From Haloferula rosea (GTDB lineage: Bacteria; Verrucomicrobiota; Verrucomicrobiia; Verrucomicrobiales; Akkermansiaceae): 64,000 bases of DNA. This document shows positions 1 through 64,000 of this stretch, piece after piece. The DNA is taken from assembly GCF_016595525.1 (NCBI RefSeq), contig NZ_JAENII010000007.1, positions 62,001 through 126,000 on the forward strand. The letters run 5' to 3'. The notes under the pieces are model-generated. The model made no database searches, had not been told where the DNA came from, and was given only the letters and a program-made list of their open reading frames with translations. The position numbers and the translations under genes were made by a program. Every line of letters begins with the position of its first letter. The first letter of the stretch is position 1.

Positions 1-1210
1 CTTGCGTCTTCGCCTTGTCGCGGCGAAGGCGTTCCTTCATCGCCTTGTAGACCGTCTGCTGGTCCCGGCGGTGGCGCATGTCGATCAGGTCCACCACGAC
101 GAGTCCACCGATATTCCGCAAGCGGAGTTGCCGGGCCACCTCTTCGGCGGCTTCGATGTTCGTCTGCAGGATCATCTTATCGACATCCTTCGAGCCCCGG
201 TTCCGGCCGGTGTTGACGTCGATCGCGATCAGGGCCTCGGTTTCATCGATGACGATGTAGCCGCCGCACTTCAACCAAACCTGGCGGGAGAACGCTTCAT
301 CGATCTGCTTCTGTAGGTTGAGGCTCTCGAAGATCGGCTTCTGGGTCGGCAGGTGGTGGATGCGCCGTTTGGCCCTGCGTGAAACCTTGCCGGCAACCTC
401 ACGCACGAACTCCGCGGTCTCGGGACTATCACAAATCACCTGATCCACTTCGTCGGTGAGGAAGTCACGCGCGGTGCGTTCGATCAGGCCGGGCTCGCGG
501 AAGGCGCAAACCGGGGCGGGGCGGGAGTCACGCTGTTCCTCCACGCCTTCCCATTGCTCGAGGAGCATGGCCAGATCGCGGACGAAGTGACGGGCGCGGG
601 TTCCTTGGGCGACGGTCCGCATGATGATTCCCATGCCCTCAGGCACGGACAGACGCTGCATGATCTTGCGGAGTCGGGCACGCTCCTTCGGATCGTCGAT
701 CTTCCGCGAGATACCGAACTGCTCGGTGTAGGGCATCAGCACCAGGTAGCGTCCGGCGAGTGAGATGTTGGTCGTGACCCGTGGCCCCTTGGTGCCGATC
801 GGCCCCTTCGAAACCTGGATCATGATTTCGGAGCCCACTGGATAGATGCTCGGAATGTCCTTCGAACTGATCTTCTTCTGCTTGCGGGGCTTGTTGCCAC
901 GCTTGATTTCCTCGATCCCTGAATCGAGGGCTGCCGGGATGGCGTCCCAGAAGTGGAGGAAGGCATTTTTATCCAGGCCGATGTCCACGAACATGGCTTT
1001 CAGGCCCTGCTCGATGTTCTTCACACGACCCTTGAAGATGCCTCCGACAATGTTGTCGTCGCCTTCGCGTTCGACCGTGTATTCCTCGAGGAGACCGTCT
1101 TCGAGCAGGGCGACCCGGCGCTCGAGCTTCTCGACGTTGATGATGAGTGTATTGCCTTCCTTCGGGCTGGGTTTCCCCACTCCTAAGATGCGTTTGATTT
1201 TTTTAATCAT
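1..1210 (-). CDS. rng: Ribonuclease G/E family endoribonuclease (3' part outside window)
   Basis: Single-strand endoribonuclease of the RNase E/G family, acting in rRNA maturation and mRNA decay in the cytoplasm. About 403 codons are visible, from an ATG at 1210, and the frame runs off the window at base 1. An S1-type RNA-binding region follows the start (motifs GGIFKGRV and MFVDIGLDKNAFLHF). The catalytic core is visible as IDVNTGR and, further on, VVDLIDM, whose aspartates bind the metal in RNase E. It lies 21 bases after mrdA and is probably the last gene of the mre operon. In E. coli, too, rng (cafA) lies downstream of mreBCD. The C-terminus is not seen, so RNase G cannot be separated from a longer RNase E. 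Confidence 0.93.
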   Translation of the reverse strand, partial: MIKKIKRILGVGKPSPKEGNTLIINVEKLERRVALLEDGLLEEYTVEREGDDNIVGGIFKGRVKNIEQGLKAMFVDIGLDKNAFLHFWDAIPAALDSGIEEIKRGNKPRKQKKISSKDIPSIYPVGSEIMIQVSKGPIGTKGPRVTTNISLAGRYLVLMPYTEQFGISRKIDDPKERARLRKIMQRLSVPEGMGIIMRTVAQGTRARHFVRDLAMLLEQWEGVEEQRDSRPAPVCAFREPGLIERTARDFLTDEVDQVICDSPETAEFVREVAGKVSRRAKRRIHHLPTQKPIFESLNLQKQIDEAFSRQVWLKCGGYIVIDETEALIAIDVNTGRNRGSKDVDKMILQTNIEAAEEVARQLRLRNIGGLVVVDLIDMRHRRDQQTVYKAMKERLRRDKAKTQ

Positions 1211-1231
1211 GAATTTGGTAAGCTAAGAGGT

Positions 1232-3385
1232 TTATGGGTCCTCGACGGGGATGGCACGTGGAATCACGGATCCTTCCTCATCAATTTCCGGGGTGATGGT
1301 TGGTTCTGGGGTGATGGGGGTCTCGACAGGCATGGTCACGGCGGGTTGCACATTGACCGGGTCACCTGCTTCGTCTCCCGTTTCGCCGACATCCGTGGTC
1401 TCGATTGCTGCGAGGACATCCTCGGGCAGCTCGATTTCTTCGATCGGATCACGATTGCCGTAGAAAGGTTCAAGCGGGGCAAGCGGAAGCCGCATGCCGT
1501 CGTCGCGGGCCAGCAGCCCACGTAGAATCAGATGAACGAGGGGGCCGCACACCTTGCCGCCCGACTTGCCGTTCTGAACGAGGACGACCACGGCATACCG
1601 CGGCTCGTCATAGGGAGCGAAAGCGACCGTCCAGGAATTGTGCGACCGCTTTCCGTCATCCGCGGTCTGGGCGGTTCCGGTCTTCGCCGCGACTTCAACG
1701 TCGGGAATCTTGGCCCGTCCGGCGGTGCCACCGGGTTGGTTCACGGCCATCCACATGCCCTTGCGGATCAGCTCGAGATCGGCCGGCTTCACTCCCTCCT
1801 TGATCAGGTCCACCCGAAGCTTCGGACGATCCTCGACCAGAACGGTGCCGTTCTCCATGACCGCCTTCTTGACGATACGAGGTTGATAGTAGCGACCTCC
1901 ATTGGCAATGCAGGCAACCATCGCGCACAGCTGAAGCGGAGTCGCCAGCGAATCACCCTGACCGATGGACAGCTGCGCGACGTCACCGGGAGTCAGGGAG
2001 CGCCCGCGGTTCGCCTGCTTCCATGCACGCGTGCCGGGGATGCGTCCCGCACCCTCATTGGGGATCTCCACGCCAGTCGGCTGGCCGAAGCCGAGCATGG
2101 TCAAACCGCTGACAAGCCGATCACTGCCCATTGTGTTGCCCAGCTTGTAGAAGTACGGGTTGCAGGAGCGCTGAAGGGCCTCCGACAGACCGAGCGTTCC
2201 ATGCCTGCCACGCTTCATGTTCCACAGCCAGCAGGCAGGCTTGTAGTTGCCGTAGGACACGAAGCCTTCACATGAAAAACTCCGTTGGGCCAGACCATTG
2301 AGTGCGCCCGCGGTGGCCGTTGCCAGCTTGAAGGTCGATCCCGGAGCGAAGCCCGAGGTCCCGCGATCCGTGAAGGGGGAACTCGGGTTCGCACGGTAGT
2401 CCGCATAGACCTGCGCTGCGATGCTTGGAATGAAATCGTTCGGATCGTAATCCGGAACCGAGGCCATCGCCAGCACCTCTCCCGTCCTCACATCCATGAC
2501 CACACCCGCGGCACGTCCGGTGCGACGCAGCACCTTCGAAACCAGATACTGCACCGGAGCATCGAGCGTCAGGGTCACATCGGCTCCGACCTTCGGCTCA
2601 CGGTAATCGATCATGCCGGTGATCTTCCCCTTGTCGTTCTTGACGAGGGTCCGACTTCCTTCAGGGCCGCGGAGCAAGGGGTCCAGGGTCGCCTCGAGCC
2701 CCATCTTGCCTTTCTCCTCGCCGATGTAGTGGTTGAACCTCCGACGGGCATCGTCGGGAATGTCGCCTTTCTCCCACTGCTGGGTGTAGCCGATGATGTG
2801 GGACGCAAGCGCCTCATAGGGATACTCGCGCTGGGGTCTGACATCGAGATACACGCCAGGCACCTCCACGTTGTGCTCCGCCAAACGAGCAAATTGTTCG
2901 TAATTCAGGTCCGTGTTGTAGGAGAAGGGGACGAGGCCGCGATGCGTGATGAAATGGGTCCGCATCGCGTTGGCGCTGTAGTTCTTCGCCACATCCAGTT
3001 CTGCCAGCTTGGGAATGATCCACGTGTTGACGATTCGGGCGATATCCGTTTCCTGACCGAGACGGGGCATGCCCTGCTCGTTCGTCAGCACGTCGCGCTT
3101 CGCATCCTGCTCGTGCTGGCGGCGGTAGCTCTTGTGGATTTCCTCGAGGTCGAAATAGACTTCGTAGTTGCGGCGGTTTCTGGCGAGCTCGATGCCGTTC
3201 CGGTCCTTGATGGCGCCGCGGATTCCGGGCTCACGGACGGTCACCTCCCGGTCACCGGGAACCAGCTCCTGATAGTAGGTCCGCTGGGTGATCTGGAAAT
3301 CATACAAACGGCTCAGCAACGCGCCGAAACCGAACAGCACCAGCGCCGTGAGAAGAAAGATTCGAATACCTGGCTTGGGATCCAT
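1232..3385 (-). CDS. mrdA: Penicillin-binding protein 2 (peptidoglycan transpeptidase)
   Basis: Class B PBP that cross-links peptidoglycan during cell elongation, anchored in the inner membrane with a periplasmic catalytic domain. There is one transmembrane segment at about residues 9-29, then the PBP dimerisation domain, then the transpeptidase domain with all three motifs: SxxK at S350-K353 (GSTFK), SxN at S407-N409 (SCN) and KTG at 568-570. At 717 residues it is longer than usual (about 630). The extra length includes an acidic, proline- and threonine-rich tail from about residue 645. The gene starts 7 bases after mreD and is followed by rng, so it belongs to the rod-shape operon. No rodA partner is seen in the window. 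Confidence 0.95.
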   Translation of the reverse strand: MDPKPGIRIFLLTALVLFGFGALLSRLYDFQITQRTYYQELVPGDREVTVREPGIRGAIKDRNGIELARNRRNYEVYFDLEEIHKSYRRQHEQDAKRDVLTNEQGMPRLGQETDIARIVNTWIIPKLAELDVAKNYSANAMRTHFITHRGLVPFSYNTDLNYEQFARLAEHNVEVPGVYLDVRPQREYPYEALASHIIGYTQQWEKGDIPDDARRRFNHYIGEEKGKMGLEATLDPLLRGPEGSRTLVKNDKGKITGMIDYREPKVGADVTLTLDAPVQYLVSKVLRRTGRAAGVVMDVRTGEVLAMASVPDYDPNDFIPSIAAQVYADYRANPSSPFTDRGTSGFAPGSTFKLATATAGALNGLAQRSFSCEGFVSYGNYKPACWLWNMKRGRHGTLGLSEALQRSCNPYFYKLGNTMGSDRLVSGLTMLGFGQPTGVEIPNEGAGRIPGTRAWKQANRGRSLTPGDVAQLSIGQGDSLATPLQLCAMVACIANGGRYYQPRIVKKAVMENGTVLVEDRPKLRVDLIKEGVKPADLELIRKGMWMAVNQPGGTAGRAKIPDVEVAAKTGTAQTADDGKRSHNSWTVAFAPYDEPRYAVVVLVQNGKSGGKVCGPLVHLILRGLLARDDGMRLPLAPLEPFYGNRDPIEEIELPEDVLAAIETTDVGETGDEAGDPVNVQPAVTMPVETPITPEPTITPEIDEEGSVIPRAIPVEDP

Positions 3386-3392
3386 TGAGGAA

Positions 3393-3986
3393 TCAGACGG
3401 CCTGCGCCCTGGTTGCCCCGCGCTTCAATCCATCTAACCGAATGGTGTAGTTGCTCCATTCCGCGATACGAAAGAGGAGCCAGAAGACGAGTGGTGAGAA
3501 GATCGTGGTCAGCCCGGAGGTGAAGACGATCTTGAACAAGGTTCCGCGACTGAAGGTAAAGCCTCCACGCACGAAGTTGATGAGTAAATACTCTGTCAGG
3601 AGATAAAGAAAGACCGAGACTCCGGTCAGGATGGTGGATACCTGCCAGCGCCCCTGACGGAACAGTGGCTGGATACCCTGCATGATGAATCCCATGACTC
3701 CGTAAAGGAGGATGGAATATCCGAAGCGCAAGGCCTCGACCGGACGGGTATACACTTCGGGATCACCCCCATGGGGACCCAGCGTGCTTTCCGCGTCGGT
3801 GAGGAATCCGCAGACGAAGGCGAGGCCCAGCATGAGAGGGGTTGGCAAGGTCACGGCACCGCACAGGAAAACCAGCGGCACGAGGAGCATCCTCGAGCCA
3901 TTGAGCACCGTGAGTGCCGGCAGGAATTGCTGCACCACCACGGCCAACAGCACCAGGATCAGAAGACACAAGGTGTAGCGGATCAT
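3393..3986 (-). CDS. mreD: Rod shape-determining protein MreD
   Basis: Integral membrane component of the elongation machinery, linking MreB and MreC to the peptidoglycan synthases. It has 197 residues with about five hydrophobic segments, as expected for MreD, a poorly conserved family recognised mostly by position. The start ATG overlaps the mreC stop by four bases (ATGA), which suggests translational coupling. mrdA follows 7 bases after the stop. Identification rests on gene order, size and topology more than on sequence motifs. Confidence 0.85.
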   Translation of the reverse strand: MIRYTLCLLILVLLAVVVQQFLPALTVLNGSRMLLVPLVFLCGAVTLPTPLMLGLAFVCGFLTDAESTLGPHGGDPEVYTRPVEALRFGYSILLYGVMGFIMQGIQPLFRQGRWQVSTILTGVSVFLYLLTEYLLINFVRGGFTFSRGTLFKIVFTSGLTTIFSPLVFWLLFRIAEWSNYTIRLDGLKRGATRAQAV

Positions 3987-4795
3987 GGGTTGTCCTCCTG
4001 GGGGGTGAGCACGAAAACCGTGCCGAGGTTCTGGAAATCCACCGAAGGCCGCACCAATGCCTCGGTGGCAAGTGGGCCTGAGATCACCTGCGCGATCGAA
4101 CCCAGCAGCAGGTCCGATGGAAACACACCGCCGCGCCCGGTCGAGAAGACCCGCATGCCTTCGCGGATCCGTGCATCGCGTGAAAGAAAGCGCAACCGCA
4201 GCATCGGTTCACCGCCGACCTGCTCGCGCTGACCCTGCAGGATTCCCGCCTCGGGTGTGCCTTCGACCTTGGCTGAGACCTGGCAGGCCTCGTCCGTGAG
4301 AAGCACGACGGTCGAGCGATGGCTTCCGAGTCGGTCGACCTTGCCGACCAGACCGCGGTCGGTCACCACGGTGTAGGCCGTGGCAATGCCGGATTGGTCA
4401 CCGCGATCGATCTCCATGGTCTGCCACCAGGTCGTCGGTTGACGCCGGGTCACCCGAGCGGCGACCACGTCGAACTGGGTTCGTTCCTGGAAATCCAGTG
4501 CCCGGCGCAAGCTCGCATTCTCCGCCTCCACCGTGCGGAATTGAGCTTCGATCAGACGTAGCCGATTGAAGTCGGTCCGCATCGCTTCGATTTCCGCCTC
4601 AAGCACTTTCGAGTGCTCGACTTCATCAAGGAACGCACGTGACCGCTTCTCCAGTTCCGAGCCGACGCTCAGGAAAGGTGAAATCGAGCGGTAGTAGGTC
4701 GCCTGAATGTCGCGCACCGTTGGTTCACTCCGCGTCAATGCCCACGTCGCTCCTGCGAGAAACAGGAGGAGAGCGAGCAAATTGAGCGGTTTCAT
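3983..4795 (-). CDS. mreC: Rod shape-determining protein MreC
   Basis: Periplasmic scaffold of the elongasome that activates PBP2 and RodA. It has 270 residues: an N-terminal membrane anchor (about 5-20), a coiled-coil segment rich in Glu, Leu and Arg (about 45-100), then the beta-domain with the family motif around VVTDRGLVGKVDRLG and VLLTDEACQVSAKV. It lies 31 bases downstream of mreB and overlaps mreD by four bases. Length and domain order are typical. Confidence 0.92.
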   Translation of the reverse strand: MKPLNLLALLLFLAGATWALTRSEPTVRDIQATYYRSISPFLSVGSELEKRSRAFLDEVEHSKVLEAEIEAMRTDFNRLRLIEAQFRTVEAENASLRRALDFQERTQFDVVAARVTRRQPTTWWQTMEIDRGDQSGIATAYTVVTDRGLVGKVDRLGSHRSTVVLLTDEACQVSAKVEGTPEAGILQGQREQVGGEPMLRLRFLSRDARIREGMRVFSTGRGGVFPSDLLLGSIAQVISGPLATEALVRPSVDFQNLGTVFVLTPQEDNP

Positions 4796-4826
4796 CGCAG
4801 GAAGTGGCGATGGAGATTCCGGACAA

Positions 4827-5855
4827 TCAACGTGATGGGCGGGTCACCTGCTTCAACACATCCAGTTCCTGGAGCATCTTGCCGGTTCCCTCAGCCACAG
4901 CACTCAGCGGGTCTTCCGCCACGTGGACCGGGAGCCCGGTCTCTTCACGCAGCAGACGATCCAATCCGCGGAGCAGGGCACCTCCGCCGGCGAGGACCAT
5001 GCCGCGGTCGACGAGGTCGGCGGCAAGTTCGGGAGGGCAGCGCTCAAGGGTCGTGCGCACTGCATCGACGATGGTCGACAGCGGATCCGCCATCGCTTCA
5101 CGAACCTCCTGCGAGGTGATGGTGATGGTTTTCGGAAGACCGGCAACGAGGTCGCGCCCCTTCACATCCATGGTCATTTCCTTGGCAATCGGGGCTGCCG
5201 ATCCGAGCCGGATCTTGATGTCCTCGGCGGTGCGTTCGCCAATCATCAGGTTGTAGGCCCGTTTCATGTAGGAAACGATGGCCTCATCGATCTCATCGCC
5301 CGCGGTCCGGACGGAGCGCGCGTAAACGATGCCACCGAGTGAAATCAAGGCCACCTCGGTGGTCCCGCCACCGATGTCCACGATCATGTTGCCCGAAGCA
5401 TCCAGCACGGGCAGGCCGACGCCGATGGCGGCAGCCATGGGTTCCTCCACGATGTGGACGATGCTGGCACCGGCCTGCTCGGCGGATTCCGAAACCGCCC
5501 GGCGTTCCACCTCAGTGATGCCCGAAGGAACGGCGATCACGACCTGGGGATTGCCACGGCGACGGTTGTTCGCCTTGCGAATGAAATGCCGCAGCATGGC
5601 CTCAGTGACCTGGAAGTCGGCGATCACGCCATCCTTCAGCGGCCGAATGGCGACGATGCTGCCCGGCGTGCGACCCAACATGCGTTTGGCGTCGTCTCCG
5701 ACGGCCAAAACCTCATTGGTGCCGGCTTTGACGGCAACCACGGAGGGCTCGCGAAGGACAATGCCCTGATCCTTGACGTTGACGAGGGTGTTGGCTGTGC
5801 CGAGGTCAATACCGATATCGTTGGAAAACCATTTTCCGAAGAACTTAGAAAACAT
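4827..5855 (-). CDS. mreB: Actin-like cell-shape protein MreB
   Basis: Bacterial actin that polymerises on the inner face of the membrane and directs elongation. It has 342 residues, normal for MreB. Phosphate-1 motif GIDLGTANT and phosphate-2 motif [10 protein letters not shown] are intact, and the adenosine motif region [14 protein letters not shown] is near the C-terminus. The first ten residues ([10 protein letters not shown]) form an aromatic amphipathic helix suited to membrane binding. It is the first gene of the mreBCD-mrdA-rng operon. A terminator for the upstream parA lies between the two genes, so mreB probably has its own promoter in 5856-5935. Confidence 0.97.
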
Positions 5856-5935
5856 TATGAAGGTGAAAGAGTTACGAAGATGCTCTGAGCGATTGGCCAG
5901 CCTCTTGAATCCGTGAATTCACGAGCTGGCAGACG

Positions 5936-5972
5936 AAAAAAAATCCCCCTCCCGAGATCTCCGGGAGAGGGG
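5936..5972 (-). terminator. Rho-independent terminator downstream of parA
   Basis: On the minus strand a hairpin (5945-5972; arms cccctcccg and cgggagagggg with a two-base bulge) is followed by a run of eight T (plus-strand A at 5936-5943). It sits after the parA stop and before mreB, so it separates the two transcription units. Confidence 0.85.
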
Positions 5973-6069
5973 CGAAAATATGTCCGCGATGGCCCTCGAG
6001 GGTCAAGCGGGAATAAGGGCTGAATCCATGATCCCTAGAGGGTTCTGACGGAGGAGCAGATCGTCGGAT

Positions 6070-6852
6070 TCAGACGACGACCGCCGGTTGGTGACGCCTG
6101 AGAAACTCCTCGGCCATTTCCCGGTAGGCCCGGGCCCCCAATCCGGCGGGGTCATGCTCGAAAATCGTCTTCGCGTGGCTGGGCGCCTCACCGATCCGGA
6201 TGGTCCGTGGAATCACGGTGTCGTAGAGCTGATCAGGGAAGTAGTTCCTCACCTCCTCGACGACCTGACGGGCGAGATTGGTGCGCCCATCGAACATGGT
6301 CATGACGATACCTTCCAAGGTCAGCCCTGGATTCGCGCCGGAATCCCGGATCTGCTCGATCACGTGCACGATCTTCGCAAGCCCCTCGAGACCGAACCAT
6401 TCGCACTGGAGGGGAATCAGAATTTCATCCGCCGCCGCCAAGGCCGAGGTCATCAGCACCCCGAGCGATGGGGGAGTGTCGAGGATGCAGTAGTCGAACA
6501 GATCGTTCGGCTTGAGCCCCTGCAGATGCTGCCGGAGGCGGACGAGGTGGTCGTCGCTACGGGCAAGTTCGATCTCCACGCCCGCGAGGTCCATGTGGGA
6601 GGGGATCAGCGACAAACGCTCACGGCCAGAGTCGCGGATCTTGTCCCTGACGTCCGCTTCGCCGAGCAGGGCAGGGTAGACCGAATCCTCGCCTTCGCAC
6701 TCGATGCCGAGACCGCTGGTGGTGTTCGCCTGCGGGTCCAAATCGATGAGCAGCACTCGTTCGCCCTGCAGGGCCAGGGCTGCTGACAGATTCAGGGCGG
6801 TCGTGGTTTTTCCCACGCCTCCTTTTTGGTTACCGATGGCGACTACTTTCAT
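6070..6852 (-). CDS. parA: ParA/Soj family chromosome-partitioning ATPase
   Basis: Deviant Walker-A ATPase that positions chromosome or plasmid DNA. The open frame extends further upstream, but the canonical N-terminus MKVVAIGNQKGGVGKTT begins at 6852, giving 260 residues. That matches Soj/ParA length. The Walker A motif is KGGVGKTT; the Walker B-like region is YCILDTPPSLG; LIDLDPQANTTSGLG is also conserved. No parB follows: the terminator at 5936-5972 comes next and then mreB. The partner ParB must be encoded elsewhere. It diverges from the SNF2 gene with 112 bases between the starts. Confidence 0.92.
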   Translation of the reverse strand: MKVVAIGNQKGGVGKTTTALNLSAALALQGERVLLIDLDPQANTTSGLGIECEGEDSVYPALLGEADVRDKIRDSGRERLSLIPSHMDLAGVEIELARSDDHLVRLRQHLQGLKPNDLFDYCILDTPPSLGVLMTSALAAADEILIPLQCEWFGLEGLAKIVHVIEQIRDSGANPGLTLEGIVMTMFDGRTNLARQVVEEVRNYFPDQLYDTVIPRTIRIGEAPSHAKTIFEHDPAGLGARAYREMAEEFLRRHQPAVVV

Positions 6853-6964
6853 CTCAAACGCGGAGCGGGCACTGACTCTCCCGATCGAAAGGCGGGGTGG
6901 CAAACAAAACTGCCGTGAATCTTTTCTCGCACCACCCGGAAAGTCAGGCGAAACAGTCGGGCAC

Positions 6965-9862
6965 GTGAGCGACTGGGACGAGACAAGACTTCGCAGCGAA
7001 GTCTCATGGCAGGCATTCAAGGAAGGAAAGTCGTTGCTGGAAAGGGGTCGCGTCCAGGGACTGAAGCTCGGCGAGGATCTGGCCACCGCCCAGTTCATGG
7101 TCGGCAAGCGACGCCTTCGGACGGTTGTCCGCACCGGAACCCAACTGGATGTGGAATGCCAATGCCGCGAGAACCGATCCACCGGTGAAGTGTGTGCGCA
7201 TGCCGTGGCAGTGGTTCTCGCGGGTCTCGGCATGGCGGAAACCGAGACGCCCGAAACCGAAACCGTCACCACGCCTCATGGTGAGAACCTCGCCTGCGCC
7301 ATCGAGTTTCCCCCGGGATTCGAGAGAGGTCTGGCGGTCGGACGTTTGAGCGTGAAGCTCGATCGCGTCGGCCCGGGCGAAGGCGTGGCCGATGCGGTGC
7401 TCTCCCAATGGATTGCGGCCAACCACCCGAACCCGTCGTTCCCATGCCACCTGAACACAGGCGGCAGCCTAACAGCCGAACTATTGGACGCCCTGCGGGA
7501 TCACCCTCGACTCACGGACTCGAAAGGAAATCCGCTGCGTATCGCGACCGACTCCATGCCACCGGTCAAACTTGCCGGATCATCCCTCAGGGGAACCCGC
7601 GTCCACCTTGAGTTGGAGAATCCGCCCACTCCGATTCGCTGGGGCTACGGACTGGGCTGGATGAGTGGAGCGCTTCTTGGCCGAGCACCAGTTGCAGAAG
7701 TTCCCGTTGCGTGGCGGGACGAGGCATTCGACCTACTGCAAGAAGGAAGCCTCGATCTTCCCCTGGATGAGTTCATCGGCGGTATCGACTCCTGGATGGA
7801 TCTACTACAGGCACCGCATGTCGGCTGGCTCGGCGAGATCCGCTTCCGCCAGCGCACCGCAAGAGTCGAGTTGAGCCTTGAGGGGTCGCTGAATGCACTC
7901 GATGCGGAAGTCCGCATCGATACAGGCAAAGGAACCGCTGTTCACGACCCGGAAACGAACACGATCTTCACCACCGACCGGACCGCGGCCGACCGTGTCG
8001 CCCGGAGGATGACCCAACTCGGATTCTCAAAGTCGGGCTCGGGCTACACACTGCGCGACAAGCCAGCCATCCTTTCCTTCCTCGCAGACGATCGTCACCG
8101 CTTGGGGGAGGAATGGACCGTGAAACTGGGTGATCGGCTGAGCCACGTCATCAAATCGCTCCACGTCATTCGTCCCAACTTCGACTTCGGCCCTCAGGAA
8201 TCGTTGAGCTGCGAACTCTCGTTCCAGACCGACGGCGGCAAGGTCATTCCGCGAGCAAAAGTGCTGGAGATTCTTCGCTCCGGTCGCGATAGCGTGAAAA
8301 CAAAGAGCGGCGCGGAGATTGTCGTCAGCAAGCAGGTCGCCACTGAAGTGGAACCGCTTCTTGCCGATCTTGGCATCGTCCGACCCGAGGGACGCCTCCA
8401 ACTCACCCGTGCCCAACAGGAATGCCTGCGGATCGCTGCCGGCAAACCCGGAGTGGGGGACCTTCCACGAAAGACCCCAGGCTCTCTCGGTCCGGCAACC
8501 CTGCGCGACTACCAGGTGTTCGGTGCCGACTGGATTCTCGACCGTATCGACCAATTCGGTGGCGCCCTCCTCGCCGATGAAATGGGACTGGGGAAAACGA
8601 TTCAGACCATCGCCTGCCTGACACGACTGAAGGGTGGCGCACGCCAGCCCAGCCTGATCCTCATGCCCACCAGCCTGATCGGGAACTGGGCGGATGAGCT
8701 GTCCCGATTCACCCCCGAGTTGAAGGTCGTGGTTCTCCATGGACCGAAACGGGATGCACTGAGACCTCAGGTCGACGAGTCGGTCGTCGTCATTACCAGC
8801 TATGGCACCATGGTGCGCGACCTCGCGTTTCACCTCGCTCAGGACTACTCGTTGGTGGTGGCGGATGAGGCCAGCCTGCTGCGGAATCCCGACAGCGAGA
8901 TCTCGCGCTCGGTCGCCAAGCTCAAACCCGGGGGCCGACTCGCACTGACAGGCACTCCGGTGGAGAACCGATTGCTCGACCTCTGGTCGATCTTCCGCGT
9001 CGTGGCCCCCGGCTACCTCGGAGCGAAAGATGAATTCCTCAGCCGATACGAGCAGGGAGACGCCGCGGAAACCCGCAGGCTGCGCACACGCATCTCACCC
9101 TACGTCCTCAGAAGAACGAAGACCGAAGTTGCCAAGGATCTACCGGAGCGAATCGAGACCGACCAGTGGCTTGAACTCGGGGATGGGGCCCGCGCGCTTT
9201 ACCGTGAGATCGCCACCGCTGGCGTCCACCAATGGGAATCTCTCCAGGATGAAGGGAAACAGGGAGCCGCCAGCATGCACCTGCTCACGACCTTGCTTCG
9301 GCTACGCCAAATTTGTCTGGATCCAGCACTCGTCACGGACCTCGAGGAATCGGCCGTCAGCGCGAAAACCCACTGGCTTGGTGAATACCTAGATTCCCGC
9401 GCGATAGAACATTGCAAAACGTTGGTATTCAGTCAATTCCCTAGCTATTTACGAAAACTGGAAACCGAAAAACTCGGTCAGGCCGGGAGGATTTTCCGGC
9501 TCGATGGCAGCACCAGGAACGGCACCGCACTGGTCAACGAGTTCCAAAAACACGAGGGGCCTGCCGTTTTCCTCATCAGTCTGAAAGCGGGCGGATACGG
9601 CCTCAATCTGACGGCCGCAGATGCAGTCGTTCATATGGATCCGTGGTGGAATCCAGCCGTCGAAGCCCAGGCCAGCGACCGCGCCCACCGGATCGGACAA
9701 TCCAGACCGGTCAGCATCCATCGCTTGCTGATCCGGGATTCGGTTGAGGAACGCGTGCGGAAGCTCCAGCTGGCCAAGCAAGCCATGATTTCGCAAATCA
9801 CCGAGGACGAAACGCCATCAAACTGGTCCAACGACGATCTCAGAAGCTTGATCGAACTTTAG
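6965..9862 (+). CDS. SNF2-family DEAD-like helicase with N-terminal SWIM zinc finger
   Basis: Swi2/Snf2-type ATPase expected to translocate on double-stranded DNA; the substrate is unknown. The frame is open from 6704, but that part overlaps the start of parA, so a GTG at 6965 (VSDWDETRL) is preferred, giving 965 residues. The SWIM zinc finger is at about residues 65-79 (C-x-C-x9-C-x-H). The helicase core begins near residue 510: DEMGLGKTIQT (motif I), VVADEAS (motif II), LTGTPVENRL (motif III), LVFSQF (motif IV) and AGGYGLNLTAADAVVH plus QASDRAHRIGQ (motifs V-VI). Motif II reads DEAS where the subfamily usually has DEAQ or DEGH. This SWIM-SNF2 design is common in bacteria and its role there is unclear. 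Confidence 0.9.
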   Translation: MSDWDETRLRSEVSWQAFKEGKSLLERGRVQGLKLGEDLATAQFMVGKRRLRTVVRTGTQLDVECQCRENRSTGEVCAHAVAVVLAGLGMAETETPETETVTTPHGENLACAIEFPPGFERGLAVGRLSVKLDRVGPGEGVADAVLSQWIAANHPNPSFPCHLNTGGSLTAELLDALRDHPRLTDSKGNPLRIATDSMPPVKLAGSSLRGTRVHLELENPPTPIRWGYGLGWMSGALLGRAPVAEVPVAWRDEAFDLLQEGSLDLPLDEFIGGIDSWMDLLQAPHVGWLGEIRFRQRTARVELSLEGSLNALDAEVRIDTGKGTAVHDPETNTIFTTDRTAADRVARRMTQLGFSKSGSGYTLRDKPAILSFLADDRHRLGEEWTVKLGDRLSHVIKSLHVIRPNFDFGPQESLSCELSFQTDGGKVIPRAKVLEILRSGRDSVKTKSGAEIVVSKQVATEVEPLLADLGIVRPEGRLQLTRAQQECLRIAAGKPGVGDLPRKTPGSLGPATLRDYQVFGADWILDRIDQFGGALLADEMGLGKTIQTIACLTRLKGGARQPSLILMPTSLIGNWADELSRFTPELKVVVLHGPKRDALRPQVDESVVVITSYGTMVRDLAFHLAQDYSLVVADEASLLRNPDSEISRSVAKLKPGGRLALTGTPVENRLLDLWSIFRVVAPGYLGAKDEFLSRYEQGDAAETRRLRTRISPYVLRRTKTEVAKDLPERIETDQWLELGDGARALYREIATAGVHQWESLQDEGKQGAASMHLLTTLLRLRQICLDPALVTDLEESAVSAKTHWLGEYLDSRAIEHCKTLVFSQFPSYLRKLETEKLGQAGRIFRLDGSTRNGTALVNEFQKHEGPAVFLISLKAGGYGLNLTAADAVVHMDPWWNPAVEAQASDRAHRIGQSRPVSIHRLLIRDSVEERVRKLQLAKQAMISQITEDETPSNWSNDDLRSLIEL

Positions 9863-10142
9863 GCACGATCCGGCAAGCACAGGGTGGCGGCTTAGTGCAC
9901 GACAGCAGAAGCGGAAGACGAAGTTTGGGAAGCTCGGCGACCTAGCGGACTGACACGCGGTCGGGAGAGCTCGGCAAAGTCCCATGCGAATCCCAAACCG
10001 AATCATGGAAAGACAGGGAACAACACCCCGTCCGAGACCACCTATTTCGATTCCGCATTACATACATTGTAACAAGTAATGCTTTAGACCAGTAGTGAGC
10101 CGCGACCATGCTGGATTCCGGCCTCGGAGGCCCCAATCGAAG

Positions 10143-11027
10143 CTATGGGACCAATTTGGCAGCTGTGGCAGGATCAAGATTGAACTGCCCGGATTCGAAG
10201 CCCTTCACAGGCTGACCCTCCTTGATGAGATACTCATAGGCGATGATCGGCTTCACTCCTTCGATCTCGGACATCAGGTATACCCGGATCGCCATGGCCT
10301 CCTTGCCCGTGCTGCCCTCAAGTGGCTTCGCCGTGAACGTCACTTCGTTGCGGCCATCCTTCGCGCCACCCAGAACGATCTCAGCCTCCTTGGCATTGGC
10401 GAAGCGATGGCGGCTGACTCGGTTGATCTGCAGCTGGACCTCCCGCCCCGGACAGAACACGTAGGCCTTTGCGATGTACTTCGCAGGCGGCACAAGCGCA
10501 GGCGTGGGTGGAATCTGTCCGGTAGCCTGGCATTCCGGGGTTTCCTTGAAATAGCGAGGATTGCCAGCTGCGAGCTCTTTTCGCACCTCCGGCAAGGCGG
10601 CCAGATTCACAAAATCAGCCCGGTCGTAGGTCCAGCGCCCGCGTTCCGATACAAATGAGAGAACGAGCACATTTTCGGTCGGCGCTCCACCAACGCCGAA
10701 ATTGACTGCACCGAAATAGCCGACTTTCGCCGTCGGCCCCTTTTGCGACAGATGCATGATCCGTAAACCCTGCAGACTTGGTGGCGGCGCAGGCAATTCG
10801 AACACCGCGGCTGGAAACGGACGTTTTTCGGAAACCAGACGGTTCTGAACTTCCCGTCGACGATAATCAGCCGTCAACGCCTGCCACTGCCGGGCATCGC
10901 GTTTGATCACCGCTTCGCGCCAGGCCTGATAGGTTTTGGTCAGTTGCTGTCCGAGAGCCGCCTGATCGGCCAGCGAAGGGATCGAAGCGGCCAGGAACAG
11001 CGCCGCGGAAAGAATGCGTGTCGTCAT
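10143..11027 (-). CDS. Secreted protein of unknown function
   Basis: I do not recognise a family. With the ATG at 11027 the product has 294 residues and a clear signal peptide (MTTRILSAALFLAASIPSLA, cleavage before DQ). The frame continues upstream to 11156, but that would bury the signal. The mature part starts with a helical region (QQLTKTYQAWREAVIKRDARQW), resembling proteins with a small cystatin/SnoaL-like fold, and then a beta-rich part. It is divergent from the hydrolase at 11089 and convergent with the SNF2 gene; the 280-base gap to the latter (9863-10142) holds no gene I can see. Confidence 0.7.
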   Translation of the reverse strand: MTTRILSAALFLAASIPSLADQAALGQQLTKTYQAWREAVIKRDARQWQALTADYRRREVQNRLVSEKRPFPAAVFELPAPPPSLQGLRIMHLSQKGPTAKVGYFGAVNFGVGGAPTENVLVLSFVSERGRWTYDRADFVNLAALPEVRKELAAGNPRYFKETPECQATGQIPPTPALVPPAKYIAKAYVFCPGREVQLQINRVSRHRFANAKEAEIVLGGAKDGRNEVTFTAKPLEGSTGKEAMAIRVYLMSEIEGVKPIIAYEYLIKEGQPVKGFESGQFNLDPATAAKLVP

Positions 11028-11088
11028 TGCGGAAAACGATTGGACAAGTTGGCCTGAGAAACAAGACTCTCCTTCGTTCTCCCCATCC

Positions 11089-11925
11089 ATGTCCCTGCTT
11101 TCGAAAGTACCCCTCCTTGGCCAGGAACGCCAACGTGAGATGATGAAGTCAGCCACACCGCTGACCTATCTGGAAACTCCGGAGGGTCCGGTGCAGGCGC
11201 ATTTCTTCGTCCCACACGATTTTTCGCTCGAGCGCCAATGGCCGCTGATCGTCTTTTTCCACGGTGGGTTCTGGGACACGGCCATGCCCACGCAATTCGT
11301 GCCCCAATGCCTGCATTTCGCGACTCGCGGAGCCATGGCCGTTGTCGTCGAAACGCGACTCGAGTCCACTCATCGCACCGGCCCGATGGAGGCAATGGAA
11401 GATGTGAAGGTCTTTCTCGCCTGGCTTGCCGAGCATTCCGAACGCCTCGGAATCGACCTCGACCGGATAGTTTTCAGCGGCGCATCCGGCGGCGCCTTCC
11501 TCGCCCTTGAGCAGGTCCTGCCCAAACCTGGAAAGAACGACCCGGCCCCGCCCATCAGCCCGAAGGCGCTGGTTTTGTTCAGTTCACTCCTCGACACCAC
11601 GCCTTCCCAATTCGCCAAGCGTTTTCCTGATGGAAAGACGGCCCGGAAGCATTGTCCGCTCCGGCAGATGCGCCGCAAACTCCCGCCGATGATGCTTTGC
11701 CATGGCAAATCCGACCGCGTCACCCCCTTCGAGGACGCCCGGAAATTCGTCAAAGGCCTGAAGTGGCGTGGGAATCAGGTGGAATTGCTGGAATTCGAGC
11801 GAGCAGAGCACTCCTTCTTCAATTTCAACGTGTCCGAGTTGCACTACGAACTGACCCTCAAGGCCGCCGACCATTTCCTCGTCGGCTTGGATCTGCTCGA
11901 GCCGGACGAGTTGGCAGACCTGTAA
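11089..11925 (+). CDS. Alpha/beta-hydrolase (esterase/dienelactone-hydrolase type)
   Basis: Serine hydrolase of the alpha/beta fold, 278 residues from the ATG at 11089; no signal peptide, so cytoplasmic. Oxyanion-hole motif HGG (VFFHGGFWD), nucleophile elbow GASGG (FSGASGGAFLAL), acid in HGKSDRVTPFED and histidine in AEHSFF give a complete triad. The substrate cannot be told from sequence. The start is 61 bases from the divergent secreted-protein gene, so the two may share a control region. Confidence 0.85.
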   Translation: MSLLSKVPLLGQERQREMMKSATPLTYLETPEGPVQAHFFVPHDFSLERQWPLIVFFHGGFWDTAMPTQFVPQCLHFATRGAMAVVVETRLESTHRTGPMEAMEDVKVFLAWLAEHSERLGIDLDRIVFSGASGGAFLALEQVLPKPGKNDPAPPISPKALVLFSSLLDTTPSQFAKRFPDGKTARKHCPLRQMRRKLPPMMLCHGKSDRVTPFEDARKFVKGLKWRGNQVELLEFERAEHSFFNFNVSELHYELTLKAADHFLVGLDLLEPDELADL

Positions 11926-12108
11926 ATCCCCTGCCCATCCGGCTGAAATCCTGCCGGATGCCGAGACTGCCAAGTCGTGTTGCAGGCACAATTCCTGCTT
12001 GGCACTGCCACCACCCTGCATTTTAGTCCCTGCCCCGTGGCGGAAGACCGCCAGACAACGATTGAGCGCGGCGCCGCGGGACGAAGTTTTTCCGTTATTA
12101 TTGCTGCG

Positions 12109-15100
12109 ATGAATCGATTTTACCACCCGTCCACTCCGCTTGTTCCCGGCTCGATGCACTCCCTGTCCGAGGAGCGCGACAACTGTGGCATGGGCGCCAT
12201 CGCCCAAATCGAGGGCAAGCGCAGTTCACAGGTGCTGGAATACGCACTCCACTCGGTGTGCAACATGACCCACCGGGGCGCTGTGGATGCCGACATGAAG
12301 ACGGGTGACGGCTCAGGAATTCTGTCCCAGATCCCCTACCCGCTCTTCCGCAAGGTGGTGGCTTCTCTGGGAGGTAGCCTCGAGGACGACTCGGACCTCG
12401 CCGTTGCTGTCTTCTTCCTTCCCGAAAGTGACGCTGCCGCCGCCAAGTCGATCAAGGAGCTTGCCGAATCGGTCGTCACCGAGCGTGGCATCGACATCAT
12501 TGGCTGGCGCGAGGTCCCGGTGGATCCTGACGCACTCGGCAAGATCGCCCTGCGTTCGCAGCCACAAATCGAGCACCTGCTCCTGAAGAAGCCGGCAGGC
12601 TGGGATGGCGACCACTTCGAACGTCAGCTTTTCCTCTGCCGACGGAAGATCGAGATCGAGACCTCCGAAGTCCCGTCATTCTACATGCCGTCCTTCTCCA
12701 GTCGCCTCATCTCCTACAAGGGACTCGCGATGCCTGCCGCGCTCCGCGGATTCTACAAGGACCTTCAGGATTCCGACTTCGAAACATCGATCGCACTCTA
12801 TCACCAGCGCTTCTCGACCAATACCTTCCCGGCCTGGCCGCTTGGTCAGCCGTTCCGGATGATGTGCCACAACGGTGAGATCAACACCGTCGAAGGCAAC
12901 CGCAACTGGCTCTCGAGCCGCGAGGATTACTTTGAATCCGAAGTCTGGGGCGACGACCTCGCACTTCTCAAGAACCTCACGAGCCACAACGAGTCGGACT
13001 CGTGCTCGCTCGACCACGCCCTCGAAGTTCTCGTCCTGTCCGGGCGTTCTCTCGAGCATGCCATGTGCATGCTCGTCCCTCCCGCATTCTCGCACGACGA
13101 GGACATCTCGGAAGACCTCAAGGCATTCTATCAGTTCAACCGCTCCTTCTCGGAGCCGTGGGATGGCCCCGCCGGCTTGGTTTACACCGACGGCGTGAAG
13201 CTCTGCGCTTCACTCGATCGGAACGGCCTGCGTCCGTCGCGCTACAAGCTGACCGACGACGGCATCCTCTACATCGGATCGGAGGCCGGCGCGGTCGTCC
13301 TCGACGACGCCAAGGTCATCAGCAAGGGCAGGCTCGGTCCGGGGCAGATGCTTTCCGTCGACACCCGCACCGGCAAGTTCATGGCGGACCGCGAGGTCAA
13401 GGAGGCGCTTGCCAAACAGAAGCCATACCGCCGCTGGATCGACGAGAACCGACTCGAGCTTCGTCGCTTCGTATCGCCGGACCCCCACACGCCGGACGTT
13501 GATTTCGACGCGCTCGAGCTTTCCCGCCAGCAGGTGTCACACGGCATTTCCCTCGAGGAACTCGACATGGTGTTCCCGCCCATGATCAAGGGCGCCCAGG
13601 AAGCCGTGTTCTCGATGGGCGACGACATCCCCCTCGCCTTCCTGTCCACCTACCCACGACTACTCTTCACGTACTTCAAACAGCGCTTCGCCCAGGTGAC
13701 CAACCCGCCGATCGACCCGATCCGTGAGTGGGCCGTGATGAGCCTTTCCGCCGGACTTGGCCCTGAACTCAACTGGCTTGAGGAAACCCCGGAGCACGCA
13801 CGCATCGTGCAACTCCAGTCCGCGATCCTGTTCGAGCACCAACTCGAGCGGATCCAATATCTCGAAGAAGAAGGTTTCCCGTCCAAAACCCTCGACATCA
13901 CGTGGGATGCCGCCAGCGGAACCAACGGCATGAAGGCTCGCCTCGATGAGCTGTGCGATGAAGCCGTACAAGCGGTCGATGGCGGTGTGAACATCCTCAT
14001 TCTTTCCGACCGCGCCACCAGCAAGGACCGGGTCGCCATCCCATCGATGCTGGCAACCGGCACGGTTCATCACCACCTGATCCGCGAGCGCAAGCGCCTC
14101 AAGGCATCGCTCGTGCTCGAGACGGGTGAAGTCCGTGACACCCACCAGTTGGCCTGCGTCTTCGGCGTCGGAGCCACCGCGGTGTGCCCCTACCTCGGCT
14201 TTGCCACCGTTCGCCAACTCGTCGCAGCGGATGAGGGCAAGAACAAGCTCGGTGAAGGCATCTCACCTGAGAAGGCCATGAGCAACTACCGCAAGGCCCT
14301 CGAGAAAGGACTGCTCAAGATCATGTCGAAGATGGGGATTTCCGTCCTCAACTCCTACCAAGGTGCCCAGATCTTCGAGGCCATCGGCGTCGGCAAGGAG
14401 GTCATCGAGTCATCGTTCACCGGCATGCAGTCGAAAATCGGTGGAGTGGGTTTCGGCGAAATCGCCCATGAGTCCCTGAACCGCCACAAGGCGGCATTCT
14501 CCACCGAGGTCCCCGAGGGTGAGACCCTCAATCTCGGTGATCCGGGATACAACCGATTCCGGAAGGCGGGCGAGCGTCACGCCCTCACCACCGAGGTCAT
14601 CAAGAATTTCCACACCTACGTGAAAGGCGGAAACAAGGAGGACTACGACGATTACGTCAAAGCCACCCTTGAAACGAACCCGATGGCCATCCGCGACCTA
14701 TTCAAGTTCGTGCCGTCATCCAGCGGTCCCGTGCCGATCGACGAAGTCGAGTCGGTCGAAGACATTTGCCGCCGCTTCACCACCGCCGCCATGTCGCTCG
14801 GCGCCCTCTCGCCCGAGGCCCACGAGACCCTGGCGATCGCAATGAACAAGCTGGGTGCCAAGTCCGACTCCGGAGAAGGCGGCGAGGATGTGAAGCGCTT
14901 CAAGCCGTATCCGAATGGCGACATGGCGCGGTCATGGATCAAGCAGATTGCCTCCGGTCGCTTCGGGGTGTCCGCCTACTACCTGGTCAACGCCGATGAA
15001 CTCGAGATCAAGATGGCCCAGGGAGCCAAGCCGGGTGAAGGCGGCCAACTACCCGGACACAAGGTCAACGGCCTGATCGCACGCCTGCGGAACACCCAAC

Positions 15101-16794
15101 CGGGTGTCCAACTCATCTCGCCTCCACCTCACCACGATATTTATAGTATTGAGGATCTCGCCCAGCTCATCCACGACTTGAAGGAAGTGAATCCGCGGGC
15201 ACGTGTCACCGTGAAACTGGTGGCTGAAACGGGCGTGGGCACGATCGCCTCCGGGGTGGCCAAGGCCGACGCCGACACGATCCTCATCTCCGGTCACGAC
15301 GGAGGCACGGCCGCATCCCCCTTGTCCTCGACCAAGCACGCGGGCTCCCCTTGGGAACTCGGACTTTCCGAAGCCCAGCAAACCCTGCTGATCAACAACC
15401 TCCGCAACCGCGTGACCGTGCGCACCGACGGTGGACTCCGCACTGGTCGCGACATCGTCACCGCCGCCATCCTGGGTGCCGAGGAATACAACTTCGGAAC
15501 CATTGCGATGATCGCCATGGGCTGTGTCTATGTGCGCAAGTGCCACCTCAACAACTGCCCGGTCGGCGTTGCCACAACGGATCCGAAGTGGCGTTCCAAG
15601 TTCAAGGGAACACCCGAGATGGTGATCAACTTCCTCAAGGGTGTCGCCCAGGAAGCCCGGGAAATCATGGCAGACCTCGGGGTTCGCAACCTGAACGAAT
15701 TGATCGGTCGACCTGAGTTCCTCGCCCAACGCGAGGTGCCGGATCACCCGAAGGCAAACACCGTGGACCTCTCCCCCGTGCTCAAGGATGTGGCTGCAGC
15801 CCTCGCCGAGCAACAGGGTGTCGACGAATCAAGTGTGGTTCGCCATCGGACGGCCGAGCGCAACGACGGCATCTCGAAGCCAGCCCTCGACCTGCAGATT
15901 CTTGCCGATCTCAAGAAGGCCCTCGATGTCGACCCGGATGCGGTGCCATCCACGATCGAATACGGCGCCGACTCCATCGATGAGAAAACCGTCGAAGCCA
16001 TCAAGCTTCTCCCGGATCGCGCTGCAGTTTCGCTCAGCTACGACGTGGTCAACACCGACCGGAATATCGCTACGCGTCTCTCGGGTCGCATCGCTGAAGT
16101 CCATGGGAACCATGGATTCAATGGGTCCACCGCGATCACGCTCAATCTTCGTGGCACGGCCGGTCAGTCACTCGGTTGCTTCCTCGTCTCCGGGGTCAAG
16201 ATCGACCTCGTTGGCGAAGCAAACGACTACGTCGGCAAAGGCATGGCCGCCGGCGAAATCGTGGTTCGCCCACCAGCCGACGCGAAATTCGAGGCCGCGA
16301 AAAATGCGATCGCAGGCAATACCTGCCTCTACGGAGCGACCGGAGGCCGATTGTTCCTCAACGGGCGTGCCGGTGAGCGCTTCTGCGTGCGGAACTCGGG
16401 TGCGGTTGCCGTGGTGGAAGGCGTCGGTGATCACGGTTGCGAATACATGACCAACGGGACGGTCGCCATCCTCGGCAAGACCGGCAAGAACTTCGGAGCC
16501 GGCATGTCAGGCGGCACCGCCTACGTGTACGACGTCGATGGTCGTTTCTACTCCCGCGTGAATCCTGAGATGGTGATCGCCTTGAAGATTCAGCGCGCTC
16601 AGGACATCGAGGAATTGAAGGGGCTGATCGAAGACCACGTCGCTCAGACCGGCAGCCCCCACGGCAAGGCGCTGCTTGAAAACTGGTCGGAGAACTCCGG
16701 CAAGTTCGTCCGGGTCATCCCGAAGGAACGCGCCGCCCTGGAAGCCGCCGAAGAAGAACACGAGTCCGCGGCCGAGCCAACCGGCTCGAAATAA
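12109..16794 (+). CDS. gltB: Glutamate synthase large subunit
   Basis: Converts glutamine and 2-oxoglutarate to two glutamates, the second step of ammonia assimilation. It has 1561 residues from the ATG at 12109. After a short propeptide (about 27 residues) comes the class-II glutaminase cysteine in RDNCGMGAIAQ, exposed by N-terminal processing. The central and FMN-binding domains follow (GAKPGEGGQLPGHKV, ISGHDGGTAASPLSS), then the 3Fe-4S ligands C-x5-C-x4-C (CVYVRKCHLNNCPVG) and the C-terminal beta-helix. The small subunit gltD, often next to gltB, is not here. The open frame continues upstream to 11977, but the processed N-terminus favours 12109. Confidence 0.96.
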   Translation: MNRFYHPSTPLVPGSMHSLSEERDNCGMGAIAQIEGKRSSQVLEYALHSVCNMTHRGAVDADMKTGDGSGILSQIPYPLFRKVVASLGGSLEDDSDLAVAVFFLPESDAAAAKSIKELAESVVTERGIDIIGWREVPVDPDALGKIALRSQPQIEHLLLKKPAGWDGDHFERQLFLCRRKIEIETSEVPSFYMPSFSSRLISYKGLAMPAALRGFYKDLQDSDFETSIALYHQRFSTNTFPAWPLGQPFRMMCHNGEINTVEGNRNWLSSREDYFESEVWGDDLALLKNLTSHNESDSCSLDHALEVLVLSGRSLEHAMCMLVPPAFSHDEDISEDLKAFYQFNRSFSEPWDGPAGLVYTDGVKLCASLDRNGLRPSRYKLTDDGILYIGSEAGAVVLDDAKVISKGRLGPGQMLSVDTRTGKFMADREVKEALAKQKPYRRWIDENRLELRRFVSPDPHTPDVDFDALELSRQQVSHGISLEELDMVFPPMIKGAQEAVFSMGDDIPLAFLSTYPRLLFTYFKQRFAQVTNPPIDPIREWAVMSLSAGLGPELNWLEETPEHARIVQLQSAILFEHQLERIQYLEEEGFPSKTLDITWDAASGTNGMKARLDELCDEAVQAVDGGVNILILSDRATSKDRVAIPSMLATGTVHHHLIRERKRLKASLVLETGEVRDTHQLACVFGVGATAVCPYLGFATVRQLVAADEGKNKLGEGISPEKAMSNYRKALEKGLLKIMSKMGISVLNSYQGAQIFEAIGVGKEVIESSFTGMQSKIGGVGFGEIAHESLNRHKAAFSTEVPEGETLNLGDPGYNRFRKAGERHALTTEVIKNFHTYVKGGNKEDYDDYVKATLETNPMAIRDLFKFVPSSSGPVPIDEVESVEDICRRFTTAAMSLGALSPEAHETLAIAMNKLGAKSDSGEGGEDVKRFKPYPNGDMARSWIKQIASGRFGVSAYYLVNADELEIKMAQGAKPGEGGQLPGHKVNGLIARLRNTQPGVQLISPPPHHDIYSIEDLAQLIHDLKEVNPRARVTVKLVAETGVGTIASGVAKADADTILISGHDGGTAASPLSSTKHAGSPWELGLSEAQQTLLINNLRNRVTVRTDGGLRTGRDIVTAAILGAEEYNFGTIAMIAMGCVYVRKCHLNNCPVGVATTDPKWRSKFKGTPEMVINFLKGVAQEAREIMADLGVRNLNELIGRPEFLAQREVPDHPKANTVDLSPVLKDVAAALAEQQGVDESSVVRHRTAERNDGISKPALDLQILADLKKALDVDPDAVPSTIEYGADSIDEKTVEAIKLLPDRAAVSLSYDVVNTDRNIATRLSGRIAEVHGNHGFNGSTAITLNLRGTAGQSLGCFLVSGVKIDLVGEANDYVGKGMAAGEIVVRPPADAKFEAAKNAIAGNTCLYGATGGRLFLNGRAGERFCVRNSGAVAVVEGVGDHGCEYMTNGTVAILGKTGKNFGAGMSGGTAYVYDVDGRFYSRVNPEMVIALKIQRAQDIEELKGLIEDHVAQTGSPHGKALLENWSENSGKFVRVIPKERAALEAAEEEHESAAEPTGSK

Positions 16795-16821
16795 GAGACC
16801 AACTTGCGGACAGCGGGAAAT

Positions 16822-16856
16822 TCAGGGGCGGTGGTTCTCGGGCCACCACTCCCTGA
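16822..16856 (+). other. GC-rich hairpin between gltB and efp
   Basis: Arms TCAGGG...GGTGG and CCACC...CCCTGA pair with a small internal loop about 27 bases after the gltB stop. No T-run follows, so it is not a standard terminator; it may protect the gltB mRNA end or slow readthrough into efp. Confidence 0.4.
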
Positions 16857-16983
16857 GTTCTCGTCCGTCAGGCGTCTCGAAGGCTTTCCGACCACATACG
16901 GTTGCCGGTCACTCCCTCGAATCCGCCTGGAGACTCATCAATTCTTGCCAAAAGCCCGACGGGCTCCTATCCCCCATCCCACC

Positions 16984-17547
16984 ATGGCCAGCACGCCCGT
17001 AATCAACCTCCGCCGCGGTCACGCGGTCCGCCACAACGGCGACGTTTGTGTCGTCATCGCTCACGAACTCAAGACCCCTCCACGCATGGCTTCCTACGTG
17101 CAGATGTCGGTTCGCAGCGTGGCCTCGAAGAAGGTTTCCAATCTGCGCCTTACCTCGAACGATTCGATGGATTCCGTGATGCTGGAACGCGTGCCCCACG
17201 AGTATTCCTACAAGGATGCGGAAGGTCATCATTTCCTCAACAGCGAGACCTACGACGACGTGGTTGTGCCCGGCGAAATCATTGACTCCTGCAAGGATTA
17301 TCTCATCGAAGGACAGGAATACACCCTGCTCTTCGCAGATGGTGTGGTGGCCGACATTGAATTGCCGCAATCCATGGAAATGACCGTGGCTGAGGCCCCG
17401 GAAGGCGTGAAAGGCGACTCCGCCAACAACTCCAACAAGACCGTGACGATGGAGACCGGCCTCGTGATCCAGGCCCCACTTTTCATCAATCCCGGCGATC
17501 GCCTGCAGATCAAGACGGAAGACGGGTCCTACATGGGGCGCGCCTGA
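16984..17547 (+). CDS. efp: Translation elongation factor P
   Basis: Binds ribosomes stalled on polyproline stretches and stimulates peptide-bond formation. The open frame extends to 16804, but the EF-P N-terminus starts at the ATG at 16984 (187 residues, standard length). KOW-like domain I, OB domains II and III, and the C-terminal signature (TGLVIQAPLFINPGD) are intact. The modification-loop tip reads HELKTPPRMASY: by alignment in register with E. coli EF-P, residue 34 is Arg instead of Lys and is preceded by two prolines. An Arg tip is known to be rhamnosylated by EarP in some bacteria, but no earP is seen here and the PPR loop differs from the usual SGRNS form. Confidence 0.95.
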   Translation: MASTPVINLRRGHAVRHNGDVCVVIAHELKTPPRMASYVQMSVRSVASKKVSNLRLTSNDSMDSVMLERVPHEYSYKDAEGHHFLNSETYDDVVVPGEIIDSCKDYLIEGQEYTLLFADGVVADIELPQSMEMTVAEAPEGVKGDSANNSNKTVTMETGLVIQAPLFINPGDRLQIKTEDGSYMGRA

Positions 17548-17625
17548 AGCAAGATCTGCACAGTAGTCTGCCAATTTCCCCCGAGTTCTGGGCCGTTGAA
17601 CCGAATCACCGTCGATTTCGTCCGA

Positions 17626-17647
17626 CTTTGTGAAATTTTTCACAAAG
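17626..17647. promoter_or_regulatory. Rex-type redox operator upstream of nuoG
   Basis: A perfect inverted repeat, arms CTTTGTGAAA and TTTCACAAAG around a TT centre. Its core TTGTGAAATTTTTCACAA (17628-17645) agrees with the known binding consensus of the NADH-sensing repressor Rex (TTGTGAA-N4-TTCACAA). It lies 73 bases before the nuoG start and just upstream of a plausible -35 box. Rex is known to control NADH dehydrogenase genes in other bacteria. No rex gene is in the window, so the link is inferred from the site alone. Confidence 0.75.
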
Positions 17648-17652
17648 GGCAC

Positions 17653-17681
17653 TTGCCGCTCGTGGGGGGGCTTTTCATATT
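17653..17681 (+). promoter_or_regulatory. Putative sigma-70-type promoter of the nuo operon
   Basis: TTGCCG (17653-17658) and CATATT (17676-17681) are separated by 17 bases, each matching four of six consensus positions. The boxes sit between the Rex-type palindrome and the nuoG start at 17721. Confidence 0.4.
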
Positions 17682-17720
17682 CCCCGCGCGTGGGGTCAAA
17701 CCCCTGCCAATTTGTGCGCC

Positions 17721-19487
17721 ATGAGCGATACCGCCTCCACTGCTGAAGCCAAACTGCCTAAGGACCTCGCTGCCGAAAAGGGCCTCGTCAATGTGCAGAT
17801 CGACGGGATCTGGCGACAAGTTCCCAAGGGGACCCGGATGATCGAGGCCTGCCGCCAGTTCGGCGTCGAGGTGCCTCACTATTGCTATCACCCGAAGCTC
17901 AGTTCTCCCGGCAACTGCCGGATGTGTCTTGTCCAGATGGGCATGCCACCCCGTCCCACTCCCGGGCAGGACCCGACCTTCGATGACGAGGGCTACCAGC
18001 CCATCGGTTGGATGCCCCGCCCGGTCATCGCCTGTGCCAACACGGTGGCCGAAAACATGGGCATCCGTACCGGTGGCGAGCTCGTGGAGGGAGTCCGCAA
18101 GGGCGTGATGGAGTTCCTGCTCATCAACCACCCGCTCGATTGTCCAATCTGCGACCAGGCTGGCGAGTGCCGCCTGCAGGAGTTCTCGGTGGGCCATGGC
18201 CGGTTCTCATCGCGCTTCATCGACATGAAGGTCAAGAAGCCGAAGAACGTCGAGATCGGTCCGCGCATCCGTCTCGATGACGAACGCTGCATCATGTGCA
18301 GCCGCTGCATCCGCTTCATGGACGAGGTCGCCGACGACCCCGTGCTCGGCTTCACCCAGCGTGGCACCTACACGACTCTGACGGTTCACCCGAACCGTGA
18401 ACTCGATTCAAACTACTCCCTCAACACCGCGGACATCTGCCCGGTGGGCGCGCTGACCAGCAACGATTTCCGTTTCCAGATGCGGGTGTGGTTCCTCAAG
18501 GAGACGCAGACGATCGACGTCAACTGCGGAACCGGAGCCAACATCACCGTGTGGACCCGGGAAGATAAGGTTTATCGCATCACCCCCCGTCAGAATGACG
18601 ACGTGAACTCCTGCTGGATGCCGGATTCCCACCGTCTCAATTTCCACTACATCGACTCACCCGAGCGCCTCACCGAACCAATGGTGAAAGCGGAAGGGAA
18701 ACATCAGCCCGCGTCGTGGTCCGATGCCCTCGCCCAAGTCGCTGACTCACTCAAGGCCCACGCGGCATCCGAAATCGCCATCGTCGCATCGGCAAGGCTC
18801 ACCAACGAGGAACTCCACCTGGCCAAGGCGCTGGCGGACCAGATCGGCACCGAGCATCTGACCACCGTGCCCCGTGATGCGGAGAGCGATGGCATCCTGA
18901 TTTCCGCTGATCGCAACCCGAATACCACGGGAAGCAAGCTGGTTTGGCGCCGGGCGGATCCAGCATTCCGACTCGAGTCGATTCGCGACGGAGTCCGCGA
19001 CGGATCAATCAAGGTCGTCCTCTCATTGGGTGAAGACCTCACCGCCGAAGCAGGGTTCTCCACCGAGGACCTTGAAAAACTCGACTTCCTCGCATCCATC
19101 CAGCTGCTCGCAGGCGCCACAGCCGAAGCCAGCGACGTCGTCCTGCCAGGCGCTGCCTTCACTGAGAAGCGCGGATCCATGGTGAATGTGACCGGACGCA
19201 TCCAGCGCCTCAACCGGGCGCTTGAACCGCGCGGACTGGCACGCGACGACTGGGAAGTCCTCCGCGACATCACGGCGAGCTTCAAGGGTGAGTCCGGAAT
19301 GAGCGCCGACTACCCGCAGATGATCGAGGACGTCTTCTCCGCCATGCGCGAGGAGGTCAGCGAATTCGAAGGCCTCACCCTGAGCAAGATCGGTGACCTC
19401 GGGGTTTCCGTGACCGAAACCGGTGTCACCATCCCACTCTTGGAAAACGAACGAGCCCGCAAGGCAGCGGGTGAGATCGTCGGCTAA
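17721..19487 (+). CDS. nuoG: NADH-quinone oxidoreductase subunit G (short form)
   Basis: Peripheral-arm subunit of complex I that carries electrons through iron-sulfur clusters. It has 588 residues from the ATG at 17721; a TTG three codons earlier is possible. Cluster ligands are complete: 2Fe-2S C55, C66, C69, C105; the His-ligated 4Fe-4S H137, C141, C144, C150; and a further 4Fe-4S C190, C193, C196, C240. The molybdopterin-like C-terminal half is much shorter than in E. coli NuoG (about 900 residues). First gene of the operon, behind the Rex-type site. Subunits A-F are not in the window. Confidence 0.94.
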   Translation: MSDTASTAEAKLPKDLAAEKGLVNVQIDGIWRQVPKGTRMIEACRQFGVEVPHYCYHPKLSSPGNCRMCLVQMGMPPRPTPGQDPTFDDEGYQPIGWMPRPVIACANTVAENMGIRTGGELVEGVRKGVMEFLLINHPLDCPICDQAGECRLQEFSVGHGRFSSRFIDMKVKKPKNVEIGPRIRLDDERCIMCSRCIRFMDEVADDPVLGFTQRGTYTTLTVHPNRELDSNYSLNTADICPVGALTSNDFRFQMRVWFLKETQTIDVNCGTGANITVWTREDKVYRITPRQNDDVNSCWMPDSHRLNFHYIDSPERLTEPMVKAEGKHQPASWSDALAQVADSLKAHAASEIAIVASARLTNEELHLAKALADQIGTEHLTTVPRDAESDGILISADRNPNTTGSKLVWRRADPAFRLESIRDGVRDGSIKVVLSLGEDLTAEAGFSTEDLEKLDFLASIQLLAGATAEASDVVLPGAAFTEKRGSMVNVTGRIQRLNRALEPRGLARDDWEVLRDITASFKGESGMSADYPQMIEDVFSAMREEVSEFEGLTLSKIGDLGVSVTETGVTIPLLENERARKAAGEIVG

Positions 19488-19505
19488 TCCTTCAGCCCTG
19501 CATTC

Positions 19506-20783
19506 ATGGAAATTCTCATTCCTCTTCTGATCATTCTCGCCAAGATCGTGGGGCTCACCTTCATGGTGGTCCTTCCCTTGGTGCCGGTCTGCGTCTACTT
19601 TGAACGACGCTTCTCCGCGGTCATCCAGGACCGGGTGGGCCCGAACCGGGTCGGAATCCCCCTGACGCTGTTCGGCGGCAAGAAGGACATCCCCCTCTTC
19701 GGCATTGTCCAGCCCGTCGCCGATGCCGTGAAACTCCTGCTCAAGGAGGACTTCACACCCACCAACGTCCGCACCGCCTTCTACTGGCTGGCACCGGCAC
19801 TCACCATCGTTCCTTCTCTGGTGACGGTCTGTGTGATCCCCTTCGGATCGCCACTCACGGTGAATGGTGAGGAAATCAAGTTGGTCATCGCCGATCTGGA
19901 CGTCGGCCCACTGTTCATCTTCGCGGTTTCATCACTGACCGTTTACGGCATCACCCTCGCCGGCTGGTCCTCGAATTCCAAGTATCCGTTCATCGGCGGC
20001 GTCCGCTCGACCGCCCAGATGATCTCCTACGAGATCTGCCTCGGGCTCTCGATCATTCCGGTGCTGATGTGGTATGGCGACCTGAACCTGTCGAACATCG
20101 TCGAGCACCAATCCAAGAACGGTTGGTTGCTCCTGCCCTTCTGGGGCGAGTCGGCCCCATGGAATAACGGAGGCGACTACACAGCCTGGTTGTTCTGGTT
20201 CCCGGCGGTCATCGCCTTCCTCATCTTCACCATCTCCATTTTTGCGGAGACCAACCGTATGCCGTTCGACCTTCCCGAATGTGAGACGGAATTGGTCGGT
20301 GGTTACCACACCGAGTATTCCTCGATGAAATTTGCCATGTTCTTCATGGGTGAATACGCCGCCATGGTGATTGGCTCGGCATTGATCGTGACCCTGTTCC
20401 TCGGAGGCTGGTCACTGGGCCCGTCATTCGATCAATGGTCCGCCGGACTCGAGATCGGATCCGTGGGAATCGGCGGTCTGCTCGGCCTCGCGGTCTTCAT
20501 GGCGAAACTCATCGTCTTCATCCTGTTCTTCATCCTCGTTCGCTGGACGGTCCCCCGTTTCCGCTACGACCAACTCATGCGCCTCGGATGGATCATCTTT
20601 TTCGAAGTGGCACTCATCAATGTCTTCCTTGGAGCACTTGTGATCGCCGCACCTCACCTCGGTATCGTGATCACGCTCGTCGGCGCCGTTCTTCTGGCCG
20701 CCGTCTCCTCCGCCCTGATCTGGGTCCTCAAGGTCTCCGATAAAAGGGAGGACCCCAACACCGGTCTTCTGGCCTCAAACTAA
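19506..20783 (+). CDS. nuoH: NADH-quinone oxidoreductase subunit H
   Basis: Membrane subunit at the junction of the two arms of complex I, forming part of the quinone-binding chamber. It has 425 residues, longer than the usual 325-350, with hydrophobic segments throughout. The family signature is visible as IQDRVGPNRVG near residue 40, and the conserved FAETNRMPFDLPE(C)E loop near residue 250 carries the acidic residues lining the quinone channel. It starts 18 bases after nuoG. Confidence 0.96.
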   Translation: MEILIPLLIILAKIVGLTFMVVLPLVPVCVYFERRFSAVIQDRVGPNRVGIPLTLFGGKKDIPLFGIVQPVADAVKLLLKEDFTPTNVRTAFYWLAPALTIVPSLVTVCVIPFGSPLTVNGEEIKLVIADLDVGPLFIFAVSSLTVYGITLAGWSSNSKYPFIGGVRSTAQMISYEICLGLSIIPVLMWYGDLNLSNIVEHQSKNGWLLLPFWGESAPWNNGGDYTAWLFWFPAVIAFLIFTISIFAETNRMPFDLPECETELVGGYHTEYSSMKFAMFFMGEYAAMVIGSALIVTLFLGGWSLGPSFDQWSAGLEIGSVGIGGLLGLAVFMAKLIVFILFFILVRWTVPRFRYDQLMRLGWIIFFEVALINVFLGALVIAAPHLGIVITLVGAVLLAAVSSALIWVLKVSDKREDPNTGLLASN

Positions 20784-20791
20784 CTGAATTC

Positions 20792-21358
20792 ATGGCAGTC
20801 GTTAAAGTCAAACGCCCGGACCTCAATGCAGGCGAAAAGCTCTTCCTCGGAGCGATCGTCAAAGGGTTCTTCATCACGATGAGGCACGCTTTTGATTCGC
20901 TCCGCGGGAAAACCCGTGGCGCGGACGAAATGGCGTCATCGGGCCTGGGTGCCACCATGCAGTATCCCGAGCAACGCTGGGACGAGCACATGCCCGAATA
21001 CTACCGTGGAGCCCCCGCGCTCGTGACCGACGAGCAGGACCGGGAACGCTGTGTCTCCTGCCAGCTCTGCGAATTCATCTGCCCTCCGAAGGCCATCAAG
21101 ATCGTTCCGGGTGAAATCCCGTCGGACGATGCCTGGGCCAAGGTCGAGAAGAGACCTCAGGAGTTCGACATCGACATGACCCGCTGCATCTACTGCGGCA
21201 TGTGCGAGGAAGTCTGCCCTGAGCAGGCGATCTACCTGAGAAAGGACTATCTGATCAGCGGCCTGAACCGCAAGGAGATGGTCCACGACAAGAAGAAGCT
21301 CTACGAGATCGGCGGAAAACGCGTCGGGCTCGTGAACAAGTGGAATGAATTGAAGTGA
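20792..21358 (+). CDS. nuoI: NADH-quinone oxidoreductase subunit I
   Basis: Ferredoxin-like subunit that passes electrons towards quinone in complex I. It has 188 residues with two 4Fe-4S motifs, CVSCQLCEFICPPKAI and CIYCGMCEEVCPEQAI, both with all four cysteines. The N-terminal part is a short amphipathic region that docks on the membrane arm. It follows nuoH by 8 bases. Confidence 0.96.
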   Translation: MAVVKVKRPDLNAGEKLFLGAIVKGFFITMRHAFDSLRGKTRGADEMASSGLGATMQYPEQRWDEHMPEYYRGAPALVTDEQDRERCVSCQLCEFICPPKAIKIVPGEIPSDDAWAKVEKRPQEFDIDMTRCIYCGMCEEVCPEQAIYLRKDYLISGLNRKEMVHDKKKLYEIGGKRVGLVNKWNELK

Positions 21359-21404
21359 TCCACTCAGGCAGCAGCCGCTCCAACACCCATCTTCCACACA
21401 TCCC

Positions 21405-21962
21405 ATGCCTCTAACACTCTTCTGGTTCTTTGCGATCGTGATGCTCGTCGGCGGACTCGCCGTGGTATCCCTGCGCAATCCCGTGGCTGCCGCTCTGGCC
21501 ATGGTGTCGTCCTTCGTCGGCCTCGCCGGTCTGTTCATCGGCCTGAACGCCTACTTTGTCGGGGTCATGCAGATCCTCGTCTACGCCGGGGCCATCATGG
21601 TCCTGTTTCTTTTCATCATCATGCTTCTCGATCTGAAGACCGAAGAGAAGCAGGCTCCCAAAGTGGTCCCGCTCGTCGGTGGTCTCGGCATCGTCCTTGC
21701 TTTCACCATCCAGCTCTTCGGCATCCTCGGCAAGGTACCCAACAAGGAGTCGACTCCAATCGACTACCAGGCGGCCTCCGAACACTACGCCCCCATCAGC
21801 AAGTCGGTGTCCGAACGTCTGGCTGACGGCCAATTGCCCGACGTCAACCTCGTCGGCGACGTGATCTTCAAAGGCTACAATCTCCCGCTCCAGATCGTCG
21901 GAGTCCTCCTTCTGGTCGCCACGGTGGGGGTCGTTGTCCTCTCGAAACGCCAGACCATCTGA
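21405..21962 (+). CDS. nuoJ: NADH-quinone oxidoreductase subunit J
   Basis: Membrane subunit of complex I, 185 residues with five predicted helices. The family-typical stretch LVYAGAIMVLFLFIIMLL lies in the third helix, where the pi-bulge involved in coupling sits in known structures. An extended hydrophilic loop (about 120-155) precedes the last helix. nuoK starts six bases after its stop. Confidence 0.94.
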   Translation: MPLTLFWFFAIVMLVGGLAVVSLRNPVAAALAMVSSFVGLAGLFIGLNAYFVGVMQILVYAGAIMVLFLFIIMLLDLKTEEKQAPKVVPLVGGLGIVLAFTIQLFGILGKVPNKESTPIDYQAASEHYAPISKSVSERLADGQLPDVNLVGDVIFKGYNLPLQIVGVLLLVATVGVVVLSKRQTI

Positions 21963-21968
21963 ACGACC

Positions 21969-22286
21969 ATGGCATCCCTTCATTCCTACCTTCTCGTTTC
22001 CGGTCTTCTGTTCGCGATCGGTTTTGCCGGTGTGGTCCTCCGCCGGAACATCATCGTCGTCTTCATGTGTCTCGAGCTCATGCTCAGCGCCGCCAACCTG
22101 ACGCTGGTTGCCTTCTCCCGTTTCAACGGCAAGAACGGACTGCCCGACTACGACGGCCAGATGCTTGTCTTCTTCGTCATCACCGTTGCAGCGGCCGAGG
22201 TCGCCGTCGGCCTCGCCATCATTGTCGCTCTCTATCGGGCTCGTCAGACGATCCACACCGACGAACTAACCAGCATGAAGGGCTAG
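21969..22286 (+). CDS. nuoK: NADH-quinone oxidoreductase subunit K
   Basis: Small membrane subunit of complex I (105 residues, three helices), homologous to MrpC. The membrane glutamates important for proton coupling are present: [11 protein letters not shown] in helix 2 and [12 protein letters not shown] in helix 3. It sits between nuoJ and nuoL as usual. Confidence 0.96.
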
Positions 22287-22340
22287 GCGCCCCGCTGACT
22301 GACGATCCACCACTTTCAGAAGCACACTACTCAAGTCTCC

Positions 22341-24158
22341 ATGGCCTGGCTCCTACTTCTCCTGCCGCTGCTCTCCGCCGCAGCAAACCATCTTTTCCTC
22401 AAGCGGAATGCCTTCCTGGCATCCATGCTATCCGTCGGATCGGTCGTCGCGACCTTCGTGATCTCGCTGCTCCTGTTGGGGGCGACCGACAGTTACGCTT
22501 TCACCTGGGCTTCCCTTCCCGAGCCCGTCGGGAACCTCTCGATCTCGCTGAAGCTCGACCAACTAGCCACCGGGATGATGATCGTGGTCACCGGCATCGG
22601 CATGCTGGTCCATATCTTCTCCCTCGCCTACATGGCGGATGACTCCGCGAAAGCGCGGTACTTCACCTGCCTGTCGCTCTTCATGTTCTCCATGACCGGC
22701 ATCGTGCTGGCCGGGAACTTCATCATGACCTTCATGTTCTGGGAGCTCGTCGGCCTCAGTTCCTACCTCCTGATTGGTCACTGGTACGAGAAGAATTCCG
22801 CGGCGGACGCCGCCAAGAAGGCCTTCCTCGTGAACCGGATTGGTGACTTCGGATTCATGGTCGGCATCCTGCTCCTGTTCGGGATCACCGGAACCTTCAT
22901 CTTCGACGAAATGGGAGCCAAGCTCGCCGCCTTCGAAAGCGCCTACCCCGGATGCTATCCATGCCTGCTCGGCACGGCGATCCTTTGCGTATTCTGCGGT
23001 GCGGTTGGCAAGTCGGCCCAGCTTCCCCTCCACGTCTGGTTGCCCGACGCGATGGAAGGCCCCACCCCGGTCTCCGCGCTGATCCACGCCGCGACGATGG
23101 TCGCCGCCGGCGTCTACATGCTCTACCGCGTGCATCTCTCGCTCGGCGTGGAGGTCTTCACCGAAACGATGGCGGGAGAAGTCATCGCCTGGGTGGGTGG
23201 TCTCACCGCGCTGGCCGCCGCTTTGATGGCGACCCAGCAGGACGACATCAAACGGATCCTCGCCTACTCCACCCTCTCGCAGCTCGGTTACATGGTGATG
23301 GCCACCGGCCTCGGTGGTGGCGATGCCGGCATGTTCCATCTCTTCACCCACGCATGGTTCAAGGCCCTCCTCTTCCTCGGTTCGGGCGCCGTGATCTACG
23401 CCTGCCACCACCAACAAAACATCTGGAAGATGGGTGGTTTGCTCAAGAAGATGCCCATCACCGGCATCACCTTCTTCCTCGGTTTCCTGGCACTCATCGC
23501 CGTGCCATTCACCTCGGGCTTTTTCTCCAAGGAGGCGATTCTCCACGCCGCCGAAGGAAATCCGCCACTGTTCTGGATTGCCGTCGCCGTGGCCGTGCTG
23601 ACGCCATTCTACATGACCCGCCTGTTTGTGGTCACCTTCCTCGGATCTCCGAGCTCGGATGATGCGGATCACGCGAAGGAAGTCAGCCCGTTGATGTTTG
23701 TTCCGCTCGTCCTTCTCGCGGTGCTTGCCGTGATTGCCGGCTACAAGGGAATCAACACCCTCGCACCGGCCCTCCCCGCTCACGCCGGAGAGTTTCACGT
23801 GAATCCACTTTTCTGGATTTCCCTCGGAGCGCTGCTGGCAGGCTCCATCCCCGCCTTCATCATCTACAGCGGCCGCACCAAGGATCCGCTCTCCATCCCC
23901 TTGTTCCGCGAACGTTTCTACCTCGATGCGATCTACGACAAGGTATTCGTGCGTGGCATTCAGGATGGCGGAGCAGCGCTCATCCACTTTTTTGATGAAT
24001 TCCTGATCAACGGCGTGTTGGTCGGCGGTTCGACGCGCTTGGTCCAGTCGGTTGGCGGGCTCTTCCGCCGCGCGCAGAATGGCAACCTCCAGGCCTACGC
24101 CTTTGCCTTTGGCTTGGGCGTTATCGCCGTCATCTACTTCACCGTGTTCTGGAAATAG
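22341..24158 (+). CDS. nuoL: NADH-quinone oxidoreductase subunit L
   Basis: Distal antiporter-like subunit of the complex I membrane arm, proton-pumping. It has 605 residues. Conserved features include FWELVGLSSYLLIGHWY (with the key Glu), LPLHVWLPDAMEGPTPVSALIHAATMV and the lysine in the WFKALLF segment (HLFTHAWFKALLFLGSGAV). The C-terminal lateral helix and final anchor follow the residue-480 region. Confidence 0.97.
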   Translation: MAWLLLLLPLLSAAANHLFLKRNAFLASMLSVGSVVATFVISLLLLGATDSYAFTWASLPEPVGNLSISLKLDQLATGMMIVVTGIGMLVHIFSLAYMADDSAKARYFTCLSLFMFSMTGIVLAGNFIMTFMFWELVGLSSYLLIGHWYEKNSAADAAKKAFLVNRIGDFGFMVGILLLFGITGTFIFDEMGAKLAAFESAYPGCYPCLLGTAILCVFCGAVGKSAQLPLHVWLPDAMEGPTPVSALIHAATMVAAGVYMLYRVHLSLGVEVFTETMAGEVIAWVGGLTALAAALMATQQDDIKRILAYSTLSQLGYMVMATGLGGGDAGMFHLFTHAWFKALLFLGSGAVIYACHHQQNIWKMGGLLKKMPITGITFFLGFLALIAVPFTSGFFSKEAILHAAEGNPPLFWIAVAVAVLTPFYMTRLFVVTFLGSPSSDDADHAKEVSPLMFVPLVLLAVLAVIAGYKGINTLAPALPAHAGEFHVNPLFWISLGALLAGSIPAFIIYSGRTKDPLSIPLFRERFYLDAIYDKVFVRGIQDGGAALIHFFDEFLINGVLVGGSTRLVQSVGGLFRRAQNGNLQAYAFAFGLGVIAVIYFTVFWK

Positions 24159-24191
24159 TCGCCAGCAGCCAACCTTTCCAATCTTCCCGAA

Positions 24192-25637
24192 ATGCTCCTC
24201 GCACTTCTACTCATCCCGCTACTTGCCTTCGCTGCCATCCTGAGCGGCTCCAAGGCACGGACTGCAGCCACCATCGCAGCTGGACTCAACCTTGTTCTCG
24301 GACTTGCCGCGGCGCTCTCGTTTGCTTTATCCGACAGCTCCCGTCTGTGGAACTTCTCCGTTGACGTCCTGCAACGACCCCACATCCAGCTGTCTCTGGA
24401 ACTGTTCGATGGCATGAGCGTGATCATGCTTCTGCTTTCAGTGATCGTCACCTTCGCCGCGGTCTTCTCCGGCAAGGCTCCCGACGGTCGTGAGAAACTT
24501 TACTACGGATCCTCCCTGCTGATTTCGGCCGGGGCCATCGGCGCGTTTCTCTCCACGGACCTGTTCTTCTTCTACGCATTCCATGAGCTCGCCCTCATTC
24601 CTACCTTCCTCATGATCGGCATGCTCGGTCGTGGAGATCGGAAGGCGATTGCATGGAAAATCACCATCTACCTTGGCTTCGGCTCACTGGTCCTGCTGGC
24701 TGGATTGGTGTGGCTCGCGAGTGCCTTCGGAACCTTTTCCATCCCCGCGATGCTTGAGCAGGGCCCACTCGCTGATGCTTCTGCGCAGAAGAGCATCGCC
24801 GCGTTCCTCATCCTGGGTTTCGGCATTCTGGTTTCCTTGTTCCCCTTCCATTCGTGGGCAGCTCCCGCCTACGCGAGCGCACCCGCACCGACCGCCATGC
24901 TCCATGCCGGCGTACTGAAGAAGTTCGGTCTCTACGGTCTCCTCCGACTCGCAGTGCCTCTTCTTCCTGATGGCCTCTCCGCGTGGTTGGTTCCTCTTTG
25001 CGTCCTGCTCCTCGGCAATATCGTCTGGGTCGGATTGGTCACCATCAGCCAGAAACGCCTCGACGGCATGCTCGGCAACTCCTCGGTGATGCACATGGGC
25101 TACATCTTCCTCGGAATTGCGGCCCTCGCCGCGCCCGGCCTCAATGAAATCGCTCTCCCTGCGGCCGTTCTCCTGATGTTTGCGCACGGCATCTCGATCG
25201 CCATGCTCTTCGGCCTCGCCGACCGCATCGAGCGTGTGACTGGAACCCTGGATCTCCAGAAACTCGGAGGTCTTGCCAAGTCAGCCCCCGCACTGGCCTT
25301 CCTCTTCGGCCTCGTAGGCATGGCCAGCATCGGTCTTCCGGGACTGGCCAACTTCGCGGGCGAAGTGATGATCTTCATCGCCTCCTTCGTGAACTATGAT
25401 CCGGCCGCCGGCCTCGGACCGGTGCAGATCACCTGCATCATCGCCATCAGCGGCGTGGTCATCAGTGCCGTCTACATGCTCCGCGCCTATCGCAGCATCT
25501 TCCAGGGTCCCGCCGTTGATTGCACCCGCAAGGCTGCAGACCTAACGCTTTCGGATCGCATTCCCGCTGTGCTGCTGGCCGTCACACTCCTCGCGGTCGG
25601 GATCTTCCCGAACCTCCTGCTTTCCCTGCTGAAGTAG
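24192..25637 (+). CDS. nuoM: NADH-quinone oxidoreductase subunit M
   Basis: Antiporter-like, proton-pumping subunit of complex I, 481 residues. The conserved Glu is in FFYAFHELALIPTFLMIG. PFHSWAAPAYASAPAPTAML is the equivalent of the family's LPDAHTEAPT loop but lacks the usual LPDAH residues. That makes this subunit somewhat divergent from E. coli NuoM, though order and topology leave little doubt. Confidence 0.93.
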   Translation: MLLALLLIPLLAFAAILSGSKARTAATIAAGLNLVLGLAAALSFALSDSSRLWNFSVDVLQRPHIQLSLELFDGMSVIMLLLSVIVTFAAVFSGKAPDGREKLYYGSSLLISAGAIGAFLSTDLFFFYAFHELALIPTFLMIGMLGRGDRKAIAWKITIYLGFGSLVLLAGLVWLASAFGTFSIPAMLEQGPLADASAQKSIAAFLILGFGILVSLFPFHSWAAPAYASAPAPTAMLHAGVLKKFGLYGLLRLAVPLLPDGLSAWLVPLCVLLLGNIVWVGLVTISQKRLDGMLGNSSVMHMGYIFLGIAALAAPGLNEIALPAAVLLMFAHGISIAMLFGLADRIERVTGTLDLQKLGGLAKSAPALAFLFGLVGMASIGLPGLANFAGEVMIFIASFVNYDPAAGLGPVQITCIIAISGVVISAVYMLRAYRSIFQGPAVDCTRKAADLTLSDRIPAVLLAVTLLAVGIFPNLLLSLLK

Positions 25638-25672
25638 TTCCATACGCCTTCCACTTCGCACCATCCATTTCC

Positions 25673-27142
25673 ATGCCTGCCTACTACCTTGAAGCTCTGA
25701 CCGTCGTTCTCGGTCTCGCCTTGCTGATGTTCGAGGCCTTCGGCCCAGCCCACAACAAGCGCCCGATCGGCATGTTCGCGGTGTTCGGACTGTGCCTGAT
25801 CCTGACCTTCAACTTCTTCGCCGTCGGACCGAAGGAAGGTTCGGCCATGGCCGACTGGCCCCTGTGGAATTTCTATCAGTTCGACTCGCTCGCCCGCTTC
25901 TACAAGGGGTTCGCCCTGGTCTGCACCATCCTGGTCCTGCTCATGGCCATGGATTTCCGGTCCATCCTTTCCCGCTTCACCGAGAATCCCGAGTCGGAGG
26001 ACGGAACCGGCGAGTTCTTCGCCCTCCCGGTCTTCGCATGCGCGGGCATGATGTGGATGGCATCCGCCAAGGACCTCATCGGCGCCTTCGTCGCCCTCGA
26101 ACTGGTCACCATCACCTTCTACGTCCTGGTCGGCTACATGCGGCGCAACGTCGGCTCCCTCGAAGCCGGCGTGAAGTATCTCATCCTCGGAGCCCTCAGC
26201 ACCGGGTTCCTCGTCTACGGCATCGCCTGGATCTACGGTGCGACCGGCACCATGAACCTCGATCAGATCGGCGAAATGATGCCGACGCTCGAGAACCCCA
26301 ACGCACTGCTCTTCGGCATCGCCCTTGTCCTCGTCGCTCTCGGTTTCAAGGTAGGCGCAGTCCCCATGCAGATGTGGATCCCCGATGTCTATCAGGGCGC
26401 ACCCACTCCAACGACCGCCTTCCTCTCGGTCGGTTCGAAGGCAGCCGGTTTCATCCTCACCATCCGGGTGCTTCAGCCGATGTTCGTGGAAGGTTCGCCG
26501 GTAGCGACTTCGGTCACCGTGATTCTTGGGATCATGGCCGCGGCCTCGCTCCTTGTTGGTAATCTCGCTGCTCTCGCGCAGAGCAACTTCAAACGCCTGC
26601 TCGCCTACTCTTCCATCGCACACGCTGGATTCATCATCCTCGCGCTGGCGGCATGGAAATCGGATACGTCCGACGAACTGGGTTCCATTGGAGCCGTCAG
26701 CTTCTACCTCGCCACCTACCTGCTGATGACGCTTGCGTCGTTCTTCGTCCTCGCCCAGGTCCGCATCCAGACCGACTCGGAAGAGATCGACAGTTTCAAT
26801 GGACTGGGGCGCCGCAATCCAACCCTGGCCCTTCTCATGACCGTCATCATGGCGGCCATGGCAGGGGTGCCGCTGACCGCAGGCTTCTGGGGCAAATTCT
26901 TTGTCTTCTCCCTCGCCGTCGAGGCCGGTCTCTGGTGGGCCGTCGGCATCGCCTTCATCGGTGCTGCCGCCGGATTCTACTACTACTTCAAGCTCATCCG
27001 TTCGATGTGGTGGAACGAACCGGACCGCGACACCGCCAGCGTCGTACTCCCTCAGATCTCACGTATCAGCGTGATGACCTTGACCGCGCTCGTCGTGGTG
27101 CTCGGATTCTGGCCCCAGCCGATCCTTTGGCTTTTGGGCTGA
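25673..27142 (+). CDS. nuoN: NADH-quinone oxidoreductase subunit N
   Basis: Third antiporter-like subunit of complex I and last gene of the operon; 489 residues from the ATG at 25673. The open frame runs back to 25520 inside nuoM, but the ATG at 25673 gives the normal N-terminal helix. It shows FVALELVTITFYVLVGY with the conserved Glu, the KVGAVPMQMWIPDVYQGAPTPTTAFLSVGSKAAG signature region, and RLLAYSSIAHAGF. Confidence 0.96.
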   Translation: MPAYYLEALTVVLGLALLMFEAFGPAHNKRPIGMFAVFGLCLILTFNFFAVGPKEGSAMADWPLWNFYQFDSLARFYKGFALVCTILVLLMAMDFRSILSRFTENPESEDGTGEFFALPVFACAGMMWMASAKDLIGAFVALELVTITFYVLVGYMRRNVGSLEAGVKYLILGALSTGFLVYGIAWIYGATGTMNLDQIGEMMPTLENPNALLFGIALVLVALGFKVGAVPMQMWIPDVYQGAPTPTTAFLSVGSKAAGFILTIRVLQPMFVEGSPVATSVTVILGIMAAASLLVGNLAALAQSNFKRLLAYSSIAHAGFIILALAAWKSDTSDELGSIGAVSFYLATYLLMTLASFFVLAQVRIQTDSEEIDSFNGLGRRNPTLALLMTVIMAAMAGVPLTAGFWGKFFVFSLAVEAGLWWAVGIAFIGAAAGFYYYFKLIRSMWWNEPDRDTASVVLPQISRISVMTLTALVVVLGFWPQPILWLLG

Positions 27143-27164
27143 AGGTGACACACCCGGCTGCAGC

Positions 27165-27632
27165 ATGGCTGTGGATGAAAATCCCTACGCCGCGCCGTCG
27201 GTCGAGCCCAGCAACCCGGCCTTCCTTCCCCAGCGACGGTCCTTCCCTGACCTGCGAACCAAGGAACTGAAGAAGCTGAGGAACGACTCCCATTCACTCC
27301 GTGCCATGGCGGTCCTTCTGATCTTGGGAGCCATCGCTGCTGGGCTCTTTCTCCTCCCGGCTCCCTCGATCCGCCTCTGGATCGGCGTGACCTTATTGAT
27401 GATACTGAATCTCGGCACAGCCTGGGCGCTTCTCAGTCGCCCGGCATGGGGTCGTCACCTTGGATTCCCCACGGCAGTCCTCATGCTCTTCTTCATTCCC
27501 GTGGGAACGATCTTCGCGCCGATCTGCATGATCGCGCTTGCCCGCGGGGCCCGCCTATTCGGTCCCCAGCGCTTCCTTCACCACGAACTTGAAGCTGAGT
27601 GGAAATACCGACACAAACTCGGAATCCACTGA
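27165..27632 (+). CDS. Small membrane protein with NPYAAP N-terminus
   Basis: Protein of 155 residues, function unknown. It opens with DENPYAAPSVEP, a motif often found at the N-terminus of membrane proteins in Planctomycetes and Verrucomicrobia. About three transmembrane helices follow (roughly 48-65, 70-88 and 95-125) and a charged C-terminus. It starts 22 bases after nuoN and may be cotranscribed, but nothing suggests a complex I role. It converges on trpD with 7 bases between the stops. Confidence 0.72.
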   Translation: MAVDENPYAAPSVEPSNPAFLPQRRSFPDLRTKELKKLRNDSHSLRAMAVLLILGAIAAGLFLLPAPSIRLWIGVTLLMILNLGTAWALLSRPAWGRHLGFPTAVLMLFFIPVGTIFAPICMIALARGARLFGPQRFLHHELEAEWKYRHKLGIH

Positions 27633-27639
27633 GCTTTGC

Positions 27640-28683
27640 TTACTTGGCCGCAGCTTGCAGCGCCCGGAGTCGATCCAGCGCACTACCATCATCGATCACC
27701 CGACGAGCAATCTCGATGCCGTGGCCGATGTCGTCCGACAAGCCCGCGCAGGCGATCGCTGCGCCCGCGTTGAGAAGCACCATGTCCCGCTTCGGACCGG
27801 AATCCTCAGCACCAAGAATCGACTCCAGGATCTGAGCATTCAGTTTCGCATCCCCGCCTTCGAGGTCGGAGACTTCTGCATGCCTAAGACCGAAGTCCCG
27901 AGGTCGGACCTCTTCATCCGCAATCTCTTCGAGACTCCCCGATTTGCAGATTCGGGTGGATCCCAACAGGCTGAGCTCATCGACGGACCGACCGTCTCCG
28001 GTAGTGCCATGAACGGCCCACGAGCTCTCTCGGCCCAGACGCTGAAGAATCTCGGCGAAGACTGGACACCACTCGCGCGAAAACACCCCGACGAGCTGGC
28101 ACTGCGGCTTGGCCGGATTGAGCAAGGGACCCACGAGATTGAAGATGGTTCTCACCCCCTTGGTTGCGAGTTGCTTGCGCACTTCCACCACCGCCTTGAA
28201 GGCCGGGTGGTAAGCTGGAGCGAAAAGAAAGCCGACGCCCGCCTCTTCCAGACACTTGCGGAACCCTTCGGCTGGAAGGTCGAGTCGGACGCCCAGCTCC
28301 TCGAGCACATCCGCACCGCCGCTCTTCGAGGTGATTCCTCGATTGCCGTGCTTGACGACCGTGGCTCCCGCAGCTGCCACGACGAACATCGAAGTCGTCG
28401 ACACATTGAAGAGATTCAGCTTGTCGCCTCCGGTCCCACAGACGTCGATGGTCGGACCCTCCCGATCCACAAGACCCGCGTGGGGGTCAACGGCATGTTC
28501 GAGAAATGCTTCGACGAACCCGGCGATCTCTGCAGCCGTTTCTCCCTTCTTCGAGAGCGCCTCGAGCAATCGGGCCTTCCGCGCCGAATCCCCACCACTC
28601 TCAAGCAGCAGCTCCGCAGCCACCCGAACTTCACGGTCATCCAAGTCGCGCCCTTCTTCGAGATGCTGAATCAATGCGTCCAT
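27640..28683 (-). CDS. trpD: Anthranilate phosphoribosyltransferase
   Basis: Second step of tryptophan synthesis: anthranilate plus PRPP gives phosphoribosylanthranilate. It has 347 residues from the ATG at 28683. The PRPP-binding motif CGTGGDKLNLFNVST, KHGNRGITSKSGGADVLE and NLVGPLLNPA are intact. No other trp genes are adjacent, so the pathway is dispersed here. A terminator separates it from the symporter upstream. Confidence 0.95.
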   Translation of the reverse strand: MDALIQHLEEGRDLDDREVRVAAELLLESGGDSARKARLLEALSKKGETAAEIAGFVEAFLEHAVDPHAGLVDREGPTIDVCGTGGDKLNLFNVSTTSMFVVAAAGATVVKHGNRGITSKSGGADVLEELGVRLDLPAEGFRKCLEEAGVGFLFAPAYHPAFKAVVEVRKQLATKGVRTIFNLVGPLLNPAKPQCQLVGVFSREWCPVFAEILQRLGRESSWAVHGTTGDGRSVDELSLLGSTRICKSGSLEEIADEEVRPRDFGLRHAEVSDLEGGDAKLNAQILESILGAEDSGPKRDMVLLNAGAAIACAGLSDDIGHGIEIARRVIDDGSALDRLRALQAAAK

Positions 28684-28736
28684 TGCCGGGATGCTACTCC
28701 ACTGCCCGATCAAGATGCCAGCCTCACCTGCAAAGA

Positions 28737-28765
28737 AATCCCGAAGACAAGACGTCTTCGGGATT
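28737..28765 (-). terminator. Terminator downstream of the symporter gene
   Basis: Perfect 12-bp stem AATCCCGAAGAC / GTCTTCGGGATT with a five-base loop, 27 bases after the symporter stop on the minus strand. The bases following it on that strand are T-rich (TTTCTTTG across the end), so it likely ends the symporter transcript before trpD. Confidence 0.75.
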
Positions 28766-28791
28766 GAATCGGCGGGAATCGGCTCCTCGGC

Positions 28792-31041
28792 TCAGTTCAT
28801 CCGCAGACGCTTGATGCATGAGAACATCACGATGAGGGAAACCACCACGATCACCATCAGGATCGCCCCCAAGGCGAGCTTGCCGTAGATGAAGCTACCA
28901 ATCGCAAACAGAGAACCATAGATGATGAAGCACCCTAGGAAGATGCAGAGCACCTGCAGAGGCATCTGCCAGGTTTGTCCCTCCGGTTCCAACTGCTCTC
29001 CATTCGCGGCGGCCGCCTCACGAACGGCGGCCCAACCGGGACCACCCGGCTGGGTCTTGCGGTAGAAGGATTTCAAGGTCTCCATGCTGGCAGGCTTGGT
29101 GACCAGCGTGGTGATGATCCATGCCAACGTCACGGCGATCACAGCCATGATCAACTGGGTCGGGAAGACCAGACTGGAGATTGCGGCGTCGTAGAGGACG
29201 ATCCGTTCACCATCAACAATGGCAGCGATGCTCGAATTCACGAGTGACGGATCCTTGTGACTCTTACGCGTCTCGTGTTGCTTTTGCACCGTCTGCGCAA
29301 ACGCCACGATCTCGGAGTTCCTTGAGCCCTCCTTGTTGAGAATGGCCAGCACAGCGGACTCACCGACCTTTGCATTGAAGGCACCGTAGGCCACTTCATA
29401 CGCATTCAAGGCAGCAGCCACACCGTCCGGATCCTCCTTGGCCCGCTTCTGCGAGGTCGACCATACCTTGGCGGCCTGATTCGACCTTTCCTTCAAGCTC
29501 TCCGCTTCCTTTCCGAAAGTTGCCTGCTGGGTTTCCACCATCTTGGCGAGAGCCGGGTCTTCGATGGACAAGGTGCGTTCCTTCACCAGCGATGAGGTCG
29601 CGAGAAACCGGGTCATTCCATCATCCTTGACCACCACGACAATGAGGATGGCGACCACGGTCGCCACGACCATCGCCACGATCTCGGTCCACGCATTGAT
29701 CCGCCACCAGAACCAACGCAGAAGGTAGATCAATCCCGTGCCTGCACCCGACAGCAGCAGGATCTTGAAGGCCTGGCCGGCGCTCTCGAGCACGGTCAGT
29801 GAGAGCGTACCCGCACAGACCATCAGCAATACCGTGCAGATCCGCCCAACGGTCACCAACTCCTTCTGCGAAGCCTTGGGGCTCACGAAGCGCTGGTAGA
29901 AATCGTTCACCACATACGACGAACCCCAGTTCAGGTGCGTGCCGATGGTTGACATGTATGCGGCGATCAAGGAAGCCACGACAATCCCCAACCACCCGGG
30001 GCTGAGGAAGGTCAGCATCGCTGGATACGCGATATCCTGTCCAAGATACTTCGGATCGATCGCCGGGAACTTCGCCTTGATGTCGGAGAGTTCGGGGTAG
30101 ATCACGATGGATGCCAGCGCCACGAGGATCCATGGCCAGGGACGCACCGCGTAGTGCATGAAATTGAAGAGCAAGGTCGCCCCCACCGCGTTCTTCTCAT
30201 CCTTTGCGGAAAGCATCTTCTGGGCAATGTAGCCGCCACCGCCCGGCTCGGCGCCGGGATACCAGACCGACCACCATTGCACCGCGACCGGAATCAACAA
30301 CAGTGGCACCCATTCCACCCAGTCGTTGAACTCAGGCAGCGGGTTGAGCTTCGGTGCGACGGCCGGGTGAGCCAGCAGGTTCGAAAGTCCGCCCACTTCA
30401 GGAAGATTCACCGCCACGATGGCCGCATAAACCGCTCCGGCCATGGCGATGCCATACTGGAAGAAGTCCGACCAGATGACGCCCTTGATGCCACCGAGAG
30501 AGGCGTAGATGACCACAAACACCGAGGCACCCACCACCGTCTGCATGGGCTGAAGACCCAACATGATCGCCCCGATCTTGATCGCGGCCAAGGTGACCGA
30601 TCCCATGATCAGGCAGTTGAAAAAGAAGCCGAGATAGATCGAGCGGAAGCCCCGGAGGAATGCCGCCCCCTTGCCGGAGTAGCGCATCTCGTAGAACTCG
30701 AGATCGGTCATCAGGCCGGATCGACGCCACAATTGCGCATAGATGAACACCGTCACCATCCCGGTGATGAGGAATGCCCACCAACCCCAGTTCGAGACTA
30801 CCCCTCCACCGCGCACGAGGTCGGTGACCAGGTTCGGGGTGTCGCACGAGAAGGTGCAGGCCACCATCGAGATGCCCAGCAGCCACCACGGCATGCCACG
30901 TCCCCCCAGGAAGAAGTTCTCGGTGCTTTTCCCCGCTGAGCGGGAAGCCACCACCCCGATCCCCAAGACAATGAGGAAGAAGATGGCGATGATGACCCAA
31001 TCGATGGTCTGGAGCTGTAGGGCTAGGAAGGTTGGACTCAT
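28792..31041 (-). CDS. Sodium:solute symporter family protein with large soluble insert
   Basis: SSS-family (LeuT-fold) cation-coupled importer in the inner membrane; the solute is unknown. It has 749 residues from the ATG at 31041 (a GTG two codons earlier is possible). The SSS features at the N-terminus are clear: SAGKSTENFFLGGRGMPWWLLGISMVA. About 12 transmembrane helices flank a hydrophilic, helix-rich region of about 150 residues (about 474-625) that standard SSS proteins of 500-550 residues lack. A final hydrophobic pair ends the protein. A terminator follows. Confidence 0.9.
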   Translation of the reverse strand: MSPTFLALQLQTIDWVIIAIFFLIVLGIGVVASRSAGKSTENFFLGGRGMPWWLLGISMVACTFSCDTPNLVTDLVRGGGVVSNWGWWAFLITGMVTVFIYAQLWRRSGLMTDLEFYEMRYSGKGAAFLRGFRSIYLGFFFNCLIMGSVTLAAIKIGAIMLGLQPMQTVVGASVFVVIYASLGGIKGVIWSDFFQYGIAMAGAVYAAIVAVNLPEVGGLSNLLAHPAVAPKLNPLPEFNDWVEWVPLLLIPVAVQWWSVWYPGAEPGGGGYIAQKMLSAKDEKNAVGATLLFNFMHYAVRPWPWILVALASIVIYPELSDIKAKFPAIDPKYLGQDIAYPAMLTFLSPGWLGIVVASLIAAYMSTIGTHLNWGSSYVVNDFYQRFVSPKASQKELVTVGRICTVLLMVCAGTLSLTVLESAGQAFKILLLSGAGTGLIYLLRWFWWRINAWTEIVAMVVATVVAILIVVVVKDDGMTRFLATSSLVKERTLSIEDPALAKMVETQQATFGKEAESLKERSNQAAKVWSTSQKRAKEDPDGVAAALNAYEVAYGAFNAKVGESAVLAILNKEGSRNSEIVAFAQTVQKQHETRKSHKDPSLVNSSIAAIVDGERIVLYDAAISSLVFPTQLIMAVIAVTLAWIITTLVTKPASMETLKSFYRKTQPGGPGWAAVREAAAANGEQLEPEGQTWQMPLQVLCIFLGCFIIYGSLFAIGSFIYGKLALGAILMVIVVVSLIVMFSCIKRLRMN

Positions 31042-31133
31042 TCGCACGTCGTGTTTCGGACGCGCTGAGACTCTGCAATCTCCATCACCGGAGCAACCCG
31101 GAAATTGGGCATATTGTCACAAAAATACCGTAT

Positions 31134-31715
31134 CTAGCCGAAATACGGAGGTTCGTTGCCCTCGATCCACTTGATATTGCATCCACTGCTTGGCAACTGC
31201 CGACTTGGCGCCGCCTCACCAGCCAGCATCTCATCGATCGCCAACTGCAAATCCGCACCGTTTGGAGTCACCCCATTCTTCGGGCGGGCGTCATCGAATT
31301 GCCCAGCATAGAACAGCCCACGATCAGCGCCGAACAGAAAGAAATCCGGAGTGCATGCCGCACCGTAGGCCTTCGCCACCTCCTGGGTCTCGTCAAACAG
31401 GTAGGGGAAATCCCAGCCACTCTTCGCAGCGAACTCCGCCATTTTCTCGGGACCATCCTGAGGATACTTTTCGATGTCGTTTGAAGAAATCGCCACGACC
31501 TCGATCCCCGCCTCCTTGCAGCGCTTCGCGAAACGGCCCAGCTCTTCCGCCAACATCACTACGAATGGGCAGTGATTGCAGACAAACACGATCAGGGTGC
31601 CATTGGACCCGGTCAGATCCTGAAGCGAGTGCTTCGTTCCGGAAGGATCGGGAAGAACAAAGTCCGGGGCCTTGTCGGCGGCCTTCAGGGTGAATGTCGA
31701 AAGTGTCTCTGCCAT
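31134..31715 (-). CDS. Thioredoxin-fold (AhpC/TSA-type) redox protein
   Basis: Peroxiredoxin/TlpA-like protein of 193 residues from the ATG at 31715. The active-site motif is CNHCPFV, giving a CxxC pair, in a fold with the AhpC/TSA pattern (APDFVLPDPSGTKHSL near the start, VAISSNDIEKYPQDGPEKM and GAACTPDFFLF). No signal peptide, so cytoplasmic. It probably reduces disulfides or peroxides; the substrate is unknown. It ends 92 bases before the symporter start. Confidence 0.88.
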   Translation of the reverse strand: MAETLSTFTLKAADKAPDFVLPDPSGTKHSLQDLTGSNGTLIVFVCNHCPFVVMLAEELGRFAKRCKEAGIEVVAISSNDIEKYPQDGPEKMAEFAAKSGWDFPYLFDETQEVAKAYGAACTPDFFLFGADRGLFYAGQFDDARPKNGVTPNGADLQLAIDEMLAGEAAPSRQLPSSGCNIKWIEGNEPPYFG

Positions 31716-31730
31716 GCCCACCACCTCGAC

Positions 31731-32216
31731 TCATCCGGCGACCGCGTCAAGGGCGGAGCCTGCCCCGAAGCGATTTTCCAGAATCGAACGGCGATAACTG
31801 AAGATCGATTCGAGTTTCCGACGGACGAACAGGGCGTGCACCAAGGAACCGATCGGCCCGAATGGCATCGCATAGTAGACGAGATCCTTCATCAGGACCC
31901 CGCCCTCGACGGATTCAAAGGTATGTCGGTGATGCCAGAACGCGTAAGGGCCGATCCGCTGCTCATCGACGAAACAGTGCACCTCTTCGACCCCCTTGAT
32001 TTCGGTCACCCACGATACCCAGATTCCCGGGAAGACCATGACCTTGTAGGTGATGATCTGGCCATTGTGCATGGTGTCGGACCGACAACTCTCGATCTTG
32101 AACCCGAGCTCGTCCGGCGTGATCTGATCCAGATTCCGGGGCGATGAGAAAAATTCCCACGCCTCCCCGATGTCAATGGGCAGCCATTGCTCCTGCTCAA
32201 GCGTGTGAATTTTCAT
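31731..32216 (-). CDS. SRPBCC-fold protein
   Basis: Small START/Bet v1-like protein (161 residues from the ATG at 32216), a fold that binds hydrophobic ligands. The N-terminal segment IDIGEAWEFFSSPRNLDQITP and the downstream pattern VSWVTEIKGVEEVHCFVDEQRIGPYAFWHHRHTFE resemble proteins annotated as cell-division inhibitors, but that name rests on weak evidence. It is 15 bases upstream of the thioredoxin-fold gene on the same strand, so the two are probably cotranscribed. Confidence 0.82.
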   Translation of the reverse strand: MKIHTLEQEQWLPIDIGEAWEFFSSPRNLDQITPDELGFKIESCRSDTMHNGQIITYKVMVFPGIWVSWVTEIKGVEEVHCFVDEQRIGPYAFWHHRHTFESVEGGVLMKDLVYYAMPFGPIGSLVHALFVRRKLESIFSYRRSILENRFGAGSALDAVAG

Positions 32217-32263
32217 GAGCCATGCATCGCATCGATCCCCAGCTCGGCAAGTCCCACTTCCCG

Positions 32264-33022
32264 TCAGGAAAAAGCGGCCGAGAGAAGGGTCGAAAGCACA
32301 ACAATGATGCCAATGATGCATTGAAAGCCGAGGAACAACAGACTCAGCCCCATCAGGATCTGAAACACCTGTCCAGGCTCCCGTCGCCGAACCGCCATGC
32401 GCAAGCTGAACCCGCCCAAGCAGAGGGCCGCCAGCACCCCTGCATGATGCACTCCAAAATCAACGCCCTCCGCCCAAGCGACCTTGGGGAGCAGATCGAC
32501 AACGATGCCAAGAAGATACTGAACCCCGATCGTGAATGCCAACACCCCCGCACACCCGATCCCGGTGAAAATCGGCTTCTGGGGAGGAGACTCCACATCC
32601 AGCCAATCCCCGGACCCGACCTCCGTCGCACGGTTAGCATCCCCCTTCCATTCCCAGACCCACACTTCCCCGAGATCCTCGGTTCCCCCGAATTGCTCCC
32701 ACTCGGGAGTCCCCCTGATCTCAGGAAGGACATCCACCTCAACCCTGACCCGCCGATACTCATCCCCCTCTTCAGCGCCCTCGGGGAGCCCTTCGAACTC
32801 GTCGAGCCTGTTCAGCAGTTCCTTCGAAACCTCCCACACTTCACCGACCACAAACCCACCAGCCGGATCGAGCACCAGCCCGGGATACCACGAAATCTGA
32901 TAGAGGTGCCCGCGGACACAACGGACACCTTTCAATTCACCACCCTTCATCCGGAACGCGTTCGACGCGTTGCTACGAAGGGTGCCGTAGACAAATACCA
33001 GTTCTTTCGAACCGCACGCCAC
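32264..33022 (-). CDS. Gamma-glutamylcyclotransferase-like domain fused to a membrane domain
   Basis: 252 residues. The N-terminal half (about 8-130) has the GGCT/AIG2 fold signature VYGTLR (11-16) and a DEFEG motif (74-78) whose glutamate E77 is in the position of the catalytic acid of GGACT enzymes. Known relatives open gamma-glutamyl-amine bonds or release 5-oxoproline. The C-terminal half holds about three hydrophobic segments (about 151-178, 191-207 and 219-248), which family members usually lack. It ends 47 bases before the SRPBCC gene and follows obgE by four bases. The substrate is unknown. Confidence 0.78.
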   Translation of the reverse strand: MACGSKELVFVYGTLRSNASNAFRMKGGELKGVRCVRGHLYQISWYPGLVLDPAGGFVVGEVWEVSKELLNRLDEFEGLPEGAEEGDEYRRVRVEVDVLPEIRGTPEWEQFGGTEDLGEVWVWEWKGDANRATEVGSGDWLDVESPPQKPIFTGIGCAGVLAFTIGVQYLLGIVVDLLPKVAWAEGVDFGVHHAGVLAALCLGGFSLRMAVRRREPGQVFQILMGLSLLFLGFQCIIGIIVVLSTLLSAAFS

Positions 33023-33026
33023 AGGA

Positions 33027-34073
33027 TCAGGCCCGGTAACCGAGCTCCTCGTTCAGATACTCCTTCAGCGGCTCCAGCCCCTCTTCAAGCTCCGCCGAAA
33101 TCGGAATGATCTTCACTTTCGGAAACCGCGCTTGGAAGATCTTCAATTTCTCATCCGCTCCTTCGAGGTCCATCTTGTTGGCGAGCACGATCCAAGGAAA
33201 GTCGCCCAACTCCTCATCATACTCACGGATTTCCTTCCTCAGGATCTCAAGGTCCGAGATCGGATCGCGACCTTCACTTCCCGCCATGTCGATCACGAAC
33301 AACAGCGTGCGGCACCGCGTGATGTGACGCAGGAACTCATGCCCGAGCCCGCGGTTCTCATGAGCCCCTTCGATCAAGCCCGGGATATCCGCCACCGTGC
33401 AACGACGGAAGTCACCGAACTCGACCACCCCCACCACCGGCTGAAGGGTCGTGAAGGGATAGCTCGCCACCTTCGGGTGCGCATGGGACAGCTTGCTGAT
33501 GAGCGTGGACTTGCCGGCATTCGGGAAACCAACCAGCCCGGCATCCGCAATCCGGCGCAGCTCGAGATAGTAAACCCCCCGATCGCCTTCGGTGCCAGGC
33601 GTGCTTTCGGTCGGAGTCTGATGCGTCGAGGTCTTGAAGTGGGTGTTTCCCTTGCCTCCGACACCGCCCGAACAAAGCACAAACTCCTGACCTTCCTCCG
33701 TCAGGTCGGCAACCGGCTCAAGATCGATCCCCTCCTCGGAGCGCTCCAGTTTGACCGCGTCCTGAACGTTGTCCGCATTGGCACGATAGACGACTGTTCC
33801 CGGTGGCACCTTGCCGACCACCGTCTTCCCACCACGACCAGAACGCTTGTATTTGCTCCCGTGCTGACCGTTCTCGGCAATCAGTTTGGGATCGAAATGA
33901 TACTGGCGCAGGTTGTCCGTCGATGGATCCACCTTGAGGATGACGTGGCCTCCACAGCCACCGTCACCACCATCGGGCCCCCCTCGGGGTACGAATTTCT
34001 CCCGACGGAACGAGACGTGGCCATTTCCGCCGTCGCCGGCCTTCGCGTAGATCCTGATGTGGTCGATGAACAT
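33027..34073 (-). CDS. obgE: GTPase Obg
   Basis: Ribosome-associated GTPase involved in 50S assembly and the stringent response. It has 348 residues, the normal core length. The glycine-rich OBG domain is at the N-terminus (YAKAGDGGNGHVSFRREKF). The GTPase domain carries G1 GFPNAGKSTL, G3 DIPGLIEGAHE and G4 NKMDLEG. It has no OCT extension. It lies 34 bases downstream of the MATE exporter gene. Confidence 0.96.
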   Translation of the reverse strand: MFIDHIRIYAKAGDGGNGHVSFRREKFVPRGGPDGGDGGCGGHVILKVDPSTDNLRQYHFDPKLIAENGQHGSKYKRSGRGGKTVVGKVPPGTVVYRANADNVQDAVKLERSEEGIDLEPVADLTEEGQEFVLCSGGVGGKGNTHFKTSTHQTPTESTPGTEGDRGVYYLELRRIADAGLVGFPNAGKSTLISKLSHAHPKVASYPFTTLQPVVGVVEFGDFRRCTVADIPGLIEGAHENRGLGHEFLRHITRCRTLLFVIDMAGSEGRDPISDLEILRKEIREYDEELGDFPWIVLANKMDLEGADEKLKIFQARFPKVKIIPISAELEEGLEPLKEYLNEELGYRA

Positions 34074-34107
34074 CTTGAAGTGAGTGTGGCCTGCGGGCTT
34101 GCGCTAA

Positions 34108-35535
34108 TCAAACCTTGGCGTCCAGCCATTTCCCCCGGAAGTGAAGGCGGGTGAAAATGAATGCCTGGCTGACCATGTCGAGCGCCAGGATGATCCACAC
34201 CGCCAGGAGACTGGTCAGGCCGAGCGAGCTGGCGACCGCCAGCACTCCGACCCGGATGAGAATCATGCTCCCGAAGGCATAATAAATCACCATCGCCGTG
34301 GCCCCAGCCCCACGCATCGAGGTCTTCAGGACGATGCAGGTCGCGAAAAACGGCTGACTGATCGCGCACACGACCAGCAAGGGCGAAGCGAGATCGACAT
34401 GCATCGAGCTCGCCGGAGCGATCAACTCGACCAACTCCCGGCCTGCCAAGGCGAATACCACCCCCATTGAAGTCATGACGATGAGGGCAATTTTCCAGCA
34501 CAAGCGCACCGCCTTGACCGCCATCTCCTTCGAGCCGGCGCCAAGATACTGCCCGACCAATGCCGCCGATGCCGTGGCGATTGCGAAACCGGGAAGAAAC
34601 GACATCGACTCCACCCGGATCGCAAGAATGTGCGCACCCAGCGCGCCTTCGATCGGGAGGCTGGAAATCACGCGGACTCCGTAGGCGTGGATTCCCCACA
34701 TGCCCGCGATCTCCAATGACTGGGGTGCTCCGACCCGGATGATTCGCCGCATCACCGGCCAGTTCGGTCGCAGCCCCTCCACCGACCAATTGAGTTCGCC
34801 AACCTTGGGGATCGCGACCACTCCCACCACCACGGCCAACCCTGCGGCCCAACCGATCACGGTTCCCAGAGCAATTCCGTCGATCCCCCGCCCCCCAATC
34901 CCGGGTGGGCCGAAGACAAGAAGCCAACTTGCCAGCATGTTGACGCCATTGACGACCACCATCCCGATGAATGGAGTCCGGGTGTCACCACTGCCCCGGA
35001 GACCTGCATTGATCGCCACGAGCACCCCGCTGAACGGCCCGGAATACGAGAACACCCGCAAATACTGCTCGGCTCGTTCAGCAGCCAGCGGACCGAGGCC
35101 GATCCATTTGATGAGTAATGGTCCCGCCATCAGCAGCACGGCCATGGAAATCAAGCCCGCCGTGAGCCCAAGCCAGACTCCCTGACCCAGACCCTCCTTG
35201 GCGAGTCGCTCCTGCTTGCCCCCGGTGGCTCTGGAAACGAGAGCCATCACCCCGGTGGCGACCGCGATCTGGAGGATGTTGAAGAACCACGCCACATACC
35301 CGCCCAGCCCCATGGCATCGAGAATCGCCACGCGTTCGGCCCCTTCCGACATGCGACCGGAAATGAGCAGATCCGTCATGCCAACGCAGAACGTGAGCAC
35401 CTGCTCAAGCAGTGGCCAGACCGCGAGCACGCCGACCTGGCCAAGCAGAGTCTTGCCCGCAAGCCGACCGCCAAGGAGTGCCGACTCGGTCGCCCCCCTC
35501 TCGCTTGCTTCAGAACTGGCTCCCGGTTTCGACAT
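34108..35535 (-). CDS. MATE-family multidrug efflux protein
   Basis: Cation-coupled exporter of the MATE/NorM family, inner membrane, 475 residues with about 12 helices in two similar halves. The first half holds SGRMSEGAERVAILDAMGLGGYV and the second GALGAHILAIRVESMSFLPGFAIATASAALVGQYLGA, the typical repeat region of MATE proteins. Substrates cannot be predicted. Confidence 0.92.
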   Translation of the reverse strand: MSKPGASSEASERGATESALLGGRLAGKTLLGQVGVLAVWPLLEQVLTFCVGMTDLLISGRMSEGAERVAILDAMGLGGYVAWFFNILQIAVATGVMALVSRATGGKQERLAKEGLGQGVWLGLTAGLISMAVLLMAGPLLIKWIGLGPLAAERAEQYLRVFSYSGPFSGVLVAINAGLRGSGDTRTPFIGMVVVNGVNMLASWLLVFGPPGIGGRGIDGIALGTVIGWAAGLAVVVGVVAIPKVGELNWSVEGLRPNWPVMRRIIRVGAPQSLEIAGMWGIHAYGVRVISSLPIEGALGAHILAIRVESMSFLPGFAIATASAALVGQYLGAGSKEMAVKAVRLCWKIALIVMTSMGVVFALAGRELVELIAPASSMHVDLASPLLVVCAISQPFFATCIVLKTSMRGAGATAMVIYYAFGSMILIRVGVLAVASSLGLTSLLAVWIILALDMVSQAFIFTRLHFRGKWLDAKV

Positions 35536-35675
35536 GCTTGCCTGAGAAGCCTCTAACCCGACGCAGCACCGGGATCAACCCTGGTCCCCTTGGGCATCAC
35601 GATGAACTCACCGCTTGGCCAGGCTGCGTTTCAGGAGTGGACGAGTCGATCGACATCGCCGATATTCGATTTCGA

Positions 35676-36224
35676 ATGTCTGAGCAACAAGTCCAACTCG
35701 ACGGATCACTCCTCCTCGCCACGCCATCCTTGCGGGACGGGATCTTCGACCGTTCGGTGATCCTGCTGGCGAACCATTCCCCGGACGAGGGAGCCTTCGG
35801 CTTGATCCTCAATCAACCAACCGGTCAGGAAGTCGGACACTTCCTCAAACAACCCGAGTTCTCCGGATTAGAGAAAATCCCCGTGCATATGGGTGGCCCG
35901 GTTTCCCAACAGCAACTCACCTTCTCGGCCTTCTGGTGGAGCGCCAGCGACGGCCTGCACTGGCAGGTCCGCATCCCCGCCGAGGAGGCGGTTCGGCGCG
36001 CCAAACAACCCGGCGTCATCGTGCGCGCCTACATCGGCTACTCCGGATGGAGCGCGGGCCAGCTCGAGGACGAGTTGAAGCGCCAATCATGGATCACCGC
36101 CAAGCCTGACGCGGCTCTGCTGGGAAAAGTCCACGACCTTGAACTGTGGTCGGACATTCTCAGCACCATGTCCCCCTACCACCGGCTACTGATCGATGCC
36201 CCCGCCGACCCGGGGTTGAACTGA
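35676..36224 (+). CDS. yqgE: YqgE/AlgH family protein (UPF0301)
   Basis: Conserved cytoplasmic protein of unknown biochemical role. 182 residues from the ATG at 35676; the open frame runs to 35412 across the divergent MATE gene and is not used. The family signature GSLLLATPSLRDGIFDRSVILLANH opens the protein and GGPV and the GYSGWSAGQLE region are conserved. It converges on yraN with 16 bases between the stops. Confidence 0.93.
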   Translation: MSEQQVQLDGSLLLATPSLRDGIFDRSVILLANHSPDEGAFGLILNQPTGQEVGHFLKQPEFSGLEKIPVHMGGPVSQQQLTFSAFWWSASDGLHWQVRIPAEEAVRRAKQPGVIVRAYIGYSGWSAGQLEDELKRQSWITAKPDAALLGKVHDLELWSDILSTMSPYHRLLIDAPADPGLN

Positions 36225-36240
36225 TTCGACAACGGGTTCT

Positions 36241-36684
36241 TCACCCGAAGGCATTCTCGACCCGATGAACCTTCGGTCGTTCTCCATCCTTCAGGACCAC
36301 CTCGATCACATCGTAGCGCCAGGGGATCTCGCGTGTTCCGAGGAGTCGGAGCCATTCATTGCCACCCCGCCGGATCAACGACTGTTTCTTCTCATCCACC
36401 GCATCAAGCGGACGCCCATAGTCCGTGGATGTCCGCGTTTTCACCTCGGCGAAAACGAGCAGGTTGCCCTCGCGGGCGACCAGATCCACCTCGCCGCCCT
36501 GCGGAGCTCGGAAATTCCGATACAATACCTTCGCTCCTCTCGCCCGCAGCCAATCGCGGGCGATGCGCTCGCCAAGCACTCCAACTTCGGCCGAGCTCAA
36601 TCGACCTCCATCACGATGGGTCAAGCGGCAGCAACCGTTGAGCAACGGGCTGAAACGACCGACGATGTATGCGACAAGGGCCAT
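36241..36684 (-). CDS. yraN: YraN-like (UPF0102) nuclease-fold protein
   Basis: Small protein of the restriction-endonuclease-like superfamily; role not established. 147 residues from the ATG at 36684. The core motif GGEVDLVAREGNLLVFAEVKTR keeps the E-V-D and E-V-K residues of the fold. The start lies 74 bases inside the 3' end of rnhB, an overlap in a different frame. Earlier starts would overlap rnhB even more. Confidence 0.9.
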   Translation of the reverse strand: MALVAYIVGRFSPLLNGCCRLTHRDGGRLSSAEVGVLGERIARDWLRARGAKVLYRNFRAPQGGEVDLVAREGNLLVFAEVKTRTSTDYGRPLDAVDEKKQSLIRRGGNEWLRLLGTREIPWRYDVIEVVLKDGERPKVHRVENAFG

Positions 36685-37234
36685 GAGTCTGCAACGCTGC
36701 CAGATGGACTTTCGTACCATAGCCCTTGTGCCTCTCAAAGCCGTATTCCGGAAACTCCTCGGCATACTCCACCATCCGCCTGTCCCTTGAAACCTTGGCG
36801 ATGATGCTCGCCGCCGCGATCGACAGGGACTTGCCATCTCCCTTCACGATCCCTTGATGGGACCAACGGAAATTCGGCACCGGCAATCCATCGATCAGAC
36901 AATGGTCCACCATCTTCCCGATGGCAGCAACCGCCCGCGCCATGGCGGCATGGGTCGCCTTCAGGATGTTGATCGAATCGATCTCATCCGCCTCCACAAA
37001 CGCATGCCCCCACTGAAGCCGGTCGTCGTTGGTCAGTCTTTCGAACAGCACTTCCCGACGCTTTTCGGTCAGCCGTTTCGAATCATCCAGCCCTTCGCAG
37101 GTGAAGCCCGAAGGCAGTACCACGGCGGCCGCCGAAACAGGACCGGCCAACGGGCCACGACCCGCCTCGTCGACACCCGCGACCACCTTGTGACCACGGG
37201 CGTGACAGTCCTCTTCGAAACTCAGGTCGGGCAT
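36611..37234 (-). CDS. rnhB: Ribonuclease HII
   Basis: Removes ribonucleotides and RNA from RNA:DNA hybrids. 207 residues from the ATG at 37234, which has GAGG six bases upstream; an ATG at 37252 is also in frame but would overlap the preceding CAP gene. The catalytic motif GVDEAGRGPLAGPV and DDSKRLTEKRR with the later aspartate pair are present. Its end overlaps yraN. Confidence 0.95.
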   Translation of the reverse strand: MPDLSFEEDCHARGHKVVAGVDEAGRGPLAGPVSAAAVVLPSGFTCEGLDDSKRLTEKRREVLFERLTNDDRLQWGHAFVEADEIDSINILKATHAAMARAVAAIGKMVDHCLIDGLPVPNFRWSHQGIVKGDGKSLSIAAASIIAKVSRDRRMVEYAEEFPEYGFERHKGYGTKVHLAALQTHGPCRIHRRSFQPVAQRLLPLDPS

Positions 37235-37241
37235 TGCGCCC

Positions 37242-37808
37242 TCAGAATGCACCCATCCGGTCCATCAACGCCATATGAGAACGGTTCTCCGTCGCAAAAA
37301 TTTGCGTGGCATAGACCATGCCGTCAGGAGCTGTGTAGACGCCCACTCCCGTGGCATCCCAATCACCCTTGAGATTGAAACTGTGCTTCTTCGAGTTGGC
37401 CCAGGAGTCGACCAGTGTGGACGAGACGTTTCCGCGGATCGTTCCGCCGGCGACATTCTCCGCCACGTTCTGCATGCTGTAGGCCCGCTGAGCCGCGAGG
37501 GCACGCTCTTCGAAGCCGTAGTGGGAGATATTCTCGGAGCCGAGGGTGAACTTCCCTCGATTCTTCGCCATGAATTCACAGTGCTGCTGGGCGAGCCGAT
37601 CAAGCCCGGAGTGACGACGAAGTGGCGCCTTCCCAATGGACTGGCGGTAATCGTTGATTGAGGTGTGAAGCTGGCTCACGTCGCCGGACTTCGCATTCGG
37701 CGACTTCTGCGCCATGGGTACTCTGGTGGTATCAAGATCCGAGGCGCAGGATGCAAAGCACAGTGCAAGACCTGCCCCCAATCCCCTCAATAGGCTGGTT
37801 TGGTTCAT
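37242..37808 (-). CDS. CAP (SCP-like) domain lipoprotein
   Basis: 188 residues with a lipoprotein signal: hydrophobic segment and lipobox FASC (cysteine at about 21). The rest is a CAP/SCP domain with the pattern LDRLAQQHCEFMAKNRG, SENIS and VAENVAGGT, and WANSKKHSFNL carrying the conserved helix. Function of bacterial CAP proteins is mostly unknown; a periplasmic or surface role is likely. Seven bases before rnhB, same strand. Confidence 0.88.
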   Translation of the reverse strand: MNQTSLLRGLGAGLALCFASCASDLDTTRVPMAQKSPNAKSGDVSQLHTSINDYRQSIGKAPLRRHSGLDRLAQQHCEFMAKNRGKFTLGSENISHYGFEERALAAQRAYSMQNVAENVAGGTIRGNVSSTLVDSWANSKKHSFNLKGDWDATGVGVYTAPDGMVYATQIFATENRSHMALMDRMGAF

Positions 37809-37996
37809 GTGGGTAGTGGTGTGTAGTCATGGGGGGACTGCGGAAGCACACTAGCAAACAAACCTTAAACGTAAAGATTTTTTGAAATTCGACACCCAAG
37901 CACCTCCTATCACAACCCACTAACGGCAAGCGTCTTGCAGCCACAAACGAAACACCTACGCGATCACGTAGGCCGCCGAATTCCCCGGAAAATGGG

Positions 37997-38071
37997 TGGA
38001 GCCGCTGGTCGGATTTGAACCGACGACCTGCTCATTACGAATGAGCTGCTCTACCCCTGAGCTACAGCGGC
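37997..38071 (-). tRNA. tRNA-Thr(CGT), CCA encoded
   Basis: The minus strand folds into a full cloverleaf: acceptor GCCGCTG/CAGCGGC, D-stem GCTC/GAGC, anticodon stem GCTCA/TGAGC around TTCGTAA, and T-arm GTCGG-TTCAAAT-CCGAC. The anticodon is CGT, reading ACG threonine codons. The 3' CCA is in the DNA. Confidence 0.95.
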
Positions 38072-38216
38072 TAATGACCTCCTCGCCTCCCTGATGCCCT
38101 CTCACTGCCCCATAAGAGCGGTGGGAATCGGCGGGGTCCGAGGTCGGACGGGGAGGGAATTAGCCTTCCCGGTTCCTGATGACAACCATAATTCGGTGCG
38201 ATTCCCCTCGCCCTTT

Positions 38217-38636
38217 TCATTCCCCCACGACAGCCACCGCCACCTGCCGCTGGTGGGCCGCTCGACGGTGCTCGAACAGGAAGATCCCCTGCCACGTGCC
38301 AAGCACCATCCGGCCGCTCATGATCGGAATCACTTCGCTGCTTCGGGTGAGCGCCATGCGGATGTGACTCGGCATGTCATCCGGCCCTTCGTAGGTGTGG
38401 ACGAAATACGGGGTGTCTTCCGGCACAAGATGATCGAAGAACGCCTCCAGATCCTGGCGAGCACTCGGATCCGCATTCTCCATGATCACCAGACTGGCCG
38501 AAGTGTGCCGGACGAACACCGTCACGGTCCCATTCTCGATTCCAGATGCTGCCACGATGGCTTGGATCCGGTCTGTGATCTCATAAGTCCCCTTCCCCCG
38601 GGTCTGGAGCGTGAATCGGTCGGTATGCGCACTCAT
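38217..38636 (-). CDS. yjbQ: YjbQ/UPF0047 family protein
   Basis: Family associated with a minor thiamine-phosphate synthase activity in some bacteria. 139 residues, start ATG at 38636. Conserved motif VFVRHTSASLVIMENADP and the histidines H75ff (FFDHLVPEDTPYFVHTYEGPDDMPSHIR) that form the active-site or metal site in structures. Function here is inferred only from the family. Confidence 0.92.
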   Translation of the reverse strand: MSAHTDRFTLQTRGKGTYEITDRIQAIVAASGIENGTVTVFVRHTSASLVIMENADPSARQDLEAFFDHLVPEDTPYFVHTYEGPDDMPSHIRMALTRSSEVIPIMSGRMVLGTWQGIFLFEHRRAAHQRQVAVAVVGE

Positions 38637-38752
38637 TATCGTAGAGGAAGCGGGTTCGGTTGGGCCAGGTGGACAGCGCCGGATCGCGGATTGTCCCCGG
38701 GCGCTAGAGCATCACGTCCTGCCGCCTACGGGACCCACCGGGCCGAGCCAAC

Positions 38753-39982
38753 CTAAAGTTTCTCCGGTGACTGTAGTAGTTCAGCAATTCGCGCCAGCAG
38801 GAGTCCGGCACCACCTCCATCGACCACCCGGTGGTCGAAGGTCACGGCAAGTTCCGCCTCGGTAGCAGGCACGAAGGCCTCCACTTCCTTGCTCCAAATC
38901 GGTTTCTTCTCACCAGCGGCGAGCCCCAGAATCAAGGTTTCATTTGGTAGCGGGATCGGAGTGCCGTTGGTCAGCCCGAAGGTTCCGAAGTTGGTGACGG
39001 TGGCAATTCCACCGCGGGTGTCATCCTCAGTCAGTCGACGGCGGCGGGCGCGGTCGACCATCTCGGCATAGGCGCCGGTCAACTGCCCGAGATTCATCGA
39101 ATCGACATTTCGAAGCACCGGGACCACCACTCCATCTTCCACCTGGACGGCCACACCGATATCGAACGCACGAGGGTGAACAATGCGTTCACCGATGAGG
39201 AATCCGGCGCTCGCAGGATCCTCCGCCAAGGCGAGCGCAAAGGCACGAAGAAGGTAAAGGGTGAGTCCCGGTTTCGGGTCCTGGGCACGTCGATGATCCA
39301 GCGCCCGATCCAGTCGGACCGGACGACTGACGGTCGCCAACGGACGACTCCAGCTGCGGCGCATCGCATCCGCCACGGCAAGCCGCATGGGCGAGGCCTG
39401 ACTGCTTGGCCATTCCTCGATGTAGTCGAGGAAGGCTTCCAGATCCTGAACCGTAACGCGTCCGCCTGCACCGGTTCCAACCACGGCGGAGATGTCGGCT
39501 TCACGCAGTCCGAGCTCCGCCATGCGCGCACGCATGCGCGGGGAAATGTAGTGGGCGCCCATCACACCTGCCGGCACCGGCAGGCCCTTCACACTTGGCT
39601 CGACGACCGGTTGGCGTTCCTCGTAGGTGTCATCATCCACCGCGAAGTGGAGGTTCTTTTCCTCTTCCTCGGCGGCCGTGTTCACACGCTTCTCGGCGGC
39701 CGCTTCGAGCGTCTCCACGCCGGTCTTTTCGACTTCATCAGCTTCAACCTCCAGCAGGCCGAGGGTCGTGCCCACCGCGTAGGTCTCGCCTTCCTGAACG
39801 TTGAGTTCCCTGACCACGCCTTGACACAGGGTGGTTACCCCCATCGTCGCCTTTTGAGTTTCAACTTCGATGACCTCCTGGTCCGCCTTCACGACATCGC
39901 CAATGGCGATATCAATCCGGACGACGGTGGCTTCGGCAATCGATTCCCCGAGCTGGGGCATGAGGATTGGAACAGTCGGCAT
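38753..39982 (-). CDS. 2-oxoacid dehydrogenase E2 (dihydrolipoamide acyltransferase)
   Basis: Core subunit of a 2-oxoacid dehydrogenase complex that transfers the acyl group to CoA. 409 residues. N-terminal lipoyl domain (1-79) with the lipoylated lysine K44 in ETQKAT (most families have EtDKA). A linker (80-140) leads to a peripheral-subunit-binding domain (YISPRMRARMAELG...). The catalytic domain ends with HRVVDGGGAG, holding the active-site His and Asp. Starts 5 bases after the E1-beta stop; last gene of the E1alpha-E1beta-E2 operon. No E3 gene is next to it. Confidence 0.93.
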   Translation of the reverse strand: MPTVPILMPQLGESIAEATVVRIDIAIGDVVKADQEVIEVETQKATMGVTTLCQGVVRELNVQEGETYAVGTTLGLLEVEADEVEKTGVETLEAAAEKRVNTAAEEEEKNLHFAVDDDTYEERQPVVEPSVKGLPVPAGVMGAHYISPRMRARMAELGLREADISAVVGTGAGGRVTVQDLEAFLDYIEEWPSSQASPMRLAVADAMRRSWSRPLATVSRPVRLDRALDHRRAQDPKPGLTLYLLRAFALALAEDPASAGFLIGERIVHPRAFDIGVAVQVEDGVVVPVLRNVDSMNLGQLTGAYAEMVDRARRRRLTEDDTRGGIATVTNFGTFGLTNGTPIPLPNETLILGLAAGEKKPIWSKEVEAFVPATEAELAVTFDHRVVDGGGAGLLLARIAELLQSPEKL

Positions 39983-39987
39983 GATGG

Positions 39988-40956
39988 TTAGAAGGAAAGG
40001 AGTTCACGCATGGCGATGCAGATCGACTCAGGCGTCGGGCGGTGGGCTGCCCAGAGATTCGGATGGTAAGGGACCGGCGTGTCCCGGGAATTCAGCCGCT
40101 TCGGCGGGGCGTCGAGGAGGTGGAAGCCTTCCGAACACACACGAGCGACCACCTCGGCGGTGACGCCTCCCCACGGAAAGGATTCGCCCAAGGTCAGCAA
40201 ACGACCGGTGCGGGCCACACTGGCCAGAACGGTGTCCATGTCGAGTGGCTTGACCGTGCGAAGGTCGACCACCTCGATCTCCCACCCGCTCTCCTGTTGG
40301 AGACGGTCGGCTGCCCGCACGGCCTCGTGGACCATCGCACTGTAGGTGACGATCGTTGCGTGGCGCCCGTGGCGTGTGATGCGTGCCCGCCCCAGAGGAA
40401 GGCCATCGTGGTCAATCTTCGGAGCCTTCAGCCAGCGGTAGAGAAACTTGTGCTCACAGTAGAGCACCGGGTCATCGAGGGCCACCGACTCGATCAGCAT
40501 CTGATAGGCATCGGAGACCGTTGCCGGCGTGACGACGACCAGCCCGGGATAGTGGGCATAGATCGACTCCATGCTCTGGCTGTGGAATGGACCGGATCCG
40601 GGAGTGCCTCCTGAAGGAAGTCTCACCGTAATCGGCACCGGAATCCCGGTCCGATAAAAGTGGGTCGCGGCCTGATTGACGATCTGGTTGAAGCCGACCG
40701 ACGAAAAATCTGCGAACTGCATCTCGAGGATGGGGCGCATGCCGTCGATGGCCGAGCCGATCGCCATACCAACCATCGCATCCTCACTGATTGGAGAATC
40801 GAGAACCCGCCCGGGATAGGCGTCGGCCAAGCCCTTGGTTGCCTTGAATGCCCCCCCGAACCGACTGATGTCCTGCCCGTAGAGGAATACCCGCGGGTCA
40901 TCCTTCAACAACTGCTCCTGCGCCTCACGGATCGCGTCAACGTAGGTAATACTCAT
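39988..40956 (-). CDS. 2-oxoacid dehydrogenase E1 beta subunit
   Basis: Thiamine-diphosphate-dependent decarboxylase subunit. 322 residues from the ATG at 40956. The N-terminus MSITYVDAIREAQEQLLKDDP is typical of the beta chain of pyruvate or branched-chain 2-oxoacid dehydrogenases. EHKFLYR resembles the branched-chain-type EPKxLYR pattern, a hint at substrate that is not decisive. The start overlaps the E1-alpha stop by four bases (ATGA). Confidence 0.93.
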   Translation of the reverse strand: MSITYVDAIREAQEQLLKDDPRVFLYGQDISRFGGAFKATKGLADAYPGRVLDSPISEDAMVGMAIGSAIDGMRPILEMQFADFSSVGFNQIVNQAATHFYRTGIPVPITVRLPSGGTPGSGPFHSQSMESIYAHYPGLVVVTPATVSDAYQMLIESVALDDPVLYCEHKFLYRWLKAPKIDHDGLPLGRARITRHGRHATIVTYSAMVHEAVRAADRLQQESGWEIEVVDLRTVKPLDMDTVLASVARTGRLLTLGESFPWGGVTAEVVARVCSEGFHLLDAPPKRLNSRDTPVPYHPNLWAAHRPTPESICIAMRELLSF

Positions 40957-41975
40957 GCCTCGAAAGGAAGTGCGGGGTTCTGGGAACAGGCCTGCCAGGT
41001 TTCGTGCCATGGATCAGGCTTGGTTTCCTGCTGGGCCTTCGCCAGCGCACGCTGGACCCGATCCTCCAGTTCCGAGCGCCAACCCTCGATTTCCTCGGCC
41101 GTCGCATACCCGGAATCCACCATCTGCTGGCGCGCGACATCCATGCAATCCTGCCCGAGGTGTCCGGCCCGCAGGGTGTCCGGCACATAGCTTCCGTCGT
41201 CATGCTCTCCGTGCCCCGACAGACGCAGCAGATTCGCGACCACCATTTGCGGACCGCCGCCTGCCCGCGCGCTGGCGACCGCACCTCCGATCACACGAAG
41301 ACACGCGAGGAAATCCGTGCCATCCACCCGATGACCCGCAACCCCGTAGCCTTTGGCCCGGTCATACAAATCCTCGCAGGCAAACTGTCGGTCGTTCGGC
41401 GTCGAGTAGGCGAACTGATTGTTGGCCACCACGACGACCAGAGGCAGCTTTTCCACCGCCGCGGCATTCAGTCCCTCGTGAAAAGCCCCGGTCGAGGTGC
41501 CGCCATCACCGATGCAGGTGGCCCCGACCACACCATCCAGTTCGCCCTTCAATCGACGCGCGAGCAGCATGCCTGTTACGACGGGCACCGCGGCACCGAG
41601 GTGGGAAATCATGGCCAACAGGCCTTCCGCCGGGCGACCCCGGTGGATGTTGCCATCTCGGCCACGCATCGGACCTTCGACCGACCCGAGGTAGGTCCGG
41701 GCGCAATCGAGCAGATCCTCGCCGAAGGCAGTGCGACCTCCCTGATCCCGGATCAGCGGGGCAAAGACATCGTGCTTCCACTTCAGGGAGCCACCAAGCG
41801 ACGCGCTGACCGCTTCCTGCCCCTTGCCCAGATACACTCCGCCCACGATTTTGCCCGCCTTGTAGAGGCTGGCGAGCTTCGTCTCAAGCTGCCGAGCCTC
41901 TAGCATGGCTCGGTAGACTTTTCTGGCATGTTCCCGCTCGGTGGCGGGGGGAGGCAGGTCCGGCTGATCTGGCAC
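40953..41975 (-). CDS. 2-oxoacid dehydrogenase E1 alpha subunit
   Basis: Partner of E1-beta; together they decarboxylate a 2-oxoacid on thiamine diphosphate. 340 residues. The ThDP-binding motif GDGGTSTGAFHEGLNAAAVEKLPLVVVVANNQFAYSTP is clear (GDG...NN). The N-terminal MLEARQLETKLASLYKAGKI and GLGK-like GKGQEAVS are family features. First gene of the three-gene operon; acts in the cytoplasm. Confidence 0.94.
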   Translation of the reverse strand: MPDQPDLPPPATEREHARKVYRAMLEARQLETKLASLYKAGKIVGGVYLGKGQEAVSASLGGSLKWKHDVFAPLIRDQGGRTAFGEDLLDCARTYLGSVEGPMRGRDGNIHRGRPAEGLLAMISHLGAAVPVVTGMLLARRLKGELDGVVGATCIGDGGTSTGAFHEGLNAAAVEKLPLVVVVANNQFAYSTPNDRQFACEDLYDRAKGYGVAGHRVDGTDFLACLRVIGGAVASARAGGGPQMVVANLLRLSGHGEHDDGSYVPDTLRAGHLGQDCMDVARQQMVDSGYATAEEIEGWRSELEDRVQRALAKAQQETKPDPWHETWQACSQNPALPFEA

Positions 41976-42105
41976 GGCCAGAGGCTAAGACGGGCCTCTG
42001 CCGGGCGGCAAGGGATATGAGCAATCATCCAATGCTCCGCACTGGACAAGGTCGCGGCCATCCCCTCATAACCCCCCGGCCGGTCAAACCCGGACCCATC
42101 ATTCC

Positions 42106-43017
42106 ATGAAACCGACACTTTTAGTTCTCGCTGCAGGTATGGGCTCTCGCTACGGCGGATTGAAGCAAATGGACCCCATGGGTCCGAATGGAGAGACCGT
42201 GCTGGACTACTCCGTCTTCGACGCGATCCGCGCCGGTTTCGGCAAGGTGGTCTTCGTGATCCGCGAGGATTTCGCTGAGGCATTCCGCGAGTCGGTGGGT
42301 TCCCGTTTCAAGGACCGGATCGAGGTCGACTATGCGTTTCAGAAGCTCGATGACCTGCCGGAAGGATTCGAAGTTCCTGAAGGCCGGGTGAAGCCTTGGG
42401 GCACCGCACACGCCGTGCGGGCCGCGCGTAAGCTCATCGACGGCCCTTTTGCCGTCATCAATGCGGATGATTTCTACGGGGCCGACGCCTATCAAGTGAT
42501 CGCACGCTGGTTTTCGGAGACTCCCGCGGACGACAGCAAGAGCCACTACAGCATGGTGGGCTACCCGCTCAAAAACACGCTATCCGAGCATGGAACGGTG
42601 AATCGGGGCATCTGCCAAACCATCGCAGGAAACCTTCTGAGCGACGTCGAGGAAGTGGTCGACATCTCCCGTGCGGACGACGGAGTCGTCAGTGGGACGA
42701 GAATTGATGGGTCCAGCCTCGTAATCGATGAAACCAGCCCGGTCTCGATGAATTTCTGGGGGTTCACCGCCGAATATCTCGATCAACTCGAAGCGCACTT
42801 CACCGAATTCCTCAAGGAACACGGGAGTGAAATGAAGTCCGAGTGCTACATTCCAACCGTGGTGGACGAGTTGATCCGCGACGAGCGCGCTGACTGCGTG
42901 GTGCTCGACACCAGCGCTTCGTGGTTCGGCGTCACCTACCCGGACGACAAGCCCCACGTGGTGGAGTCGATCGCCGCGCTGGTCGAAGCCGGCGACTACC
43001 CCACGCCCTTGACCTGA
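42106..43017 (+). CDS. Sugar nucleotidyltransferase-like protein
   Basis: 303 residues with the Rossmann-like nucleotidyltransferase signature near the N-terminus (LVLAAGMGSRYGGLKQMDPMG), as in NDP-sugar pyrophosphorylases and MobA-like enzymes. FAVINADDFYGADAY carries the metal-binding aspartates. The sugar and nucleotide cannot be assigned. It stands alone with neighbours on the opposite strand. Confidence 0.85.
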   Translation: MKPTLLVLAAGMGSRYGGLKQMDPMGPNGETVLDYSVFDAIRAGFGKVVFVIREDFAEAFRESVGSRFKDRIEVDYAFQKLDDLPEGFEVPEGRVKPWGTAHAVRAARKLIDGPFAVINADDFYGADAYQVIARWFSETPADDSKSHYSMVGYPLKNTLSEHGTVNRGICQTIAGNLLSDVEEVVDISRADDGVVSGTRIDGSSLVIDETSPVSMNFWGFTAEYLDQLEAHFTEFLKEHGSEMKSECYIPTVVDELIRDERADCVVLDTSASWFGVTYPDDKPHVVESIAALVEAGDYPTPLT

Positions 43018-43035
43018 TCCGCCGGGGGCGAACTT

Positions 43036-43818
43036 TCATTCCTCATCCAGAGCTGCCTCTCGGAGCCTTTGGAGTTCCCAGAGGCAAACCGCACTCGCCG
43101 CGGCGGCATTCATCGAGTCCATGCCGGACTCCATCGGGATCCTCGTCAGGCAGTCACAGGCTTTCTCCCAAAAGGACCCGAGACCCTCGGCCTCGGAGCC
43201 AATGACCAGCGCTACTCTCCCCTCCACTCCGTCGAGTTGGGTCAGGGCAGTCGCGTTCTTGTGCCCTGAAGTCCCGATCAATCGGAATCCGCCGGCCTTC
43301 AGGCAACGGAGCACCTGGCCCGAATCCGCCACCCGGACCGGCACCCGGAACAGCGCCCCGCTCGACGCACGCACTGCCTTCCTCTCAAACGGTGACGCCC
43401 CCTCGGAGCCTAGAATCACTGCAGCCGCACCCAGCGCCGCCGCGTTCCGGATGATCGCTCCAACGTTGGACGGATCGCTGAGCCGCGGACACACCACCAC
43501 CGTCGCATCCGCGTCCAACTCGGACATCAGTCCATGGACATCAGCCACTTCGTCCGGTTGTCGGGCGAGCCCGATCACACCTCGGTGGAAAGCATAGCCC
43601 GCGGTGGCCTCAACCGTCTTCCGGTCGCGGCGGATCACGACGAGTCCACTCCAATCCGGGGGCTCCCACTCACAGTGCTCGCCAGCGAGAACTCCGACGA
43701 TGTCCCACCATCCCCCCATGGCTCCCTCGACGGCATGCCTTCCCTCAAGAACCACCCAAGGGTCGGTTCTTTCCTTCATCTGAAGCTGTAGCTCCTGCAT
43801 CCACTCTGCCTCATCCAT
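43036..43818 (-). CDS. SpoU/TrmH-family RNA 2'-O-methyltransferase
   Basis: SPOUT-class methyltransferase, 260 residues. Three knotted-domain motifs: motif 1 SDPSNVGAIIRNAAALGA, motif 2 VIGSEAEGLG, motif 3 IPMESGMDSMNAAAASAVCLWE. The N-terminal part is a short RNA-binding region. Motif 3 has SMNAAAA where the family usually has SLNVSVA. The target (rRNA or tRNA position) cannot be told. Confidence 0.9.
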   Translation of the reverse strand: MDEAEWMQELQLQMKERTDPWVVLEGRHAVEGAMGGWWDIVGVLAGEHCEWEPPDWSGLVVIRRDRKTVEATAGYAFHRGVIGLARQPDEVADVHGLMSELDADATVVVCPRLSDPSNVGAIIRNAAALGAAAVILGSEGASPFERKAVRASSGALFRVPVRVADSGQVLRCLKAGGFRLIGTSGHKNATALTQLDGVEGRVALVIGSEAEGLGSFWEKACDCLTRIPMESGMDSMNAAAASAVCLWELQRLREAALDEE

Positions 43819-44147
43819 GACCCGGACTTATCAGTAGAACGGCCGTCGGTCCACCCCGGTGGTCGACCGCAAAAAATGCGTCGCTTTCCATGGCGTGAAT
43901 CCCCTCGATTTGCTTTGCCAAAGTCCACTTCTCGACTAGCCTCACTCCATAACTACTGTGTGCGTCCACTTACGGCAACGTGCCCGGACCGACTCTATTA
44001 ATTAGGGGCATTTCGCTGCAGCTTTTGACGGATCACGCCTTCTCAGGAAGATCTAGATGAAGTCAGTCGCCCCACCTGTTGAGACACCGGAACGTGGCTC
44101 ACAATGCCGGGGACGGCACAGTGGTTTCTTTTTTTCACCAACGCCCC
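43819..44147. other. Gene-free stretch, possible structured RNA
   Basis: No credible coding frame is seen. GGCGTGAATCC (43892-43902) can pair with GGATCACGCC (44030-44039), leaving one bulged A, so the segment can close into a stem around about 127 bases. On the minus strand the closing stem is followed by a T-run (A at 43871-43876 on the plus strand). Its size is within the range of regulatory RNAs, but I cannot name the class. Part is AT-rich (43997-44004, ttaattag). Confidence 0.35.
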
Positions 44148-45404
44148 TCAGGCCTTGGTCTGGCCGGCTCCCCGGACACGATATTGGTAGCTTGTCAGCT
44201 CCCTCAGTCCCATCGGCCCCCGTGCATGCAGTTTCTCGGTGGAAATGCCGATCTCCGCTCCGAAACCGAACTCTTCGCCGTCTGCAAATCGGGTCGACAC
44301 ATTGTGGAAGACACAGGCCGAGTCGACCGCCGGCAGGAACCTGGCAGCGGCAGCAGCATCCTCGGTGACGATGCATTCCGAGTGATGCGATCCGTAGCGA
44401 TTGATGTGCTCGACCGCCTCATCCAGTGAGCCCACAACCTTGATCGACAGAATTAGATCGAGGTATTCCGTCTTCCAGTCCTCCTCGGTGGCGGGCACTG
44501 CGTCGATCACCTGGCAGGTCCTTTCGCAACCCCGCAGCTCCACCCCTTTTGCCTGCATGGCCTCGGCAACCTTGGGCAAAAAGCTCGCTACCACGCCTTC
44601 ATGGACCAGCAGCGTCTCCATCGCGTTGCACACCCCGGGCTTCTGCGTCTTCGCATCCACGGCGATCTTCACCGCCATCTGCTCATCCGCGGCGGCATCC
44701 ACGTAGGTATGGCAAATGCCGTCGTAGTGCTTGATCACCGGCATCCGGGCTTGTGAAACCACGGTCTCGATCAGGCCCCTTCCGCCTCGGGGAATGATGA
44801 CATCCAGCCACTCGTCCATCTGACACAGTGCCGTCACACTGGAACGGTCGGTGAAGGGAATCAGCTGGATCGCATGCTCCGGAAGCCCGGCTTCCTCCCC
44901 GCCGCGCACCAAGGCCTCGGCAATGGCCCTGTTCGAATGAATGGCCTCGGACCCACCACGCAGGATCGTCGCGTTACCGGCCTTGAAACAGAGCACCGCC
45001 GCATCACTGGTCACATTCGGACGACTCTCGTAGATGATTCCAATGGTTCCGATCGGAACCCGAACCTGCTCGAGCTTGATCCCGTTCGGGCGCTCCCATG
45101 ATTCCATCAGATCCCCGACAGGATCAGGCAAGGCGGCGACCTGTTCGATCCCGCCCGCGATCGCGTCGATCCGTGCCTCATCCAGACGCAGTCGATCCAG
45201 CATCGCCTTGGTCAACCCCTTGGCCTCTCCGGCTTCAAGATCCCTGACGTTGGCCTCGAGAATGGAGGCCGACGCACCACGCAACCCGGCTGCCATTGCC
45301 TGAAGAATGGCATTCTTCTCCCCAGTGCTCAGCTGCGAAAGCTTCAGCGCCGCCGCCCGCGCCTGCCGTGCCATCGTCTCGATCTGATCCTTGATGTCGC
45401 TCAT
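44148..45404 (-). CDS. proA: Gamma-glutamyl phosphate reductase
   Basis: Second step of proline biosynthesis, NADPH-dependent reduction of gamma-glutamyl phosphate. 418 residues. The aldehyde-dehydrogenase fold is clear, with the catalytic cysteine in KTQKPGVCNAMETLLVH. The N-terminal VPIGTIGIIYESRPNVT and the C-terminal FGFGAEIGISTEKLHARGPMGL are family markers. Starts 4 bases inside proB. Confidence 0.96.
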   Translation of the reverse strand: MSDIKDQIETMARQARAAALKLSQLSTGEKNAILQAMAAGLRGASASILEANVRDLEAGEAKGLTKAMLDRLRLDEARIDAIAGGIEQVAALPDPVGDLMESWERPNGIKLEQVRVPIGTIGIIYESRPNVTSDAAVLCFKAGNATILRGGSEAIHSNRAIAEALVRGGEEAGLPEHAIQLIPFTDRSSVTALCQMDEWLDVIIPRGGRGLIETVVSQARMPVIKHYDGICHTYVDAAADEQMAVKIAVDAKTQKPGVCNAMETLLVHEGVVASFLPKVAEAMQAKGVELRGCERTCQVIDAVPATEEDWKTEYLDLILSIKVVGSLDEAVEHINRYGSHHSECIVTEDAAAAARFLPAVDSACVFHNVSTRFADGEEFGFGAEIGISTEKLHARGPMGLRELTSYQYRVRGAGQTKA

Positions 45405-46165
45405 GATGTTACAGTAAATCTAGTAGATAGGCCGACCTCACCGGCCAGAATGCGTGGCAACCTCTCCGGTTCGCGACCGTGCGCAATGTGGGTTTCGATG
45501 CCTGAATCCACCGCCATCTGCACCGCTTTCAGCTTGGAAGCCATACCGCCGATCGAAAATCTTCCCTGCTCGTCCTTGGCGAAGCCCAGCACATCGGCGA
45601 CATCGGCCACCTCGGGCACCAGCTCCCTCGTCTCCGGGTGGAGCAGGCCGTCGACACTGGTGAGAAGCACGAGACGTTCCGCCCCGACCAATCGCGCGAC
45701 GCGTGCGGACAGCATGTCGTTGTCACCGACACGAAGCTCTTCGACGGCCACCGAGTCGTTCTCATTGATGATCGGAACGATGCCCGGCTCGGCCAACAAG
45801 CGCTGCAGCGTATCACCCACATACTTCCTCCTTTTCTCCTCCCTCAGATCCTCGCCGACCAGAAGCACCTGCGCCACCGAGAGGTCGAAGTTCCGGAACA
45901 GGCTCTCGTAGGTGTGCATCAATCGCGCCTGCCCCACCGCCGCACATGCCTGGCGGACGACCAACTCCGATGGATAGCCATCAAGTTTGAACGCCGACAC
46001 ACCGGCACCCACCGCCCCCGAGCTGACCAGCAGGCAACGGTGCCCGGATTCGATCAAGCCGGCGATGGCCGTAACCAAACGGACCAGAGCCGCCCCATCG
46101 AGTGTTCCATCGCGAAGGCGGGTCAGAACGCCGGTGCCAGCCTTGATGACAGTGAGTGGTTTCAT
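45401..46165 (-). CDS. proB: Glutamate 5-kinase (without PUA domain)
   Basis: Phosphorylates glutamate, the first step of proline synthesis. 254 residues: only the amino-acid-kinase domain, without the C-terminal PUA domain of the 367-residue E. coli enzyme. Motifs [41 protein letters not shown] and the kinase-fold lysine in [13 protein letters not shown] are present. The stop overlaps the proA start by four bases, so proB and proA are coupled. Divergent from hisI. Confidence 0.95.
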
Positions 46166-46266
46166 GGTTGAGCGACGGGCCTATGCCGTGGATTCGACCA
46201 AAGTGCCACAGCAAATCGTGGCAGCTCCGACTTGCCTCCGCCAAGCATCGGGACTATTCGCGCTTC

Positions 46267-46710
46267 ATGAGCACTTCATGCTTTGCCCCGCGAGGAGACA
46301 AGAAGGCCATCGAGGAAGATCTTCGGTTCGCGCCAAAATTCGATGCCGATGGTCTGATCCCGGCGGTTGCCCTCGATTTTGAAACGAAGGAGCCACTGAT
46401 GCTCGCCTACATGAATGCCGAGTCTCTCCAGCTGACCCTTGAGAAAGGTGAAGCGGTCTATTGGTCACGCAGCCGCCAGGAAATCTGGCACAAGGGCGCC
46501 ACCTCCGGTCACGTCCAGCGCGTCCGGGAAATCCGCACTGACTGCGATCAGGATGCCGTGGTCCTCTATGTCGAACAGATCGGCGCGGGTGCCTGCCACA
46601 CCGGGCGATCGGGCTGCTTCTACCGTCGAATCGACGGCCCCGACGGCTCGATGAGCCTCACGGAACAAGACCGGAAGTTCGACCCCGAAGCCGTGTATGG
46701 GAAAGGCTGA
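46267..46710 (+). CDS. hisI: Phosphoribosyl-AMP cyclohydrolase
   Basis: Opens the adenine ring of PR-AMP in histidine synthesis; zinc- and magnesium-dependent, cytoplasmic. 147 residues from the ATG at 46267; the frame opens at 46156 inside proB, but that part is unlikely to be used. The family core [43 protein letters not shown] and the metal site DCDQDAVV with [13 protein letters not shown] are intact. The HisE domain is absent, as in many species. Divergent from proB. Confidence 0.95.
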
Positions 46711-46887
46711 TTCCATGCTTGGAGCAACCGCCCAATCGTGAATCTCCCCTTTCCAGAGGAAAAACTTCGGGTTTCTTAACAATATCCGCCAAATCATTGA
46801 ATTTCGCGATTGCAAAGGCGGGTCTCTTCCCCTAGTTCTCCCGCCCCTCGCGAGCCGAGTGAGGAATCACACATCATTTTCAAGCAC

Positions 46888-46893
46888 AGGAGG
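46888..46893 (+). promoter_or_regulatory. Strong Shine-Dalgarno of rplS
   Basis: AGGAGG, five bases before the rplS ATG at 46899. It is the most consensus-like ribosome binding site I noticed, in a window where most genes have weak ones. Confidence 0.85.
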
Positions 46894-46898
46894 ACGCC

Positions 46899-47246
46899 AT
46901 GGACATCATCAACAAGATCGAATCAGAGCAGCTCAAGAAGGACGTGGTCGACTTCAATGTCGGTGACACCGTCAAGGTTCACACCCGCGTGGTGGAAGGC
47001 GGCAAGGAGCGGATCCAGATCTTCGCAGGCATCGTCCTCGCCAAGCGTGGTTCCGGCGTGAATGCCTCATTCACCGTGCGCAAGATTTCCTACGGTGAAG
47101 GCGTTGAGCGTGTGTTCCCAGTGCACACACCCCGCATCGCGAAGATCGAGGTGACCCACCGTGGCAAGGTCCGTCGCGCCAAGCTCCACTACCTCCGCAC
47201 CCGGGTCGGCAAGCGCGCCACTTTGGTGAAGAGCGCCGACGCCTGA
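46899..47246 (+). CDS. rplS: Ribosomal protein L19
   Basis: Structural protein of the 50S subunit at the subunit interface. 115 residues, typical length. [28 protein letters not shown] and the C-terminal [16 protein letters not shown] are diagnostic. It stands alone, without the common neighbours rpsP, rimM and trmD, between its own leader (46711-46898) and a terminator. Confidence 0.97.
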
Positions 47247-47271
47247 GCCGTTCCGCTTGGAACTTTTTCTG

Positions 47272-47306
47272 AAAGCGCCCGTAGCCTCCGGCTGCGGGCG
47301 CTTTTT
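47272..47306 (+). terminator. Rho-independent terminator of rplS
   Basis: Stem GCGCCCGTAGCC / GGCTGCGGGCGC (one G-U pair), three-base loop TCC, then TTTTT. Starts 26 bases after the rplS stop. Confidence 0.9.
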
Positions 47307-47386
47307 CGTGCGTTTCCACGGGAAGGTCCCGGACGTTCCCGACGCCGGACTCTGGACAATCCCCCGGGCGCGCTCCACTCTCCGGC

Positions 47387-48295
47387 GTGAGCCGAATTCC
47401 CCCATGGATCGCCATCATCCTGTCCATCGCTATCATCGCCAGCGTCTGGATCCTCGGCACCCGCGAGATGGATTTCATGACGCCTCCCACCGAGGCCAAA
47501 CTTGAGATGGCAAGGACACGCGCGAGCCAGCAACTCGCCAAACCTTCCGACCTGTTTGCCGTCCCTGCAGGCCCCGTCGAGAGCCCGCCTCCGGCGGAAC
47601 CTCCCCCCAAGGAAGCCCCGGACCAACCGGAGCCCCCACCCACGATCCAAGTCGGTGATCTTGAACGCAGCCCGACACTCGACGCTTGGAAGGACGAAGA
47701 GGACACCCCCGCGGCTTCATTCATCGAACTTGCCTCGAGACTGGAGGCCAACACCCAGATGGCCTGGGCCCGCGTCGCGTGGGAAAGAGTCATCGACCAC
47801 ACGCCAGCGGATGAGGACGAACTCCAAGCCGCCATCAAGGGCGTCCTGCGAACGCGTCTGACGCCAACGGCAATGGACGGTGATGAGCGCCCACGCCTCT
47901 CGCTGACCCTTGCCGCACCACGCGACCGTGTCGAGGTCACGAAACGCGCGGCAGCCGGTGCCGCCGAAGAACTATCCAAGGCAAGCTCGGAGCTGATCGT
48001 CTTCACCAGCAAAGTCACCCCGGATGCCGAGCTCAATGACGAGTTGGAAGTTGGCCTCGGCATTGGCGAAACCCGCCTCGCCATGCGCATTCCGGCACCC
48101 GGAAGTCCCACCGACTACGCCGACACGATCCTGCGCGCGACCTTCCGCTTGATTTCCTCCCAACTCGCGGCGAACGAAGGGCTCCAACCCATCTCCCAAC
48201 CGATCGCCGGCGAAAAGCCCGCCGAATCTCTCGCGACCCGCATCACAAGGCTCGGGTGGCAATCATTCGCGGCCGCCTTTGCCCCATCAGAATGA
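47387..48295 (+). CDS. Membrane-anchored protein of unknown function, proline-rich linker
   Basis: 302 residues starting with GTG at 47387. A single N-terminal transmembrane segment (about 7-24), then a proline/glutamate-rich linker (about 60-86) and a soluble domain of about 200 residues with no motif I recognise. Likely the domain is periplasmic. The stop overlaps an ATG of the next gene by four bases, and the third gene follows, so the three are probably one operon. Confidence 0.72.
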   Translation: MSRIPPWIAIILSIAIIASVWILGTREMDFMTPPTEAKLEMARTRASQQLAKPSDLFAVPAGPVESPPPAEPPPKEAPDQPEPPPTIQVGDLERSPTLDAWKDEEDTPAASFIELASRLEANTQMAWARVAWERVIDHTPADEDELQAAIKGVLRTRLTPTAMDGDERPRLSLTLAAPRDRVEVTKRAAAGAAEELSKASSELIVFTSKVTPDAELNDELEVGLGIGETRLAMRIPAPGSPTDYADTILRATFRLISSQLAANEGLQPISQPIAGEKPAESLATRITRLGWQSFAAAFAPSE

Positions 48296-48348
48296 ATTTC
48301 TCTAAGAGGATGACTCCTCGCCCGTTCACCCCTCAGTCACACCCCTTC

Positions 48349-49098
48349 ATGCTCCGTTTCCCAGCCCTAGTCATCGGCATCGCCCTGTCCTCAGCCCTCG
48401 CTCAGGACGTGGAACGCGCCCCCGTCGAGCCGAAGACCCTCCCCGCCCCGGATCAGCCGGTGGCTCCGGTGAAACCGGCAATCGAGCGATTGGAGGACGG
48501 CCGCATGAAGATCGGCAAGGTGACCTTCGATCCCAAGACGAGGGAGATCCAGTTTCCTGCCGCAGTGAACCAGACTCAGGGTCTCCTCGAGTTCGTGGTT
48601 GTGCACCAGAACGGGAAGGTCCACGAGTCCCTTTTCGTCACCGACATCTCGGCGACCCATCTCAATCTCGCCTTCAAGCTGCTCGGCTACGTCGCTTCTC
48701 CCGAGCTCTACTTCAAGGTCGAGGAGGATGGGAGCCTTTCGTCAGAATTCGAACAGAGCACTGAAGAGCAGAAGAAGAAATCCCGGGTGCAACTGTCGGT
48801 CGATCTCACGAAGGATGGCAAGACCGACCGCCAACCGGTCAGCAAATGGATCACCCACGCCTCCACGGAAAAGGACATGCCGAGCTCCGCTTGGGTATAC
48901 GGCGGCTCGTTCATCTATGACGGCAAGTTCGTCGCCGAGACCTCCGGCGATTTGATCGCTGTCTTTCTGAGCAATTCCGCTCTCATCAATTTCTCTGGAA
49001 AAGACAACCAGTTCGACGACGTTTGGTTGCCCCACCCGAAGAGGGTCCCCGCCGAGGGCACCAAAGTGACCGTCGTCATCCATCCCTATCAATCCTGA
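48349..49098 (+). CDS. Secreted protein of unknown function
   Basis: 249 residues from the ATG at 48349, chosen because it gives a clean signal peptide (MLRFPALVIGIALSSALA, cleaved before QD). An ATG at 48292 overlaps the previous stop as ATGA and is an alternative that would add 19 residues before the signal. The mature part has a proline-rich start and then a beta-rich domain (KIGKVTFDPKTREIQFPAAVNQTQGLLEFVVVHQNGKVHESLF); family unknown. Followed six bases later by the squalene-cyclase-fold gene. Confidence 0.75.
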   Translation: MLRFPALVIGIALSSALAQDVERAPVEPKTLPAPDQPVAPVKPAIERLEDGRMKIGKVTFDPKTREIQFPAAVNQTQGLLEFVVVHQNGKVHESLFVTDISATHLNLAFKLLGYVASPELYFKVEEDGSLSSEFEQSTEEQKKKSRVQLSVDLTKDGKTDRQPVSKWITHASTEKDMPSSAWVYGGSFIYDGKFVAETSGDLIAVFLSNSALINFSGKDNQFDDVWLPHPKRVPAEGTKVTVVIHPYQS

Positions 49099-49104
49099 CT
49101 CACC

Positions 49105-50262
49105 ATGAAGACCATCGCACTTGCTTTGCTCGCAACGGGCACGCTTGCCGTTCAGGCACAGGACGCGCCGCCGAATCCCTACCTTTCGATCCAGCAGGAA
49201 ATGCGCCTCGCCATCGCGCGCGGAAACAGCTGGCTCGCCGAACAACAGAAGGACGAAGGCTACTGGGATGACAAGGAATTGCCGGCTCTCACCGCACTGG
49301 CTCTCACGGCTGGCGTGCGGGATCCCGCGGTCGATCTGACAAAACCCCTGCCCGATCACCTGAAGAAGGGCTACGACTGGCTGCTCAAGCAGCAAAAGGA
49401 AGATGGCGGAATCTACAACCGCGGCCTCGCGACCTACAACACGGCCACCGCAGTCACCGCCCTGACCGCCGCCGCTCGGGACATTTACGAGCCCGCGATC
49501 GTGCGCGGACGGAGCTATCTGATTTCCCAGCAGTGGGACATCGGCGAAGAAGGAGTCACCGACAACCAGAACGATGGAGGAATCGGCTACGGGTCGAAAA
49601 ACGACCACACCGACCTCTCGAATACCTATCTTGCCATCGAGGCCTTGGCCTTGTCCAAGCAGGTGATCGAAGACGGGAAATTCGGCGATCAACCGGAACT
49701 CGATTGGGATGCGGCGATCACCTTCCTCTCAAGGTGCCAGAACCTGACCGAGACCAATGATCGCGCCGATGCTTCGGACGATCCGAACAACAAAGGCGGA
49801 TTCATTTACACCCCTGGCAGCTCAAAGGCCGGCACCGAAGAACTGGAGGACGGCAGTGTCGCCCTGCGCTCCTACGGATCCATCTCCTACGCCGGTCTGC
49901 TGTCGCTGATCTATGCCAAGCTCGAGCCGGATGACCCACGGGTGGTCGCGGTCAAGGAGTGGCTGGGCAAGCACTACACACTCGAGGAAAATCCCGGAAT
50001 GGGCGCCGAGGGGTTGTATTACTACTACCAGGCAATGTCGAAAGCGCTGGCCGCCGCAGGCATCGACAAGCTGCCATTGGAGAACGGCAAGAGCGCGGAT
50101 TGGCGCATGGATCTCGCCGGCAAACTCCTCAGCACTCAGCGCGAAGACGGTTCATGGGCCAACTCCAACGGTCGCTGGATGGAGTCCAACCCGGTGCTGG
50201 TCACCTCCTACACGGTGATGGCTCTCGAGCAGATCTACCACTCAATCCCCGGGAAACCTTAA
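49105..50262 (+). CDS. Secreted prenyltransferase/squalene-oxidase repeat protein
   Basis: 385 residues with signal peptide MKTIALALLATGTLAVQA. The mature protein has QW-like helical repeats of the terpenoid-cyclase alpha-barrel fold: SWLAEQQKDEGYWDD, WLLKQQKEDGGIYNR and LLSTQREDGSWANSN. The DxDD motif of class-II cyclases is not found, so it is probably not a squalene or hopene cyclase. Relatives of this kind are frequent in Planctomycetes and Verrucomicrobia, with unknown roles. Its 3' end overlaps the convergent phosphoesterase by four bases. Confidence 0.85.
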   Translation: MKTIALALLATGTLAVQAQDAPPNPYLSIQQEMRLAIARGNSWLAEQQKDEGYWDDKELPALTALALTAGVRDPAVDLTKPLPDHLKKGYDWLLKQQKEDGGIYNRGLATYNTATAVTALTAAARDIYEPAIVRGRSYLISQQWDIGEEGVTDNQNDGGIGYGSKNDHTDLSNTYLAIEALALSKQVIEDGKFGDQPELDWDAAITFLSRCQNLTETNDRADASDDPNNKGGFIYTPGSSKAGTEELEDGSVALRSYGSISYAGLLSLIYAKLEPDDPRVVAVKEWLGKHYTLEENPGMGAEGLYYYYQAMSKALAAAGIDKLPLENGKSADWRMDLAGKLLSTQREDGSWANSNGRWMESNPVLVTSYTVMALEQIYHSIPGKP

Positions 50263-50996
50263 GAGGGCTCCACGGTGAGCGCCAGCGGGCGGTGATCGGA
50301 TGCGACAGCCTCTTCGATCACCCTTGCGCCCATCGGTGACTGAAACCCGCGCAGCAGCACGTGATCGATCTCGACCGTCGGAGCACCGGCGGGTTGGGTG
50401 AACCGGGCTCCTTTTTTGGGGACCAACTCCCACTTCTCGAACACCTTCATGGTCTTCGATGACGGGTCGGCGTTGAAATCACCGCACAGGATGACGCTCC
50501 GAACCCCTTTAAGCTGGCGGTCCAACTCCTCGGCCTGAAGCCGTTGTCTCTCCTCGCCTTGATGGTCGAGGTGGACATTCACGAAGGAAAAGTTCCCCTC
50601 CGGATGCCCGATCATCACCTCGAAAGCGATCCGTGGCTCCCCCCCACCCGGCAGACGATGCACCTTCTGCCCCTTGATCGGGAGCTTCGACAACACCGCC
50701 AGGCCGTAGCCACCTCCACCAAAGTCCATGGCCTTGCCGAAAACCGATTGCATCCCAAGAAGCCGACCCAACTCGGCCGCCTGATCCACCTTTCCACTCC
50801 GTCCGCATCGGTTGTCCACCTCCTGAAGGGCCACCAGATCCGGTTTCTCCATCTCGATCACCTTGGCAATCCGCTCCAGATCGAGCCGACCATCCTCACC
50901 GACGCCATGATGAATGTTCCAACAAACCACCTTGAGAGGGTCGGCACAGGCTGTCAGCAGCATCGCTGAGATGACCAGAAGTCGGGTGAACCACAT
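50259..50996 (-). CDS. Endonuclease/exonuclease/phosphatase-family lipoprotein
   Basis: 245 residues from the ATG at 50996, with a lipobox (LLTAC) so it is expected to be membrane-attached outside the cytoplasm. The EEP fold is complete: VVCWNIHHG, ALQEVD (metal Glu), NVHLDHQ, GDFNADP and the final SDHRPL. Likely hydrolyses a phosphodiester; DNA, lipid or sugar phosphate cannot be distinguished. The frame continues upstream to 51656 and is ignored. Confidence 0.88.
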   Translation of the reverse strand: MWFTRLLVISAMLLTACADPLKVVCWNIHHGVGEDGRLDLERIAKVIEMEKPDLVALQEVDNRCGRSGKVDQAAELGRLLGMQSVFGKAMDFGGGGYGLAVLSKLPIKGQKVHRLPGGGEPRIAFEVMIGHPEGNFSFVNVHLDHQGEERQRLQAEELDRQLKGVRSVILCGDFNADPSSKTMKVFEKWELVPKKGARFTQPAGAPTVEIDHVLLRGFQSPMGARVIEEAVASDHRPLALTVEPS

Positions 50997-51062
50997 GAGG
51001 ATCCATACGCGATCCCCACACCAATCTCGCAAACGCCGCGAATTCCAGATACGATCAGGTCG

Positions 51063-51662
51063 ATGACCGTTGCCAGCAAGATCACCCTGACCCGGATCTT
51101 CCTTGTACCGGTATTCGCCGTGCTCGCCATCTACTACGGCGTCAGTGTCGAGGAAGGCCATCCCGAGGAGTGGCTTCGTGGCTGGGCGCTCGCCGTCTTC
51201 ATCATCGCCTCCGCAAGTGACGGTCTCGATGGCTGGGTCGCCCGCCGCTTCAACCAACAATCCCGCTTCGGCGCCACGATCGACCCGATTGCCGACAAGT
51301 CCCTTCTCATGACCGCCATCATCGTGCTCAGCCTCGTCGAATGGGGTCCGGACGGCTGGCGGATTCCACTCTGGTTCAGCGCTCTGGTGATTGTTCGTGA
51401 CTGCCTCATCCTGGGAGGGGTGGCCGTGCTCCATTTCATCAATCATCATGTGCCGATTCGTCCTCACTGGACCGGGAAGGTCTGCACATTCACCCAAATG
51501 TTCGCCTTGGGATGGGTCATGCTCCGGGTCATCCCCATCGATCCCATCTACCCTTGCATCGTGGCTGCGGTCTTCACCGTTTGGTCCGGCTATGCGTATC
51601 TCAGGGAAGCGCACCACCAACTGCGGGATTCCCCCCACGTCAAACCGGGCTCCCACCCGTGA
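51063..51662 (+). CDS. CDP-alcohol phosphatidyltransferase (PgsA-like)
   Basis: Integral membrane enzyme that moves a CDP-linked phosphatidyl group onto an alcohol. 199 residues, about five helices. The signature DG-x2-AR-x8-G-x3-D-x3-D is complete: SDGLDGWVARRFNQQSRFGATIDPIADK. Probably phosphatidylglycerophosphate or phosphatidylinositol-type synthesis; the alcohol cannot be told. Confidence 0.88.
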   Translation: MTVASKITLTRIFLVPVFAVLAIYYGVSVEEGHPEEWLRGWALAVFIIASASDGLDGWVARRFNQQSRFGATIDPIADKSLLMTAIIVLSLVEWGPDGWRIPLWFSALVIVRDCLILGGVAVLHFINHHVPIRPHWTGKVCTFTQMFALGWVMLRVIPIDPIYPCIVAAVFTVWSGYAYLREAHHQLRDSPHVKPGSHP

Positions 51663-51722
51663 ACCTCGGATCGGCGGTTCTTTTCTCTCGCCTCAGGACC
51701 CCACACTCGGTCTCCTTCCCGC

Positions 51723-53108
51723 ATGCCCACCGTTGCCATCGTCGGACGCCCCAATGTGGGGAAATCCGCGCTCTTCAATCGCCTCGCCAAACGTAGGATT
51801 GCGATTGTCCACGACCAGCCGGGCGTCACCCGCGACCGCATTTCAGCCCCCTGCATGGTGACCGCCCATCCATGCACCATCGTCGATACCGGTGGCATCG
51901 GCTCAACCTTGGATGACGGCTTCGCCGAACAGGTCACCCTCGAGGCCGACATCGCCTTGGAGACCGCCGATCTCATCCTCTTCGTGGTCGACGGCCAGGA
52001 GGGCCTCACCACCATCGACGAGGCCCTTGCTCAGAAGCTTCGCAAGGCAAAATCGCCCGTCCTCCTGATCATCAACAAGGTCGATCATGAGAAGCACGAT
52101 CACGCCCACACCGAAATGACCCGTCTGGGTCTGGGAAATGGGCTGGAAATCTCAGCCGAGCACGGACGTGGATTTGCAGAGCTCACGGCCGTGATCGATG
52201 AGCATCTGGCACCATTGGCCGGAGAAATCGAGGAGGTGGTCGCTGAATCCCAGGAGTCCGGGATCCGCCTCGCCATCGTCGGCAAACCGAACGCCGGCAA
52301 GTCCTCCCTCGTCAACGCGATCGTTCAGAGCGACCGCACCATTGTCTCCGACATCGCCGGGACGACCCGTGACGCCATCGACCTTCCCTATCAGTTCAAG
52401 GACGAGAAGTTCACTCTTGTGGACACCGCTGGCCTGCGCCCCCGCACCAAACGGGACGAATCGGTCGAAGTGTTCTCCGCCATGCGCACGGAGAAAGCCA
52501 TCCGACGAGCCGACATCTGCCTGCTGGTCGTCGACCTCGCCTCCGGCGTCAGTGCCCAGGATCGCAAGATCGCCCAACTCATTCTCAAGGAGAAGAAGCC
52601 CTGCTTGATCGTTCTCAACAAGTTCGATCTGTTCCACCCCGGAGCGCCGCTCAAGGAGCGCCAGAAGGAGGCCAAGGAACAGGTCCGTCGCGAATTGTTC
52701 TTCCTCCACTACGCTCCCTTCGTCTGCGTGTCGGCCAAGGAAGGCACCGCCGTGACGGAAGTCCTCGCGAAGGTGCTTTCGATCAAGAAGACCTCTCAGG
52801 ACGTGCCGTCCACCGGCAATCTGAACCGCATGCTACAAATGGCGTTCGAGGTGAATCCTCCACCCTCTGCGGGCAAGGGAACGCGCCGCCTGAAGCTCTA
52901 CTACGCCACGACCGCGGTCAATGAGCGCTACCATACCATCCCCGTTCCGACCTTCGTGCTGTTCGTGAATGACAAATCCCTCAGCACCCAAAGCTACGAG
53001 CAGTACCTGTCCAACCGGCTCCGCGAGGTCCATCCTGCACCCGGGATCCCCGTGGTATTCTCGATCCGCTCGCGACGCCGTCGGAAACTCGATCCTAGAA
53101 GCCTCTAA
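51723..53108 (+). CDS. der: Tandem GTPase Der
   Basis: Ribosome-assembly GTPase (EngA) with two G domains. 461 residues. First G1 GRPNVGKSALFN, second G1 GKPNAGKSSLVN, with DTGGIG / DTAGLR and NKVD / NKFD motifs. The KH-like C-terminal domain ends the protein (FEVNPPPSAGKGTRRLKLYYAT). Complete and normal. Confidence 0.97.
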   Translation: MPTVAIVGRPNVGKSALFNRLAKRRIAIVHDQPGVTRDRISAPCMVTAHPCTIVDTGGIGSTLDDGFAEQVTLEADIALETADLILFVVDGQEGLTTIDEALAQKLRKAKSPVLLIINKVDHEKHDHAHTEMTRLGLGNGLEISAEHGRGFAELTAVIDEHLAPLAGEIEEVVAESQESGIRLAIVGKPNAGKSSLVNAIVQSDRTIVSDIAGTTRDAIDLPYQFKDEKFTLVDTAGLRPRTKRDESVEVFSAMRTEKAIRRADICLLVVDLASGVSAQDRKIAQLILKEKKPCLIVLNKFDLFHPGAPLKERQKEAKEQVRRELFFLHYAPFVCVSAKEGTAVTEVLAKVLSIKKTSQDVPSTGNLNRMLQMAFEVNPPPSAGKGTRRLKLYYATTAVNERYHTIPVPTFVLFVNDKSLSTQSYEQYLSNRLREVHPAPGIPVVFSIRSRRRRKLDPRSL

Positions 53109-53122
53109 TACGACCAGCCGCC

Positions 53123-54100
53123 ATGCCATTGCTAGACGTCAAGAATCTCACCACGCGCTTCCACACCCGCAACGGGGTGGTCCACGCCGTTGAGGATGTT
53201 TCCTTCGCTGTCGATTCCGGAGAAACCCTGGGCATCGTCGGAGAGTCAGGATCGGGAAAATCCGTGAGTTGCTATTCACTTCTCGGTCTCATCCCCCAGC
53301 CTCCCGGTCGGATTCACTCCGGAGTCGCCTCCTTCGACGGCATCGACTTGCTGAGCGCTTCGGACAAGGAACTGCGTGGCATCCGGGGCAAACGGATCTC
53401 GATGATCTTCCAGGACCCCATGACATCCCTGAATCCCTACATGCGGATACGGGACCAGTTGACGGAACCCCTTGAACTCCACCTCGGCATGAAGGGAAAA
53501 CCTGCCGAAGCCCGCGCCATCGAGGCTCTCGAAGAAGTCGGAATCCCTGATGCCGCCTCAAGGATCGGCTCGTATCCTCACGAGTTCTCAGGCGGCATGC
53601 GCCAACGCGTCATGATTGCCATGGCCCTGATCACCCGTCCCGAACTACTCATTTGCGACGAACCGACCACCGCCCTCGATGTGACGGTTCAGAAGCAGGT
53701 CCTCGATTTGATCCGTGATCGCCAGAAGGATCTCGGGACCGCAGTCGTATTCATCACCCATGACCTCGAAGTCGTCTCCCAAGTCTGCGACCACGTGAAT
53801 GTGATGTATGCCGGTCGCATCGTGGAAAGCGCTACGCGCAAGGAGCTCTTTGCCAACCCGCTTCACGCCTACACCCGGTCGCTGCTCCAGAGCATCCCGG
53901 CCCGCCATCAGAAGGGCGAAGAACTCTACACCATCCCCGGCCTGCCGCCCGACATGTCGAACCCGCCCGCCGGATGCGCGTTCCAACCCCGGAACCGGAT
54001 CGGCAACTCCGATGCCTGCCTGATGGATCGGTCGCCCCAGTTGAAGGAAATCCAGCCAGGCCACTACGCCCAGGACTGCCCGGGCTGCCTCGCCTCGTAA
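53123..54100 (+). CDS. Oligopeptide ABC transporter ATP-binding protein (OppD/DppD type)
   Basis: ATPase of a peptide importer, 325 residues. Walker [11 protein letters not shown], signature SGGMRQRV, Walker [15 protein letters not shown]-loop ITHDL. The C-terminal oligopeptide-binding-type extension follows. In related DppD proteins four cysteines there hold a 4Fe-4S cluster; here the second is Asn ([11 protein letters not shown] instead of FxPRC) and the end has CPGC. No permease or second ATPase is adjacent, so the rest of the system is elsewhere. Confidence 0.92.
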
Positions 54101-54108
54101 AAACTGAA

Positions 54109-54135
54109 ATGGAGCACGGCAAGACCGTGCTCCAT
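54109..54135. terminator. Hairpin terminator between oppD-like gene and dnaN
   Basis: Perfect 11-bp stem ATGGAGCACGG / CCGTGCTCCAT, loop CAAGA, between two convergent genes. On the minus strand a T-rich tail follows (TTCAGTTTTT), so it fits a terminator of dnaN; it may act on both strands. Confidence 0.7.
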
Positions 54136-54164
54136 CCCAAAGATCGCTGCTACCGCGTATCGGC

Positions 54165-55262
54165 TCAGCCGGTCACACGCATCGGCATGATCACGTAAAG
54201 GAAGCTGCCGTCGATCCGGACCACACCCGGGCTCATCTCGTCGATCAAGTCGAGATAAACGGTCTCTTCCTCGAGATTCTGCAGCGGAGCCTTCATGAAC
54301 TCAGGATTGAATGCGATCTGCATCTCCTTGCCTTCATAGGGAACCTCAAGTGTTTCCTTGGCCTCACCCACATCCGGCGAGTTCGCACTGACTTCCACGC
54401 TGTTCTTGCCGAATACCAGTTTCACCGAGTTCGACTTGTCCGAGGAAAGCAGCGAAACACGACGGACGGTCTCAAGCATCGCCTCACGAGGCAGCTCGAC
54501 ACGTTCGCTCGAATCGCCGGGGATCACTTGGCGGTAGTTCGGGTAGTTGCCCTCGATCAGCTTACTGACCAGCAGATGCTCGCCGACCGAGAAGGAAATC
54601 TGACTGTCGCTGAGGCGAAGCAGCACCTCACCCTCCGTGCCCAGCAAACGCTGCAATTCCTGAACCGCCTTGGTCGGGATGATCACATCCACTTCTTGGC
54701 TCGCTGGGAAATCCAGGTCGCTCTCGACCATGGCAAGACGGCGGCCATCCGTCGCCACCAGGGTCATCTTGCCCTCACGGAAAGAGGTGTAGATGCCGTT
54801 GAGCACATAGCGCGTCTCGTCGGTGGAAATCGCATAGCCGGTCTTCTTCAGACCGTCGAGGAGCAGCTGTTGGGGAATGCGATATTCGTTTGCCCCGTCG
54901 AAATCCGGCAAAGGCGGGAAATCGTCCTGCCCCAGACCAATGATCTTGAAGAATGACGGACCACACTGGATCGAGGCCGTGTTCTTCGCATCCACCGAGA
55001 CTTCCACCTCGCTGGCGGGTAGCTCACGAATGATGTTCACCAGTTTCTTCGCAGGAAGCGTGGTCGCACCTTCCTTCTGAATGTTGGCCTCGACCGATCC
55101 GGTGATGCCAACGTCCAGATCCGTGGTTGTGAGTTGGAGACGACCGTTCTCAGCGACCAACAACACGTTGGAGAGAATCGGGAGGGTGGTCCGGGTGCTG
55201 ACGACGTGCTGCACCTTCTGCAGCCCTTCGAGGAGCGCCTCTTTGGAAACGGTAAACTTCAT
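54165..55262 (-). CDS. dnaN: DNA polymerase III sliding clamp (beta subunit)
   Basis: Ring-shaped processivity clamp of the replicase. 365 residues from the ATG at 55262 (MKFTVSKEALLEGLQKVQHVVS), the standard N-terminus. Three clamp domains are present, ending with YVIMPMRV. Follows dnaA on the same strand with 144 bases between, the conserved order dnaA-dnaN. Confidence 0.97.
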   Translation of the reverse strand: MKFTVSKEALLEGLQKVQHVVSTRTTLPILSNVLLVAENGRLQLTTTDLDVGITGSVEANIQKEGATTLPAKKLVNIIRELPASEVEVSVDAKNTASIQCGPSFFKIIGLGQDDFPPLPDFDGANEYRIPQQLLLDGLKKTGYAISTDETRYVLNGIYTSFREGKMTLVATDGRRLAMVESDLDFPASQEVDVIIPTKAVQELQRLLGTEGEVLLRLSDSQISFSVGEHLLVSKLIEGNYPNYRQVIPGDSSERVELPREAMLETVRRVSLLSSDKSNSVKLVFGKNSVEVSANSPDVGEAKETLEVPYEGKEMQIAFNPEFMKAPLQNLEEETVYLDLIDEMSPGVVRIDGSFLYVIMPMRVTG

Positions 55263-55406
55263 TGCTGATCCAAGCGCTTGTTCCGTGGTGCGCTTGCCCA
55301 ATGCTTTTCGCTTTTATGAAGCGTTTGCAAGCCTTCGTTTTGACTCCGGCAAGGTTCTACGAATTTTGACAGAGCTCGCTGAATTTCAAAAACTTTTGCA
55401 AGTTGT

Positions 55407-56876
55407 TCAGCGTCTGAGCTCCGACTCGATAAACTGCACCTGTTCCCTCACTTGCCGGTCGGTTTCAATCTGCGCTTTTACCTTCTTCACCGCGTGAATG
55501 ACGGTACCGTGATCCCGCCCACCGAACGCATCCCCAATCTCCACCAGAGAGCATTTCGTGTGGGTCCGACTCAGATACATCGCGATCTGCCTAGGCACGG
55601 CGATACTCGCCGGGCGCCGCCGACTCGTCATGTCGGCCAGACGCATGTCGAACTGCTCGGCCACCAAACGCTGGATCGAGTCGATCGTCACCTGCCGGCT
55701 GTTTTCTTCGCGAAAGAGATCCCGGAGGAGGTGCTCCACCTTATCGACCGTCACGCGCTCACCCGCCAGCGACGCGAAGGTCCCGACCCGCATCAGGCCA
55801 CCTTCAAGACGGCGCACGTTGGTGGTCAGGCGCTCGGCGAGCAGACGGATGATGCCATCATCCACCTTCACGCCCCACTCGGCCACCTTGTGCTGGAGGA
55901 TGGCCAGCCGGGTCTCGAAGCCAGGAGGCTGCAACTCGACGGTCAGACCACACTCGAAACGCGACACCAACCGGGGCTCGAGGTTCTTGATCTCAGAGGC
56001 AGGGCGGTCACTGGTCAGGATCACCTGGCAGCGTCCATCCAGCAGGGTGTTGAAGGTGTGGAAGAACTCCTCCTGGGAGCGCTCCTTCCCTGCGATGAAC
56101 TGAACATCATCGATCAGCATCATCTCGGCGGTGCGATACCGCCGCCTGAACCGCTCGAGATCGCCCTTGCGGACCGCATCAATGAACTCGTTGGTGAACT
56201 TCTCGCAGGTCATGTAGACAACCTTGCCAGAGGCTTCGCTGGCAAGCCGCTGGCGCCCAACCGCCTGCATCAGGTGGGTCTTCCCCAATCCAGGTCCGCC
56301 GTGAATGAAGAGGGGGTTGAATGCCGATCCCTTGCCGGTGGCCACCGCTTCGCAGGCAGCATGGGCAAACTGGCTGTTCGCGCCCACCACGAAGGAGTCG
56401 AAGGTGAACGAAGGATTCAACCCAACACGCTTCAAACGCTTCTCCACCTCGATGCCGTCGTCCTCGCCGACCGTGTCCGGGAACAAATCCTCGGCATCCT
56501 CCGAATCCACGGATTCCTGCACGACCTCGCTTTTCGCAACCTTGGCCTGCTCGATCACCAACTGCACCTCCACCACCTCATCGACCATCTCGTTCAAGGC
56601 CGCATGGAGTTCGGTCATGTAGTTGCTCTCGATCCATACCTGATGGATCTCATTGGGAATCCCGATCTTGGCCACGCGGTTCTCCACCTCGACCAGACGA
56701 CACGCCTTAAACCAACGCTCGAACGCATCCACGCTGACGAGTTCACTGAGACGACCCCGTACGGCCGCCCAAGCATCCTCCATGTCCACGCCGCGCTCCC
56801 CATGGCCCTCACTGTCCTTCACCTCCACCTGTTCCATCTGATTTTCCGACTCTAAAAAATTTGGTTTTTCTTTCAC
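55407..56876 (-). CDS. dnaA: Chromosomal replication initiator DnaA
   Basis: AAA+ initiator that opens oriC. 489 residues. Domain I (about 30-110), an acidic linker domain II (about 115-150; SVDSEDAEDLFPDTVGEDD), domain III with Walker A GGPGLGKTH, Walker B LIDDVQF and sensor regions, and domain IV with the DNA-binding signature GGRDHGTVIHAVKKV. First gene of the dnaA-dnaN unit; the 410-base gap upstream is a candidate origin. Confidence 0.97.
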   Translation of the reverse strand: MKEKPNFLESENQMEQVEVKDSEGHGERGVDMEDAWAAVRGRLSELVSVDAFERWFKACRLVEVENRVAKIGIPNEIHQVWIESNYMTELHAALNEMVDEVVEVQLVIEQAKVAKSEVVQESVDSEDAEDLFPDTVGEDDGIEVEKRLKRVGLNPSFTFDSFVVGANSQFAHAACEAVATGKGSAFNPLFIHGGPGLGKTHLMQAVGRQRLASEASGKVVYMTCEKFTNEFIDAVRKGDLERFRRRYRTAEMMLIDDVQFIAGKERSQEEFFHTFNTLLDGRCQVILTSDRPASEIKNLEPRLVSRFECGLTVELQPPGFETRLAILQHKVAEWGVKVDDGIIRLLAERLTTNVRRLEGGLMRVGTFASLAGERVTVDKVEHLLRDLFREENSRQVTIDSIQRLVAEQFDMRLADMTSRRRPASIAVPRQIAMYLSRTHTKCSLVEIGDAFGGRDHGTVIHAVKKVKAQIETDRQVREQVQFIESELRR

Positions 56877-57287
56877 ACACCCCTAACGACATCGCCTTCG
56901 ACTGCCCCGGTGCAGGGAGGTTTTTACCCCTCATCCCAGCTCCAAGAGAAACCCTTTTCAAAGCCCTCTAACAGATGGAGCAACCACCCCTGTTTCCACG
57001 GGCGTTCCACGGCTCGGATTTTTTTAAATCTTGACCAAGGGAACACTTAACGCAGCTAAACCATTCGCACCCACGCAGATCTTTGCACTCATTCCATTTT
57101 GCTATTTATAAGCTCTTTGTGGTATTTTTTACGCGCAATCCGTGAGTGTCGAATTCGTCACACTCTACAAAACTTTCCCCTTCACCACTGCGACCTTCGA
57201 GGTGAGATCGCAAGTCTCCTATGCTGAGTGTGTTGTCGCACATCCTCCGCCGGAGTTCCACTCACGGCGTCCTGATTCGGCGATGAA
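56877..57287. other. Intergenic region upstream of dnaA, candidate replication origin
   Basis: 410 bases without a gene. It is AT-rich in the middle (57019-57030 and 57100-57135), as an unwinding element could be. Two tandem GTTTCCACG/GTTCCACGG sequences (56992-57012) are distant relatives of the DnaA box. GAGTGT occurs at 57144 and 57226 and, inverted, at 57160, the first pair flanking CGAATTCG. No canonical TTATCCACA is present, so this is only a candidate oriC. It must also hold the dnaA promoter. Confidence 0.35.
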
Positions 57288-58925
57288 TCAGGCTGCTTGC
57301 TTCCTCTCGTAGTTCTTCCCCGGCAGCCATCCACAAAGGAAGGTCAGAACGGCGGTGACCGGCCACGTCCAAGCGTAACAGAACAGAGACAGCACCTTGC
57401 CCTCTTCAAGCAAGTCGGCGTCAAAGGTGTGGAACACGCTGAGCCAAGTCAGGGGGACATCGACATTGCCGAGCAGCACCCAGATGTCGGGCCGGATCAG
57501 CGCCACCAGGGCAAACGAAGCCGCAGCGCCCACGATCAGGCCCGGGATACTGCCGCGACCCACCATCGCGCACACCATCAGCCCCAACAGGGGGCCGACC
57601 GTGTATGAAGTCATTCCGAACGCGAGCGGAAGAATCGGGATACCCTCCCGCGCCTCATTGAGCAACAAGGTGAACCCCGTCAGAAGCAGGCCCCAGATCA
57701 TGACCAGCACCCGGGACTTCCACACCAGGTTGAGCTTTTCCATCTCCTCATCGGTCCGGTCTTCCGGGTGATACCAGAGCGACAAGGTGGTCTGGCTGAG
57801 CGCGGCCAGGATCGAGTCCAGACTCGAAATTGAGGCCGCAAATACGCCGGCGAGCAGCAACCCGCTGACCCCGGCCGGCAGGACGGTCACAATCCACATC
57901 GGGAAAATGTAGTCGTGCTCTCCCGTCACCCGAACCTGGCTGTTCCCTATCGTGTCAGCCCCGGCCTTCACCAACTCGGCCTCTGCTTCGTTGAAAGGGT
58001 GAAGATGATAGTGAACGAAGAGGGCGGCCCCCACCATGAGCATCAGCAGCGTAAGCACCTGGCCCACGCAGCTGAACATCAGGGCCTTGCCCGCGTCCTT
58101 CGCATTCCGGCAACAGAACATGCGCTGGGCATTCAGCTGATCGACCCCAAAGGCCGTCAGATTCTGGAAAGGCACGGCAAAAATCGCCACCCAGAACGTG
58201 AACTGCAACTCCCGCTCAAACCCGAAAGTGAAGTCCATGACCCGAGTGCGCCCGAAGGAATCCGCCAAACTCCAGAACTCCCCGAAGCCACCGGGAACGC
58301 CCCCAACGATCCAGATCAGTGCGAGAACGCCCCCGAAGGCGAACAGGATGAACTGCATCACATCGGTCCAAATGACCGTCTGCATCCCCCCCATCAGCGT
58401 CCAACCGATCGCAAAGAGCCCGATGATCAGGATGCTGATTTCGATCGGGAGCCCGGTCACCACCTTCAGGGGAATGGCCGCGACAAGCACTCGGACACTC
58501 TGTCCCAGGATGCTTCCCAAGGTGAATAGGACCGTCGCGATCTTTTTCGCACCTCTACCCAAGCGGCGCCCCATGTAGTCGTAGGGACTGTAAATCTCCT
58601 GCTCGTAGTAAAGCGGCACGAGGAACTTCGCGATGAGGAAGCGGGCAAGAATCGAGCCGATCGCCCACTGCAAGTAGGAGAAATCACCATTGAGGGCGAA
58701 GAGAGTGCCCGGCACGCCGATGAAGGTGACTCCGCTGATCTCCGTAGCGATGATTGAGCCACTGACGGCTGGCCACGGCAGCGAGCGTCCGCCGAGGAAG
58801 AAATCCTTGATCGTGGACTGCTTGCCACTCATCCGATGACCTACCCACGTGCACAGCACCAGATAACCGAGCAGCACGCCCCAGTCCCATTTCGTAAAAG
58901 CACCGGCCAAGCCAACGATCTCCAT
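57288..58925 (-). CDS. Sodium:solute symporter family protein
   Basis: SSS-family importer, 545 residues from the ATG at 58925 (earlier starts add a charged segment overlapping the divergent gene). Normal length and about 13 helices. The N-terminal pattern GKQSTIKDFFLGGRSLPWPAVSGSIIATEISGVTFIGVPG is typical of SSS transporters. Solute unknown. Unlike the symporter at 28792 it has no large soluble insert. Confidence 0.9.
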   Translation of the reverse strand: MEIVGLAGAFTKWDWGVLLGYLVLCTWVGHRMSGKQSTIKDFFLGGRSLPWPAVSGSIIATEISGVTFIGVPGTLFALNGDFSYLQWAIGSILARFLIAKFLVPLYYEQEIYSPYDYMGRRLGRGAKKIATVLFTLGSILGQSVRVLVAAIPLKVVTGLPIEISILIIGLFAIGWTLMGGMQTVIWTDVMQFILFAFGGVLALIWIVGGVPGGFGEFWSLADSFGRTRVMDFTFGFERELQFTFWVAIFAVPFQNLTAFGVDQLNAQRMFCCRNAKDAGKALMFSCVGQVLTLLMLMVGAALFVHYHLHPFNEAEAELVKAGADTIGNSQVRVTGEHDYIFPMWIVTVLPAGVSGLLLAGVFAASISSLDSILAALSQTTLSLWYHPEDRTDEEMEKLNLVWKSRVLVMIWGLLLTGFTLLLNEAREGIPILPLAFGMTSYTVGPLLGLMVCAMVGRGSIPGLIVGAAASFALVALIRPDIWVLLGNVDVPLTWLSVFHTFDADLLEEGKVLSLFCYAWTWPVTAVLTFLCGWLPGKNYERKQAA

Positions 58926-59004
58926 GGCCGAAGTTAGGGAGATTGTCGGCTCAGCGTCCACGCCGGATTTGCCATCCTGTCGGATCCGCCCCACGCTCTG
59001 CCCG

Positions 59005-59250
59005 ATGAACGCATCCCAGCTCGCGGAACTTCTCCACCGCCGACTCTCCATCATCGGCGATCATGAATGGCGGGATCGCGATCCGGATGGTCAGTTTGCG
59101 GCCCTCAAGGAGGTGTCCGAAGCAATCGACCGCTGGCACCGCGAACACCGGCATGAAATCGACGCCCGCCTTGATCATTTTCTGACAGGCGCTTCCTACG
59201 AAAAGGCGCTTCGCTACGTAGAATCCGAAGGTTCTTGGCGAGGCCACTGA
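59005..59250 (+). CDS. Small conserved-looking protein, unknown function
   Basis: 81 residues from the ATG at 59005, helix-rich and charged, no cysteine and no signal. No family recognised. The frame opens at 58924 but that overlaps the symporter start. Same strand as kdsB, 70 bases upstream of it. Confidence 0.55.
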   Translation: MNASQLAELLHRRLSIIGDHEWRDRDPDGQFAALKEVSEAIDRWHREHRHEIDARLDHFLTGASYEKALRYVESEGSWRGH

Positions 59251-59320
59251 CTTTCTGCCAAACGCGGGGATCCACTCTTGCTCATGGCTCTGCAGGGCCC
59301 TTAGTCTGCCGCCAAGCACA

Positions 59321-60082
59321 GTGAGTTCCAACCCCAGCGGCATCCACATCACCGGTATTCTCCCAGCGCGCTGGGGGTCTTCACGCTTCCCCGGGAAGCC
59401 CCTGCATGAGATCGCGGGAAAGGCGCTCATTCATCACGTGTGGGATCGCTGCCAGCAATGCAAGATGCTTGATGACGTGTGGGTTGCGACCGACGACCCG
59501 CGCATTGAGGAGGCTGTCCGAGCCTTCGGTGGCAAGGCGATCATGACTTCAGACAGCCATCCAACTGGAACCGACCGACTGGCGGAAGCCATCGAAAAAC
59601 TTCCTGCCACCACACACGTCGTCAATATCCAGGGGGACGAACCCCTGATCGACCCAGCATTGATCGACGAGTTGGCCACCCTGATGACGGTCGAGCCCGA
59701 GCTCGACATGGCCACCGCGGCCAATCCTCTCGACCCCTCGGATCCAGCGGTCGGCGACCCGAATGTGGTCAAGGTCGTCACCGCCATCGACGGCCGGGCA
59801 CTCTACTTTTCCCGCTCGCCCCTTCCGTATTTCCGCAACCAGGTCGCCGGACTTCCGGTCTACCGACACAAGGGCATCTACGCCTACCGCCGCGGATTCA
59901 TCCAACAGTTCGTGGCTTGGCCTCCATCACTGCTTGAGCAAGCCGAGTCCCTCGAACAGCTGCGCGCTCTGGAAAACGGAGCCTCCATCAAGGTCATCCC
60001 GACCCACGATACCGCACCAGGCGTCGACACCCCCGAGCAAGCCCTCGAAGTCGAGCGCATCCTTCTTTCCACCTCATCCTGA
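59321..60082 (+). CDS. kdsB: 3-deoxy-manno-octulosonate cytidylyltransferase
   Basis: Activates Kdo with CTP for lipopolysaccharide synthesis, evidence for a Gram-negative envelope. 253 residues starting with GTG at 59321. Motifs [16 protein letters not shown] and [12 protein letters not shown] are intact. pyrG, which makes CTP, follows by 17 bases, a meaningful pair. Confidence 0.95.
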
Positions 60083-60099
60083 TCACCTCTTCACGCTGC

Positions 60100-61713
60100 A
60101 TGAAATATATCTTTGTTACCGGAGGCGTTGTCTCCTCCTTGGGCAAGGGACTTGCCGCCGCATCCATCGGCACACTTCTCGAACACCGCGGCCTGAAGGT
60201 CCTGATGCAGAAGTTCGACCCCTACCTCAATGTCGACCCGGGCACCATGTCGCCCTTCCAGCACGGTGAGGTCTACGTCCTCGACGACGGTGCGGAAACC
60301 GACCTCGATCTCGGACACTACGAACGCTTCACGTCGGGAGTTCTCTCGAAGATGAACAACCTGACCTCGGGACAGGTTTTTGACTCGGTCATCAAGAAGG
60401 AGCGCCGTGGCGAATACCTCGGGAAGACCGTGCAGTTCATTCCCCACGTGACCGATGAGATCAAGGACCGGCTGCGTAGCGTCACGGCCGACAATCCGGA
60501 CGTTGATGTCCTCATCACCGAAATCGGTGGAACCGTGGGCGACATGGAAGGCCTCCTCTTCCTCGAAGCACTCAGGCAGTATGCGCTGGAAGTCGGGAAG
60601 GAAAACGTCTGTTTCATCCACGTGACCCTCCTCCCCTTCATCAAGGCTGCCGGAGAGATCAAAACCAAGCCCACCCAGCAGTCGGTCGCCAAGCTCCGTG
60701 AGATCGGCATCCAGCCCGACATCATCATCTGCCGCACGGAGGCGGATCTGGATGAGGACAACCGGCGCAAGATCGCCATGTTCTGCAACGTGGAGCGAAA
60801 GAACGTCGTCGCCTTCCGCGATGTCGACCACACGATCTACGAATGCCCGCTCGATCTCCGTCGTGACAAGATCGACCGCCTGGTCGTCGACAAGATCGGC
60901 CTTGGACACACACCATCGCCAGCGATCGAAGATTGGGAGCGCTTCGTGCAGAAGGTCATCCATCCGAAGCACAAGGTCACCATTTCCGTGGTCGGCAAGT
61001 ACATCGAACTGCAGGACGCCTACAAGTCGATCTACGAGTCACTGATCCACGCCGGTGCCCATCACGATACCAAGGTCAACATCGTCCGTGTCGAAGCCGA
61101 GGCCATTGAGGATCACGGAGCAGCAAGTGCCATTGGCGACGTCGATGGCATCCTTGTCCCCGGTGGCTTCGGTGACCGCGGCACCGAAGGCAAGATCCTC
61201 GCCGCTCGCTACGCACGCGAGTCCGATATCCCCTACTTCGGCATTTGCCTCGGCATGCAGATCGCGACCATTGAGTTCGCGCGCAATGTCTGCAAGCTGC
61301 GCGATGCGAATTCGACCGAGTTCGACAAGGAAACCCCCTATCCGGTCATCTGCCTGCAGGAGGAACAAAAGGGCGTCGAAGACATGGGAGCGACGATGCG
61401 CCTCGGTGCGTGTGAAAGCATTCTCTTCGCTGGCACCCGGGCGTCGGATCTCTACGGAGGTGCTGCCACGATTCACGAGCGCCATCGCCACCGATACGAA
61501 TTCAACTCCGACTTCCAGGATCGACTGCAGGAAGCAGGCTTGGTCATCTCATCAGTCTCCGCCGACGAGGGGCTCGTTGAGATCATCGAGATCCCCGATC
61601 ACCCCTTCTACCTCGCCGCCCAGTTCCACCCCGAGTTTCAGTCAAAACCGAACAAGGCGCATCCCCTCTTCTCCGGATTCATCAAGGCCGCCCTCGAACA
61701 CTCCAACCTCTGA
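60100..61713 (+). CDS. pyrG: CTP synthase
   Basis: Converts UTP to CTP with glutamine. 537 residues. The synthetase domain opens with [17 protein letters not shown]; the glutaminase domain has [10 protein letters not shown] (Cys) and [12 protein letters not shown] (His, Glu). Same operon as kdsB. Confidence 0.97.
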
Positions 61714-61729
61714 ACCCAGCATCCCGCTC

Positions 61730-62278
61730 ATGAAAGTCCTCCTCATTCCCGCACTCACCGCCATCACCACCTTGCTTCTCACCGCCTGTGGGAATCGAGT
61801 CGACATGCCTTCCGGCAAATCCAAGGGATACACCTCGGCACGACTGGTTCAGACGGACAAGAAGCCTGATTTCGCCGACGTTGACGCTTCGACCAACCGC
61901 ATGATCCAGAAGGCTCTGGCTGACACCTTCCGCGCCAACGGACTTCAAGTGAAGACAAGCGATGCCGACCTCGTCGTCGGCTACCTGCTGCTGATCCAGG
62001 ACAACGCTTCGACGCTCCTGATCGATGACTACTTCGGCTACGGCAGGGACGCCGAGCACATCGCCGATGTGGCTCACGTTCGTGGTGTCGTGGAAAATCA
62101 GCGCCCCGATCAGTTCGAGCGTGGAGCCATCGTAGTCGATGTCATGGACGCCAAAACCAACAAGTTGGTGTACCGCAATTTTGCGAAGCGCGACATCCAC
62201 AAAGGGCTCTCGGACTCGGTTCGCCAACAGCGGATTCAAGAGGCCGTCAACGAGACCATGCAGAAGTTTTTCCGCTGA
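61730..62278 (+). CDS. Predicted lipoprotein, DUF4136-like
   Basis: 182 residues from the ATG at 61730. Lipobox LLTAC at residues 16-20. The following ADLVVGYLLLIQDN and IVVDVMDAKTNKLVYR pattern resembles DUF4136 lipoproteins; assignment is tentative. 16 bases after pyrG, so probably in the same transcript. Role unknown. Confidence 0.75.
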   Translation: MKVLLIPALTAITTLLLTACGNRVDMPSGKSKGYTSARLVQTDKKPDFADVDASTNRMIQKALADTFRANGLQVKTSDADLVVGYLLLIQDNASTLLIDDYFGYGRDAEHIADVAHVRGVVENQRPDQFERGAIVVDVMDAKTNKLVYRNFAKRDIHKGLSDSVRQQRIQEAVNETMQKFFR

Positions 62279-62385
62279 GTCGGCGCCTGAGGAAGCCCGC
62301 ACGGTTCTCCTTGCCAATTCACAACCGGGGCGATAACACTCCGGCCCGCCGACGCCAGCGTTGGCACCCCATCCTGATTCTTTCA

Positions 62386-62460
62386 GGACCCGTAGTTCAA
62401 TGGATAGAATAGCGGTCTCCGAAGCCGTTGATACAGGTTCGACTCCTGTCGGGTCCACCA
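62386..62460 (+). tRNA. tRNA-Arg(CCG), CCA encoded
   Basis: Cloverleaf: acceptor GGACCCG/CGGGTCC, anticodon loop CTCCGAA, T-arm ACAGG-TTCGACT-CCTGT. Anticodon CCG, reading CGG arginine codons. CCA in the DNA. Confidence 0.95.
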
Positions 62461-62724
62461 GGATGGAAGTATCTCCGGGGTCTGTCGACCGATGGTCCCT
62501 CCCATCTCGTCAGGATTTCCCGCAGTCCCTTCGATGCTCTGGAAAGGGAGTCCACCTGAGCATGCGCCCAATTCCCCGCCGCTGAATCCCGACACGGGCC
62601 CGGAAAGCAAAACCCCACGCAACAGCGCCTGGGCACGCAGCTTCTCTCCAAGACAATCCCACTCGGGACGATGTCGTCGAGTGCCGGACACACGATGGTG
62701 GTTTCTGGCTCTCTGTTGCGGGAA

Positions 62725-62799
62725 TGGTGGGCGGTACTGGGTTCGAACCAGTGACCCCATCGGTGTGAACGATGTGCTCTACCACTGAGCTAACCGCCC
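62725..62799 (-). tRNA. tRNA-Val(CAC), CCA encoded
   Basis: Minus-strand cloverleaf: acceptor GGGCGGT/ACCGCCC, D-stem GCTC/GAGC, anticodon stem CATCG/CGATG around TTCACAC. Anticodon CAC, reading GTG valine codons. CCA in the DNA. The 264 bases between it and tRNA-Arg hold no gene I can identify. Confidence 0.95.
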
Positions 62800-62869
62800 C
62801 TGTCCCTTGCAGGCGAGGGCGATGGGATAAGGCACCGACCAAGCCTTGGCAAGCATTTTGGGAACTCCT

Positions 62870-64000
62870 CTAGAACTCGACGATCGACCCCAGTTCCGCC
62901 ACCGAAACATCACCCTTGTGATCCTTCCTCAGGGCATCACGCAGGGCAAGAGATCGATCCTCCTCCCCATGCACCAGCCACACCTTGGAGCGGGAGCCCG
63001 TCATGGCTTGGAAGTAGTCCATCAACTCCGAGTGATCGGCATGACCGGAGAACGAGTCGATCGCCTCGACACTCGCACGAACCGCATGTCGCTTACCGAA
63101 GATATTCACCTCCTTGCGTCCGTCCCGGATGAACCGGCCCAAAGTGTTCTCCGCACAATACCCCACGAAAAACACCGTGTTGTGCGGGTCTCCAATGCCC
63201 GACTTCAAGTGGTGCCGAATCCGTCCCGCCTCACACATGCCTGAAGCAGAAATGATGATACACGGTCCCTCGAATTGGTTGAGCTTCTTCGACTCCACAA
63301 CCGACCGCACCAGCTTCAACCCCTCGAAGTGAAATGGATCCTTCTTGTCCTCGAAAAGGAAGGAATACACATCCTCGTTGAAGCATTCGGGGTGAAGGCG
63401 AAATATCTCGGTGGCTCCCACCGCCAAGGGACTGTCGACGATCACAGGCACCTGCGGGATCTTCTTCTCGTGGAAAAGGCGATGCAGCACGTAGATAAGC
63501 TGCTGCGTCCGCTCGACCGCAAAGGCCGGGATCAACACTTTGCCTCCCCGTGCCAGAGACCGTTCAAGAACCTCCGCCACCGCTTCGTCGGCTCCAGTGG
63601 GAAGCTCGTGCTCGCGACCGCCATAGGTCGATTCCATGAGGAGGAAATCCACATCCTGAACAGCCACCGGGTCGCGCAGGACATCATTCCCCCCTCGACC
63701 AATGTCACCCGAAAAGAGGAAGCGCTTCCGCTTTCCACCATCCTCGCGATCCTCGACCTCGAGAAGAACCTGCGCCGCCCCGAGGATGTGACCAGCGTCA
63801 TAAAACCTGAGCGTCACCCCGTCGGCAATCAACATCGGGCGTTCGTAACCAACGGTCACGAACTGCCGGAGGCAACGCTCCGCGTCTTCCTTCCGATACA
63901 GCGGCTCAACGGGTGACTCACCATCCTTCGCCCGCTGTTTGTTCAACCACTCAACATCCTGCTCCTGAATGTGGGCACTGTCCGCAAGCATGATGGTGCA
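62870..64000 (-). CDS. MBL-fold beta-CASP ribonuclease/RNA-processing hydrolase (N-terminus outside window)
   Basis: Metallo-beta-lactamase-fold nuclease of the CPSF-like group, acting on RNA. About 376 codons are visible, the frame open to the right edge. Motifs YDAGHILGAAQVLLE, LLMESTYGGREH, the beta-CASP segment and SFSGHADHSEL near the C-terminus mark the C-terminal part of the active site. The HxHxDH motif is in the missing N-terminus. Full-length family members have about 450 residues. Confidence 0.9.
   Translation of the reverse strand, partial: CTIMLADSAHIQEQDVEWLNKQRAKDGESPVEPLYRKEDAERCLRQFVTVGYERPMLIADGVTLRFYDAGHILGAAQVLLEVEDREDGGKRKRFLFSGDIGRGGNDVLRDPVAVQDVDFLLMESTYGGREHELPTGADEAVAEVLERSLARGGKVLIPAFAVERTQQLIYVLHRLFHEKKIPQVPVIVDSPLAVGATEIFRLHPECFNEDVYSFLFEDKKDPFHFEGLKLVRSVVESKKLNQFEGPCIIISASGMCEAGRIRHHLKSGIGDPHNTVFFVGYCAENTLGRFIRDGRKEVNIFGKRHAVRASVEAIDSFSGHADHSELMDYFQAMTGSRSKVWLVHGEEDRSLALRDALRKDHKGDVSVAELGSIVEF

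Follow-up and report, generated by a model that had tools for sequence, protein, structure and literature searches.

A predicted Rex operator ahead of nuoG in Haloferula rosea and its recurrence at respiratory operons of related bacteria

Described Rex systems and the nuoG locus

According to the part of the study available (PMC5355995), Rex of S. avermitilis represses nuo, atp, cyd and the rex-hem operon and also controls ndh2, its consensus being TTGTGAANNNNTTCACAA, and its binding is weakened by NADH. A generalised Rex consensus for several phyla was reported by Ravcheev et al. 2012 (as quoted in the accessible portion of PMC5317091), and it is the same TTGTGAANNNNTTCACAA as is found here. 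The group around H. rosea resembles S. avermitilis both in this consensus and in having nuo, atp and ndh2 among the targets described (PMC5355995, in part), so that nuo, atp and ndh are already known as Rex-controlled genes in Streptomyces. What is new here is the phylum, alternative complex III as a target and the geometry of the operator, and what differs is that no operator is seen at rex. In the open-licence literature no paper on Rex in Verrucomicrobia was found, and the portion of PMC5317091 available draws no link between Rex and alternative complex III.

The window, a 64,000-nt stretch of one H. rosea contig, carries the palindrome TTGTGAAATTTTTCACAA at 17628-17645 on the plus strand, as read from the sequence and returned by a pattern scan. 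Its arms match the published Rex consensus exactly, their pairing extends two bases outwards (CT...AG) to 17626-17647, and the central dinucleotide TT is the sole part that is not self-complementary. This is the only exact copy in the window, and it lies 75 nt upstream of the nuoG start, where the sequence-only reading had placed it, within the 173-nt gap between the stop of the EF-P gene (17547; identified by Pfam EFP domains) and the nuoG ATG at 17721, from which most of 80 relatives align from residue 1. The operator adjoins a conserved -35/-10 pair ahead of nuoG, an energy gene: a -35 element TTGCCG (17653..17658, plus strand) stands 7 nt past the operator and is followed after a 17-nt spacer by a -10 element CATATT (17676..17681, plus strand), both read from the sequence. 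A generic promoter scan of 17500-17800, which required at least 9 of 12 matches, found no promoter.

The genes that follow all lie on the plus strand. The first, nuoG (17721..19487), matches NCBIfam TIGR01973 NuoG with an E value of 3e-137 and a score of 459 bits, just below the 470-bit cut-off. It is followed by an open reading frame that we take to be nuoH (19506..20783), by a 4Fe-4S subunit gene with Pfam Fer4 that is named nuoI from its order (20792..21358), by nuoJ with Pfam Oxidored_q3 (21405..21962), and by open reading frames that are presumably nuoK, nuoL, nuoM and nuoN (21969..27142). The names nuoE, nuoF, nuoH and nuoK-N, as well as those of the later atp genes, are assumed here from sequence features together with gene order.

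Copies of the site, the rex gene and their joint presence

The whole assembly (4.68 Mb, 69 contigs, 97.5% complete) holds five exact copies of the site, none with one mismatch and three with two mismatches. About 0.003 exact copies would be expected from composition (61% G+C), giving a Poisson p of 3e-15 for the five observed. With up to three mismatches allowed, 65 matches were found, 57 of which have three mismatches, against 45 for the backward-read control pattern, so that the weak matches are mostly due to chance. All five exact copies head respiratory operons, namely nuoB-nuoC, nuoD-x-nuoE-nuoF, nuoG-nuoN, a complex III operon, and atpB followed by other ATP synthase genes. The random scatter that would have spoken against a regulatory role is not seen; the earlier reading had proposed a search for further copies at other redox genes, and the four that exist stand at respiratory operons. 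That reading had also spoken of the complex I operon; a Rex-type site does precede nuoG, but complex I is not encoded in a single operon, since nuoB-C, nuoD-E-F and nuoG-N lie on three contigs, each headed by a site. In the complex III operon, the first gene matches the alternative complex III subunits 6f0k (E 4e-58) and 6btm, and the second carries a TAT-variant molybdopterin-oxidoreductase domain; the later genes of this locus (L272) are presumably cytochrome oxidase genes, judged by sequence features. Beside the three sites with two mismatches (L006-L008), no tblastn match to the respiratory query set was found, and one of them, TTGTGAGAAGCATCACAA (L007:1501-1518), lies in a stretch of 51% G+C. 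At the ispB-like and NDH-2 genes of this genome (L277 and L279), the nearest sites are 4 and 5 mismatches off.

A search with the PF06971 profile found a single rex gene in the genome, on another contig than the window. The encoded protein has winged helix-turn-helix and Rossmann domains, passes several NCBIfam Rex equivalog cut-offs and aligns over its full length with solved Rex proteins. For T. maritima Rex, 12 DNA-contacting residues are listed, and Glu34, Ser52 and Arg60 are named as not conserved (PMC8836258, in the part available). Read off the alignment, 10 of these 12 residues are identical in the H. rosea protein, and the two that differ correspond to Glu34 and Ser52, both among the positions that this part of the source calls variable. 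Together with the five exact sites, all of them at respiratory operons, the presence of a rex gene favours the identity proposed from the palindrome itself, which is very probably a docking site for NADH-sensing Rex ahead of complex I genes. On this evidence, we consider it likely that TTGTGAAATTTTTCACAA is a Rex operator, one of five that would mark complex I at its three loci, alternative complex III with oxidase-like genes, and the F-type ATP synthase.

What the sequences show directly is that the sites and a rex gene are present and that the two occur together across genomes. In a class panel of 285 genomes, in which rex was counted above the cut-off and four weaker matches were excluded, 81 genomes carry an exact site (290 sites; one match for the backward control) and 94 carry rex. 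Both were found in 74 genomes, rex only in 20, the site only in seven and neither in 184 (Fisher p 6e-41), and 281 of the 290 sites belong to rex-bearing genomes. With stratification by family, across the seven in which both traits vary, the Mantel-Haenszel odds ratio is 60 (CMH p 1.5e-13), the Fisher and CMH tests both treating genomes as independent. In the family of the window, all 19 rex-bearing genomes have two to eight sites, and none of the 25 rex-less genomes has any. From a NuoG tree of 50 rows (L147 left out of the site trait, L114 not in the tree), five usable independent pairs on well-supported branches were obtained, and testing them gave a median p of 1, which is not significant; in this tree, the rex-less rows whose sites have decayed comprise L103, L099, L105 and one group of six.

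Against the Rex reading stand the 20 of 94 rex-bearing genomes that have no exact site, the seven of 81 site-bearing genomes that show no rex, and the non-significant pairs test. In the 20, including four in family f6 and six in family f28, Rex may recognise a shifted operator or have other genes as its targets. Two genomes (G142 and G272, at L042 and L044) have an exact site before atpB and no rex match, while three members of their family have both, and the missing rex would reflect an assembly gap or recent loss.

Each of the 12 genomes of a genus panel has four to eight exact sites, 76 in total, and the backward control gave none. Among the 75 sites that were read, 73 lie upstream of seven respiratory targets by tblastn: actA (12), nuoB (12), atpB (12), nuoG (11), nuoD (10), an ispB-like gene encoding a polyprenyl synthase (PF00348; 8) and NDH-2 (8), the last matching PDB 9mqy with an E value of 2e-91. 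These 73 sites head respiratory-chain, quinone or ATP synthase genes, whereas the Rex targets described in S. aureus are anaerobically induced genes (PMC2883068, in part). The S. avermitilis targets include cyd (PMC5355995, in the part available), and alternative complex III is among the targets here. The S. aureus operator TTGTGAAW4TTCACAA (same portion of PMC2883068) is matched in its centre by the genus panel, where 285 of 292 central bases of the site are A/T. The remaining two sites (L164 and L185) precede a TetR gene, which is divergent from ndh in four other loci. In the two genomes concerned (G219 and G273), the TetR gene lies 8.5-10 kb from ndh and both genes have an exact site (L164 and L185; L163 and L184), and the operator seems to have been duplicated or to have been kept on either side of an insertion.

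In three genomes of the sister family, all 25 sites were read, and 17 of them match nuoB, nuoD, nuoG, atpB, actA or ispB by tblastn. Six more (L253, L254, L259, L260, L264 and L266) precede genes that we take, from sequence features, to be nuoF, nuoE, nuoH or nuoI, and L250 and L270 were matched to none of these respiratory genes. The first of the latter pair (G171, L250:1501-1518) is an exact site 176 nt before a gene resembling those of RRM RNA-binding proteins, about 1.4 kb from the nuoG site. From other families, 30 sites were read, one per genome, and tblastn placed 18 of them at one or other of the seven targets. Six others (L032, L035, L038, L049, L050 and L051) are tentatively assigned to respiratory or quinone genes on sequence features, presumably cydA at L035, a radical SAM enzyme of the menaquinone pathway at L038 and cytochrome oxidase subunit II at L051. 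The last six (L026, L040, L046, L048, L052 and L053) are not beside recognisable respiratory genes.

Promoter geometry and the sign of control

The operator keeps a near-fixed place before the core promoter. In the genus panel, it ends 5-8 nt before a TTG in all 53 sites at nuoB, nuoD, nuoG, atpB and ndh, whereas the 12 actA and 8 ispB-like sites lack a TTG at this distance, the ispB-like operators being centred 10-30 nt before the start codon. Among 80 named nuoG loci, one of which (L145) has no upstream DNA and was left out, 55 of 79 carry the exact site and one more carries it with a single mismatch. When the -35 element was scored 3-11 nt past the operator, it started at 7 nt in 44 of the 55 site-bearing loci, all with TTG, and at 6 nt in the other 11, of which ten read TTTACG and one CTTGCA. 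The best -10 element, CATA[GTAC]T or CATCTT, lies at a 17-nt spacer in 52 of the 55. With the transcription start deduced from the -10 element, the nuoG operator is centred near -52. In the part of PMC5355995 available, the S. avermitilis footprints overlap the -35 region (-50 to -22 at atp, -42 to -16 at nuo), in contrast to the operator here, which stands upstream of the -35 element. In Streptomyces, Rex sits on the core promoter; with the site displaced upstream, a simple steric block is a less evident mechanism.

The presence of rex was sought in 50 of the 79 nuoG genomes, comprising every one of the 24 that lack an exact site and 26 of the 55 that carry it, the latter chosen by taking about every second by number with few swaps. 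It was found in 24 of the 26 and in 13 of the 24. The 13 rex-bearing genomes without a nuoG site have no exact site anywhere in the fetched locus; one of them (L147), counted as site-less, starts inside an apparent site at a contig end, and in loci such as L148 and L134 an apparent nuoF runs into nuoG, so that no promoter is expected there. Among the 11 rex-less loci without an exact site, nine keep the -35/-10 pair with no visible strengthening of the promoter, and L146 and L152 show no such promoter. These nine differ from the consensus at 1, 4, 5, 5, 6, 6, 7, 8 and 10 of 14 positions. In seven of them, leaving out L136 (almost intact) and L103 (no recognisable remnant), the A/T content is 95% in bases 6-13, 30% in the outer ten bases and 41% in the 40 nt upstream; at the outer positions, 33 of 70 cells still hold the consensus letter, the final AA of all seven among them. 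Such decayed operators in rex-less relatives indicate what the promoter retains after the repressor is lost.

Binding of Rex, its response to NADH and the sign of its control at these sites are what we infer from the genome sequences. At low NADH/NAD+, NAD+-bound Rex would occupy the A/T-rich tract that immediately precedes the -35 element and hinder RNA polymerase at the contact of its alpha subunit with the UP element and at the edge of the -35 element, the A/T core of the operator presumably being UP-element-like. NADH releases Rex in the known Rex biochemistry (PMC5355995 and PMC8836258, as far as available), and it is therefore expected to do so here. As NADH accumulates, Rex would be released and the NADH-oxidising chain made, and NADH oxidation, the downstream chain and ATP synthase would all go up at high NADH, resulting in negative feedback on NADH.

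Alternatively, Rex might bind but activate, or act as a dual regulator, from about 52 bp upstream of the start, which we regard as unlikely. The near-fixed spacing is of the kind that activators need, and the nuoG core promoters are weak in match, agreeing with the consensus at 7-9 of 12 positions. However, the geometry is not uniform, given the actA and ispB-like sites; an activator would lower respiration at high NADH; and described Rex represses at nuo and atp (PMC5355995, in part). In rex-less relatives, the A/T core and a -35/-10 pair that is unchanged and not visibly strengthened are more readily expected after the loss of a repressor than of an activator that is essential.

A large part of the respiratory chain, alternative complex III included, may be governed by a single NADH sensor, which may provide a concrete, testable rule for respiratory capacity in a poorly studied phylum. 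As a tentative generalisation, Rex in Verrucomicrobiota might serve almost exclusively as the master switch of oxidative phosphorylation, acting on complex I, NDH-2, synthesis of the quinone side chain, alternative complex III together with oxidase genes, and ATP synthase. The geometry would be unusual, with an operator nested in a UP-element-like A/T tract upstream of the -35 element, where Rex would compete with the alpha subunit of RNA polymerase (or, less likely, activate), leaving mainly the A/T core after loss of rex.

Other readings of the palindrome and the rex locus

The pattern TGTGA-N6-TCACA is also the consensus of CRP, and TTGTGAAATTTTTCACAA fits it exactly, so that a site for a regulator of the CRP/FNR family, an alternative that the earlier reading did not raise, has to be weighed; it appears very improbable. 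Searches with PF13545 and PF00027 in the 97.5% complete genome found no protein that joins a cNMP-binding domain and a Crp-type helix-turn-helix; the sole PF13545 match is a 100-aa protein lacking a cNMP domain, and none of the four PF00027 matches lies where that helix-turn-helix is. A CRP site is disfavoured since these two profile searches found no CRP protein. Moreover, the sites track rex across genomes, and CRP regulons are loose in site match, unlike this genome with its lack of single-mismatch sites to the Rex pattern. There is a negligible probability that the palindrome terminates transcription of the EF-P gene or is an inverted repeat that arose by chance: it begins 81 nt past the EF-P stop and has a short T-run, but the terminator scan of 17500-17800 found no terminator-like site, its sequence and not just its pairing is kept at five genome loci and at 55 of 79 nuoG loci, and its distance from the promoter is near-fixed.

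In S. avermitilis, rex itself belongs to the Rex-controlled rex-hem operon (PMC5355995, in the part available), whereas here no exact site was found at the rex gene of this genome or in 38 related loci of rex, each read over about 3 kb, and autoregulation of rex is not supported. Directly 3' of rex (L016:1351-3143) lie two genes that, judging from sequence features, we take to encode an ECF-type sigma factor-like and an anti-sigma-like protein. Relatives of the sigma gene stand beside rex in 17 of the 38 related loci, and it is possible that NADH sensing and a sigma factor are linked at the rex locus.
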